Origin: Cavenderia fasciculata
Lineage: Eukaryota; Evosea; Eumycetozoa; Acytosteliales; Cavenderiaceae
Reading direction: 5' to 3'
Length of the DNA: 64,000 nucleotides
Assembly (NCBI RefSeq): GCF_000203815.1
Contig: NW_004457639.1
Coordinates: 868,001-932,000 of the forward strand
The translations under genes and the position numbers were made by a program. Under the pieces are notes generated by a model. That model was not told where the DNA came from. It saw only the letters and a list, made by a program, of their open reading frames with translations, and did no database searches. How positions within the stretch are numbered: position 1 is the first letter of the stretch; each line of letters opens with the position of its first letter. This document shows positions 1-64,000 of the stretch, piece by piece.

Positions 1-2
1 CT

Positions 3-95
3 AGTATAAATAGTAGTGTTAGTAGTAGTAATGAAAATAATTGTATCGATAGTAGTAATAATAATAGTAATGTCAATTTGGACCAACCATCTTCC

Positions 96-146
<51 letters not shown>

Positions 147-275
147 GATATTATTCCAAATGTTAATAATAATATACCAAATAGTAATAGTAATAATAAT
201 AATAATAATAATAATGTACCAATAGTTGAAACCAATATCCGAAGAGATGAAGATGATGGTGATCACAATGTTTAA
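3..275 (+). CDS. C-terminal end of an Asn/Ser-rich protein (5' partial)
   Basis: The frame is open from the window edge and ends ...DEDDGDHNV followed by TAA. About 90 codons are visible and nearly all are Ser or Asn, with two AAT-repeat runs coding poly-Asn, then a short acidic tail. No domain can be seen, so no function can be given. Poly-Asn tails are common in dictyostelid proteins. The reading frame, the absence of stops and the change of composition after the TAA support coding. A GATA microsatellite follows at about 292-320. Confidence 0.6.
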
Positions 276-551
276 TTAATTAAAAATATTCATAGATAGA
301 TAGATAGATAGATAGATAATATAATAAATTATCGATCTGTCATCACCACTATGATCGATCAAACAAAGAGGAATTGATTTCCATTCCATTCCGCTCAACG
401 TTTATTCAATACACCACAAATTTGATTTAATTAATTCTTTTTGTTTTTTATTGCATCGTCACACCCCCATTATGCATTCTTATTTCGCATTGAAACATTG
501 TCTACATACATACATACATACATATATTTCAAGTCTTATTTATATATAAAC

Positions 552-1244
552 ATGTCTTCAAGGACTTACATCTCACGTATGATACTTGTAGCATGCTTGC
601 TTACAACAACACCGCGTTATACTAACATCATACAATTTTTTTAGAGGATGGGTCAGTTGGGAACAAGAATACAAGTATTTGGAGAGTATCAGCGATACCA
701 GAATTCTTTTGGTACCTACTTAATCAAATCACTTGTTTGTAAGTACCACACTACTACTTTTATTAAAGTTATCAAGAACATTACATTGATTGATTAATTA
801 ACCATTTCCTATATCATTACATCTATATTAGCTTTCACACTTTAGTTTCAGTAGGTTCATCTTTTTACACAGATAGAGAGAGAGATAGATAAAGAGAGTA
901 GAATAGAATAGAATATACTAACAATGTTACATTATAAGGACCCAGCAACAGATAAATACAAGAAAACAGGTAGATCTCATTCCGGTGGCGGAGGAGGTGG
1001 TGGATATGGTGGAGGTGGAGGTGGAGGTGGTGGAAACCATAGAGCTGGAGGATTTGGCAGAGTAGCTACAATGCAAAATGTTTGTATGTATCATAAACAT
1101 AAACGTAGTGCTTGGTTGAAAAGATAAAACAACAATCAACAAAAATGGATCCTATTTATTTATTTATTATTCATTATTAATTATTTTTAATCTATATTTA
1201 TTATAGCAAATTGTGATCTTCCACAAGGAGGGTGATCTAGATAA
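552..1244 (+). CDS. selK: Selenoprotein K (Sec encoded by TGA at 1233-1235)
   Basis: Five exons: 552-576, 645-738, 832-850, 939-1083, 1207-1244, giving 106 residues with Sec at 104. The N-terminus reads TYISQDG. It is followed by SIWRVSAIPEFFWYLLNQ then CFFHTL, which aligns with human SelK SPWRLSLITDFFWG and FFKTL (family knowledge, from memory). A Gly-rich basic stretch follows, then GG-U-SR and TAA, matching the family ending GG-U-GR. SelK is a small single-pass ER membrane protein linked to ER-associated degradation and to DHHC6 palmitoylation. The exon sum is 321 bases, in frame throughout, and all splice sites are GT-AG. A SECIS hairpin lies 340 bases downstream. Ordinary gene prediction would end at the TGA or keep only the 67-codon ORF in exon 4. 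The family assignment is strong; Sec insertion is inferred from the TGA context plus the SECIS. Confidence 0.88.
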
Positions 1245-1576
1245 ATGCATTTAAATCCAATCTAAATGTGTACCTCTGTTACATTCTTTTTTTTTTTTTC
1301 AAGAAGAACTGGTATGGATGGACGGACGATAAATCGATTGAAATCATTCACACTCTACTACCAGCAATTCTACAAGTAGACGCACAGCACCAATTTAAAT
1401 TATTCTTAAATTGGTTATTTTATTGTTGGAAAAAAAAGAAATGGTTAAATAGTTTCACAAAGAGGTAGATTTAAATGCATTAATATCCTTTGGAAACATT
1501 CAATTTGGGGAATGGTTGATGTAACGAAATATGTATTGTACAAAAAGTATTTATTGTATAAACAATATATTATATT

Positions 1577-1646
1577 ATTGTTGTGATGACTGGAACTACC
1601 CTAACCTTTGATCAAGGAGGTAGTTTCATGAAAAATGGTCAACAAT
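1577..1646 (+). promoter_or_regulatory. SECIS element of the selenoprotein K gene (type II)
   Basis: Basal helix ATTGTTG (1577-1583) pairs perfectly with CAACAAT (1640-1646). The 5' quartet TGAC (1587-1590) faces TGAA (1629-1632), giving the tandem G.A/A.G core. A 10-bp helix TGGAACTACC (1591-1600) pairs with GGTAGTTTCA (1619-1628) with one G.U. The unpaired AA is at 1603-1604. A small extra stem CCTT/AAGG (1605-1608, 1614-1617) closes a 5-base loop, which makes it form II. All SECIS hallmarks are present in the right order and on the right strand, in the 3' UTR of the only TGA-interrupted gene here. Confidence 0.85.
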
Positions 1647-1684
1647 TCCCTTTTTTGATATTTCCAATTAATCAATTATTACAA

Positions 1685-1752
1685 ATCAAATAAAATGTAT
1701 ATAAAATATAAATATAAAATAATCCCTGGTTTGATTTGGTTTGATTTACAAG
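1685..1752 (+). repeat. Direct repeat, upstream copy, flanking the broken cathepsin gene
   Basis: The sequence AAATAAAATGTA...TAAAATAATCCCTG followed by TTGATTTGGTTTGAT recurs, slightly shortened, at about 3208-3250 just after the cathepsin pseudogene. Identity across the shared blocks is high by eye. The simplest reading is a segmental duplication of 3' flanking DNA of the protease gene. Confidence 0.55.
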
Positions 1753-1901
1753 TCAGAAGATTCGAACTATAATTGGTTAGGAAATCTCGATCCCGGAATT
1801 GTTCCTTTTTTTTGGAATTCTGAGGGAGGAAGAAGAGACACTTTCAAATTCATCAGCTCTTGTTATTCTTTTACTGTTTATTTTAACTAGTAACGAAAAA
1901 G

Positions 1902-3085
1902 ATGAAGTCACTCGTCGTTGCTATAACTATTCTCTTCTTTGTAGCTTTGACTTCTTCAATAAATCTTTCTCCTGAAGGTATATAAATATTTAAATATATA
2001 ATCAAACAGATCGTACCTGACATCTGACATGATGATCAATCTATAGTCATAGAACTATCAAATTGAACATCTGAAATAGTTAACTACTTTTTTCAATGTT
2101 CCCAAAAAACTAACCAACTTGTATAAATTTTCTTTTTCTATTTGCCTCACTACTTTTATAGAAATTCAATTCCAGGATTTCCAAGCCAAGTATAACAAAA
2201 CCTATACTCCAATGAATTTGGTTCAAAGTTGGTAACTTTCACGGACAACTTGATCAGAATTGCAGCTCTCAATACCATCGCTCTTGCCTCTGGCTCTAAT
2301 ACCATATTTGCTGTCAACCAATTTGCTGATCTCACTGCCCAAGAGTTCCATCAGATCTACTTGATGAACAATGTCCCAACCTCTATCCCAGATAATGCCC
2401 CAGTGTCTACTCTCTCCTCTGACCATATCCTTTCTCACCTTTCACCGGGAATTGATTGGAGAACCATGGGTGCTGTCGCCTCAGTCAAAACCCAAGGTCA
2501 GTGTAGTTCTAGTTGGGCATTCTCTGCCATAGGAAACATCGAAGGGCAATTCTTATCAAACAATCAACTCGTTGATCTCTCTGAACAGAACCTGCTCGAC
2601 TGTGATCATCAATGCAAGATCATCGACAGCGGTGGTATTACTAATGAACGAGATTACCTTACAAGGCTATAGCTGGCAAAAAGAGTTCAACGCATCCCAA
2701 CCTGGAGTCAAAATTTCCGGCTGGGTAATGCTTGGCACCAACGAAACCGAAATAGCTGCCTCCGTGGATGTACATACAAAAGTGGTATTTTCGACTTACC
2801 ATGCAACGATAATGACCTCAACCATGCTAGCCTTTTAATCGGGTACGGATCACAGCCCAACATATTAGGTCTAGGTAAAAAGCCATACTGGATCATAAAG
2901 AACTCCTGGGGTCCTGATTGGGTATGTATAACTCTACCTTAATTTCTTTTGAAAACAAACAAAAAACTAACGACTCTATCTTTATTAATAATCAAAAGGG
3001 AGAGAAAGGTATCATGAAGATCGCCCGTGGTGTTGGCAAATGTGGTTTAAACCAATTAGTCTCTACATCTTATGTGGTTTCATAG
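1902..3085 (+). pseudogene. Decayed papain-family cysteine protease (cathepsin) gene
   Basis: The start encodes a good signal peptide (MKSLVVAITILFFVALTSS). An intron (1978-2161) follows, then a pro-region with QFQDFQAKYNKTY and NQFADLTAQEF. The mature part has [45 protein letters not shown] (catalytic His region) and [13 protein letters not shown] (Asn region). The last intron is at 2921-2997 and the frame ends LVSTSYVVS-TAG. The gene is broken: the frame shifts near 2225 in the pro-region and again after the DCD region near 2640, and part of the middle is missing. The catalytic Cys of the usual QGQCGSCW motif is Ser here. The parent would have been a lysosomal or secreted endopeptidase of the cathepsin F/L-like group. 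Similar repeats lie on both sides. Confidence 0.8.
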
Positions 3086-3207
3086 GAACAATTAGATTAC
3101 ATAAAAGTAAATAAATCATATATTTCAACTACACTGAACCATTTTAAAGATAATCGATTTATATTTTTCCAACCGGATATTAAATGACCGCCCATATATA
3201 TCACTTT

Positions 3208-3253
3208 CAAATAAAATGTAAAATAATCCCTGTTTAATTTGGTTTGATAAATG
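3208..3253 (+). repeat. Direct repeat, downstream copy, flanking the broken cathepsin gene
   Basis: It shares CAAATAAAATGTA, TAAAATAATCCCTG and TTTGGTTTGAT with the block at 1685-1752. Both lie outside coding DNA, one before and one after the protease pseudogene. Confidence 0.5.
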
Positions 3254-3360
3254 TATACATGTCTGTTGTTATTTCCTGTTTTGTTTTGTTTCGATTTCTT
3301 TTTTATTATTTGGTTGGGGGAAAAAATATTATATTATATATTATTATGGAACAAAAATGA

Positions 3361-4068
3361 TTATTGTTCCTCGAGTGCTAATGAAAATACAGATTCAGAT
3401 TGATCACTTTGATTACTAATATCATTTGGATCACCAAATTGTGATGAATAATAATTCTTTTAAAAATAAATATAGAAAATAAGTAAAATTGGAATTGGAC
3501 TATTAATAATATTAATAATAATTAATTATTTACCAATAAAGTAACCTTGTAATGAGTCATTAATGCTGTTTTGCCTTGAAAATGTGGAGCTGTCATATTC
3601 CGATAATATTCAAAGCCAATGGTAGCCGTCGCCTTCTTGTCATACTTTTTTAAGATCTTTCTCATTCCATCTTGGTTTAATTGAATGAATGCCAATGATC
3701 CTTCTACCTCTTTACAAGTATTCATGATTTGTGCTGCATCTGGTGACTAAACAAATAAACATATTGTGTGTCAATAAGATACAAAAATTCGATTTAAATC
3801 TAAATCTAAATCTACATACATTTCCTAATAACTTTACTTTGTTACCAATAGATTTCTCTCTATCAGACATAAACTTTTCAATCTTTTGAAATTCTTGCCA
3901 CAGTGAACGAAGAAAGACTGTACCTCTATCGGATCTATGGAGTCCACGAGCTTGAAGAGCTTTATCGTCACACAACTCTAACAAAAGCTTCTTCATCTCT
4001 TTATAATCTAAATAATGTTCTTGCCATTCTTCTTCTCTATTATTCTTTAAGTACTTTCCAAATTTCAT
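3361..4068 (-). CDS. SPX-domain protein
   Basis: Three exons on the minus strand: 4068-3820, 3746-3534, 3456-3361, giving 185 residues. The N-terminus MKFGKYLKNN...EWQEHYLDYKEMKKLL is the SPX helix hairpin with its lysine cluster. The next exons give SLAFIQLNQDGMRKILKKYDKK, the third conserved SPX helix (IQLNxxGFRKILKKxDK in the family). SPX domains bind inositol pyrophosphates and sense phosphate status. This protein is an SPX domain with a short acidic tail (ALEEQ end) and no EXS, RING or VTC domain, so it resembles stand-alone SPX regulators rather than the XPR1 exporter. Splice sites are canonical and phases match exactly. The family is sure; the target is unknown. Confidence 0.88.
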
Positions 4069-4666
4069 TCTCTAAACCAAAAGTAGGAGGTGGAGGAGGA
4101 GCTAGTAAAGGGAGTTGCTTAACGAGGTTGTGTTGTATTCTTTTCTTTTTAGTTGAAAAGAACAAGAAATAAAAGAAGAAGAAGAAGGTTTACTCTTTAA
4201 AAAATCTATAAACTTTTTACTATTACTACTCTAAACAATAAGAATAATAACTACTGTAGTTACAACTTATTATCGTACTTGTTTTAATAAATAAATAAAT
4301 AGAGTCGCGCGAGAGAGATATTAATAAATTAGTCAGTGTCAAAAGAGGCAAAGAGCCGACGAACCCTTTTACGTTGTTTTGGGAAATTTGCAAACGCCCC
4401 ATTATTTTGGTTGGTCTTCAATACCGAGATTTGGAAAGTTTGTGTAGATTTCAAATAAATATTATTATTATTTAATAATTATTTATTTGATTTAAATTAT
4501 TATTATTATATTATTATATTTTGATTGTATTAAATTATTATTTTTTATACCATTTGTATAAGAACATAGATAAAGTTTGTAAATACAATTTAATTTTGTT
4601 GTTGTGTTGTTGTTTTGGTTTGGTTATTATCATTATCATTATTATTACTATTATTATTATTTAGAT
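4069..4666. other. Spacer between two minus-strand genes
   Basis: AT-rich sequence with an ATT-repeat patch near 4460-4530 and polypurine/polypyrimidine tracts. It holds the promoter side of the SPX gene and the 3' flank of the GTPase-LRR gene. I see no gene in it. Confidence 0.6.
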
Positions 4667-7503
4667 TTAAGGTAAAAGAGTCATAGTTTTTGATGAAATA
4701 CCCTTATTTCCTTGTAAATGTAATTTAGTTAGTGTAGTATTAACTTCCATTGCTTTCAAAAGGAATAATGCTCCTTCTTCTTCAATGGAATTATTTGAAA
4801 GATCCAATACCTCCATGGTCTTGTTGGATTGCAACATTTGAGAAATCGATTGAGCATTTGAATTCTTTAATCCATTGTTTGATAATCCAAGTGTTACCAA
4901 TTCAGTATTGAATGATAAAGATTGTGATATTAGATTAGTAGTACTACATAAATCATTTGAATTTAATATCAATGTTTGTAATTTTAATGATGGTTTAATA
5001 AATTCTAAAAAAAAAGAAAAATAAATATGAATAAATAATTATACTTTTTTCCTTTTTCTTTTTCTTTTTCTATTTTGTTTTACCAATTAAAAGATTTTTA
5101 TGTTTTGAAGAACCAATATTATTATTTGAAAGATCCAAGTGAATGATTGAAGTAGAGTTTGAAATTGCATTGAATAGATCTATCAATACTTTGGCGTCTA
5201 GTAGATCAAATTGGTTAAATGAAAGGTCTAGCTTTGTAATGGATCCATTCCAATCCAATGCCTTTGAAATTGCCATGATTTGTCTCTCGTCTTTTAATAG
5301 TTTTGATAGATCCAACTTGTCAAATGATGTTTGTGTCGAAGTTGTATTGGTAATTTGGTATTCTATCAATGGATCAATTTCCTTTTGATTCATCCTAAGG
5401 TATTCTTTAACTGTATATAAAAAATCATTTCTATCTCCTCCTTTTGTTCCTTCAACTAGAAATAAATAAATAAATAAAAAATAAAATATTATTAATACTC
5501 TATACTTTTTCTTTGTTCTTTTTTTTCATTTTTGTTTCATACTAATTGGAACATTTGCAGAACAAATAGTTTTAAAAGTTTTTACAAGATGATCTCTATA
5601 TTCACAAATGAAAACCATATCATATCTTTCGGGTTGAGAGAGGATAGGAGATGAATTTGGTGAAGTCAATCTTTTGATTTCCATTCTCTTTGGGTGATAT
5701 TTATCAATGACCAAACAAAAGTGACCTTTGTATTCAGAGGGTGGTGGATTCGGTTGGTTAAACTCACCTGATCCGGTGGCGCTGCTGCCAGCCGAATATG
5801 ATCCATCGTAGGATGTCTGTGAACTGTTTGGTGATGGTTGTTGTGGTGGTTGTGGTGGTGGTTGTTGATCGGTTGAAACTGACAATGATGAAGTGGATGA
5901 TGATAGAGATGATGCTGCTGCTGATGTCGACTCTTTAAATTGAATGGTTCGTTTTGAAAGGAATTTGTTGAAAATGTTGCCATTTGTCTCTTCGATTATG
6001 ATTTTGAGTACATCCAGCTTAAGGACGACCATCAATGGCAAATCAGAGTTTGCGTTTGGTTTAAACGACCGTTCAACACATGAATACATATTGTTTTTAA
6101 TCAATGACATGTCGCGAGACGTGAGGATGGAAAGTGAGTCCACGTCGGTATGCGATGTCTTTCTACCACCCATCATCGTCGAAGTGTACAGTTTTTCAAT
6201 TTGATGATTATTTTTAAGTGCATTGACCATTGTAATTATGTGCCGCGATATCATATGGAATGGTTCATGAATATTATATCCTGTTCTCGCCGATATCTCA
6301 CACCAACATCCAATCTCTGCTTCTGAACATGCCATTGATATTTTAACATCTGATACTGCTCTTTGTGTTGATAAATCGGCTAAACCAAAAGAAAAATAAA
6401 ATTAATAAATATTTTCTATTTTCTTTTCTCTTTTCTCTTTTCTTTTGTTTCTTTTTTCTTACCTTTATTTGCAACCAATAAGAAAAATGTACCTTCTGGA
6501 ACCATTTTCTTTGTTTTTGAAATAGTAGAGATTGCTTTATAAAATGAATCGATCGATCCAAGTTCAAACATTACAATGATACAATTACAATTTTTAAGAT
6601 AGAATGGTAGTAATCCAGACAATCTTGGATGACCTCCAGTATCCCAAATCTCCAATGACAATGATAATGTATTGTAATGAATCTCGTGTAATGTTCTAAT
6701 TGCACCAATCGTAGTTGTCTCTTCTGGATCAAATTCTCCAGATGAAAATCTTCTCATAAATGATGTTTTACCAACTCCTACAAATAAATAAATAAATAAG
6801 AAAGAAATGTGTGAATAAGAGTTGATTATATATATATCAAGTGTACATTGATTGACATACCATTTGAACCCAATATGACACATTTAATAAATGAACTATA
6901 TCTTCCTTTTTCAATGATTTGTAATGATTTCAACATTACACTTAGTTCAGAGTTATTCTTGTCTAATGTATTACTAATTGATGTATTTGTATAATCACCA
7001 TTACTACCTGTTGTCGTTGATGATGATGATGAGGAAGACGATTTACCATTTGCAGCACTACTTCCACTTGAACCAGGTTCAGCTAGACTTTGTGATTTTG
7101 TCTTTATATTGTTAATATTAGGTGTTGGTTGAGGTTGTTGTTGAGTTGGTGGAACTTGAGTTGAAGATGGTTGTTGAGGTTCGGGTAATTCATTGGTTGA
7201 AGAATTGATACTATATGTTGACTCGTCGTCTGTCATGATTTCTGCATCTTCACTCATTGATAGTTGATTGGTATTGGTATTGTGGAGTTCTGTAATATTA
7301 TCGGTTGCATTTGGTGTCGATGGTGTAGAATGATGATTATGATGATGATGATGATTATCCTTATTAGCTACACCTTTGTGAATTGATGACAGAGGAGGAG
7401 TAGATTTCGATCTGACCTTGTTATGAATATGAACGTCATTTCCAATGACCGATTCATCATTTATAATATCCAACCTCTTTGATTTACTTTCTTCATTTCC
7501 CAT
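4667..7503 (-). CDS. Ras-like GTPase domain fused to leucine-rich repeats, likely N-myristoylated
   Basis: Five exons: 7503-6861, 6777-6463, 6379-5543, 5455-5084, 5004-4667; 834 residues. The N-terminus MGNEESKSKR fits an N-myristoylation signal (Gly2, Ser6). A low-complexity His/Ser/Pro/Gln region of about 190 residues follows. The G domain has P-loop LGSNGVGKTSF (split by an intron), switch-I Thr in ETTTIGA, G3 WDTGGHPRL, G4 VANKAD (split by an intron) and G5 EISAR. A Ser/Pro/Gln-rich insert lies after it, and the C-terminal 230 residues carry ribonuclease-inhibitor-type LRRs (KLDLSFNQF, HLDLSNNNIG, VLDLSNNSIEEEGA). The DTGG in place of DTAG is unusual. A GTPase with its own LRR scaffold suggests a membrane-bound signalling switch; no COR domain is seen, so it is not a typical Roco protein. 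Partner and pathway are unknown. Confidence 0.85.
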
Positions 7504-8445
7504 TATTATTATTATTATTATTATAATACAATTGTATATAATACTACAACAAATACTATTATTATTATTATTATTAACTTTTTCTTGCTCTATTACTATC
7601 TCTTTTCTTTTTAAAAGTCGCAGTGGTAGTAGAAAGGAAAGAATTGAGTAATGAGGAATGAGGAATGAGGAGGAAGATGATACTACACAATCTATTGTTC
7701 TATCTATCTATATATCTAATTATATATGTATAATATATTGCACAAACAAAAGGAAGGATGATACGATATATAAATATTAATATCAAGAAATGGTCTCTTT
7801 GTTGGGTGACTTTTTTTTGAATGAATGAACTCTGCTCCAGCCTAAATAAAATCTATTTTTTAATCTCTTAATTTGCTGGGACGAACATAAAACTTTCGAT
7901 GTAATTATCTTACATATACAAACACAAATAAATAAATAAATAAAAAGATAGATGATGATGGTAATAGTAATACTAAGTAAGTATTGTTTTTTTAAAATTA
8001 GAGGTGTGTTGAGTGAGGTGGGGTGTGAGGGGGTGTTTGTTTGTTTGTTGCTGGTCAAACTAAAATTAAACTAGCACTAGACTGTTTTCTCGTCTTGAAA
8101 CAAAGAAAGAAATGGGTATATTTAGTTGACCTGTTTGTATGGGACTTTTCTAAAGCATCTTCTTCTCGTGCACAGGATACTTCCTTGTCTGTTTGTATTT
8201 TTGTTTGTGGCCCAATGAACAGAAAATGCTTTGGAAGATGGCTTCAAAAAAAACAAAAGAGATCGGCTTCACGAGAAGTGTGAGAAGTGTGGATCTTTAT
8301 GTTTATCTCTTTTTTTTTTGTATTGACTCTCCCAAGGGTGTTTGATTTGTTTGGTTGTTAGTAGCAAAAATAGAGAGCACTATTTGTTGGTACAAGTTTA
8401 TAAACGAGCTACAAAGTAGTCCTAGGACTAGTGTTGACGTAATCA
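7504..8445. other. Divergent intergenic region holding repeat copy A
   Basis: It lies between the start of the minus-strand GTPase-LRR gene and the start of the plus-strand F-box/LRR gene, so it should hold two promoters. Most of 7872-8375 is a duplicate of the ABCG gene upstream region (see repeat entries). The rest is simple AT-rich DNA and a TATC patch. No gene is seen. Confidence 0.7.
7872..8375 (+). repeat. Duplicated promoter block, copy A (upstream of the F-box/LRR gene)
   Basis: Block 1 (7872-7974; TTTGCTGGGACGAACATAAA to GGTAATAGTAATAC) and block 2 (about 8177-8370; ATACTTCCTTGTCTGTTTG to GGTTGTTAGTAGCAA) match 10253-10539. Block 2 differs at only about four positions in 190. About 200 bases (7975-8176) sit between the blocks here and are absent from copy B. 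The orientation is the same, and each copy lies just upstream of a plus-strand start codon. Confidence 0.9.
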
Positions 8446-10104
8446 ATGTCTACGAGCTCTACGCTATCACCATTTATACAGGCCATAGTCGTTAAATATT
8501 ACGTTCAATCGATTCAATCATCTAAAAGATTTATCGATAAAAAGTCAAGAGAAAAGACAGCTATTAATGCCGAGCTAAAAGAAAGAGAAAAGAGAAAGCA
8601 TTGCTCTCAAAAAGACAAGAGAATGCGACCGATATCGGGACGAAAGCGACGGTACTTGTTGGAGAGAGGTGAGCCCTATCCAAAACATAGACCCTATGTT
8701 GATCACAGAGAACTGATCAACATTGCGTTGGTATCAAGGTGGTGGTTGCAAGTGGTACGACATACAAGAACAAAGATCAATGTACTCGGTTTCTTGCAAG
8801 AGGATCTATTTCGACGATTCAAATCACAGTACTCTGTGTATGATTCGAATTTGATCGAAACTTTAAATTGGAAGCTGTCAAATGACCTTGGCATCGACAA
8901 TGACCTCTTTAATTATAAGCAAATGGTCGTACTGCTTCCACAACTAAAGACATTGAACCTTGTGTGCAAAGGAATCTATTCGTCCATCTTTGACGGGGTT
9001 CGCCAAATCACACGTGATTACCCCGCACACATCACTGTCAACTTTGAGCAGCAGTTGGATGAAGAAGGACCGTTTGATTGGCCATCCGACGCAAACATTC
9101 GTACCGACACTTGCGTACTCGAGATTGGCAATTATCGATACATAGACGATCTCTTTACCGAAGGTGGATTGGTCACCGATAGGTTTGTGCAATTTCTCAA
9201 TGACATCAAGCCACAATACCTCAACATGCATTTTGGTGAGAGAAATGCGCATGTCTCTTACCTCGAAATATTGAAACAAATCAAAGACACTCGCCACCTC
9301 AATATTGGTCACGACTATGTTGACCCTAGCGAATTAAAACAGTTGGTTGCCTCCCCATATAAACTAGAGTCTCTAAGAATTGAAGTGCCAATGTGTTGTT
9401 TTGGTGGTGATGACGATGATGATGATGATGATGGTTCCGGCTTTTATTATCCATGTTATGATCACCATTCTTTAGACATTTTTCAGGGTACTGATTGGAG
9501 TGAATTTTGTCACAATCTATCCAATAATACAACCTTGAAAAGATTGGCGATGGTTAATCAGTGTGATGTTGATACTCGAACTTTCAATCGACTCGGGGCT
9601 GTTTGGAGAGACAGTCCAAATCAAGTCAAGATTGAATTTCTAGAGTTGGAAAGATTTTCCATTTCCTCGCAATTGTTTGATGACCTCTGTCACAACCGAT
9701 ACATCACCACATTGATATTGACAGAGTCGACTTTGGAATATTCGCTGATGCCATCATTTTCAAATATGTTGTCCATCAACAACACCATCAAGACCCTTTC
9801 AATCGCTGCCAATCGAATAGGTTCAACCGGATGCAAAGATCTGGCAATGGCATTCAAGGCAAACAAATCAATCACAGTGTTGGACATTACTGAAAACGAG
9901 TTTGAAAACGATGTAATAGACGAGCTGTTTACGTCGTTGTTGGTAAATGATACCGTTGAATATTTGGTACTTGATCAAAAAAACTGTACACCAGACCACC
10001 CATACTTTACTCTATCAAAATCTCTAAAGCAATACTTTTATATGAATACTCATTATTCTCCTCCAAACTTTTCCATTGATGGTTTGGGGAAAAAACGAGG
10101 GTAA
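8446..10104 (+). CDS. F-box-like / leucine-rich repeat protein
   Basis: A single exon of 552 codons. The N-terminal 60 residues are basic. Then comes ELINIALVSRWWLQVV, which resembles the end of an F-box (LxxLALVCKxWxxxV). The rest has weak LRR-like repeats; the best is near residues 440-500 (IKTLSIAANRIGSTGCKDLAMAF, then VLDITENEF). An Asp-run loop (GGDDDDDDDDG) interrupts the middle. F-box/LRR proteins usually act as substrate adaptors of SCF ubiquitin ligases, but the F-box is only partly recognisable, so that role is inferred. The gene sits between two copies of one promoter-like block, so it was probably inserted there or carried its own copy by duplication. A broken relative lies at about 15459-16551 (shared ...NLARVSKKWFQLV region). 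Confidence 0.75.
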   Translation: MSTSSTLSPFIQAIVVKYYVQSIQSSKRFIDKKSREKTAINAELKEREKRKHCSQKDKRMRPISGRKRRYLLERGEPYPKHRPYVDHRELINIALVSRWWLQVVRHTRTKINVLGFLQEDLFRRFKSQYSVYDSNLIETLNWKLSNDLGIDNDLFNYKQMVVLLPQLKTLNLVCKGIYSSIFDGVRQITRDYPAHITVNFEQQLDEEGPFDWPSDANIRTDTCVLEIGNYRYIDDLFTEGGLVTDRFVQFLNDIKPQYLNMHFGERNAHVSYLEILKQIKDTRHLNIGHDYVDPSELKQLVASPYKLESLRIEVPMCCFGGDDDDDDDDGSGFYYPCYDHHSLDIFQGTDWSEFCHNLSNNTTLKRLAMVNQCDVDTRTFNRLGAVWRDSPNQVKIEFLELERFSISSQLFDDLCHNRYITTLILTESTLEYSLMPSFSNMLSINNTIKTLSIAANRIGSTGCKDLAMAFKANKSITVLDITENEFENDVIDELFTSLLVNDTVEYLVLDQKNCTPDHPYFTLSKSLKQYFYMNTHYSPPNFSIDGLGKKRG

Positions 10105-10252
10105 AATTTACATCAGATCTGAACAAATAAACCATTTCTTTTCTTTTCAAACTCAGAGATCCATCAGAAGACGGTAAATTTATCTTTTGGATGATATCCT
10201 ATTTATAGATGTATATATTTGATTAATAACTAATATTTTGTTGTTGTTGTTG

Positions 10253-10539
10253 TTTGCTGGGACGAACATAAAAACTTTCGATGTAATTATCTTACATATA
10301 CAAACACAAATAAAAAGATAAATAAAAAGATAGGTGATGATGGTAATAATACTTCCTTGTCTGTTTGTATTTTTGTTTGTGGCCCAATGAACAGAAAATG
10401 CTTTGGAAGATGGCTTCAAAAAAAACAAAAGAGATCGGCTTCACTAGAAGTGTGACAAGTGTGGATCTTTATGTTTATCTCTTTTTTTTTTGTATAGACT
10501 CTCCCAAGGGTGTTTGATTTGTTTGGTTGTTAGTAGCAA
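10253..10539 (+). repeat. Duplicated promoter block, copy B (upstream of the ABCG gene)
   Basis: It contains blocks 1 and 2 joined directly, without the 200-base segment of copy A. It ends about 45 bases before the ABCG start codon. The near identity to copy A points to a recent duplication or gene conversion. Confidence 0.9.
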
Positions 10540-10563
10540 TAATAATAATACAGGCAACTTAAG

Positions 10564-10575
10564 ATGATCAAGTGA
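10564..10575 (+). promoter_or_regulatory. Possible minimal upstream ORF of the ABCG gene
   Basis: ATG ATC AAG TGA ends 8 bases before the ABCG start codon in another frame. If the transcript begins upstream of it, this could reduce initiation at the main ATG. The transcript start is unknown, so this is only a possibility. Confidence 0.25.
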
Positions 10576-10583
10576 GGAAGGAG

Positions 10584-13020
10584 ATGGAAGAAGATCAACA
10601 ACAACAACAACAACAACAATTTAATAGTAATAATAATAATAATGATGGAGACGATGAGCAAGTCACAGCAGCGACAATGAGTCCTCTACCATCATCACCA
10701 GCATCGATGATAAGTTGTGATGATAGCGAGGAGGTAGAGATGTTTGTAGATAGCAAGCAGAATCGTAGATACTCTGTTGCTGCAGACTCGACAGCAGCAG
10801 CACAACCCATATCACAGGACGGTCACGACATTCCCATCAACTTGCCAATATCATCAAATCCACAGGTTATGACAATGTCATATGACAGCAGCTCAGTTGC
10901 ATCGTCTTCTTCAGTACCCATGGTACCTGTATCAGTGTCACTGACCGCTCCATTGAGCTACAAGAGTACGATGGATAATGCAGCCAATATGAACAAGGTG
11001 CCTATCACTATCACACTCGACAAAGTATCGGTTATACTTAAAAAAGACCAAAAGAGTAAAGATGGAGGTTCATCATCATCGTCTGGAGCTACATCACCTC
11101 CACAAAGTAGAAAGAAAAAGCTATTAAATAGTATCAGTGCAGTGATACGACCTGGTCAATTGACAGCTATCTTGGGTGGGTCAGGATCAGGTAAAACAAC
11201 ACTGCTAAATACTATTTCTGGACGTTACGATTCATCACAGATGCGTGTAGATGGAGATGTATTATTTAATGATATAGTGTCGCCACCACATTCACTCATC
11301 AAGCGTAGTGTTGGGTATGTCATGCAAAAGGATTATTTGTTACCCAATTTGACAGTACGTGAGACACTCATGTACAATGCTCTCTTGCGTATCCCATCGT
11401 CAGTGTCACATGAAGACAAGGTGAAACGTGTCGAAGCTGTTATATCAGAACTTGGTCTGCGTGACTGTGCCAACACTCGTATTGGAGGTGCTGGCAAAAA
11501 GGGTGTGTCTGGTGGCGAGAAGCGTAGAGTGTCGATTGGATGCCAGCTGCTTACTGACCCAAGTATAGTGTTTGCCGATGAGCCTACAAGTGGTCTAGAC
11601 AGTTTCACAGCCTTTCAAGCCGTAAACACTCTCCAATCGATTGCAAGGCAAAACCGTACAGTCATTTGCACGATCCACCAACCACGATCCGATATTTTCA
11701 AATTGTTTGATCAGGTCATGTTACTTTCCAAAGGTCAACTAGTATACATTGGTGATATTCCATCCATGCACCAACACTTTTCCAAATTAAACTTTATTGT
11801 TCCCAAGTTGGAGAATCCTGCTGATTATTTTAGTATGTTTGGAAAAAAAAAAAAAAAAAAAAAAAAGAAATGTATTTATTTATTTATTTCTATTATGTTT
11901 AGTTGACATTTGTTCAATTGATTATAGATCATTGGCATTGGAACAACAATCAGTTGATAGATTGAGACTGTTGATTGATGGATACAATGGATCGAGTTTA
12001 CACGAGAATTTATTAGAGGAGATTGGTAGACACCGTGCTGAAATTACTCAACAAGATGTGGAGGTGGTCAAGACTGCCAAGGGTTTAAAGAGGATATTTG
12101 CGGGTGGCAGTAGGAATAGGGAGGAGGACATGAAACTGTCATCTCAGTTGCGTGAAGAACTACCATTTTACAAGTCAGTACCAATCTTGACACGACGATC
12201 CTATGTCAACCATTTACGAGATATTGAAGCATCGATCACTAGATTCTCACAGATCGTGTCATTTGGTATCATGATGTGTCTTTGCTTTTTAAGACTTAAA
12301 GATGACCAATACTCGGTGCAGAATAGGTCTGGTTTCCTCTACGAATCATTATCGATGATTTTTGTGGCACTTCTTAATTGCGTAGCACTCTTTCCCGTCG
12401 AACGAAACTTGTTTTATCGAGAGCGGTTTGACGGGCTGTACAGCACCGTTTCCTTTTTCTTTTCCTATATGTTTGTCGAATTCCCGTTCAACGCAGTGTC
12501 GTCACTCGTGTTTACGACGGTCGTCTACTTTGTACTCGGACTCAACCAAGAGTCACCGGCCCATTTCTTCCGATTTGCACTGACCATCTTTATACTGTTG
12601 TTTTCGGGCGAGTCGGTTGGTCTCTTTGTCTGCTCACTCTTTTACGATGTCGGTATGGCTACGACCATCTCCAACGTACTACTCTCTCTATTTACACTGC
12701 TGTCTGGTTTTTTCCGTCCCAATGACCAGTTCCCCCAAGTCTTGCAAATCATAAACTATGCGCTGCCGACCAAATACGCGGGTGAGATTGTCGCCATCAA
12801 CGAGTTTCGTGGACAAACATTTGTTTGTCCAGGCTCACAATCGCTCGATGGAAATGGTACAGTCTGCCCCATTTCCAACGGTGAGCAAGTACTCACAAAC
12901 TATGGATGGGAAGATACCAACATCAATCATTCCATTGCCATCATGGTAGCATTATCAGTTGCTTGGAGAATCATCTCATTATTAGCTTTACAATTCAAAA
13001 AAACTACCATTGTATCATAA
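10584..13020 (+). CDS. ABCG-family half-transporter (WBC type)
   Basis: Two exons, 10584-11832 and 11903-13020, 788 residues. I chose the ATG at 10584 because the frame upstream has no other ATG. The N-terminal 150 residues are Gln/Asn/Ser-rich. The nucleotide-binding domain has Walker A GGSGSGKTT, Q-loop VMQKDYLLP, signature VSGGEKRRVSIG, Walker B IVFADEPTSGLDS and H-loop TIHQPRSD. The splice joins NPADYF to IDICSIDYRS, as in the family (NPADxFLD). The second exon encodes about six membrane segments and an extracellular loop with CPGSQSLDGNGTVCP. This is the reverse half-transporter order (ABC then TM) of subfamily G; it should act as a dimer exporting lipids or hydrophobic compounds. The intron holds a run of about 23 A. 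The substrate is unknown. Confidence 0.93.
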
Positions 13021-13435
13021 ATATTTATAAATCGATAAATCTAAAATATAAATCTAAAAATAAATCAAATGTATGTATTATTTAACATATTATTTATATT
13101 TTATTTGGGGTTTGGGTACTTGTTGGATGGGAATGGGAATTAATTAATTAATTTTTTTTTTTCCTCTGCCCAAAAAAAAAAGAAAAAAAGACAGAGAGTA
13201 ACCTATCTGGTTTTATCCAAAAATAACTATTTAGATTAGACTCGAACTATAAATCACATGGATGTATATGGTTTATTAAATTTAACCCAATTTAGGAGTA
13301 GTTGGATAGTTGGACCAAGTCCAACTCTTCTTCTTTTTAGGTTTGTACAATGGAATCGGTCAAGAGGATTGCAATCAGTTGAGTATTTAAACAAAATCAA
13401 AAAAGAGAGAACTAAATATTATATCAATTTAGACA
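13021..13435. other. Spacer before the broken DNase II gene
   Basis: AT-rich, with T-runs and A-runs near 13150-13190. The motif TCGAACTATAA at 13241 also occurs at 1758 upstream of the cathepsin pseudogene, but it is too short to mean much. A 77-codon frame here shows no domain. No gene is called. Confidence 0.5.
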
Positions 13436-15380
13436 ATGTATCTAATACTTTTAACATTAACATTATTTTTTATTCAAGATTGGAGTGGTGATCCAATTAA
13501 AAATGTACCTCTTTCGTGTCTCAACTCAAAAGGTGAAGCAGTGGATTTGTGGATTCACATTTCTGATCCGTCTGGCGGACCTGTGACTAGCATGTATGGT
13601 TCTGGTCTCTATATGGATAGTTCAAGTTAGTTACCCATAGTTATGAATCATTATACTTTTATTAATAAATAATAATAATTTTTTAGTGAATGATGTTGAA
13701 CTAGTAAAGAACAAAGATTTTTTCTTTAACTTGATTCATGTCGACCTAGAAAAGGCTGAGGATATAAACGCAAATGTATTAAAAAAAACACATCCCTACC
13801 CCTATACCGAACCCTTGCCACTTGAATTGACAGATGGAAAAGTTGATTGTGCCAAAACAAACAAAGATCGTTAAAATTGAATGGTCCCATGAACTACCAA
13901 AAGGAAAAGGAAATCCATACTATCAATCCGAGTTTAAAGAAGGTCATGTAAAGGTAATTATTATAATATATTGGGTTTAATCAATTATTTTTAAAATATT
14001 AATATGTGATACTAATTTGATTTTCTTTTTTTTTTAAAAATATCAAGGTGTTATTTGTGAATGATGGTAATAGAGGATACCATATTTCACATTCCATGAG
14101 AATGCCTGATAGAAGAGGTGTAACAATCTTTGCAACATCTTCTCAAAACCCTTTTCAACATGCTTTTTGTAATACCCTCAAGGATGACAAACATTAACAA
14201 ATTTATATTGATATTCTTAGTTATACAAAGGCAAGATTGGGACCAAGCAATTCTCCAAAGGGTCCATCTTATCAGATTGTTAAAAAAGAAATTGATGATC
14301 CCAATGCAAAGAAATGTGATGAGAAATGGTTTGCCTACTCCCAACATATTGATAGAGAATCAAAGGTTAAAGCTAATGGTGAAATCCTTCTTTCAAATAT
14401 GTTAAAAAATGATATGGTATACAAAACTACAATGGAAAATTGTGTCAAACACACTCAAACTCTTGGTAGTTTTAACGTTTACTCTTTTTGTATGTTATAT
14501 CCAGATACCAGATATCTATCTTTTGACAAAATTACTAATGTTTTTTATGTTTTTTTAGATGCAAGAAAGATTACAAATTGTCGTAAGTTCAAAACTCCTA
14601 CTTGGGATTTTATTAGAACTCAGACCAAAATGCCAAAAACTATGCCATTCTGAGCCATTGTACTGGAGAGAACTTTGGAATTGGATGGAAAAATGATCCA
14701 GCCAATCCTGTCATCAAACAAACTCCCTTTTTATTGACAGGTGATTTAAAGACTGTACAAAAAGATGATGCCAAGTTCGCCCATCTTCTCCTCCTAGTTT
14801 TCATCTTGAAGATTCAAAAACCAGGTGTAACAAAGTTCACATGTACTTTCTTTGATCATGGAATTGATCCTTGGCTTGTAGTTGCCCATCAATATAAAAA
14901 GCTTTTCTATGTTAGTACTGATGCATGTTTAAACCGAAAAAAAATATTCATAGCATTGAATTAACTTTTCAATTATTTATTATAGCAAGTATCATTTCCA
15001 TCACTTTTTGGTAATGATTTTGGTGTTGCAGTCATAGAAGGATGGAACGATGTTTTTAGTGGTTCTGGTAATGGTAATGGTAAAGATTTGATTGCCAAAT
15101 TGGATCCAACCGTGTAAGAGAGGGTGTTGCGGAGGATAAAGATGTAGAAGAGGAGGGGGAGGAGGAATTGTTGGGTAGTGATGACGATCCATTACAAGAG
15201 AAAGTCAAAGTTATCAGAAATACCCATGAAAAACTTATGGTATCTGATGATGGAATAGTCCTTTGTCTTGGTGATTCCAATCGAAATGACTTTTCAATTC
15301 ATCATGCTGGTAGCATTGTAAGTACTATAAAAAAATTCAATTTCCATTTTTTCTCCCTTAATCTCATCCCAATTTTCTAA
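13436..15380 (+). pseudogene. Broken DNase II-like gene
   Basis: A signal-like start (MYLILLTLTLFFIQ) is followed by VPLSCLNSKGEAVDLWIHI and GSGLYMDSS, the DNase II opening (LSCxNxxGxPVDWW, YxYxDS). Then come GYHISHSM, an acidic C-terminal part with HEKLMVSDDG (HxK, the catalytic His-Lys region) and VLCLGDSNRNDF (family WVCxGDxNRxxSQ). Introns are visible at about 13635-13685 and 13952-14046. The parts lie in at least three frames: the frame changes near 13860, in the 14160-14230 stretch, near 14650 and near 15115, so no full-length protein is possible as written. DNase II is an acid lysosomal endonuclease. The family call rests on spaced motifs only. Clustered one-base errors in assembly could also produce this picture, but the neighbouring gene is broken too. 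Confidence 0.6.
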
Positions 15381-15458
15381 CGTAGATTAGTTAGTTTTTA
15401 ATTCATTATTTAAAGTTCCTCTTCTTTCAAAATTAATTGTCAAAGTTTGTGCTGCATA

Positions 15459-16551
15459 ATGTTAAAACAAACAAGTAATTTTATAGACCAATATATCATT
15501 CGATTAATATTATCACAATCAACAATCAAATCATTCAAAAAGATATATTATGTATTTACTTTAGAGTCTTACAACTTGGCTAGAGTATCTAAGAAATGGT
15601 TTCAACTTGTATCATCACTCATCACTCATCTCAATGAGAATGATGATGTTTGGCTTAAATCTGAAGATGTATTTGCAAAGATGATTAAAGGACAACAACT
15701 TACTGAATATTCTATCATTAAACAGTTGGAATCTGTTACTGTGGGTGACTATGGTAATACGAGGAATTGGAAACACTTTAATCGATCTATTGGAAGATCA
15801 AAAGAAGGGACAGTTGAAAGATATTCATTCACCACTTGAACATCTTTTCATCCCTGCTCATTTGGTTGACAATGAAAACTCGATCAATATTGAAGAGTTC
15901 TTTGGTCAATGTTCAAACATATTCACATCACTTTCATTGAATATAGAGTATGAACGACCAGATGACGGAATGATTAAAGACACCCTTGAATACATTCGAA
16001 ACCATAAGTGTATCAAAAAGGTTTATTGTAGAATAGAAATGACAGAACTCATTCAACGATAAAGATTATTTCAAGAGATATCAACCAGTATTTGCCTCTA
16101 TCAAAGACAGTACCAATATCAAACACTTTAATGGATCATCTCACACCAACACCCATTGAAAAGATAACAACCGATATTAGAAGTGGATTTATGGAAGCAT
16201 TCAGATCAAACAATACATTGACTCAACTTAAAATCAACTATTGCTTCTTCCACACACCAACCATTTCAACCAATATTCTCAGTCAATTGTTATTTAAATT
16301 TAAATTAATTGCTAATATTCAGTTACCAGAGGATAGTATGTTGAATCTATAATTTATCTATAATATACAATTATTTACTAACATTTTTCTCTTAGATAAT
16401 TATCTCACAATCACCTCATCATTTCTTTTGATAATATCAACCAACTCTCATCCAAATTTAAAACATTTGAAATTAGTATTCATTGTTGACGGTGGTCGTA
16501 GTGAAGAGATGGAATTGGAAAAGAAAATCTGCATTGGATCCGTGGTGTAAC
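15459..16551 (+). pseudogene. Broken F-box/LRR-like gene
   Basis: The first part (from ATG 15459) reads SYNLARVSKKWFQLVSSLI, an F-box-end motif like that of the intact gene at 8446-10104. Later parts have short leucine-rich patches (FTSLSLNIEY, NTLTQLKINYCFF, HPNLKHLKLVF). The parts lie in different frames, with changes near 15750, 16055 and 16150; a probable last intron is at about 16338-16396. The gene ends in a sequence (TTGGATCCGTGGTG...) that also follows the importin gene stop codon. I take it as a decayed family member. Confidence 0.6.
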
Positions 16552-16566
16552 CCATCATCAAAAAAG
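16533..16566 (+). repeat. Short repeat shared with the importin gene 3' end
   Basis: ATTGGATCCGTGGTG, two differing bases, then ACCCATCATCAAAAA. The partner is at 21199-21231, directly after the importin stop codon. About 33 bases with one or two differences. Confidence 0.7.
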
Positions 16567-16639
16567 ATTAAATTAAAACTTCTAAAGAATCATTATCTCT
16601 CTCTTAATTAAATATCAACCATGAGTATTTTTTTATTAA

Positions 16640-17010
16640 TAAAAGAGAGACAACAGAGAAAAAAGATATTAAAAAAAGACTGAAGCTTCATTTTCACTCA
16701 ATATTCTTCTCTTAAAAGAATATATATATATTATATAATAATATTTAATATTGTCGTGTATTTTTACAGAAATACTGTTTAACAGAAATACAAGTACATA
16801 TGTTATTTCATGGTTATTCTTGTCAGATGATATTGTAAGTAGTTGTTTTTGAAAATAGAATTTGATCATCATCTTGCGTTAACCCATTTCGTGATTATTC
16901 GATTATAGGTTCTATCAGATTCAAGTACATTACTACTTTTATAGTAATGATTAAACAACTTTATTTGTGTGAATCTATCAAGTCAACCACAAACAAGTAC
17001 AGGTAGACAC
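16640..17010 (+). repeat. Decayed fragments similar to the importin-like gene
   Basis: 16644-16683 (AGAGAGACAAC...AAGATATTAAA) resembles the end of the importin coding region near 21163-21190. 16855-17003 follows intron 1 and exon 2 of that gene (compare TTTGATCATCATCTTG with TTTGGTCATCATCTTG, then GGTTCTATCAGATTCAAG with GATTCTATCAAATTCAGG, then AACCACAAACAAGTACAG with TCCACCAAACAAGTACAA). It has no usable frame. It looks like the remains of an older partial duplicate, with pieces in a different order. Confidence 0.55.
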
Positions 17011-17039
17011 CTATGGTTAATAATGTAGTTATCTCTTTT

Positions 17040-17430
17040 TTTTTTTTTTTGTGTGTCTGCCCTCTCTGTCGAGGAGCGTTTCTACAGAGGTGCATACTAA
17101 CACAAATGTGACTTTTTCTCTCATGATCACAACAAAACTATCATCAATTTAGTTTGACTTGCTTCCGTCGATTAACCTATGATGGCGCCATCATAGTGTA
17201 GTTTATGACCATCATACCAGCAGCGCATTGCTGCAGAACAACAAAACTTGAGCCACCTCAGCACGGTTCAAGTTTGCTCTGGGGCCTAGCTAGCTCGAAA
17301 AATGACACTTCACATCGATCTAATTCTTGGCGCCTATTCTGTTTTTGTTTTTTTCCTCATCTGGACACTGCAGTTCTCTATAAAACACTTTCAAGGGCAC
17401 AAGATCATTTGTTATAGATAAACAACAACA
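17040..17430. other. GC-richer, hairpin-rich spacer upstream of the importin gene
   Basis: Unlike the rest of the spacers this stretch has many G and C. It holds a 20-bp perfect palindrome (17177-17196), a 10-bp stem AACTTGAGCC/GGTTCAAGTT (17245-17254 with 17265-17274) and CAGC...GCTG just before. No coding frame or tRNA fits. It may be a small non-coding RNA or a remnant of a mobile element; I cannot decide. Confidence 0.4.
17177..17196. repeat. Perfect 20-bp palindrome
   Basis: CTATGATGGCGCCATCATAG equals its own reverse complement, centred on GGCGCC. It does not extend further. It lies 235 bases before the importin start codon. Confidence 0.9.
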
Positions 17431-17657
17431 ATGAATGAACCTCCATTAGAATTTATCCAACTCATTGAACGAGATTATAAAACAAAACAAACACAAAAAT
17501 ATGTTGATGAACAAGTTGAAGATGTTATTTCATGGTTATTGTATCTACAAACGTATAGTCAAAATGGCACTGTATGTATAGTCGTTTATAGAAATTATAA
17601 TTTGGTCATCATCTTGTTTATAAATATTTATATTACCTTTTTCACCGAACATATTAA

Positions 17658-17746
<89 letters not shown>

Positions 17747-20700
17747 GATTCTATCAAATTCAGGTAAATTACTACATGTTGTAATGAAACAAATATCAAA
17801 CAAACCTTTATTAGTTGATCTATTAAAGAAAAGAGTTATCGAATCCACCAAACAAGTACAATCAGAAAAAAATATCGACACTATCATTGAATCAATTCGA
17901 TTGGTATATTCAAGAGGTAAATATTAAAAAGAAAGAAAAACATAATAATAATACAATCATTAATTTTTATTATAATAATAATAACCAATTATATATATAT
18001 AGATAAAAGTGGAGATTATATTCATAGGGTAATGATAGAATTGATTGAAAATGGAAATGGGTCTCTATTTTTGGCAAGAATGCGTAAATTGGCCAGAGAG
18101 AATCGTGGTGATATTGATTCATCAATAGAAATAGCCTTGGTAGCTGGATTAAAGAACTGTACTAGCGAGAGGATTCGATTGGCATCGTTGGAGCTATTTA
18201 TCAAAATTTTTTCTATTCAAGATGAAATCATTCCATTGATCATGCCACTCATTGGTCAAGCTTATCAAGCAGGTGATATGGAATTGGTTGACAAGGTCAT
18301 CCGAAAATTATTATCAAATGTTTCAAAAGAGGAAGACTGGTTTACCAAACATGCAAAAATCACGATTGGAACATTCATGCCCATTTTAAAACAACCAGAA
18401 AGGTTTTTAAACATAGGAATGCTATTCAAAATGTTATTGTCAGTTCCAATTAGTGACTGGAATCATCAACAACAACAACAACATCACCAACTCGAACAAT
18501 TTGTATCATTAGTCTATTCAAATATTTCTTCTAAAGTTAAAGAAACCAAATGTCTCAATGATATTGACAAAAAAGAAAAAGAACAAGATGAAGTAGATGA
18601 AGAAGAGGAAGATGACGAAGAACAAGACGAAGAAGATGGACAAGATGATGATGAAGATGAACAAGAAGATGATGAAGAAGAGGAAGATGAACAAGATGAA
18701 GAAGAAGATGGACAAGATGAAGAAGAAGATGAACAAGATGAAGATGAAGAAGATAAACAAGAAGATGATGAAGAAGAGGAAGATGAACAAGATGAAGATG
18801 AAGAAGATGAAGAAGAAGATGATGAAAAAGATAGTCAAGAAGAAGAGGAACAAGAAAAGTATTTAAATTATTCAGATTATCAACAAATGATTAAAGATTT
18901 TGCAAAGTTTTTAGCAAATCCAGTTCCATGGAAAATTACTTTGGAAGAATGCAAAAGAAGAGTTGTTTCACTATGTTGGAAAGATAGATATGTTGCATTG
19001 GTAATCTATACTAAAATGGTTCCCTATTTGGCTGAAAATGACAATTCTTTTGGAAAAGAATTTGAAAGTCTTCTCAGCATTTTCATTCCAACTGCTCAAG
19101 ATACCAATCCTCGAGTTAGATGCGCATTTTTTACTTTTCTTTCTCAAATATGTGAGGATTGCCAACAATATTCGGGTTGTTTTGTGCAACAACTCTTACC
19201 ATCTACCTATGAAATAGCTGCTCAAGATCCAAATGTTAATGCACAATCAGCTTGCAAGTATCTTTTAGAAAATAATTATTGATATGTATATTTGCTAATT
19301 TTCATTTCATTTCTTTTTTTTTAATAGTGTGCGGATTTATTGAAATCTATTTAGAATGTTGTTTTGATGATTCTTTAGATTCAACACCAGATAATAATTT
19401 ATTTATGGCACTTGAACATTTATTAGAATCACCATGTCGAGATGTTATAGAAAGTGCTTTATCATCAATTGTCTCTACATTTTCATATCCTCAAGAAGAT
19501 GATAGTTCTGTTTGTATTAAAATTTTAAAAACAAAAAGATTCTTTTAGAATTATCTTACTTACTTTTTTTTTATCTTTATAGCATTTCTTTTCAAATTCA
19601 ATTGTCGATAAAATTATTGTAGTTTTGGGAAAATATCAATCATCTAGGGAATTTTGTCATTACGCCTATAAAGCCATTCAAAACTTTGCGTCAAGTAATC
19701 ATGGAAAACGACGATTTTTAAAGAATTTTAAATCTTTCTTTCAACTTGTCAACACGACCAAGATCAAGAAGGATGGCGTTGATCTTTTTTTTGGTTATCT
19801 CGAAACATGTCAAGAGGTATCAAAGATTCTGAAAGAAGATTATTCCATCTACCTTGCACCAACAATGAAATTCGTTTTGGATATTGTCAATCAAGATATT
19901 GTCAGCAAAACTCAAAAGACTCTGGTCATCAGTACATTGGAAAGTATAGGAAGCTTTTTAAATTCGAGCGAGTCTATCATTTATCCATATCTTGAACCAT
20001 TGGTCGATGCATGCACAAGACTCTCAACCACCAATGCTAGTAGAGATATTTGTAAAAATGCTATTAGCAATTTCGATTCATTGCTCAGTGTATGCATCGA
20101 TAGATATGGAAACAATAGTCAACAATCCAAAACACTATACTCTAGACTATTGTCATGTATTTTCGATTCGTGGAGTGGTTCGAGTCGTGTTGGTGAACTG
20201 CTAGAAAAGTTGCGCGTTGCTAAAAACCTTACCGAAATGATGGGAGACTATTTCATGACATTTGAACAGATCCAAGACGTCATGTCAAAGTTGTGGATTG
20301 CAAAAAAGATATGTTTTGGTCTTTTGGATAGAACAGATCGAGAAAAAGAAGAAGATGATGATGAAGATGATGATGAAGATGATGAAGATGACCTGTCATA
20401 TGCAATTAAATGCCTCTACGAATTCGTTGGTGTTTTGGTCAAAAAAACAAAAGAGGTTGCAATCCATGTCATCGTAGACATGGATATTTTATCAGAGACT
20501 ATTCAAGTACTACATTTGGTCCAAACGGATCCAATAATCAAGAAATCAATACTACAAATGTTTTCAGATATTTGTGAATTTGGTGGTCAACCAAGTATTG
20601 CATTGTATCCCCAAATCATCCCAGTCATGATTGCACAAAATGCAGCATTTGGATTGGGTGTGGCTGCAGCCAATGCAAAGGAGCAGTTTGCACCATACCT

Positions 20701-21199
20701 ATTGACAACACTCACACTACTCAAAGATCTCGTATCGAAAAAGAAACCAAGGGAAACTCGAAGTGCCATTTCAGCAATTGGTAAATTTATTCTACATGTA
20801 CCTCAGTTGGCTCCATTGGTACGTAAACTCATTCCAGAGTGGTTAGAGAAACTTCCAATCAAAAAATCTGAAAGTTCTATCCCACTACTCTTGGAAAATG
20901 CCCAATGTATTGTCAACTTGCACGCTATCATGCAATTGTATCCAAACGAGTGTCTTGGTAAAGGTGATGATGATGAATTGTCATCCAATGTCGATCAAAT
21001 CAATTTGATTGTATCAGAATACACAACACATTCTAATATAAAAAATAGAACGAAACAGGTGTCCCGAGAACCCAAACGTTATTACGATCAATTGGCCACC
21101 TACCTTGAAGCTCAACGAGCATGTAATAATATTCAATCATTATTATCTATACTGACAAAAGACAGAGAGAGAGAGAAAAAGATATTAAATAAAACCTAA
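17431..21199 (+). CDS. Importin-beta/karyopherin-like HEAT-repeat protein
   Basis: Five exons: 17431-17571, 17748-17916, 18003-19253, 19328-19509, 19583-21199; 1119 residues. The third intron only keeps frame if it starts with GC (GCAAGT at 19254), a known minor donor; every GT donor nearby breaks the frame. The protein is made of helical HEAT-like repeats throughout (for example PLIMPLIGQAYQAGD, YLEPLVDACTRLSTT, LYPQIIPVMI, LTLLKDLVSKKKPRETRSAISAIG), as in importin 4/5 (Kap123/Kap121) nuclear import receptors. Residues about 195-290 form an Asp/Glu/Gln-only insert, far longer than the acidic loop of the family. The first intron carries about 90 bases of TTA repeat. Cargo is unknown; a generic HEAT protein is the alternative. 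Confidence 0.75.
17656..17747 (+). repeat. TTA microsatellite inside importin intron 1
   Basis: About 30 TTA units, nearly pure, broken once by TTAATATTA, running up to the splice acceptor TTAG. It probably serves as the U-rich acceptor region. Confidence 0.9.
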
Positions 21200-21231
21200 T
21201 TGGATCCGTGGTGCTACCCATCATCAAAAAT
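21199..21231 (+). repeat. Short repeat at the importin gene 3' end
   Basis: Partner of 16533-16566. It starts at the last base of the importin stop codon. See that entry for the matching block. Confidence 0.7.
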
Positions 21232-21405
21232 GATAATGAATAAATTTACTCATTTCCTTTAGTTTAAAAAGTATTGGGTGGATATATATATTGTTTGGAC
21301 ACTTGACCAAATAGGAATATTTATTATTATGTATAAATAAATAAATAAATAATATTATTATAAATTATTACAAAAAAAAGAAAAGAGAGATCATCCATTT
21401 TTTTT

Positions 21406-24400
21406 TTAGATTTGAGCAATCTTTAAAATCTTTCCAAGTCTTTCACAGAGCTTAGCGGCAGATGGTCTCTTTTTCGGGTCCAAATCAAGACAAGAATAAA
21501 CAATTTCGAGTAGGGGTTGGAAGGATGGAGGAAGAGTATTGTTGAGGATGGGAGGTGGAGTACCCTTTAAAATCATTTCAATGGCTTGTAAATGCGAGAA
21601 TTGGTGGTAGGGAGTACGAAGTGTGACAATTTCAAAGACGAGCATGGCGTATGACCAAATATCAGCCTTGATGGTGTATCCGTCTGTATCCTCGGTCGTA
21701 TTAATGTCAAGCACTTCAGGTGCCATATAGATGGGTGACCCGATACAAGTCTTTAGTGTGACACCGCTAGCCAGTACTTTGGACGTGTCAAAGTCGCAGA
21801 CACGGACATTGCTGACACGGTTGTTCTCGTCCATCGAGCACATGATGTTACCGGGCTTGAGATCGCGATGGATGATGGGTGATGGCTTTTGAGTGTGCAA
21901 AAACTCGAGTCCCTTGCCAATCTCGAGTGCCATCCAAATGGCGTCGGCGTATGGGAACGGTGACGTGCGGTTGGCGATAATATCCTTGAGCGAGAAGGGG
22001 TAGTACTCCATAAACAGCCATAGTCGGGGGTCGGGATTGTTGGTCAGTCTGTGACCGAGGTACTTTGCAATGTTTTGGTGACTGAGCTGCTCCATGATGC
22101 TAATCTCGCCGACAAACTGGTCGATGAGGTAGGTCTGCGTGTTTTTGAGCTTGAGCACCTTGACAGCACACGTTAGACCGTCTACAGTACAACGATTGAC
22201 TGTACAACCAGAGCCACCGCTACCTATCGGCTCACAAAGCTTGATTTCAGAGCTTTGGAAATCGATAGCACCTCGTTGGGCCGTCCAGCTAGTCTCATCG
22301 GGACGACGGTTACCAGCCTTTTTACGTTCGATTGCGATGTGGTTTTGGATACTGTTGACCCAATCGTCACGATCACGTATGCTCTCAACACAGAATGTAT
22401 ACGAATCTTTAATTTCGTCACGGCTACCAGAGTCACTTGCTGCGTTGGCCACTGCCGACGATGCCGATGAGATGCCATTGATGATACCATTCAACACATT
22501 GTTGGTGGATGTCTGGCCAACAGGCTCACTCTCATTGACGGTAAAGGTGATTTGGAAGAGTGGTTTATCCTCCAACACAGCATCCGACACTATAGTCACC
22601 TCGGAATCAATCAACCGAATGATTCTCTTGCACATGAATTGTGTCTTTTTCTGCACAGACACTACCATCAAATCATTAAACAAGAATACATATAATTGTT
22701 GTGGTGTTCCCTTTGTAGATTCTGTTAATAATCCTTCTTTAACATATCTTCTATGTGGTTCATTAAGGTTCTAAAGAAAAATTAAAATTAATAAGAAATA
22801 AGTTTAAGTATGTATTTTCCAGGTTTTTCCAAAAATTAATTAATTTCTATTCTATACATACACTATACTTTGAATCTTTGTTTTGAATTAAATGTTCTTG
22901 AATAAATCTAACCTTGTTTTGACTGTCATATTCTCTTGTCTTTTCCTTTACACTTTCAAGAATTGATTTCATTTTAGTTACAGCCTTTTAAATATAAATA
23001 GTAAATAATAAATAGTTAGTTGACTTGACTTGACTTGTTTGATGATTCTAATTTGTTTGTTTGATTGTTTCTAATTTGTTTTTCTTTCTACGTACATCAC
23101 GGAAATAAGTAAAATCAGGATGAGAAACAGGAGTACTCTTCCAAAGATCTGTCAAGGAGATTGTGTATTGTCCAATTCTATTTAAAGGCAATAACAAAAG
23201 ACTTCCTAATCCCGAGAAACTCGAATCCAATCCTTTTTCCTTTTCTTGAATAAATGTTTGGAATCTATGACTATCTTCTTTTAATTTGTTCAATACTGAT
23301 AATGATGTATAGTAATTGGTTACATATGGTGAATATAATTTAAAGTAATCACACTAAATATAAAAAAAGAAAAAGAATTAATTAATAATTTGGTCAAAAA
23401 CTCCTCTGGTTATATAAATAGCTTACAAGTTTAAGGAAAGCTTCACCAAGACCAACATTTGAAGTTTCACTTAATAATTTTTCCAAATCTTCAATGAGAA
23501 GATTACTGGATCCACGGATAACTTGAATCTCGCTAAATACTTGTTTGACTTGAGCAGCAGAGATGAATGGATTGGCCGAATGGTAGGACTCAGCTGATAG
23601 AGGAGTAAGGAACTCATCAATGATAAGATGGAGGTAGGCAAGATACTCCTTTTCAGATTTGAGTATATTGTGTGCTGTAATACGACGACTTTCAATCATT
23701 GTAATGTACTCTTCCTCGGTTAGATTCTGTGTAAAGTCCATCTCAATACCATAGGATCCTGATAGTTGAGTGGTCGTAGTGACAGAGTTTGAACTACCAC
23801 GACGTTTATGTGATGGTTGTTGTATAGCATTAAGTGAATTGGTCGTTGTTAATACTGGTGTGGCAGATGTTGTTGTGTTCACACCACCATTGCTAACAGT
23901 GACATTAATCGAGCTACCGCTGTGTGTATTGATGTTACTATTATTATTATTATTATTATTGGTATTATTGTTATTATTTACAGAGTTGTTGTTTGATAAA
24001 GGTGAAGAGGTTGAGTTGTTAGATGGAGTCGCCGTAACTTGTACAACTGGGGTCGCAGCAGCAGCAGCAGCAGCAGAAGTAGAGATAAATGATGTTGTGG
24101 GATTAGGACTATTTGGAATATTGATACTAACAACTGATTTGGTTTGTGGGAGATCCTTTTTACCAAGTGTGACTGCACGTGGACGCTCTTGTACAGCAGG
24201 TGATGAAGGTGCAATCTTGGGTGACCCCTTGATATCCACTCCGCCGCCGCTACCGACAGAAAGCTGACTACTACTGTTGTTGTTGGTACTACCAGGTTTA
24301 GATGACACCAAGTCATCAGTAGAGGTATCAGTCATTGCAAATGCCAATTGGTTAAATGACAATCTAACATTCTCCATCTTATTGGACAACTTTCCATATT

Positions 24401-25502
24401 TCTGTTTCCAAGCTGTTAGTTCAAGACTCAACTTTCTATTATCCTCTTGCAACGATTTGACCAATAACTTTAATTGATCGTGAGAATACTTTTCGAGAAA
24501 TAGTTCTTTTTTAAGATCCTCGAAAACCACCGTTGAACGAGCTTGGTTTTTAGTGTTGGTACCTGTCGATTGTGTATATTGTTCAGAATAACTTGATGCA
24601 TTGTCATTGACGATACTTGCCGAGCTTGGACTTTTGGTGATTCCAGCTTCGGTGGCAGTCTTTTCTGTTGGGTTATCATGTTGTTGGTGTTGTTGATGTT
24701 GTTGTTGTAATAGGAGATCGGCTGCTTCAGAAAAGTCAGTCATTGTATCGGGGCTATTGACAGAGGCCCTGTTACTAAACGATGCGGGACGAGGTGGTAA
24801 TGGAGGTGGTGGTGTTTTGACACTAGAAGAGGAGGCACCCATATTGCTCAATGAGCCTTGTCGCTCACGTGCATCTTCAAAAAATGTCAACAATGCCTTG
24901 AGTGAGGGTCTACTCACTGGCATGGGGTCGGTTTCTTCAGTGATGCTGCCAGCATACGTAAAATATTTTGCTTGGTGTGGATCCGACATGATATCAACAA
25001 GCAAATTCCTTAAATCAACTATTTGTGATTGTGATCTATTATGAACGTTAACGTTTGTTGAAAGATCGGAAGAAGAAGAAGGTGTTGTTGTTGTTGTTGT
25101 TGTTGGTTGATTTGTAGTTGTTGATGTGGTAGTTGTAATAGTTGTTGTAGGTTTTTGATTTAGTTGATAACTATTTGTACTATTTCTATATATCTGTTGG
25201 TTATTAACAACATAGTTTGTATTTGGAATTGGTGAGGATGAGGAGGGTAATGAAGATCGATTTGGATTTGGATTTGGATTTGGATTTGTATTTGTATTTG
25301 TATTTGAATTTGGAATTGTAGTAATTGGATCATTTTTTGTTATAGTTGTTGTAATAGTTGTTGGTTTAGTATTATTATTTTTGTTGTTGGTTTTACCGAT
25401 AATAGGAGCAGTGAATAATTGTTTTATAGATGAAGAGGAAGATGATGATCCATTTGGTTTTGGGTTTGAATGATTATTATTATTATTTTTAAAGGAAATC
25501 AT
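21406..25502 (-). CDS. kxcA/kxcB-like: RhoGEF (DH-PH) and protein kinase fusion, Kxc type
   Basis: Four exons: 25502-23427, 23353-23096, 22984-22862, 22770-21406; 1273 residues, phases exact. The N-terminal 580 residues are Asn/Thr/Ser-rich, with a Pro-run (PPPPLPPRP) and a short coiled coil (DQLKLLVKSLQEDNRKLSLEL). The DH domain follows (RITAHNILKSEKEYLAYLHLIIDEFLTPL; later LLLLPLNRIGQYTISLTDLWKSTP). Next is a PH domain (RRYVKEGLLTES...LYVFLFNDLMVVS; ending DWVNSIQNHI). The C-terminal kinase has GSGGSGCTVNR, AVKVLKL, IIHRDLKPGNIM, CDFDTSK in place of DFG (DFD) and SPIYMAPEVL. D. discoideum kxcA and kxcB have this same order (kinase and exchange factor for Rac), from memory. It should activate a Rac GTPase at membranes and carry kinase output. 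Which of the two it matches cannot be told here. Confidence 0.88.
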
Positions 25503-26640
25503 TTTTTTTTGGTTAGAGAATTAAAAATAAATATAATATTATTATATGTTAGTGATTTTGTTTGGTTGATTGATTGATACTAAGTAACTATAATTGTTGT
25601 TCTTTATCTAATCTCTGATGAAGGTAGAAATGATGATGATGATCAAGATGATGATTATTTGACAATTGACAAAACAAAACTATCTAAAGATAACAACGGT
25701 ACAACCAACACAACAACAACAACAACAATAACACCACTACACCTAAACTAACCAATCCAATTATTTCAATTTAGTTCACCGTAGTTGTTGTTGTTGTTGC
25801 TCTGCTGCTGTCTATAATATTATAATACCACCACACTACTACTACTACTACTACTACCAACAAAACAACACCCATCACTCAATGATGTTGGTGCAAAAAA
25901 AAGATGGATTCCAAATTGACAAGGGGGTGGTGTGTTGTACTATTATAAGGTGTCTTCCATCATCCTCCCTCTCCTACTTGTGTGGAGATAGGCATAGGGT
26001 ATATATATGTATAATAGTAATAGTAATAATAATAAGTACTTATTATTATTATTACTATATTTGATCTGTGATGTTGAACATTTTTAAGAGGACCAAACAA
26101 ACAAATTAATAGAATGAAGATGATGAACATACCACCAAATAATATTATATCCTTGATTTGTTGTTGTTGTTGCTTATTCCCTTGTTGGTTGACTACTACA
26201 ATTAGTGTATCTGTCTTAAATATTTATATATATAGGGTTGACAACTTAGAGTTATAAAATTAAATCACACAAAAGAAACAACAGTGATCTTTTCCGCCTC
26301 TCCACACAACAAAGAAAAATTAATATCTTTTTTGTTTTTTTTTGAACCAAATTAAGAAACACGTCGACACCTTTCTAAAGAAACACAACCAATTTAAACA
26401 CGAACAGACACAAGTTAGCACCATGGCGTCAAAAGTCTTTTTTGTGGAGGATGGGATTTAGGGGATCAAGTTGATCCAACTAATAAATAAATAAACAATT
26501 AACAATTAACAATTAAATAATTATTAAATATTTGATATTGTTTTAAAGTGTCATTGTGTGAAAGGGGATTATTATTATTAAAGGGTTATGTATTTTTTAA
26601 AGAAGATAGAGTTTTGTTTTGTTTTGTGTTTTGTATGCGT
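25503..26640. other. 1.1-kb spacer, promoter side of the Kxc gene
   Basis: It lies between two minus-strand genes. It holds simple repeats: ACAACA near 25720, CTA repeats at 25838-25857, GTT runs and an AATAAT/TATTATT patch near 26020-26060. Small frames here have no domain or codon bias. No gene is called. Confidence 0.6.
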
Positions 26641-28240
26641 TTATGGCTTGAAACTATTGACCATTTCGACGGCACGAACTGGGACGAGTTCTTTGTAAAC
26701 GTTGGTGTAAAGTTCACCTGGTTCTGGGAATGGAGAGGCGATGGCAAATTCAGCGGCTTCGTCCATTTCGACACGGGCAGCGTCTTCAATGGCGGTGAGT
26801 TCGTCTTCGGTGGCGCATTTGTTGTCGAGGATGAGCTTACGGACGTATTCGATTGGGTCACGGATTTGACGGACATTGTTGACTTCCTCACGAGTACGGT
26901 ATGAGGTACCTGGATCAGACATGGAGTGACCGACGTAACGGTAGGTGTCCATTTCCATGACCAATGGTCCCTTGCCAGCACGGCACCAGTCGGCAGCCCA
27001 CTTACCGGCAGTCTTGACGGCGAGGACGTTCATACCATCGACCTTGATACCTGGAATGTAGTGAGCACGGGTGTAAAAGTCGTCACCGGCAGCGGCACGC
27101 TTTTGGGGGGTACCCATACCGAATTTGTTGTTCTCGCAGATGAAAATGCATGGCAAGTCCCAGAGCTTGGCCATGTTAAAGGCCTCGAAAAGCTGGCCTT
27201 GGTTGGCGGCACCGTCACCATAGTATGTGAGACAGACGTTGCCAGTGTTATTGTACTTTTGGGTAAAGGCAATACCTGCACCGAGTGGACATTGTGCTCC
27301 GACAATACCGTTGCCTCCATAGAAATTACGTGTAAACATGTGCATGCTACCACCCTTGCCCTTGGAGCATCCAGTTGACTTCATCAACAATTCGGCCAAG
27401 ATCTCCTTTGGAGTGGCACCACGAGCCATCATAAAAGTGTGGTCTCTGTATGCTGTAATGACATGATCTTCCTTGGTAATGGCTGCTTCCATACCAGTAC
27501 AAACAGCTTCCTACAAAAAATTGATAATTTACATAATTTAGAAATTTGATGATTCAATTTTCCAATAGTTCTCTTCTTCTTCTTCTTCTTCTCTTCTTCT
27601 CTCTACTTGTTGATATTTCATTTCAACTACTTACTTGACCATTGTACAAATGACAGAAACCTCTGATTAATTTCTTCTTGTAGAGTTGATCGGCAACGGT
27701 TTCGATTCTTCTCATCTTTGTCATATCGGTAAAGAAAGTCATGAGTTCGTCCTTGTTGGTGGTGGTTTGGTTGGCTGGACCATCGCAAAGGTAGGTATCA
27801 AACTTGTTAAACTTTACTTGAATGTCACCAGACTTTGAGGCATAACCTCTCAAGAACTATATAATTCGAAATTAATAAGTATAGTATAGATAATATTGTT
27901 GATTAGTTGATTGTTTAAATTTTCAATCGTCTCTTTCATTCAATAAATATCATCATCATCATCATTTTGTCAGTCGTCTGTCTCTGTTCATCTTGAATAA
28001 TAGTAATCAATAATCTTAATCGAGTGTGTTTCATTCATCAAATGTTGTATTGATGAAGAGGAGGAGGATGAGGAGGTTGTAGTGATTGTACTATGGTTGG
28101 TGGATATCTTGCAAAGACGACTGATAATGATACTATTCTATGTCTCTCTCTCTCTCTCTCCTCTCTACTCTCTACTATTTCTCTCTATAGGACCTTACTT
28201 GAAGTGAAACCTTGCTAACGTTCTTGCTGTATGACAACAT
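26641..28240 (-). CDS. pdhA: Pyruvate dehydrogenase E1 component subunit alpha, mitochondrial
   Basis: Three exons: 28240-28199 (14 codons), 27856-27635, 27510-26641; 377 residues. The N-terminus MLSYSKNVSKVSLQFLRGYASK is a basic mitochondrial targeting sequence. Conserved parts: [65 protein letters not shown], the thiamine diphosphate motif YGDGAANQG...CENN, and the phosphorylation loop VGHSMSDPGTSYRTR with the regulatory serine. It forms the alpha2-beta2 E1 enzyme that decarboxylates pyruvate on ThDP and reductively acetylates lipoyl-E2 in the matrix. The conserved loop implies control by PDH kinase and phosphatase. Its exons are clearly less AT-rich than the flanks, as expected for a highly expressed gene. 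The first intron has a CT repeat at 28143-28162. Confidence 0.97.
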
Positions 28241-28504
28241 GTTTTAATTCTATTTAATTACCAAGACTAACTAGAACTAGTTCAATGCACACAGTACTTC
28301 AAGGGTGCTGGGGAAAGAGTTCAATTGTGTAACAAAAAATTGAAAAAAAAAAAAAAAAAAAAAAAACATCTTGTTTTGATGACGAATGTCCCGTTCCCTT
28401 GCAGTAAGTACTACTATTCATTGTATTAATATTAATATTTATATGTATATTATCTTTGTTTATTTGGTTTATTTGTTTCTCAACAATATCTCTATAGATA
28501 TTTT

Positions 28505-30151
28505 CTAATTCCACCAACTGATACCAAGCTCACTTCCCAAAATCCATTGGTGACATCTAAAAATATAATATAATATATTATAATATAATATATAGTAGAA
28601 GAAAAGAAAGAAAGAAAGAAAGAAAGATTAAAACAATATTCAATTCGGTTGGTTGTTGTTGATGTTTGTATGAACACTTACGAGAATAAATCCATTGCAC
28701 CTGGATATGGAGTAACGTCACCTTGTCTTGTAGCTACTTGTGTTTCAAGGTTGATGGTGTAGAGTGTTTGCAAAGAGTTACTGTGGTGACAGAGCATGAT
28801 GAGATCGGTGAATGGTCGCTCGTGGAAGGTTGTACTACATGGAGTGTTTCCAACCAAGGGAACTGGGAACAACACCTTGGACAGACCCGTTGTAACATCA
28901 TACACAGTGACCGATGCTAGGTATGCAGAGTATCCATAGATCATAGTCTTGCCATCTGATTCGATGATTGGCGATGACGACCAACCAAACGAATTTAGAA
29001 TATTGTTTGTAACCGATCTAATGTATACAGGTGGTCTCTGTGTAATATCGATCTCTACAATTTGATTATATATATCTGCCAATACATAGATACCATCTCT
29101 AGTAACTGCTCCAACTAACCATTCAGTTCCTAATATATATATATAAAAAAAAAAAAAAAAAAAAAGAAAAAGCAAAAGGTTAGGTTAGTTATATTGATTA
29201 CTCCCTATTATAATATATATATATATAATAATTACCAAAGAGTACACCACTTGGGTCACCAAGATCTTCAATGACATCGTATGTTATTGGATCTATTACT
29301 ACGATGGATTGAGCATTGTAGGATGTTAGATCAACATTTTGGATTCCATAGATCACTGTTTCATTGGGATAGAATGACATTGCATCCATACCACGGTCAG
29401 GGTACAATCTAACCACAGTACTCTGTAAATCAAGGGGACTGATTGAAACCATAGTGGTCACAGAGTCTACTCTATGTGTAGCAAACAATGTACCATCACA
29501 TCTTGGATCTACTGATGTTGTTGATGTGGTAGATATATCAGTTGTTGTTGATATATCAGTTGTAGTTGATATATCGGTAGTAGTTGGGATGTCAGTGGTT
29601 GTAGTTGATATATCACCAGTTGTCATGGAGGTGGTAGTAGATATATCACCAGTGGTCATGGATGTAGTAGTTGATACATCACCGGTTGTCATGGTAGTGG
29701 TAGTTGGAAAGGCCGAAGTGGTAGTTATAGTAGAAGTGGTTGGCAAGACACCAGTTGTCATGGATGTGGTTGTTAAAGATCCAGTAGTAGTGGTGGTTGC
29801 ACTAGTTGGACTAACAGATGTTGGAGGAGTGTTTGGAATACAAAGTGGACCTCTTTCCATTTCAATGCATATCTCTCCAGGTTCACATTTAACATCGTCA
29901 CATGTCAAAACTGGAGGTGGAGGAGGTGGAGGTGGAGGTGGATCATCCCTACGACAACTAGCTTTTCCATCCTTCATTTGACAATGTGAGCCAGCTGGAC
30001 ACGACAAGTAATCACAACTAGAACATTTTAAAGCGTTGCCACATTCATCAATTGGTTTGCCACATTCTTTGTTATTTTCCAGCTGGATACTAATGGACAC
30101 TGCTAGAACAAGAACAAAAAAGATAATAGAAACTGATTTAATCTTTACCAT
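28505..30151 (-). CDS. Secreted mucin-like protein with a FOLN-type cysteine domain
   Basis: Three exons: 30151-29236, 29129-28682, 28556-28505; 471 residues. A signal peptide (IKSVSIIFFVLVLAVSISI) is followed by a Cys-rich part (ECGKPIDECGNALKCSSC...CPAGSHC) and a ten-proline run. Then comes CDDVKCEPGEICIEMERGPLC, the follistatin-like FOLN pattern common in dictyostelid surface and spore-coat proteins. Residues about 115-215 are Thr/Ser repeats with units like MTTGDISTTTS and TTTDIS, a likely O-glycosylated stalk. The C-terminal 255 residues hold repeated beta-strand patches (STVVRLYPDRGMDAMSFYP; IYVLADIYNQIVEIDI; TMIYGYSAYLASVTVYD), suggesting a beta-propeller. I infer a secreted or surface adhesion protein; there is no GPI or TM end. 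The splice GTAAGT at 28681 moves the stop into the last exon. Confidence 0.75.
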
Positions 30152-30532
30152 TATTCTCTATATTATATTCATATGTACATTAATTATGTATAGATGAACA
30201 AAAAAATAAGGAGAAGAAGAAGGTTAGGATGGATTCATATATGTGTGGTGGAGAATATTATATCATATCATATTATATTTCACAATGAATGAATGTTTAT
30301 TTATTCCACAATCAAAATCAAATGAATAATGATCATTGTGGTGTGGGTCATCGATTGAAAATCCGCACCAACACAATCAGTGTTTGTTTGGCGTCATTTT
30401 GCCACAACACACATTTCATTTCGATTGTATTGGATTGGATTGGTGGTTGGGTACTACTACTACTTTGAAAGTGAAAATGAAAACACAGGAAGAAGATAAT
30501 CATACTCATGGTAACAACAACAACTCCATCAC
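30152..30532. other. Spacer upstream of the mucin-like gene
   Basis: AT-rich with ATATC and ATTGG patches. It holds the promoter of the mucin-like gene on the minus strand. No gene is seen. Confidence 0.6.
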
Positions 30533-30700
30533 AAATTGGTGTAGATGATTGACTGCTTGTACCAATTGAAACATAATACTTTTAATTTGAAACGGTGTAA
30601 ATTGGAAATAATAGAGTGATTCTAATAAACGATGACAGTATTCTCGTAACACTCTAATCTCATCATTACCCTTGGTATACACTTTGAATACTCTAAATAA
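30533..30700 (-). pseudogene. Inverted fragment of the CDK-like pseudokinase gene
   Basis: On the minus strand it reads the start of exon 2 of the gene at 31620: VFKVYTKGNDEIRVLREY..SLESLYYFQFTPFQIKSIMFQLVQAVNHLHQF, matching 32024-32186 at roughly 85 percent identity by eye. It even keeps the acceptor TTTAG before it. It has no start codon or following exon on this strand. Confidence 0.8.
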
Positions 30701-30733
30701 TAACAAATGAATTAAAAAGAGGAACAACAATAT

Positions 30734-31231
30734 AATCATATCAAACCAACGATTTCATCTGATATTTGGGCGTTGGGAAGACTATTTTATAACTTGTTGG
30801 TCGGTCCACCTTATACTTCACACAGACACTCATTACAAGATGGTGTCTTTCATAGATCAGATATTGGATATTAGTACAGTTTATTTCAATTATTAGGTAC
30901 ACCTACCGAAGAATCATGGCCATCTATCGACTCTTCTCATTTCCAAGTTTTCCCAGGTACCTCTTTAATAGACCTATTACCTCCATCAACAGACCTACTT
31001 GCAATTAATTTATTAAAAGTATGTAAAAAACACCACACTTATATATATATATATATGTATAGACCATTTTTGAGGCACATGACTAACTAACTCAACCTAC
31101 TCTCTATTTATTATTAATAACAAAAAAAAGAATATGTTGGTTTTAAATCCAGATCATAGAATTGATACATTTGCAGCACTGGAACACCCCTACTTTAAAG
31201 ATATTCAAGATTCTCAACCCATAAATTTGTA
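30734..31231 (+). pseudogene. Fragment of the CDK-like pseudokinase gene (C-terminal half)
   Basis: Matches 32396-32831: SDIWALGRLFYNLLVGP, an in-frame TAG after DIGY, YSLFQLLGTPTEESWPSIDSS, GTSLIDLLPPSTDLLAINLLK, the intron, then MLVLNPDHRIDTFAALEHPYFKDI. The stretch equal to 32187-32395 is missing between this piece and the inverted piece next to it. It cannot make a kinase domain. Confidence 0.8.
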
Positions 31232-31619
31232 ATTTTATATGTACCAAATATTGTTTTAAAGAAAGAAAGAAAAAAGGAAGGGTAATTAATTATTTTTTTG
31301 TTTAAATCAAAATTAGTTATTTTTTTTAACCTAAAATAATTATCTAATTATTATTTATTTATATTCAACACATTCGATGAACTTTTGAGAGGTAAGGTAG
31401 ACTGTCTTGTGTATGCTAGGTTGAAATTTGAATGTAAAACAAATATTTTAGATGAGGATAAGGATAAATGATTAATATTTAATTTTTTTTGAGTAACTCC
31501 TCTCTGAACTTCAACCCACAACTTCCCTCATTTTTTTGTTCTTCTATTTATCTAAGTGTTATTAAGTTGGAGAATCACTTTGATGATAATGAAGATGATG
31601 ATGATAGCATAGTATTGTA
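31232..31619. other. Spacer upstream of the pseudokinase gene
   Basis: AT-rich with several T-runs; CTTCAACCCACAACTTCCC lies about 110 bases before the start. No gene is seen. Confidence 0.6.
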
Positions 31620-31643
31620 ATGGAAACTATAGAAGAAGATAAC

Positions 31644-31675
<32 letters not shown>

Positions 31676-32831
31676 CCCCAATTGCAAAGATATTATAAAC
31701 AATGATGGTGAATACTCTAAAAATGACATATATAATGGACTTGGTTTATGTGAATTACTTGGAGAGGGAACATACATAACATCATACAAGTATAGAGTGC
31801 TCAACAAATCCTTGTTCCCGTCGACCTCTTATTATGTAACACTCAACAAAATCAAAGTCAAGTCAAGTACTGCCACCCAAGGTGACAATTATGTTAAAGA
31901 CCTTGTACAAAGATTATATGAATATCAGATTCATTGTAATCATCCTAATATATCAAGGTATGTATCATCATTCATAGAATTATTATTATTATTAAACATT
32001 TATTGAATTGTTAATGTCATTAAAGAGTATTCAAAATATATACCAAGGGTAAACTAAAGATTAGAGTATTTAGAGAATACGGTGAACGTTCATTAGAGTC
32101 ACTCTATGACTACCGATTTACACCGTTACAAATTAAAAGTATTATGTTTCAATTGGTACAAGCAGTCAATCATCTACACCAATTTGACATTGTTCACGGA
32201 TCGATCATATCGAGACGTATACTATTTACTAGTGGAGTTGTTGGTAATATAAACAAAAACATCGATCTGCTACCAATCAAGGTTAAATTGGTTTACAGTC
32301 CATCACCTTCTAAATACACTGGATATGTTGCACCAGAAAAATTGGTAGAATATATCAATGTTGACTATGACGACGATATCAAGTATCAACAAAATAATCA
32401 TATCAAACCAACCATATCATCTGATATTTGGGCATTGGGAAGAATATTTTATAACTTGTTAAATGGACCCTATTACCCTTCACACATACAGTACTCTGAT
32501 ATGGTTGGATATTTGTACAGTTTATTTCAATTATTAGGTACACCTACCAAAGAATCATGGCCATCTATCAACTCTAGTTATTTCCCCATTTTTAAAGGTA
32601 CCTCTTTAATAGACCTATTACCTCCATCAACAGACTTACTTGCAATTAATTTATTAAAAGTATGTAAACACCCACCCAACCTATATGTATACCATTTTTG
32701 AGGCACATGACTAACTCAACCTATTAAAAAAAACCAAAAAGAATATGTTGGTTTTAAATCCAGATCATAGAATTGATACATTTGCAGCACTGGAACACCC
32801 TTACTTTAAAGATATTTTACCTCAACCATAA
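31620..32831 (+). CDS. CDK-like pseudokinase
   Basis: Three exons: 31620-31957, 32026-32659, 32742-32831; 353 residues. An acidic Asn/Asp start is followed by a kinase fold: LCELLGEGTYITSYKYRV (glycine loop), YYVTLNKIKV, QIKSIMFQLVQAVNHLHQFDIVHGSIISRRILF, YVAPEKLVEY, SDIWALGRIFYNLLNG, LFQLLGTPTKESWPS, and LNPDHRIDTFAALEHPYFKDI. The layout is that of CMGC/CDK kinases. The catalytic residues are gone: the VAxK lysine position is Asn, HRDxKxxN reads HGSIISRR, and DFG is missing (KLVYSPSPS). So it should be inactive and may act as a scaffold, or it may be on its way to decay. A rearranged partial copy lies just upstream, and the RdRP-related gene ends 31 bases away, tail to tail. Confidence 0.8.
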
Positions 32832-32862
32832 ATCAATTTCAACTAGTACAACCAAGTTATTA

Positions 32863-33627
32863 TTATTGTGTTATAAATATTCTCTCTTCAAAAGATAAAT
32901 ATATATCATCAATATATTTGTACCTTAAGATTGTTGAGAGGAGGAAGAAGGAAATTTCTCTGCTTTTAGTTTGAAACTTGGAATATTCGACCTTTTCATC
33001 AAGATTCTCTTCAACAAAATGAACGAGTAGGAAATTATCGGCACCATATCTTCTAAGAGCACGATTGAGTTGGTACATTGATGGTTTTTGGAATAGAGTT
33101 CGAGTAGGTGTGATATATACATTTTTGATCAATGCATAGTTTTCGCGAGTTGCTTGTAGACTATCCAATGGCGAATTCAAATTAACCTTTCCAATTCTAT
33201 CAATTTGATAGAATCTATTGTCAAATGGAGCTGAATCAATTGCTCTCATCAAATATTCATATCTATTCTCTTTTCCTTTAACCAAATCCATATTTTCATA
33301 AAACTTTGAATCTATCAATGTTTTACCAAATTCCTTATTCCTAAAAGAGAGAGAGAGAGAGAGGTAATTAGTATATAGTATATTATATATTGATGATTGT
33401 CTTTTTTTTTTCTCTTACGATTTTAAAACATTTAATAAATAATAATGATCTTGAGATAGAGGTTTTCGTAAATCGGATAAATGATGTGATCCATCATCAT
33501 CATCTTGATGTGTATCATCTTCCAAAATTGAACAATAATATAAAAAGGTAGATTTTAACTTTCTAGAAATCAATTTTTCAAATGGAATGGTATCAGTTGG
33601 TTGTTCCTCTTCCCAACCATAATACAT
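32863..33627 (-). CDS. Truncated RNA-directed RNA polymerase relative
   Basis: Two exons, 33627-33419 and 33340-32863, 228 residues. There is an in-frame stop upstream of the ATG. The part YEYLMRAIDSAPFDNRFYQIDRIGKV...ENYALIKNVYITPTRTLFQKPSMYQLNRALRRYGADNFLLVHFVEE matches the start of the RdRP domain of cellular RNAi polymerases (family: VxVTPTRxxxxGPexxxSNRVLRxY..xFLRVxFxDE). After EKVEYSKFQ the similarity stops; the catalytic DbDGD part is absent. The protein then ends in unrelated sequence right against the pseudokinase 3' end. It is therefore a remnant or a small derived protein, not a working polymerase. Dictyostelid full-length homologues (RrpA-C) act in small-RNA silencing. The family call rests on motif spacing only. 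Confidence 0.6.
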
Positions 33628-35602
<1,975 letters not shown>

Positions 35603-36180
35603 AAAGGTTAAAAACAAATCAAACAAACAAACAAAACGATCGATCGACTATTAAACACAATACAATTAAATTACCTCTTTTTTTTTTTCCTCTCCTCCCT
35701 ACCCTCACTCCTCATTATTTATAAAGCATAAACCAACAACAACAACAACAGTATAAATACCATTCATTCCAAAAAACATAACCAAAATAAATATACGATA
35801 AAGAATGTAATAATACTACATTATAAATTTAAAAACTTGAAACAGACTATTTAATTTTAATTGTTATTATTAATACCATGGTGTTTTTATTTTGAATACT
35901 ACATATAATCAAATGGGAGGTTTGTCATGATGATTGTTTTGGAGAATTCTAAAGAGAGAATTAATTATTATTATTATTAGGGTTTTTTTTTAAAAAGTAA
36001 AAGATATGAAAACGTTTTGTTGTTATAGTTATAATTTGTCATTATGTTGTTTGTTTGTTGTTGTGATAAATATGTATAAAAGGGTTAGGAAAGTAATTAT
36101 TAATTATTATTATTATTTTTGGGGAATGGATTTGGGATTGGTTTAGATGAAATTGTGTGGATAGGATATACTCGGGGTGT
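35603..36180. other. Convergent spacer between purA and the Rab gene
   Basis: It holds the two 3' UTRs. AT-rich, with ACAACAACA and ATT-repeat patches. No gene is seen. Confidence 0.6.
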
Positions 36181-37319
36181 TTATTTGAGTGATCCACTCT
36201 TCTTGATATCTGCTGCCAATTTTGTAAATGCTTCATCAATTCCTGTTGAATCTTTGGCGCTTGTCTCTAAAATTGGAATATTTAATTCATCAGAAAATTT
36301 CTAAATTCAAACAAGTAACGATGGGATTGGAATTAATTAATTAATAAATGATAATGATGAATAGTCTATCTAGTGATATTATATCTTATCTTGGTTACCT
36401 TTGCAATTTTGAAATCGACGGCTCTCTTATTATTCAAATCACACTTGTTACCAACAATAAGTTTAAGGACAGATGGGGATGCAAATCTGTCAACGTCGAT
36501 CAACCATCTCTTTATACTATTAAACGAGTCCATCGATGTAATATCGTACACTATAATGAGACCATGAGCTCCTCTATAATAGCTGGTTGTAATGGTCTTG
36601 AATCTTTCTTGACCTGCAGTATCCCAAATTTGTAATTTAATTCTCTTTCCATCCAATTCTATAGTTCTAATACACTAAATGAAGAAGAAAAGAATATATA
36701 TACATATTAATATCATTGTTTTGATTTGTATTCCTTTAACAAAAGAGGGACAAGTTTGATGATGATGATGATCATTTGTCATTGCACTCATCATCTGTGC
36801 TCCCCTTTCTTTTGTACTAGTATAAATATATTCTTACAAAATCAACACCAATGGTACTTATATAACTGTCTGTAAATCTATTGTCTGCAAATCTAAGCAA
36901 CATACATGATTTTCCAACCTAAATATAAATTTATATTGTAGTTGTTTGTTTGTGACAAATAATTGTTAGTTTGATTGATTTATTAGGATAGAGGAGGGAG
37001 GAGTTTATCTTACACCAGAGTCACCAATGACCAAAATCTTTAATAACATATCATATTCGGGGTGTGATTCTTGTGATGTACTGTTATTGGTTACAGAGAA
37101 TGAACCTGACCCTTCTACAAAATATATAAAATTGTTTGATTGTTAATATAATATAATAATAATAAATAACTAAGATATATCCTTTTGATTGATGATGTCC
37201 GATCATCATCCACCATAAGTTCAATATCCCCTTTGTCTCTTTCTGACAATGATGGATGATCATCATCAACTAGCTAGTTGATTGATTGTCTGCTTACCCT
37301 TTGAATTGCTGCAACCCAT
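36181..37319 (-). CDS. Rab1-like small GTPase with an N-terminal acylation signal and no prenylation motif
   Basis: Five exons: 37319-37298, 37114-37014, 36918-36838, 36674-36399, 36300-36181; 199 residues. G motifs: [30 protein letters not shown] and ETSAKD. Rab features [14 protein letters not shown] and YYRGAHGLI place it near Rab1/Rab8. The start is MGCSNSKEGSGS, a Gly2-Cys3-Ser6 signature of dual myristoylation and palmitoylation. The end is [11 protein letters not shown] followed by TAA, without any cysteine, so it cannot be geranylgeranylated. The 22-base first exon and its donor GGTAAGC are clear and the phase fits. I infer membrane anchoring from the N-terminus, as known for plant ARA6. 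Loss of the last exon in this assembly is an alternative, but the stop is followed by ordinary spacer. Confidence 0.9.
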
Positions 37320-37987
37320 CTCGATCTAGTCTATCTATGTATATACAGTAATAATAATATGAATAACAATGAATCTACGGATGAATGATGATTGAAAGTT
37401 TTGCTTTGCTCTCTCTTGATTATTAGGTCGATAGTTTGAGAAAGATATGAATTGAGGTGGAGGAAATTGTGTTTATTTAAAAATTGAAATTTTTTTTTTG
37501 TTTCTCTCTCTCTTTGCAAGGTGGCGGTTTAGTATTGCTTGCTTGTTATATTATATTTAAATGCAAGTGATTTATTAATAAATATAATATAAATGTCAAT
37601 AAGTATATATGAATCAACATGATAAATTTCATAAACAAAGGAAGAGAGAGGAGGTTCAATCTCGAGAAATAAATTTAAATTCATTCATGTGACTTGAATC
37701 TTTTGTTCAAAAGGAGGAGAAAAAAATTACTTGAAAATGAAGACATGAGAGAAATTAATTAATTCTTTGCAAGGTCAATTTAAATCATTCCTAAAAGGAA
37801 TTTTTAGATATAAGAGGAGGTCTAGTTGATAGGTATTATAATACATTTAGGTTTTATTGTTTTTTATTGTTTTTCTTTTCTTTTCTTTTCTTTTCTTTTC
37901 TTTTCTTTTCTTTTCTTTTCTTTTCTTTTCTTTTCTTTTCTTTACACTGTTATTTACATGATGATCCAATCAATCCTTTTTGATGGA
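37320..37987. other. Spacer with a long TTTTC microsatellite
   Basis: It holds the Rab promoter and the 3' flank of the B12D gene. Its main feature is a pure TTTTC array. No gene is seen. Confidence 0.65.
37871..37943 (+). repeat. TTTTC microsatellite
   Basis: About 14 perfect TTTTC units in a row, about 50 bases upstream (on the plus strand) of the B12D gene 3' end. Its purity suggests recent slippage. Confidence 0.95.
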
Positions 37988-38314
37988 TTAGTTTTGACGG
38001 AGGTAATTTCCATTATGGATTTCTTGATAGTATGAAACAGCGGTCTTTTGGTCAACAAGTTTTGGAGCATGGTTCTTTAACCACAACATTTGTCCACCTC
38101 TAGTCAAACTGATGTCATTGTGAGTGGTCATGGTTCTTGCTCCAAATCCCAATGTCACAGCTGCTGCTGTTCCCAAAATACAGTAGAGTGGAATCAACTA
38201 TATTAAAATTTAAAAAGAAAGGAAAAGAGACAATGATTAGAAATTATTTCTTATTTTGATTCATAGGTTGGTTGGTTGGTTGAACAAACATACTGATGCA
38301 TCAAATTTAGCCAT
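37988..38314 (-). CDS. B12D / NDUFA4-family mitochondrial protein
   Basis: Two exons, 38314-38294 and 38197-37988, 76 residues. MAKFDASLIPLYCILGTAAAVTLGFGARTMT gives one membrane segment near the N-terminus. It is followed by NDISLTRGGQMLWLKNHAP. This matches the B12D family (one TM, then a short matrix or intermembrane tail), which includes NDUFA4, a subunit linked to cytochrome c oxidase. Size and TM place fit the family. The first exon has only seven codons; its donor GTATGT and the phase are good. Exact role is inferred from the family. Confidence 0.75.
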
Positions 38315-39225
38315 TTTTTAATTTATATTATATGTTGTTGAAAAGAAGAAGAGAGAATAGTATTATTACTACTGTGAATTAAGGAAGGGAATTTAAAAAA
38401 AAGAGATAAAGATAAAAGATTTGAAATAATACTTTGAATGAATGAATTAACAAGAGACCTCTTTTTTTTGAAGAGTATGTAAACTCCATCCATCCAGTGG
38501 GGATGGAGTACAGAATAGGATTATTAATAAAAAAAAAACAAAATTAATAAAATTTAATTAACCTCTCACACTTTAACACACACACTTTTTTTTTGGATTT
38601 TGATTAGTGGGTGTTTATCTTTACCCACCTCCTCTTTTTCATCATCAAGATATCTTTGCAATTTTGATGTAGGGTTGCAATAAATATTGTATAAATTCAT
38701 TGTTACAGGCCACCCCCGACAATGAAATTGAATGGTTTGGTTTTTTTTAACCTGCTTTGGAAAAGTAATTATAAAAATATCTTCATCTATTGGTAAACCA
38801 CCCGCCTTTTTTTTGAATAAATAAACAACTTCATTAATATATTGTGTAGTTGGTTGATTGATCAATTAATAACTATTAACTTTTATTAATAAGTTTAACT
38901 TTAAAGTTAAATTAATAAACAAAAATGTTAGTACTTTTATTCATTCAACTTCACTTAAACCAATTTTTATATCTCTCTCTTTTTGAGCTTAAATATAAAC
39001 TGATTCATGTCTCATTCATAATGTATGTTTGTGTATGATTCTCGAGTGTATCTAGAGACATGACTATCTTTTAAAGGATCGATGTTTAATTGCTTGGTTT
39101 CCAAGAAAGTAATCAAGTTCGAGGGAAGCCAGTTGGTGTTGAGTTTTTTTTTTCAATATTATTGTATAGTTATAGATTAGATAGATACAGATAATTAGAT
39201 AGATAGATAGAAAGAAGAAGAAAAG
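38315..39225. other. Divergent spacer between the B12D and RING genes
   Basis: Two promoters should lie here. AT-rich with GATA repeats close to the RING start (39176-39215). One uncharacterised frame on the minus strand (38566-38865) is listed separately. Confidence 0.5.
38566..38865 (-). CDS. Hypothetical 99-residue protein
   Basis: I do not recognise it. The frame starts MINQPTTQYINEV and has mixed composition (GLPIDEDIFIITFPKQVKK; HCRGWPVTMNLYNIYC), unlike the low-complexity shadows elsewhere. The end is basic and runs through an A-rich stretch. It has no signal peptide, no TM segment and no known motif. No intron is needed. It may be real, a piece of an old gene, or chance; its length is not decisive in AT-rich DNA. 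Confidence 0.3.
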   Translation of the reverse strand: MINQPTTQYINEVVYLFKKKAGGLPIDEDIFIITFPKQVKKNQTIQFHCRGWPVTMNLYNIYCNPTSKLQRYLDDEKEEVGKDKHPLIKIQKKSVCVKV

Positions 39226-40580
39226 ATGAACAACATTTCTGAAGAAGTCAAACCTTTTTCAATGAGAAGAAGAGTAGTCAAGCTTGGTGCTGGTACGACT
39301 ACAACTACAACCTCGACTACTACTCAACCTGCTGCTGCTGCCGCTCAGCCATCGGTATCTACTACCACATCTACTACTTCTACTTCAACTTCGAATGTTC
39401 CTCAAGTTAGTAGTATCTTTGATAAAATGACTTTGTCTACTCCTCCTCCTCCTGTTGCTACCTCTGCTTCTGCTCCTACTACTACTACTGCTACTTCTGC
39501 TCCAGCTCCTATTCAATTACCAAACCCATTCTTGAATACTTCTTCTTCTCCTGCAGCCAAGCCAGCAGCTTCAGTAGCACCAGCTACTCAACCAGCCAAG
39601 CCTGCCGCTTCTGCAAAGCCTGCCGCTACTGCTGCACCAACTACTACTACTACTCAACCTGCTGCCAAACCAGCAGCAGCAGCAGCAACTCAAACTGCCG
39701 CTAAACCAGCAGCAGCTCCATCCAAACCAGCAGCTACAACTACTTCTACAACTAGCAATAATAATAATAACAATCAACCAACAACTCAACCAGCCAAACC
39801 AGCTGCAGCTACAGCAAAGAAAGGTACCAAGTTATCAAAGGCTGCTTTGAAAAAGGCTCAAGAACAAAGCAAGAATGATGCTGCTAAAAATACTACTACT
39901 ACTACTACTACTACTTCTACTCCAGCCGCTGCTGCTGCTTCTACAAACAAAACCAATGTTGTTCAAGAACATCAATGTGGTATTTGTTTAGAACATGTTA
40001 CCCAAGACAACAAGGGTAAACCAAATGGATGTCAACACATCTTTTGTTTTGAATGTATTCTTAAATGGTCAGAGGTATGTAACAAACTAAACTAAAACAA
40101 GAGAAGACTTGAATTTGAATTAGGTATTAACATGTTATATATATATATAAATATATATAGACTGCAACAGTATGTCCAAACTGTCAAAAACCATTCAATT
40201 CTATTGAAAAGGCTGATGGAGGCCAAAAAAAGATAAAGACAGTAGACAAGCGTGTTGAAAACTGTGTACGTGATGACTCGGACGACGAAGACTATGACGA
40301 GGACTCAGACTCTGATGAAAATGAACAAGTCTTTAAGGCAATGATGTTCAACCAATTGATGCAATTAATGTCTCATTATAAATACGTCCCAGGATCATCC
40401 GACGAAGAAGACGACGACGACGAAGATGATGATTCAGACGAAGACTATGATGAATCAGACGACATGTACTATGATTCAGACGACTATGACGATGATGACG
40501 ATGATGATTGTGGTGAAGACGAACATTATTATTCTTGTGGACATAGAAAGAAGGCTCATCTTTATGAAATTGAAGATTAA
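39226..40580 (+). CDS. RING-finger protein with Ala/Pro/Thr-rich and acidic regions
   Basis: Two exons, 39226-40074 and 40161-40580, 422 residues. Residues about 20-245 are Thr, Ala, Pro and Lys repeats (PAAKPAA, TTTTT). The RING finger follows: CGIC...GCQHIFCFECILKWSE, split by the intron, then CPNC (C3HC4 spacing). The C-terminal 140 residues are strongly acidic (DSDDEDYDED; DDDDDDD), with a short HYKYVPGSSDEE stretch, and end RKKAHLYEIED. RING proteins of this type are usually E3 ubiquitin ligases; the acidic tail suggests nuclear or chromatin contact, which is inference. No paralogue is near. Substrate unknown. Confidence 0.85.
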
Positions 40581-40828
40581 AAGATCAATCAGTTTTTAAA
40601 TAATAAATCAATCAAATATAATTATATTAACAATATTATATAATCCATGTTTAAAATCCATGTTTGAAAGTTCTATCTCCTTTTTTTTTTTTGTTTGCAT
40701 GTTGTTTGACAAAAAAAGATATTAAATTCATTCACTTTAATTATAGGTTTAGTTTATGAAGATATAGATAGTTATAGAGATAATAGTATAGTAGTATAGT
40801 AGTATAGGATATAGATATAGATATAGGG

Positions 40829-41694
40829 ATGGTAAAGTTTCTATTATTTCCTGTATTTGATAGTCAGAATCTAGTACCACAAGAGTACGAAGATGAACCG
40901 ATCGATGTCATACCTGCACTCAACGACTTTTTAATGTCGACCAAGGGAGGAGAAATTATACACTACACGATAGGAGCTGCTAGCGGTGCGACTATTATCA
41001 ACAAGTTCTCTACCAAGAATAGTAGTATTCTGGCACTACACTACATCACAGCATCGGATAGCATATTGACATTGGAAAAAGACACTGACATTTCAAAGAT
41101 CAATGTCGTTAGAATCTATCAAAACTGGAGACAGAATCAAAACTACTCTGCTGTAACATCGTTTGATCAGATGTTATCTTCATCACCGTCACAGATGGGT
41201 ACTACCCCCCAAGGTGGTGGTGGTGTTGGTGGTGGTGGAAGTAGTGCTGGTAGTGGACACGGTGCCAATTCACCTCTGCATCACCAACAACCTTCTACAC
41301 TCCCACTTCACGTCTACAAGATACCAGTACCATCTTCAGTGACAACTATCAATGTGTGTCCTGTTACAAGTCGTGTCATTGTAGCCACTGAAAAGTCGGT
41401 CAGTGTTTGGGGCAACACCAATATTACCACATCCTCTTCGAACCTACTCAACTCGTTTGAACGTATCTTGGATATCGATGCAGACAATGTACGTCACGTT
41501 GCCATCTATGAAGGCTATCTTGCCTATTCGACCAGTACCAATGTCAAGATTCTGTCACTCAACATTCAATTCAATGATATTAATGATCAATTCAATACTG
41601 CTCATATAGTCAATCATTCATATTCTGCTGCTGTCAATGTATGTCATTAGAAATATAAACCAAAAAATAGATATATATATTTATTTACTTATTT

Positions 41695-41725
<31 letters not shown>

Positions 41726-44700
41726 GTTTGTTTGTTTATTTAGAATGGACCATCAGAGATTATGGAAGATGAACATTATTTTGAAGTTTGTTTTGATTCA
41801 ATGGGTAATCCAACTGGAAAGAATCAATTGTCTTGTTTGCAGACAACATTTAGTAATTCAACTAGAATGAATGAAGATCAAGAATACGAGATTATAGGAC
41901 CAATCACTGATATCGATCATGGTATCAATGTTAATAGTGAAAGTGGATATTCATTGCTTTCTTCAACTTTGGTATTGAATAGAAAGTTTTCACAAGACGA
42001 TGATTTGCATTCACTATTCTTTTTACCAGATCTCCCAAAATCAACTGAAAGTGGTAATAACAATGGCAACAATACTCAAAATCAAAGTAGTGCTACACCA
42101 ACTCATCAAAAGACATTTGTACAAATCAATCAACACTATAATAATAATATTAAAACTATACATAATAATGGAAATGGAAATGGAAACGGAAATAATCATA
42201 ATAATAATGAAAAGAATAATAATAATATATCGATGAGATGTGTTGTCAGTACACAAAAACAAGGTTTCTTGTATAATATTACCAAACCATCATTGTTGGC
42301 ATCCTATCTCTATGCAAATGAAACATTATTGTGTGCAGCTAGTCATTGCTTCCTCTATACCATGACTACAGAGGGTCTCCAAACATGGACACTTAGATCA
42401 TGTGAAGCTCCAGAGGATGGAAATGTCGATCCCCCACCCATTGGTCTTGGATTAAATACATTTGGTTGTTTGTCTAAAATGGCAGTCATCGGTGACCATC
42501 TCTTACTCTTGTCCAAATTTACTCATGATATTAATGAAAAAACAAGTTTATTAAAATTACCAAGTATTATGAGTATGTTACAAACAAAGAACAAACAAAT
42601 GAGAAATATATAAAAGAGGATAGATTAAATTAACAAATTCATTTCATAGGATCACCATCAAGAATGGCATCACCAGCAAAAAAACCAGTTGAAACTGGAT
42701 GGAGTATTTATATATTACATCATACACCATTACAAACATTGTATGGTGATATTTTAGAATATGCAAATCAAAGTCAAGATAAAGATGAAGAAGTATATCA
42801 CCAATTATTATTAGAAGGTCATTTCTTACTTCAATCAAAATTAGCAAATCAACATCAATCAAATACAAATATGAATGGTAAATATTGAAATAGAGAGATA
42901 GAGAAAGTTAAAATAGTAATTAGTATTTAAATATTAATTAATAATATTTTTTATTTATTTATTTTTTGTTTTTAGATGTAGCATCAATTATAAATCATGG
43001 AGTAGAAAGAAATATTTATAGATCATTATTAAAACAATCATCATCGTATTTGGGTGATTATTTCTTAAAAACTCAACAAGATTATATGAGAGCTGCAGTT
43101 TGGTATAGCACAAGTAATACAGATATAGAATTGGTTTTTAATTTATTATCACAAAATCCAGAATCTCATAAAGCATTAAGTTATTATCTTAAACAAGTTT
43201 TATTTAATCCTTCGGTATGTCTCAATAATATTAGGAAACACCTTTAATTTCCATTAACTTTTTTTTTTCTTTTCTTTTTTCTTTTCTTTTCTTAGTCAGT
43301 TGAATTACTTGCAAACAAAGAAGAATTAAATAACAAAATATTAAAACATTATCATAGTGAAAGTCCTCATAATCTTTCAGTATTGATATTAGAGTCATCG
43401 GTATCATCGTATTCTCAAGTATTGGCAATCGATTTACTCAAAGATTTATCAGAAAAATGTGATTTTGATATGGAACAACGTAATATGAATTATTTTGCAC
43501 TTGGTTTATTGTATTTGGATCAAAACAATATCGATGAATCAATGAATTCACTCAATCAAATTCCATTAGATTCATTGATTGCTCTCAACCTTAAAAATCC
43601 CAAATTGTTGGCACCTATTGGTGATGCTGACCCTTCCGCACTTGGAAAGATTCTTAGACAAACCATACCATGGGGTCTTTTGGAAATTGTTGTACAGTTG
43701 GTTAAAGGAAAAGAAATTACTCCCGATGAAGGTTTCACTATCCTTTTACATTCCACAGAAACCTTTGCAAAAGGTATTTTAAATAGTAATAGTAATTCTT
43801 ATCATTTACCTGATTTTGATTTAGATGCGTATGTAAAAAAAACAAAGAAAAAAGAAAACAAAAAGAGATACAATATTAATATTTGAATTTACTTTTATTT
43901 TATTTTAGATTATTATTAAAAATATATTTAGAATGGTTTTTAACATGGTATTGTAAAGATATTAATATTAATATGGGAATGAATTCATCAACTGCGTCTT
44001 CTATTAGTAGTATATTAGAGTTGGTACCATCATTTGTAAAATATTTAATTCACTTGTACGTTCAGGACATACAGAGATTCAGAGGTGACGATAAGCAATT
44101 GTTCCAATCGTTGGATATCGACGTCGGGATGATTGTCAATCAGTCGACCATCAAATCGAAAAATCAACCAAGCCAACTCAACAAAAAGATTGTTACCGAC
44201 GATTATTGTAACCACTGGATTCTCTTCCACGTCCACACTTACACCATGATTCCTCCTTGGTTATCAAAACTGCCACCATTCTCGGCTGATGCTTTTAGAA
44301 ATCCATCAGAGCGTGGTGACCCTGCCAATCAACTCACTTCACTCTACCATAGAAAGATCCACTCGGTCTTGTCAAGTGCCAGAGTTCGCGACTTTGAATT
44401 TATGGACAACATTGAAGCCATGTTTACAGCTGCCAACGATACCAACAATATCATATTTATCGAGTTAAAGTTGGCTTGTCTTCCTCTTCTCGACCGTATG
44501 TCAGAGGCCATTGAATTGGTAGTTTCAAGACATGTAGAGGTTGTTTTGGAATATGGTTTACATTATTGTAAACAATCAGATTGGGCAATTGTTTTGGAAT
44601 TAATTTTGAAATTATTAAGTACCAATCAAAACAACAACAACAATATTAGTAGTAATGGAGATACTTTATCCTCTTCATCTTCTACATCACAATCAAACTC

Positions 44701-44947
44701 TTCAATTGTATTCCAAAAACAACCAATCAATTTACAAAAACAATCAAAAGATTCTATTGTTGGAGAATATGAACGAGTTTTGGACTACTTGACTGGATTT
44801 ATGGACACTGAATCATTCTTGCAATTACTTCCAACAAATGGAAAAATCGAATACTTTTTACCATTTATCGAGAAATCATTTTCAAATCATTATTCTCGTC
44901 AATTAAAATCTAAACTTTGTGATCATTTATCAAATAATAATTTCTAA
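40829..44947 (+). CDS. hps3-like: HPS3-like protein (putative BLOC-2 subunit)
   Basis: Six exons: 40829-41638, 41744-42572, 42650-42877, 42976-43214, 43296-43828, 43909-44947; 1225 residues, phases exact. The N-terminal region has beta-propeller-like strands and IYQNWR, which resembles the HPS3 start (LHYITASDSILTLEKD...IYQNWR against AYSEAGDYLVAIEEK...YVNWR, from memory). The later part is helical, as in HPS3 (LLLEGHFLLQSKL; MRAAVWYSTSNTDIELVFNLLSQNPESHKALSYYL). It is longer than human HPS3 because of Asn/Gly/Ser inserts. BLOC-2 (HPS3, HPS5, HPS6) works in traffic to lysosome-related organelles. The match is by eye and is moderate; another propeller/solenoid coat protein is the alternative. 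Confidence 0.6.
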
Positions 44948-45032
44948 TAATTATAATCTAATTCAATCTAAACAACCATATTTATATTTAATTTTTAAAT
45001 AAATAAATAAAAGCACTAATCAAATAAAAAAG

Positions 45033-46987
45033 TTATTTATTTCTTTGATCAATTCTAATTGAAAAGGTTTCAGGTATCATTAATACTCCAATAACTAAAG
45101 TAAGAAATAAAAACTATTATTAATATATTTTCTTCCTTTTATAAAAAATATTATTGCATACTAGGTTGGTCATTAATTAAGGCTTTGGCTAGCCTGGTTA
45201 CTTTATAATTGGAAAAGAATAAACCAACCAATAAAAAAGTTTCCAACTCTGAAAATTTCTTAAATATACATTTTCTTGGACCATATCCAAACACTGACAA
45301 ATCTAGGCTTGGATTATTGATAAATCTCATTGGATCAAATTTGTTTGGTTCATTCCATAATTGAGGCGATAGATTTGCGGCATAATAATTTGCAATAATT
45401 TGACACTAAAAAATGATATTAATAATAATATTATTATTAGTAAGGGGCTACTTATGGTTTTGTTCTTCTTTCTCCTCACTTACATTTTGTGGAATATAAT
45501 AAGAATTTATCATTGTTGATTTGTTATTTCGATGTGGTAAGCCTAAAGGAACGGTTGGTCTATATCTCCAACCCTCTTTAATGACTGCATTCAAATAAGG
45601 ATATGCGGCCTTATTATCAATGTGATATGGAATCTCTGGTGTCTGAATCAACTCTTTGTGTAGTTTTTCTTGAACCTCTGGATTGTTTGAGAGATGGATA
45701 ACCAAAAACTCGATTGTTGTGGATATTGTATCTACGCCTCCAACTAGCAACTCTATAAATATTCTTTCGATTGAGTCTAGACTCATCATCATTGATTTGC
45801 TTTCATCTTGAAGCTCCAATAATAAATTATCCAAAAAGTCTCTCGGATTCTCTGGATCCAATGATAATAAATGTTCATTTACAAATGGTTTTACAAATGT
45901 TAATACTAAATGTGTTGCTCTTTGTAATTCATTTGGCTAAAAATAAATAAATAGAAAAAAATATTATTATGATTAATGATACAATTCACTTTTTCTTATT
46001 ATTATTTAAAAAATCATACACTATTAAATGGTTTTAAAATTGGAATTAGATCACCTGTATTATTTCCATTTCCCAATTGTGAGGCAATAGTTTCAAATGC
46101 ATCCATTAAATTAAACATTATTTCATCTCCTTCATTATCGTATGATGTAGCATTTGAAAATAAAAACTTTGTTATTATATTAAATGTTAACTTTTTAATA
46201 AATGGTCTAATATTTAACTAAAAAAAGGAAGTAATAATTAATATTTATAATTTCTTTTCTTTTATCATTTAATTTTTAATAATTACTATATTATTATTTG
46301 AAGTTTGAATAGCTTGATCTAAAACTTTCTTCATTTCCATAAATTCTCGTGTAAATAAATTCTCTGGGTGGAAAAATCCACTCTTTTGTAATGCCTTGGT
46401 AATGATGGCTCTTTTATTGATCCATTCATGTCCATTTGTAAAACCTAGATTATTCGAATCTAAAAATTAAAATAAAAATAAAAAATAATAAATACCAAGA
46501 TAGTAATAATATTATGGTTATCCTTTTCTTTCATACCTCCAACAATATGCATTGTAGGATGAATATAATGATCTGTAAAAATTGCACTTTGTTGAACAAA
46601 TGCCTCTTTGATAACATCTGGTTCGTTTAAAACAATAGTATTTACAGTGCCAAACCAGAATTGATAAATTTTTCCATATTGCAGATATAGTTGAAACAAT
46701 CCAATATGTGGTTCACCCTTTGATAATAAATGAAGGTTCCCTATCACTGGAAATGGTATTGGTCCAGGTGGTGTACATATTGGTCTATTTTTAGTCAATT
46801 TTACCTACAAACAAAAAGATAAAAAAACAATTAATACCATTCATTATCTTGCTAACTTTTGATATTCATGATTGTCCTAGAATCTAGTCTCTCTTTCTCT
46901 TTCTTTCTCTTTCTTTTGGTTTTAGTAGATATTTACATAATAACATATAATGATAGATATGACAAAAAGAAGGAAAAATAGAATCAT
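45033..46987 (-). CDS. Cytochrome P450
   Basis: Seven exons: 46987-46937, 46804-46537, 46459-46287, 46217-46020, 45936-45484, 45405-45162, 45094-45033; 482 residues. The first exon encodes only the membrane anchor (MILFFLLFVISIIICYY) and joins in phase to the proline-rich hinge CTPPGPIPFPVIGNLH. Other marks: C-helix HEWINKRAIITKAL, I-helix LLVGGVDTISTTIE, ExxR in VIKEGWRYRP, and FDPMRF. The heme loop is FGYGPRKCIFKKFSELE: the cysteine is present, but the CxG glycine is Phe, which is unusual. It should be an ER-anchored monooxygenase; family and substrate are unknown. The odd heme loop may mean altered activity. The gene runs tail to tail with the HPS3-like gene, 85 bases apart. Confidence 0.9.
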
Positions 46988-47729
46988 TTACAACTTTTTA
47001 TAGTTTTAGCTTTTTTGTTGTTTCCAGGTGGTTTGTAGACAACAACAAAAACTGACTGCTTCCAACAAAAAGAGGAAAGAATGTATGATGGACAACGATA
47101 TTGTCTAATATGATGTTGATGTTGATGGTGTTATATGATTTTTATTCTTATTGCTTTATTCCTCTGCAGAGCTTCTGTTGTTGTTGTTGATGTTATTGTT
47201 CTTCTTCTTCTCTTTTTTAGGAAAAAAAAAATTAAATATTGTCTTTTTTGTTTTATAGATTGAGGAATATAATATTATGATGCCTGTGCTACTGATGATA
47301 GTAGGTAGTGATGATGATGGTAGTTAAGGTATGTTTTTGGTATATATTTTTACTCTACTCTACACTACTCTCTACTGCTACTAATTTGTGTTGTTGTTGT
47401 TGTTGATGTGTGTCTGATCAGACAATACAATGTTATTAAAAAAAAAAAAGAGGAGGACGGATGGATGAGGAGAAGAGAGAGAAGAAGAACAATACAATAG
47501 TAAATCACAAACACTGATATCTCTCTCTCTGTTTAATTTTTTTTTTTAAACACAGATGTTATGGATGATCCAACACCAGTATCGCCGTCATGCCACCCCG
47601 ACATGGTATGTGAAAAAGTGTGTGTGTGTGTGTGTTGTTTGGTTGATTGATTGGTAGATCCAACATCCCTAATTAGTGTCGGATCTAAAGATCACTCCAT
47701 CAACCCTCTTTTATCAACAATCACGCTCA

Positions 47730-47785
<56 letters not shown>

Positions 47786-48414
47786 TCAATAGTGAGCAGT
47801 TTGAATAATGCACATTGATATTAATTTGTTGTTGAGAGTAGGAATGATGAATGAATGAATGAATTAATAAATAATAAATATTGTTGAATGAATAGATTGA
47901 ATTTAATTTTTTCAAAGAATAGATTGTATCAATCATCATTCATAAAGTCTTGTTCCCTCATCCGACAATAAGAATTACGATTGTCTCGTCGTACGTACGT
48001 ACATACGTAATGCTATCAATCAAAATATATATATATATCAGACAAATTTGGTTCGGATCACCGATTAATCACAATCAATATTACCATATGGGGAATAAGT
48101 AAATAAAGAGGAGCGAGGTAAAATCTGTCTCTTTAAGATCTTAATGATCAGATATTTATTTAAATTTTCACCCCCTCCTCTTAATCCATGGATGGATTGT
48201 TATGTTATTATTATTTGTATTAATACATTTTATTTATTTGTAAATTTTAATTTAATTTAATTCCAAACAACCTTTTTCCTTCTTGATCGAGTGTTGTGTT
48301 GGTGTTGTTGTTGTTGTTGTTGTTGTTGTTGCGGTGATACCATCCATATATATAAACGATACGTTGTAATATGGGTAAAATAATATGAATAATAATATAT
48401 TTCATTTAAATGGA
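46988..48414. other. 1.4-kb spacer rich in simple repeats
   Basis: It contains GTTGTT runs, TG runs (47619-47634), an ACT array (47729-47785), GAAT repeats, GTAC repeats (47991-48008) and TTG repeats (48303-48332). A short frame MDDPTPVSPSCHPDM before a GTATGT at 47611 could be a first exon, but no matching second exon was found. No gene is called. Confidence 0.55.
47729..47785 (+). repeat. ACT microsatellite
   Basis: About 19 perfect ACT units in non-coding DNA upstream of the P450 gene. Confidence 0.95.
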
Positions 48415-51400
48415 TTAGGCTTGAGCCCTCTTACTAGATAATTCTGTTAATTGAATATCTTGTTTAATTCCTCTTCTTTCCGTAAGGATTTGGACATCCA
48501 ATGGATGATATTGCCATTTATAACTAAATTGAATGATGAAAATTAATAAATAAATATATTGTGTATGGGAAGATTATTATTATTATTATTTGTTTAAAAA
48601 AATACACATACTATTTAATAACAAAATCTGGTACCAATGCAATAAATACAGAAATAATAATTACAAGGTGGAATGTTATAGTCTTTAATTCAAAACCTAA
48701 GAAAATAAATTAATTAATAATTGTTTGATCTTTTTGATTATTATTTTGATTTTTGTTTGATACATACTAAATATATCATACATATTTGGACTAAGAGGTA
48801 AAAAGTAGGCATAAAACATTAACATTACAAAATAGGATAAGAGGGAGATGGCAAGTCCGATACCAGTGAAAATATTCCAAGTTCTAACCTCGAGTGCCAT
48901 ACGTAGGTTGGCTATGAGAATGGACGAGGTGGAGATGAGTGTACCGTAGGACCAGATGCCAGCAGTGAGTCCGTTGCTATTGACAATATCATTGTCAAAG
49001 AGGAAACGGACGGAAAAGTAGACAACCAAAGAATGCCAGATACCGGCAATGATCCAAAGGAAGAATGATCGACGTGTCAAGAGAGGGGACGATTGGAGAC
49101 GACGGTAGATTTGGGGATTCTCCATAATGGACTCCTCATCAATATCACGTTCAAATAGACCGTAAAAGAAAGGTGGTAGAGAGGTAAAGAGGATATTGTA
49201 GAATGTAATAATCCAAGAATCAAAGATGGTCTGACCTGTAAACAACGAGCTAAAAGAGAACCATAGCAAGCAAAAGGTGAAACTCATGTTTTTGTAGAAC
49301 GAGTATTGGATGAGTCCAGCAACACGAATATACGAGAAACGACCGTGTACGCAGAGTAGTCGTTTGAGATGTGAGAATTGGTGTATCGAATAATCCGATG
49401 CACGTGCAGCCTGTGTTCCTTCTTTGCCATAGATACCAATACCGACATGTGCCTCTTGAATCATCGACACGTCATTGGCACCGTCGCCAATAGCCAGCGA
49501 TATCTTTTTCTCACTCTCCTTGACGACACGCACAACCAACGCCTTTTGGAGTGGAGTCACACGACAGCAGATGACCGACTTGCAGGCACGTCCCAACCGC
49601 AAGAACTTGTCCTTGTGATCGGCCAGTGCAAAGGCCAGGGTGTTTCCATCAATGACGAGACCATACTCGAGTTGGAGTTGTGGCGCGATGACCTGGTCGT
49701 TGAGTGCGCCCGGGAGGTTCGACGGTGCGGCCGACTTGTTGTTGTTTGAGCTGGAACTACCGCCAATGAACCCGAGCAAACCAGTACGCTCCTCAATCTC
49801 TGGGGGCAGCAGCGCAATGTATCTGTCGAGGATCTGGCCGCACTCCTCGCTTGTCTCGGTGTTGACAAAGATGAGCTCCATGGCCGGGTCAAAGAGACGG
49901 CACGAGTAGCCAATGTTGACGGCTGTCTCTTGCTTGTCGCCTGTGAGCACCCAAATGTGCATGCCGGCTTCCAAGAGGTAGCTGATGGTCTCGGGGACGT
50001 GGCATTGGAGTCGGTCCTCGATGGCGGTCGTGCCGACGAGCACCATGTCCTTTTCAATGAGCTCGCAGACTGCTTCGACGCGCTCCTCACGGTTGTCGAG
50101 CGACGTGGTGGCCTGCAGGAACGAGTGCTTCCACTCGTCAAACTCGTCTTGGGTGAGGTCGCGCTCGGCGAGCATCAGAGTACGCAGACCCTCTCTTGAG
50201 AAGATCTTGAGGTAGTTGAGTGTCTCTTCGTGGTACGAGTGGCGGTCGCGGGATGTCAACCGGCAGGAAATGGCCATATCGGCACCCTTGCAGAGGAGTT
50301 TGATCCCACCCTCGGGTGTGCGCACAATGACCGACATACGACGACGGGCCGACGAGAACTCGAGGATAGCCAACAACGCATACGCAGTATCCACGCCATT
50401 CTCGCGTACAATGATCTCATCACTCTTTCGATTCACGAAAAAGTATCCATTGTTTCGTGCGGTCTGGACAAGTGCCAACTCGTCAGGTGACTGTGACTGA
50501 TAGGTGATGTTTCCAGTCGCTTCTTCCAACTCGGACACGACAGTATGGCATAATGAGAGTACACGTAAGAACGACTGGATACGCGAGCTACGCACAGACG
50601 CCTGTGCAGCCAAAGAGGTGGCCAACCCACCCGTATTCTCACGTTCATCAAACACGTCCAATCCAACCGAACACTTGCAGAACCGCATATCATTCTCGGT
50701 GAGTGTGCCAGTCTTGTCGGAAAAGATGTGCTGGATGCGCCCGAGATCCTCGTTGAGGTTGGAGGTCTTGGCCTTGGCACCCTGCTCGGCGAGATCAGTG
50801 CGGGCATACGTCGACAGCATCTGCTCGTCCCATTGCATGAACCGGGCCTGTCCGACCTTGACCATCTCCAGCGTGACCCACAGCGAAATAGGGATCATCG
50901 TGTTAAACAAAATAAAGTAGGTAAAGAAGTTACGCACGCCATACACGGCCAACGAGTATGGTGTCTTGCCAAGATACTCCATGTATCGTGCACTGTACTC
51001 CTCGTAATAGGCCGATGCTACCGAACACAACAAACACAGTGTCAACAAGAATACAAATACATAGAGAATCAATCGATTCAACAAACGTTCCACCGTTGAG
51101 AATTTCGATGGTGGAGGTTGTTGATTTAAATATAATTTTGTATCAACTCCTGTATAAACACAAACTGCAAATACACTCTTTGTATTACGTAATTGTGATC
51201 CCTATAAAATCAAATCAAACAAAATCAAAAGTTAATATAAATTATACCAATATCCATATTTGTTTGTGTTAATATTTACTCTTTGTAAAAACATTGTATG
51301 ATTTAAAGAGACAATTGAAGTTTCTTGGCCTTGTTGTACAAATCTACCATTGAAACGATATAATCTTTCATTTGGTGTTTCATAAACTACACTTCCTCTA

Positions 51401-52300
51401 AGAGTTGATATTTCCTCCAAAGTTTGGTATCCATTGGTTTCCGATAATGATTTTCTAACCTTTAAATTGGTTTCACTAAAAAAAGGATAGAGTTAATTAA
51501 AAATACTAATTAATATTATTATTAATTTTGATTTGACATACCCATCTAAATTTGAAGTTTCAACATAACATAAACCTTCTTCATTGGTTGATGCCAACAA
51601 GACCATATCGGCAGGGAATCTCTGAGTATTTGAAATCTTTACAATATCTCCAACTCTTAGATCCTTACTATAAATTGGTAACAATTGTCCATTTTTAACA
51701 ATATTATAAACCTCTCTATTATTCTTTTGATCTGATTGATATCGTCCCTAAATAAATAAATAGAAATAGAAAGAAAAAAAACAATAATGATTAACAAATG
51801 TTTGATGGGTTTGATTTTTTAGTTGTTTTGATTTGTTTTTTTTTCTGAATGTTTAAACATACATAATCTTCAAGAGCTTCTTTAATAGCAGTAATTAACA
51901 ATACAAATGAAAGTGGGAGAATACTGGTCAGAGGAATAAGTGGGGAGATTTGTGGAATACATTGAACCACAAGCACACAAAGAAAATAAAAGTTTGACAT
52001 TCTTCTAAATTGTTCAAATAAATTCTTTGGAATAAATGTGAGCAATGTATACTTTGTAGTTCGAATATAATTGCTTGGGTATTTCCTTCCTTGTGTAAAT
52101 GTCATCTTTGGATCATTTAAAAATATACTATAACAATTATTTACTCCATTCTAATAGAAAATAAAAAAGAAAAACAGGAATAATAGTTAATATGTGATCA
52201 AAAAAAAAAAAAAAAAAAAAAGGTGGAAGGAAAGAAATATTTATAATTATAATTTTTTACTTACTTCTGGTTTAGGTTTGGAACGTCTAAATATTGACAT
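48415..52300 (-). CDS. P4-type ATPase (phospholipid flippase)
   Basis: Seven exons: 52300-52265, 52150-51863, 51747-51542, 51475-51280, 51201-48768, 48696-48612, 48523-48415; 1117 residues. Motifs in order: [34 protein letters not shown] (actuator loop), [13 protein letters not shown] (the PISL motif of the P4 type), [10 protein letters not shown] (phosphorylated Asp), [17 protein letters not shown] and [21 protein letters not shown]. Ten membrane segments are expected and fit the hydrophobic patches. It moves aminophospholipids to the cytosolic leaflet, normally with a CDC50 subunit. It resembles the Drs2/ATP8A group by length and motifs, but the subclass is not certain. The long exon is clearly GC-richer than the rest. 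Confidence 0.96.
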
Positions 52301-54610
52301 TCTTTTAATTTAATTGTATGCCTTTTTAATTCATACAATCTATATCTATATATTTAATTTATATTTTTAGATCTCTCTCTTTCTATCTCTTTCTTTCTTT
52401 CTTTGTTTCTCTTTCTAGAAATAAATTTAGTAAATTGGATGGATGGATAATATGTTAATTAATTATTGAATTAAAAAAAAAAAAAAGACAGATAGATAAA
52501 TAACAACAAATAAATAGAGATTGAAATAATTAAAATTGATTGGGGAGGAACATCAAAAAAATATAAATATATATTAACGTGATGCGTGTCCAACAACCCT
52601 CTCCTAATTGTGATTAGCAATTTACTTCTACCACTACTACTACTAACTTTTATAAAATACACAAAAATAATTTAATATAATGTGATGATAATGATGATGT
52701 AAGTATGGTATGTAGTTGGTTGGTACTTCAAGTTGGAATGATGGATCAAAAGGAACAAACAAAAATAAACCAAAACAAGTGCTTCTACGATTGTAAATAT
52801 TATTATTATTATTAATAATATTACAGGGTTTGGGTTGGAAGTGTAAGTAGCGAAAGAGATAGATGTTGGAAGAAGAGGAAGAGGATAATCCAAGATTCAA
52901 AAAACACACACACAAAAGTGGTGGGTTGGCTGGTTGGCTGGCTGGCTGACCAGTCAGGTTTGCATGTGCTGACAAAACGAGCTGATAGTTGACCGTCTAC
53001 AAGCCAATATGATTTATCAATCAATTGATTGTTTGATTGTTTGATTGATTGATGATGATTAAAGGTTATATAATTGGAAGTAGTAGTTGAGATTAAAAGG
53101 ATGTTCCATTTTGGAAATTTGTGGATTTTTTTTTTTTTGATACAAAAGACAGAAGTGATTTGGATGAGGAGGACGACGATCCAAGAGATTTTGTCCAGGT
53201 CAGAATATATATTATGATTTGATGATCAAAAAAATAGAATAGAACATGTATGATTGGTGGTAGTAATATTGATGATGTTGTTGATGATGTTGCACTTACA
53301 ACAATAATAATAATAACCCAAGTTGAACAGATGTGTGTAAATACAATCTATTTTCTTGTATTAGATACACAATCAATTATTGTTTTCCAATGTACAGTAT
53401 GTATATTATACAATTGTATTTAAACAGTGGTTGGATTGGATTGTTTGTTGAGAATGTGATGTTGATTTATAATAAATAAAACAAAAAATATTTTTTTAAA
53501 ACTAATAATAATTAAAAGCCAGCCTTGTCGTGTGCATGTATCCATCCATATGGACATGCATTTACAGGTTGTATCAATCACCTTTTCCTTTACCCATTAA
53601 TTTGATTATAAAAAAAACAATGTGTTTTTGGATATATATATTGAATCGTTTGTGTGTGTTGAATATATATATATAAAGAAAGAGACGATAATAGTGATCT
53701 TGGTTATGTGTGTGTGTGAAGTGTGAAGTGATCACTTGTTTTTTAGTGGTAGTAGTGAGTGAGTATTGGGGTTAGTAGGGTTAACCCCTTAACAATCGAT
53801 GAAGAAACTAACGAATGATGGGTGGACGAATGGATGGATGGACGATAGATCTATCTGTAATTTATTATGATTATTATTATTATTGTTATTATTACGATTC
53901 TTACGATTAATATTTTAGAGAGAACTAGCAGTTGTTGGTCAGATAGATAGATAGATTTGGACAAATAAATAAATAAATGTTTATAGTTTTTTTTTAGAAA
54001 TATATATATATATACAATACATATATTTATAAATAGAAAATGAAGATGACAATCAATCATCGTTTAATGAATGAATGCTTGCTTGGTTGGTAGGAAGGAA
54101 GGAGTAAGCATTCGTGGGTAGGGGGGTGGATGAACAAGAGGCGTTTTAGAGGACTGACTCTTTGGCTGCCGGTCTGACTTGTGACGATAGATTGATCACA
54201 AAAAAGTAGGGAGGAGGAGGAAGGAAGGGATTTGTGATTTTTTTTTGTCTGATCAGAAAAGTGTGGGTTGTGATTGGTATCACTAGATTTTGAAGTTTTT
54301 GACCTAGATAGATTTGTTGTTTTGTTGGTTCACATCTTATCCTTACTACGTGTGTTGTTTTAATGATCCTCCCTCTTTTTAACTAGCCAGATGTTGTTGA
54401 TGATGGGGGAGGTGTTGTAAAATGCTGAATTGGAAGTATCCAATGTTGCCTATTATGGGGGACTCTACCCTTATTATTTTCATCCTAGAGGGACGAACTC
54501 TAACTATCCAATCAATCTTCTTCTTGCTCTGATCTGCTCTGTCTGCAAAGTTGTTTGGTTTTTCTTATAATTCTTAGGCTTTCTCTAATCTAGCTCGATG
54601 ACACTTGTTA
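52301..54610. other. 2.3-kb spacer without a supported gene
   Basis: The longest gene-free stretch of the window. It has a pyrimidine-rich promoter side for the flippase, a TGGC-type repeat (52922-52950), many GATT/GATG repeats, (GATA) at 53941-53955 and GC-richer patches at 54115-54200 and 54390-54510. A 110-codon minus frame at 52643-52975 is low-complexity. I see no tRNA or coding gene; a non-coding RNA cannot be excluded. Confidence 0.5.
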
Positions 54611-55732
54611 CTATATACCAAAGTATCTGTTGTTGTTGTTGTTGTTGGTTGTTGATGATATTGATGTTGATGATGATGATGTTGTGGTTGGTTGTTTTTT
54701 GTTGTAATGTCGGTATTCTTCATTATCGTCATCATCCTCAACCTCTTTTTCGTCTTTCTGCTGTTTAGTTTCATCTTCTTCCTCCTCCTCCTCATCCACA
54801 TCTTCCTCATCTTCTTTATCCACATCCTCCTCCTCCTGTGAATCTTCAAGTTGATCTTGTTGATAATCTTGTTGATCGACATTGTCATTTAACAAGTTGG
54901 TGAAACGTATTCTCTTTTTCCGTTCTTGTTCTAGTTGTTCCTTTTGTTGCAACTCTACCTCTTTTCTCTTTGCAATGTATCTCGAACATGGTTTATAAAG
55001 CGATTCGTGTAGGTATCGACACTGTAACCACAAATATAATGGTAATACTTTAGTTTGCTCATCACTTTGATCTGGTATCACTAGTAAAGTTGTATAAATA
55101 ATATAAAGTAATTAAGATGTAATTAGGAATATGATGGTTGATTTAAAATATTCTCTGTTTGACATACAAATTTTAAGAGCATTAAATTGAATTGGAATAG
55201 AATTAGAACCTGCTGCACTACTTGTGTTGTTGGTACCTTTTCGAAGTTCAATGTGACCCCAAACACGAATGAATTGGCCTAGTTTCAAATGCAACGGTTT
55301 CGAAGGGACATGAGCATAAAAGATCTCCATCTCTTGATCGCTTGTACCATCGTCGATATGGAATCGAATAAAGACATTGGATTCGGTGTATGGAAGTAGA
55401 GGTCGATACTTTTGAGCAATCGATACGACCTTGCCCATCATCTCGGCCCATACAACCTCTACATTGTCATAGATATAGTATCGACGACACCTATCCAACA
55501 ATCCCATACGTTCAACTCGTACGACCGACTCTAGATGATGTGTTAGTAGTTTAACATAACACTGACCATTCCTCAGCGACTTGAATCTACTCTGATCACT
55601 GTCCTCTACCTCTCTTTGTTTCTTTGTCTTGATACCATAAATATTTCTTATACTGTATTCATCAAACTTGTATAAATGTCCATCAAATCTAAATTCATTT
55701 CCTTCATTATTAAATGAACTACTATTATTCAT
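54611..55732 (-). CDS. OB-fold protein, STN1-like
   Basis: Two exons, 55732-55168 and 55080-54611, 344 residues. Residues about 85-190 form one OB fold: VVWAEMMGKVVSIAQKYRP, FIRFHIDDGTSDQEMEIFYAH, LKLGQFIRVWGHIELRKG and IPIQFNALKI. The VDDGT-like turn and the G-xx-VxVxGxI strand are typical of STN1 and RPA32, which bind single-stranded DNA at telomeres or replication forks. A helical part (LYLWLQCRYLHESLYKPCSRYIAKRKEVE) follows, then a very acidic and Ser/Asn tail. The STN1 call is inferred from the OB pattern, size and single-gene structure; a generic OB protein is possible. The C-terminal winged-helix part of human STN1 is not evident. Confidence 0.5.
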
Positions 55733-56141
55733 CTATCTATTAGAATCTCTTCATTTATCCTATCTCTCTCTCATCTATCTCCTCCTTTCTCTCTTTCTCC
55801 TTTCTTCTTCTTCTTGTTAAATATATATATACAAATAGAGAAACAAACAAATAAATGAAACAAACAAATATTTAAAAACGAATGAAATGAATGATCGTCG
55901 TCCGTTCACACGACCTCGGTCATACCCACCTATCATATGGTTTCCAAGAAATCGGTCTATAGATATCATTATCCGACTGGAAATGGGTATATAATTATAT
56001 TATTTGATTGGACGCATTCGATTGATTGATCAATTTGATATATAAATAGATTGAGTGATTGTATATGTATGGGTGTGTCTTGATATTTTTTATATTAAGA
56101 GGAGTTTTAAATTTATTTTCAAAAGACTACAAAAAAGGCGC
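55733..56141. other. Spacer between RPL13A and the STN1-like gene
   Basis: AT-rich with a CT-rich tract (55750-55815) next to the STN1-like start. No gene is seen. Confidence 0.6.
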
Positions 56142-57037
56142 TTAAGCAGTACCGACCTTCTTGGCAGCTTGTCTCTTGTAGTATCTGAGGAGGGCTTGCT
56201 TACGGTGGTAGGCAACATCGTTCTCCTTACGTTGGGCTTCGAGTCTTTGGACGACGTCCTTGTGCTTCCAACCGGCCTTGGAGGCGAGTTCACCGAGAAC
56301 AGTGACCTTTCTGATTGGGTTGAGGGTGAGAGACTTGAGAGCGGATGGGACGCACATCTTCTTTTGGGTGTTGTATGGGGCTGGGATACCTTCGAAGACC
56401 TTGAATCTACGGAGAGCAAGAGCACCACGGAAGGTCTTGTGTGGCAACATACCACGGACGGTACGCCAGAACATCATAGATGGAGTACGGTAATGACGTG
56501 GACCACGGGCATGGTTGGTGTTCATGGTCAAGTTCATGAAAGCGTCCCACTTTAACAAGTTACGTCTCACTGTGAGAATAATAATAATAATAATAATAGT
56601 AATTGATAATAGTTGTCAAAATGAAGTAGTTGTAATAATAATCATTTAGAGATGATAAAGTTTGTTGTTAGATAATGTTGAGATTGTGATTTTAACTACT
56701 AAAAAGTGATACATACTTGGACCAGAGATGAGGATACCTTCACAACGGACAACAGTGACCTTTTGTCCGCTCAAGAGTTCCTTGGCAACCTTAGCGGCAA
56801 GACGACCCAAAAGGTGTCCATTAGCGTCAACAACAATAGTCTAAGTAAAGTAGATGATGTATGTATAATGTAGGGGTAGGGTGGATAAAGAGAGAGAGTT
56901 AGGATACACGTTTGTTTATCTTTGATGATGATGTCTTCTGGATCATATATGGGAGGAGGTACACATGATACTAAGCCTGTTGCTGTTCCTCTTCGTTGAA
57001 TGATGTTCTCTATAGATAGTACCTTTTTTTCGAACAT
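56142..57037 (-). CDS. rpl13a: 60S ribosomal protein L13a (uL13)
   Basis: Three exons: 57037-57023 (MFEKK), 56840-56717, 56569-56142; 188 residues. It reads [46 protein letters not shown], then [12 protein letters not shown]...[45 protein letters not shown], all uL13 signatures. It is part of the large ribosomal subunit. The tiny first exon, ending in GTACTATCT, was chosen because it is in phase and gives the usual family start. A very short coding first exon is common in ribosomal protein genes. The GC-richer third codon positions agree with high expression. Confidence 0.95.
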
Positions 57038-57948
57038 GTCTAATTTCCTCGTAGGATCACGGTGTACAGCTAAGAAGAAAACTATAGTCATTCACCTCTC
57101 AGCTTTCAGTGTGGCGAAAATCAAAAATTTTAATCCAAAAAACGAAAAATTGTGTTGCAAAACTGAATTGATGTCAGGAATAATTGCACTGTGAGACCCC
57201 CCCAAGTCGGTTGGTGAGTATTTCTTTTACTTGACGCACGAGCTTGATTATCATCGATCATAGTGCTATTAATAAAAATATATTATAGTGATGAATTTCA
57301 TTTTAACAATGAATAAGTATAAGTGAAAGAAGAGATAATAAAAAGAGTTGAGAGGAGAACCATCAGTTGATGCAAAAAGTTTTTGCAAAGACATTGACAG
57401 GAACAGAATATCATGTGATGTAGTATAGAAAGAGAGAGATAAAGAGAGAAATGATAGACAGAGTAAAGTAAAGGTGAAGTGAAGTGATGATCATGATCGA
57501 CAAGAGAGATCGGTGCAAACCCGATCTTTTGGTCGGAAATGAATTGGTATTCTACCATTCTATCCCAATCAATCATCACCCACCCTATTGTTTACGAGAT
57601 ATTTTCTTTTATATTTTTGTTGATGGTTTTGATCATTATCATAAATTGGCAAAACAAAACAAAAAAGGTATTCAATAAACAACAATCTTTGATCCCAACC
57701 AACCAAACTGACCCAAGTCATTCATTCATTCTCCTACTCTCTTGGTGATATACTATTTATTTATTTATTTATTTATTTATTATCAGAAAGCATTATTTAT
57801 TTATTTATTTATTTATTATTTATTTGTATATTAATATAAACCTTATTTATTTATAACATATATACCTACCATAAACACACCTTTGTACCTTTACCTATTT
57901 ATTTATTTATTTATTATTTATTATATTACAAGAAAAGAAAAGAAAAGA
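57038..57948. other. Divergent region between RPL13A and the TKL kinase
   Basis: The first 200 bases upstream of RPL13A hold CCCCCCCAAGTCGG near 57198 and A-rich boxes that could be promoter parts. The other end has long TTTA repeats (57755-57915) before the kinase start. Short frames around 57484-57750 show no domain. Confidence 0.55.
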
Positions 57949-59745
57949 ATGAGTGTTAGCGATAAAATTAGAGAGTTGAATCAAAGACAGCAGAAACCAT
58001 CTGCTACAGGTAAGGGATTATTAATAAGGAATAGAAATAGAATGTAAATGTGTAGTTATTAATTAATTATATGTTATTGATTGTTATTGTTGTTTTCCAC
58101 AGCGGATGACTCTGGAACTAGATTCGGACCACCAAAGACAACTGGTCCAGGTGGCAAATATTCAACACTTCCATCTAAAGCATTTGTTTTTAATCCTGAT
58201 CAATCATCATCTCCATCATCATCACCATCACCACAACAATTCAAACAATTTGGACAACAACAACCGATCAACAATGGCAATGCAACAACCAATAGTAGTC
58301 GTAGTAATAGTATTTCAACCAAACCAACTGGCAGACCTGGAATTCCCGATTTTAATCCACCACCTCCATCTCAACCAACCAATCAAAGAATCTCACCACC
58401 ATCATCAACTGCAAGTAAAGTGGCACCAGTACAATTTAAACCAGCTGCTACTACACAATCACCACAACCAAAACCAGCACCTATATCTAGACCACCTGCA
58501 CCTGCTCCAACACCAACACCACAACCAACACCGGTATCTAGACCACAACCACCAGCATTGCAACCAGTTGCAGCAGCAGTAGCTCCACAACCAGTTGCAA
58601 CATACCAACCACAACCATCTAGAGGAGGCGCACAGGCAGCCCCAGCATCACCACCACAAACACCACCAGCTCAACAGTCCACCTCATCAGGTGAAGATAT
58701 GTGGCACATCAACTTTAGTGAACTTGAACTTGGTGATGTTATCGGTCAGGGAAAGTATGGTGAAGTGTCACTTGGATCTTACTTGGGTACACCAGTTGCC
58801 ATTAAAAGAATTTTAGAATGTAATGAAGAAACAAATCAAATGATTGAAAGAGAATTGAAAATATTAAAGTATGTACACATCCATCCATCCATCCATCCAT
58901 CCATCCACCTATCAATTTCAAACAAAGTATCAAATCATTTATATTTATTTTTATTTGTTTATTTATTTAATTAATTTAAATAACTTTAGGGAAGTAAGAC
59001 ATCCAAATATTGTACAATTTTTGGGAGCAACATCACATAATAATGAGATATACATTATTACAGAGTTTATGGAGAATGGAGATTTATTTGATGCATTGAT
59101 TTTTGGAGACACACCATTGAATTGGAAGAAAAAGTTGGGAATTGCTTTAGATGTTGCACAGGCATGCACGTATCTTCAAGCAAGAGGTATTTTACATCGT
59201 GACTTGAAAAGTCAAAACATTCTATTATCGTCCAATACCAAAGCTAAACTATGTGATCTAGGTTTAGCTCGTGCCTTTGATGCAAATAACAAAAGACTTA
59301 CTTTTGTTGGTAGTGATAGATGGATGGCTCCTGTAAGTAAAAAAACATAGAGAAAGACAAAGAAAGAGACAAATCAATATATTTATATTAATATATTTAT
59401 ATTTGTTTATTTATATTTGTTTGTATTTGTTTGTTTATGTAGGAAATATTCATGGGATTTGATTATGATTTCAAAGCAGATGTATTTTCATATGGTGTAG
59501 TATTGGTTGAATTGGTAACTGGACAGGTACCAGATGAAAGAAAACCACAAAAGAGATTTGCATTTGAAACAGAAGCCTTTTTGAAAAAGGTTCCTTCTAC
59601 TTGTCCACCTGAATTCTCTCGTATAACAGTTCAATGTTGTGCAACTGATCCAAAAGATCGTCCATCATTTAAATCAATTCAAGATAGAATCAAAGTGATG
59701 TATGAATCAATGGAAGATGAGGAAGAGGAGGAACAAGAAGAGTAA
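57949..59745 (+). CDS. TKL-type protein kinase with a proline/glutamine-rich N-terminus
   Basis: Four exons: 57949-58009, 58103-58868, 58990-59332, 59443-59745; 490 residues. The first 205 residues are Pro/Gln/Ser-rich with repeats of TP and QP. The kinase domain has IGQGKYGEVSLGSYLGTPVAIKRI, HPNIVQFLGATSHN, ITEFMENGDLFDAL, ILHRDLKSQNILL, KLCDLGLARAF (DLG for DFG), SDRWMAPE, ADVFSYGVVLVELVTG and DPKDRPSFKSI. The HRDLKSxN loop and the WMAPE ending are of the tyrosine-kinase-like group, common in dictyostelids; a DLG instead of DFG should still bind Mg. The end is an acidic EEEEEQEE run. Specificity is probably Ser/Thr. Pathway unknown. Confidence 0.93.
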
Positions 59746-59924
59746 AAACATCTCTATTATTATTTGTATTTTTATGGTTCCATTTCCATTCTTATTATTT
59801 TAATATAATAAATACAAGTAATACCAAATTATTTATTTATTTATTTGACTCGTGCGTGATAATAATACAACCAAAAGAGAGAGATTGATTATCCGACCTA
59901 GATAAATATATCTCCATTATTGTT

Positions 59925-60934
59925 TTATTCTACTACTACTCCTACTACTCCTACTCCTACTCCATCTCCACTATCTTCATTCTTTCTTTTAAATACAATT
60001 AATTTCATAATTGATAATAAATATTCATCTTTGATTGAATATGAATTTGATTTTGTTTCTTTTTCCTTTTCCATTTCTTCTTCTTGTTGATTATTAGTAT
60101 TATTGTTATTTCCTTCATTTCCATTTTGATTGTTATCATTGTCATTTGATTTTAAAAGATTTAAAGTATGATTATTATTATTATTAAAAAAAGATTGATG
60201 ATCAATGAATTCATAGTTGAAACCATGTAATGAAGCTTGTTCAAGTAGGTAGGTGTCAGTTTGAGAGGATCTTGATTGATAACATAGGATATAGGAAGCC
60301 GATGAAGAATCGGTGAGTAATTGTTGAATGGTTAAAAAGAGAGGGATGATACTTGTACGCCAATAGACTACATCGGCACCCAATATAGTGTCAAATGTAC
60401 CGTATTGTTTCTTGACCGATTCGATATTTGCCATATCACCCCATTCCAATTTAACAGCTTGACATGGGTATCCATCGGTACGTGATAGTTGAGCATTCTC
60501 TTCCAACAACTCCATTACAATATCATTGTTGTCACTCACCACACTATTAGGGTTGACTCGTGCCACAAACAATCCACATATACCAACACCCGATCCAACC
60601 TCTAGAATCGATCCATTCTGATACTCTTCTCTCTTTGATACAATGTATTGTGTTAATAATTTGGCTGCTGGCCATATAATCTGACCTGTTAAATCTACAA
60701 ATTTGAAAGAGAGAGAGAGAATAGACGATATAGGTTAGTTTATGTATAGATAGAATGTAATACAGAGACTCTCTCTAACAGTATCTTACCATAGTCAGTT
60801 GAAGCTGTATCAAGCATCTTTACATTGATTGTACATCCACTACATTCTAATGTCTTTTGTACGTAGGTCTTGTTTAAGAAAAGGTCACCTGATGAGTAAT
60901 CGGTATCATCTTCCTTGTCCTTCTCAACTTCCAT
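59925..60934 (-). CDS. METTL21-like protein methyltransferase
   Basis: Two exons, 60934-60790 and 60694-59925, 304 residues. After an acidic start come DLTGQIIWPAAKLL and GSILEVGSGVGICGLFVA (motif I, SAM binding), VSDNN (acidic loop) and DTILGADVVYW, the D-x-x-xAD-VxY element of METTL21/FAM86 lysine methyltransferases. The tail is poly-Asn and Glu/Lys, then DEYLLSIMKLIVFKRK, the last beta strands. The family modifies lysines of chaperones, eEF1A or eEF2. The specific target cannot be told. The splice GTAAGA/TAG is in phase. Confidence 0.82.
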
Positions 60935-61227
60935 CTACCAACACACGAATATATCTATAATATTTGATCTATAGTATGGGTATAATATTCTGTTAACAGA
61001 TACCCAAGTAAGAAGAAGAGAGATTATTGAACTATTTTAAAAGTAAGCATTCCTCTGTCTTATCCTTGGTCGTTCGGTATTGGACAAATTAAAATTAAAG
61101 TTTGAAAAACAAGAATAATGAAAGATAAAATAACATCGACTAACTTCATTGTTATCTTTTCTTTTGTTTGGTGTATATATATATTAGATAGATATATAGA
61201 TAGATAAAGAATAAGATAGATAGATAG
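60935..61227. promoter_or_regulatory. Divergent promoter region (methyltransferase / Misato)
   Basis: 293 bases between two divergent start codons, AT-rich, with GATA repeats (61189-61229) adjoining the Misato start. No element could be named. Confidence 0.5.
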
Positions 61228-63147
61228 ATGTCAGGGAATAAACAAATAATAACACTGCAAATTGGAAATTACTCTAATTTCATTGCTTCACATTATTGGA
61301 ATATTCAAGTATGTATATATGTATTATACTTATACTTATACATTAAACTAATAAGATTCTATTTGATTAGAATGAAAACTATCAATACTCTTTAAAAAAT
61401 AATCAAGAGTTTGAGATTAATCCAAATATATTGTATCGATCGAATGAATCAGAGAATGATGCTAAATATACACCACGTGTATTGTTGTTTGATTACACAT
61501 CGAATTTGGGATCGATGAGTAAGGAAGGAAAGTTATTGACAAATCATTTGAATAGTTACAACAAGATGATCCAACAACAACAAGATCGCAGTGGTGGTGA
61601 TGGAATGGCTAGTTTTATCTCACAGCCTGTTGGCAATCCAATGAATAGAAAGGATGAGACGGTGGATTATCGCAGTAGTACGTTTGAGTATTGGTCAGAT
61701 TATATGCACACAGATTTAAATGGTCTGTCAGTGATCGATGTCAATAGTAATAGTTTGCCATCGACACTATCTAGTAGTGGATCATTGTTTGACGATGGTA
61801 TAGAGATACTTGGCGACACGACAGCATTGACAGAAAGATATCAAGATAATCTTAGACGAATGATTGAAGAGTGTGATCAACTACAAGGATTCCAGGCATT
61901 TGCAGATGTTGATGGTTTGTGGGGAGGTATGACAACCTCCATCCTATCACATCTCTCTGATGAATATGGGTCAAGACCAGTCATCACATTTGGATCGACC
62001 CCCTATTCACCATTGGTTCATTCAAATAATCAATCAGTCATTGAAGAAAGATTATTCAATACTACAAAGGCTGTATCATCTATATCACAATTTTCATCAA
62101 TCTATATTCCAATTTCCTCTCAGCATTGGGATACTATTAATCAATCAAATTTTAATACTTTAAATGTAAATACATATTTTTTTCAAATCAAATATCATAT
62201 ATTTATATATTTATATATTATTATTATTGGTTCCAACTATATACTTTTATTAATTTTCTTTTTTTTTTTAGATGAATAATAATTATCAAACATCATCAAT
62301 TATTGCTTCTGCAATTGATACAGCTACACTTTATTATAGATCAAATTATCCTTATTCTTTGGGTGAATTTTGTCGTTCACTATCGGTTCAATCATTAAAT
62401 CTTTGTACACTTTCAACCACCTTTCCCAGTTCGATTGCTAAACTTGGCATTAAACGATCAAATGCCAATAATTATAATAATAGTCCATATACTTATCCTT
62501 CAACTCCATTATTTTCAAATCCTGCTTTACATTATTTAACTCCTTTTATTTCAAATGTAAGTGAAAAAAAAGAGTTCACCAACAATATATATTAATATTA
62601 ATATTAATATTAATTCTTTTTCTTTTTCTTTTTTGTTTAGGTTCAAAAATCATCATTTTCAGAGATTATATCAATTAGAGGTGATCCAATTGATGAAGAA
62701 TCAAATACAATTGAAAGTCAACAATCTTATGATAGTGTAAAGAAAATAATTGAAGGTTATATTGAATTTTCTAAAAAGAATTCAATCTATTCACCACAAA
62801 CTACGGCCATTTGTAATATTTCACAACCATTTATTGTTGATAGTTTAAGATTCCCTGCTTACAATATCACAAAACAGAAATCACAAAACTCTACTGCAAT
62901 GGAAATTGATGGGCAAGTAGCTGCTAAATATGATGAACCACCTCAATCTATTTTATCACATATTCAAAATGGCCCATTGATTGCGAGCTACCTCAAACCA
63001 TTATGTCAACAATTCAAAGAATTGACAAAGTCTAGAAATGTTCAAGTTTATAGAACTGATGAAGATCCAACATCAAATGAAATGATTATTGAACATTTAC
63101 ATTCATTAAATGATAGTTATAGTAATGTATCAAATCATAATTTTTAA
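61228..63147 (+). CDS. Misato (DML1/MSTO1-like tubulin-related protein)
   Basis: Four exons: 61228-61308, 61371-62165, 62272-62556, 62641-63147; 555 residues. The start ITLQIGNYSNFIASHYWNIQ resembles the tubulin-like Misato segment (QxGNYSNFVGTHFWNxQ). Next are LFDYTSNLGSM, WSDYMHTDLNGLSV, FQAFADVDGLWGGMTTSILSHLSDEYGSRPVITFG (the MSTO1 core) and YSLGEFCRSLSVQSLNLCTL. The family keeps mitochondria distributed and fused and has tubulin-related folds. Asn and Ser inserts are typical of the species. Tail-to-tail with VPS54, 83 bases apart. Confidence 0.88.
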
Positions 63148-63230
63148 AATAACAAAAAAAAGAATAAAAAGAAAGATAAAGATTTTGCTCTTCTATCTAT
63201 TATTACTTTTATATTATTTATTCCGTTTGC

Positions 63231-64000
63231 TTAAATTGGCATATGAGTTTGAATATAATCTTCAATTACATTTCCTGGGTCACCAGCATATTGTAGTTTT
63301 CTAAGTGATGCCATCAGGTGAAGAACATCATTATGGATTCTTCTCTTGGCAGCCTTTGATGAAATATTCTCCAACTTTGGAAAACATTCAATCAATAGAT
63401 TGTTTATCATGTAATAGATATTGGTAAACACCTTGAATATATGATCAGGTGGCAATAATGTCATCAATACCTTGTGAAGCGTTGAAATATCTTTGATCAG
63501 TGATGAAAATGGTGGTGATGGAATTGGCATATTATCATCTTTTAAATCTAATGCCTAAAAAGATGGAAAATAGATGGAGGTATAAATACTTTTAAATCAA
63601 ATATTTATACATTATTTTACTTTTACTTTTACTTACACTTAAGGCTTTTAAATGATTAATTGATCTTTCTTTTACAATATCAATAAATTTACTAAATATT
63701 TCACTACGATGTGATGTATAGTCTTGAGTAAGTTTATCGAAATTATTGAGTAGGGCATATTGATTTTTAGAGGGAAGGAATCTTTGAAGATAGGTCTTTA
63801 GGTATGGAATAAGTTTAACTAGAAAACTAAGACATTGTGAAGTTAGACCAAGATGTTTTGATGTAATGGTCTTGGTTCTCATAATCTGTCTTGCTCCAGC
63901 TCCAAGTACCAACTGATAAGTTATTCCATTAAATGTATTTAACAATTCTGCAATTTTAGGTATAGAGTCTACAGCCAACATTGGTATTTTTTCAATACAA
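63231..64000 (-). CDS. vps54: VPS54, C-terminal part (5' partial, runs off the window)
   Basis: Two exons seen: 64000-63637 (open to the edge) and 63554-63231, about 229 residues. It has IPKIAELLNTFNGITYQLVLGAGA, SKHLGLTSQCLSFLVKLIPYL, HRSEIFSKFIDIVKERSINHLKAL, then STLHKVLMTLLPPDHIFKVFTNIYYMINNLL. This is the helical VPS54 C-terminal domain (family: HHxEIxxKLVxIMxxR...LHKVLxxxLPxxxVxxIF). VPS54 belongs to the GARP tether, which returns endosomal vesicles to the Golgi. The N-terminal two thirds lie beyond the window. Confidence 0.85.

Follow-up and report, generated by a model that had tools for sequence, protein, structure and literature searches.

A probable dictyostelid selenoprotein K gene with an in-frame TGA and a type II SECIS-like element downstream

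In eukaryotes the SECIS is bound by SBP2 and Sec-tRNA is delivered to the UGA by EFSec, and animal selenoprotein K (SelK) carries its selenocysteine (Sec) in a tail that reads GGUGR. Animal SelK is described as residing in the ER membrane, where it works with DHHC6 in palmitoylation (PMC10650576). Closer to the gene considered here is the set described from Dictyostelium discoideum, which comprises SelK, SPS2, Sep15, MSP and a deiodinase homologue and uses type II SECIS elements (PMC2375036, Lobanov et al. 2007). The SelK family is well known and already reported from this related amoeba, and a SelK gene is ordinary for such a genome. In the open literature covered by our search nothing joins "Dictyostelium fasciculatum" with selenoprotein; the gene could already carry an annotation in the sequence databases. 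In the same literature "dictyostelid" or "Polysphondylium" joined with selenoprotein led only to a paper on D. discoideum tRNA (PMC13063481).

Compared by description, the locus resembles D. discoideum SelK in its family, in taking Sec from a UGA and in having a type II SECIS, and the genome likewise holds SPS2, Sep15 and a Sec-containing deiodinase homologue (PMC2375036). The D. discoideum set as described there also includes MSP, whereas the genes located here are SelK, SPS2, Sep15 and the deiodinase homologue. The protein is like animal SELENOK as described in having one predicted membrane segment and a Gly-rich basic tail (PMC10650576). Its Sec is also the third residue from the end and follows Gly-Gly, as in animals, but the tail here is U-S-R and the Gly runs are very long. 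Vertebrate SelK is reported to have a splice site immediately beside the stop codon (PMC3316567), while the last intron here ends 26 nt before the TGA.

The gene lies in a stretch of 64,000 nucleotides, which we call the window and in which positions are given unless another locus is named. It has five exons and four introns at 552-1244 on the plus strand, starting with ATG at 552 and closing with a TAA that ends at 1244. The parts are as follows.

552-576, plus strand: exon 1, M-S-S-R-T-Y-I-S, in phase 1 at its end
577-644, plus strand: intron 1, GT..AG, 68 nt
645-738, plus strand: exon 2, the bulk of the hydrophobic segment (joined frame, Pfam match, genome search)
739-831, plus strand: intron 2, GT..AG, 93 nt
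832-850, plus strand: exon 3, 19 nt, FHTLVS
851-938, plus strand: intron 3, GT..AG, 88 nt
939-1083, plus strand: exon 4, Gly-rich tail (joined frame, genome search)
1084-1206, plus strand: intron 4, GT..AG, 123 nt, giving a Sec-less tail if retained
1207-1244, plus strand: exon 5, with TGA (Sec) at 1233-1235, then Ser, Arg and TAA
1689-1694, plus strand: AATAAA, the sole one within 1245-1950

Joined by script, the exons give 321 nt in one frame, or 107 codons, in which 103 sense codons precede the TGA (codon 104) and Ser, Arg and TAA follow it. The sequence-only reading had proposed five exons joining in frame across four introns at 552-1244, with the TGA as a Sec codon third from the C-terminal end; the coordinates proved exact, every intron is GT..AG, and Ser and Arg follow codon 104 as that position demands. 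Its figure of 67 codons for the longest single frame fits the exon-4 frame counted from the first ATG; measured from stop to stop, that frame has 71 codons (912-1127). Other open frames that overlap the locus are 69, 74 and 75 codons long. The AATAAA at 1689 is likely to be the polyadenylation signal behind the SECIS.

A search with the SelK_SelG profile had been suggested from the letters as one check on the identity of the protein, and it bears the assignment out. With Sec written as C, the joined protein scores 63.8 bits against Pfam SelK_SelG (PF10961; E 2.3e-17), for which the curated cut-off is 23.3, and a resemblance at this level points to more than chance. The match is not driven by glycine, since the N-terminal 57 residues score 52.7 bits alone and the Gly-rich remainder alone has no match to the family; the reversed protein, used as a control, does not match the profile either. 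The match ends at position 73 of the 86 in the profile. The score is therefore the same without the last three residues, and the Sec tail rests on its position and on the SECIS, not on the profile.

Glycine makes up 22 of the last 60 residues, and in this tail nine K/R/H face three D/E. The best 19-residue Kyte-Doolittle mean is a modest 1.08 (residues 23-41), below the 1.6 usually taken as the threshold for a confident membrane helix, so the helix is predicted mainly from family membership. When the whole genome (30,995,898 bases in 21 contigs) was searched with the joined protein, the two matches, at E 4.0e-25 and 1.1e-15, were the two larger exons of this gene, and so no second SelK locus was seen. 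The PF10961 profile run against the genome gave no match here, nor in 14 prokaryote controls, because exons are scored one by one in such a search. A PDB search with the protein listed 60 of 88 matches; none of these was named SelK, and most lay in the Gly-rich part.

The case for Sec insertion draws also on the region downstream of the gene and on the rest of the genome. An Rfam search of window positions 1-4000 gave six weak matches up to E 10 and SECIS was not among them, so we used a hand-written descriptor, which requires ATGAC, 13 nt, A[AC], TGAA and a helix score of at least 6. Together with folding, it defines the following element.

1577-1646, plus strand: SECIS-like element, type II (hand-written descriptor and fold)
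1577-1583 paired with 1640-1646, plus strand: helix I
1586-1590 and 1629-1632, plus strand: the core, ATGAC and TGAA
1591-1600 paired with 1619-1628, plus strand: helix II, 10 bp
1603-1604, plus strand: unpaired AA of the apex, which also has a CUAA bulge and the mini-stem CCUU/AAGG

The core begins 342 nt past the TAA, and the core, helix II and apical AA required of a SECIS in a 3' UTR are all present. The descriptor, which was written after this element had been spotted by eye and whose A[AC] was broadened so as to include SPS2, has a single match over both strands of the 64 kb window, namely the one at SelK (1586-1632). Sixty shuffled windows, again on both strands, average 0.083 matches each with none scoring 9.5 or more, and shuffles of the 658-nt region 3' of SelK give a match once in 3000. 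A looser descriptor, allowing any GA in the 3' core, finds five window matches scoring at least 8; three of them reach 9.5, the SelK element among these. By itself the 9-mer TGTGATGAC is not telling, with two copies in the window where 0.84 would be expected. Folding of 1570-1646 returns the SECIS structure with a 7-bp lower helix (z -2.10; 7 of 200 shuffles at least as stable). When the longer segment 1560-1670 is folded, the mini-stem and helix II persist, but the 5' strand of helix I finds other partners (z -1.56; 16 of 200).

The element differs in detail from the SECIS elements of D. discoideum as these are described (PMC2375036). Those have UGUA before the core, and here TGTG precedes ATGAC by our own pairing. 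They have a U-U mismatch just after the core (elsewhere in the deiodinase one), whereas here a C faces a U, and in place of their unpaired AAA the apical bulge here is CUAA.

Three further selenoprotein genes were located in the genome. Sep15 scores 68.3 bits against a cut-off of 26 and has one in-frame TGA in the context ICRUR. One exon of SPS2 reaches 130.4 bits against 125, with the UGA in the context KGUGCK, and one exon of the deiodinase homologue, related to thyroid-hormone deiodinases, reaches 34.8 against 27, with the context SYTUMP. The ends of these genes were read by eye. At each of the three loci the best match of a loose scan is a hairpin with an ATGAC...TGAA core lying 3' of the gene.

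Locus L004, 1380-1460, minus strand: Sep15 SECIS candidate, ATGAC...TGAA core
Locus L005, 802-878, minus strand: SPS2 SECIS candidate, ATGAC...TGAA core
Locus L007, 1737-1814, plus strand: SECIS candidate of the deiodinase homologue, ATGAC...TGAA core

An AA stands exactly 13 nt after ATGA in three of the four elements (SelK, Sep15 and deiodinase), and SPS2 has AC there. The folds are uneven. The SPS2 candidate has z -2.47, with 7 of 200 shuffles at least as stable. For Sep15 (z -0.12; 84 of 200 shuffles as stable) and for the deiodinase homologue (z -0.24; 75 of 200) the minimum-energy fold does not contain helix II, and MAFFT alignments of the elements did not bring helix II into register.

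Part of the Sec machinery is found as well. The presence of a Sec tRNA and of SPS2 in the same genome had been named beforehand as a check, and both turn up, SPS2 through the exon and the KGUGCK context given above. The genome search for tRNA-Sec yields three matches, of which one, at 61.4 bits, passes the cut-off of 47; ARAGORN calls this one tRNA-SeC with the anticodon TCA. All 14 control genomes have a match at the E-value limit and only 5 of the 14 have one over the cut-off, so it is the cut-off that decides for tRNA-Sec. The two weaker matches are not tRNA-Sec; ARAGORN assigns them to tRNA-Ser(TGA). SepSecS is present at 407 bits against a cut-off of 21.1, and a second, marginal match to it has 22.4 bits, just above that cut-off.

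Other parts of the window were looked at as well. Directly 3' of SelK, at 1902-3085 on the plus strand, is a gene for a papain/cathepsin-like cysteine protease that looks broken. It matches Peptidase_C1 in two pieces, profile positions 4-64 and 150-194 of 220, with the middle uncovered; both pieces share one frame, and there is a stop in between. Its QGQCSSSWAF has Ser at what we take to be the position of the catalytic Cys. The Pfam scan took nine of the ten window frames with at least 300 codons. Four frames pass Pfam cut-offs (10572-11906, plus strand; 21406-22683, 23394-25502 and 48697-51093, minus strand), the families being ABC transporter, protein kinase, RhoGEF domain and phospholipid-translocating P-type ATPase. 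Of the other five frames scanned, four have no Pfam match and one shows a HEAT repeat that stays under the cut-off.

We are confident that the locus is an intact SelK gene of a eukaryote, most likely a dictyostelid, with SECIS-dependent Sec predicted at UGA 1233-1235. The size of the genome, its AT richness and AAT repeats, and the set of selenoproteins suggest a dictyostelid, perhaps Cavenderia fasciculata. The four short introns would be removed from its transcript to leave an mRNA for a protein of 106 residues. This protein would have a short N-terminus and then one hydrophobic segment, which probably anchors it in the ER membrane; a basic tail rich in Gly would follow and end in Gly-Gly-Sec-Ser-Arg. 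The Sec machinery would be drawn to the mRNA by the type II hairpin of its 3' UTR, and the UGA would be decoded as selenocysteine by the tRNA-Sec(UCA) present in the genome. By analogy with the animal protein, the amoeba SelK may also act as a partner of DHHC6 in palmitoylation and contribute to ER homeostasis.

It is worth setting out what else the locus could be. The protein might be made with the UGA serving mostly or always as a stop, so that the product ends -Pro-Gln-Gly-Gly and has no Sec. Reading the UGA as Sec requires the full Sec machinery, and the literature on D. discoideum lends this idea something: SelK is reported as the undetected one among five selenoproteins in 75Se labelling (PMC2375036), and the single tRNA-Sec gene of that species is described as apparently under constitutive repression at the stages examined (PMC13063481). 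We nevertheless consider it highly improbable against a genome that carries tRNA-Sec, SPS2 and SepSecS and a hairpin at 1577-1646 whose core is common to three other selenoprotein genes. That same hairpin, standing behind a spliced form that directly yields the GG-TGA-SR tail, argues against a main transcript in which intron 4 is retained, as do the GTATGT donor and TTATAG acceptor of this intron. The reading frame would allow retention, since it stays open into intron 4 until a TAA at 1125-1127. The product would then be 108 residues long, lack Sec and carry the tail MQNVCMYHKHKRSAWLKR; we give this even less credence as the main product. A Sec-less isoform arising in this way would end CMYHKHKRSAWLKR (window 1084-1127).

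Of the readings considered, we find it hardest to credit that the locus is a SelK pseudogene. Decay does occur in the region, as indicated by the broken look of the papain-like gene that follows SelK at about 1902-3085. Against this, SelK has GT..AG at all four introns and an intact frame, and it is the sole SelK locus found in the genome. It is not a retrocopy, because the introns are kept.

The residues before the UGA deserve a comment. Read with UGA 1233-1235 as stop, the protein would end Gln-Gly-Gly. Truncated human SelK is reported to expose a C-terminal di-Gly degron and to be removed through KLHDC2 (PMC12035522). The Gly-Gly here might by analogy be a fail-safe, such that at low selenium the UGA acts as a stop and leaves a -Gly-Gly C-end degron of the kind read by CRL2-KLHDC2, an idea we regard as tentative and rather unlikely. 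The chance of two Gly at that spot is roughly 0.13, given the glycine content of the 60-residue tail, so the parallel with the human degron is suggestive only.

Ordinary gene finders would miss or cut short a SelK gene of this kind. SelK, Sep15, SPS2 and the deiodinase homologue, four selenoprotein genes with a common SECIS-like core in one genome, are enough to build a SECIS search specific to the clade. With -Gly-Gly standing in front of the UGA, an amoeba can serve to test how old selenoprotein quality control is, and if the fail-safe is real, the destruction of failed selenoproteins would predate the split between amoebae and animals.
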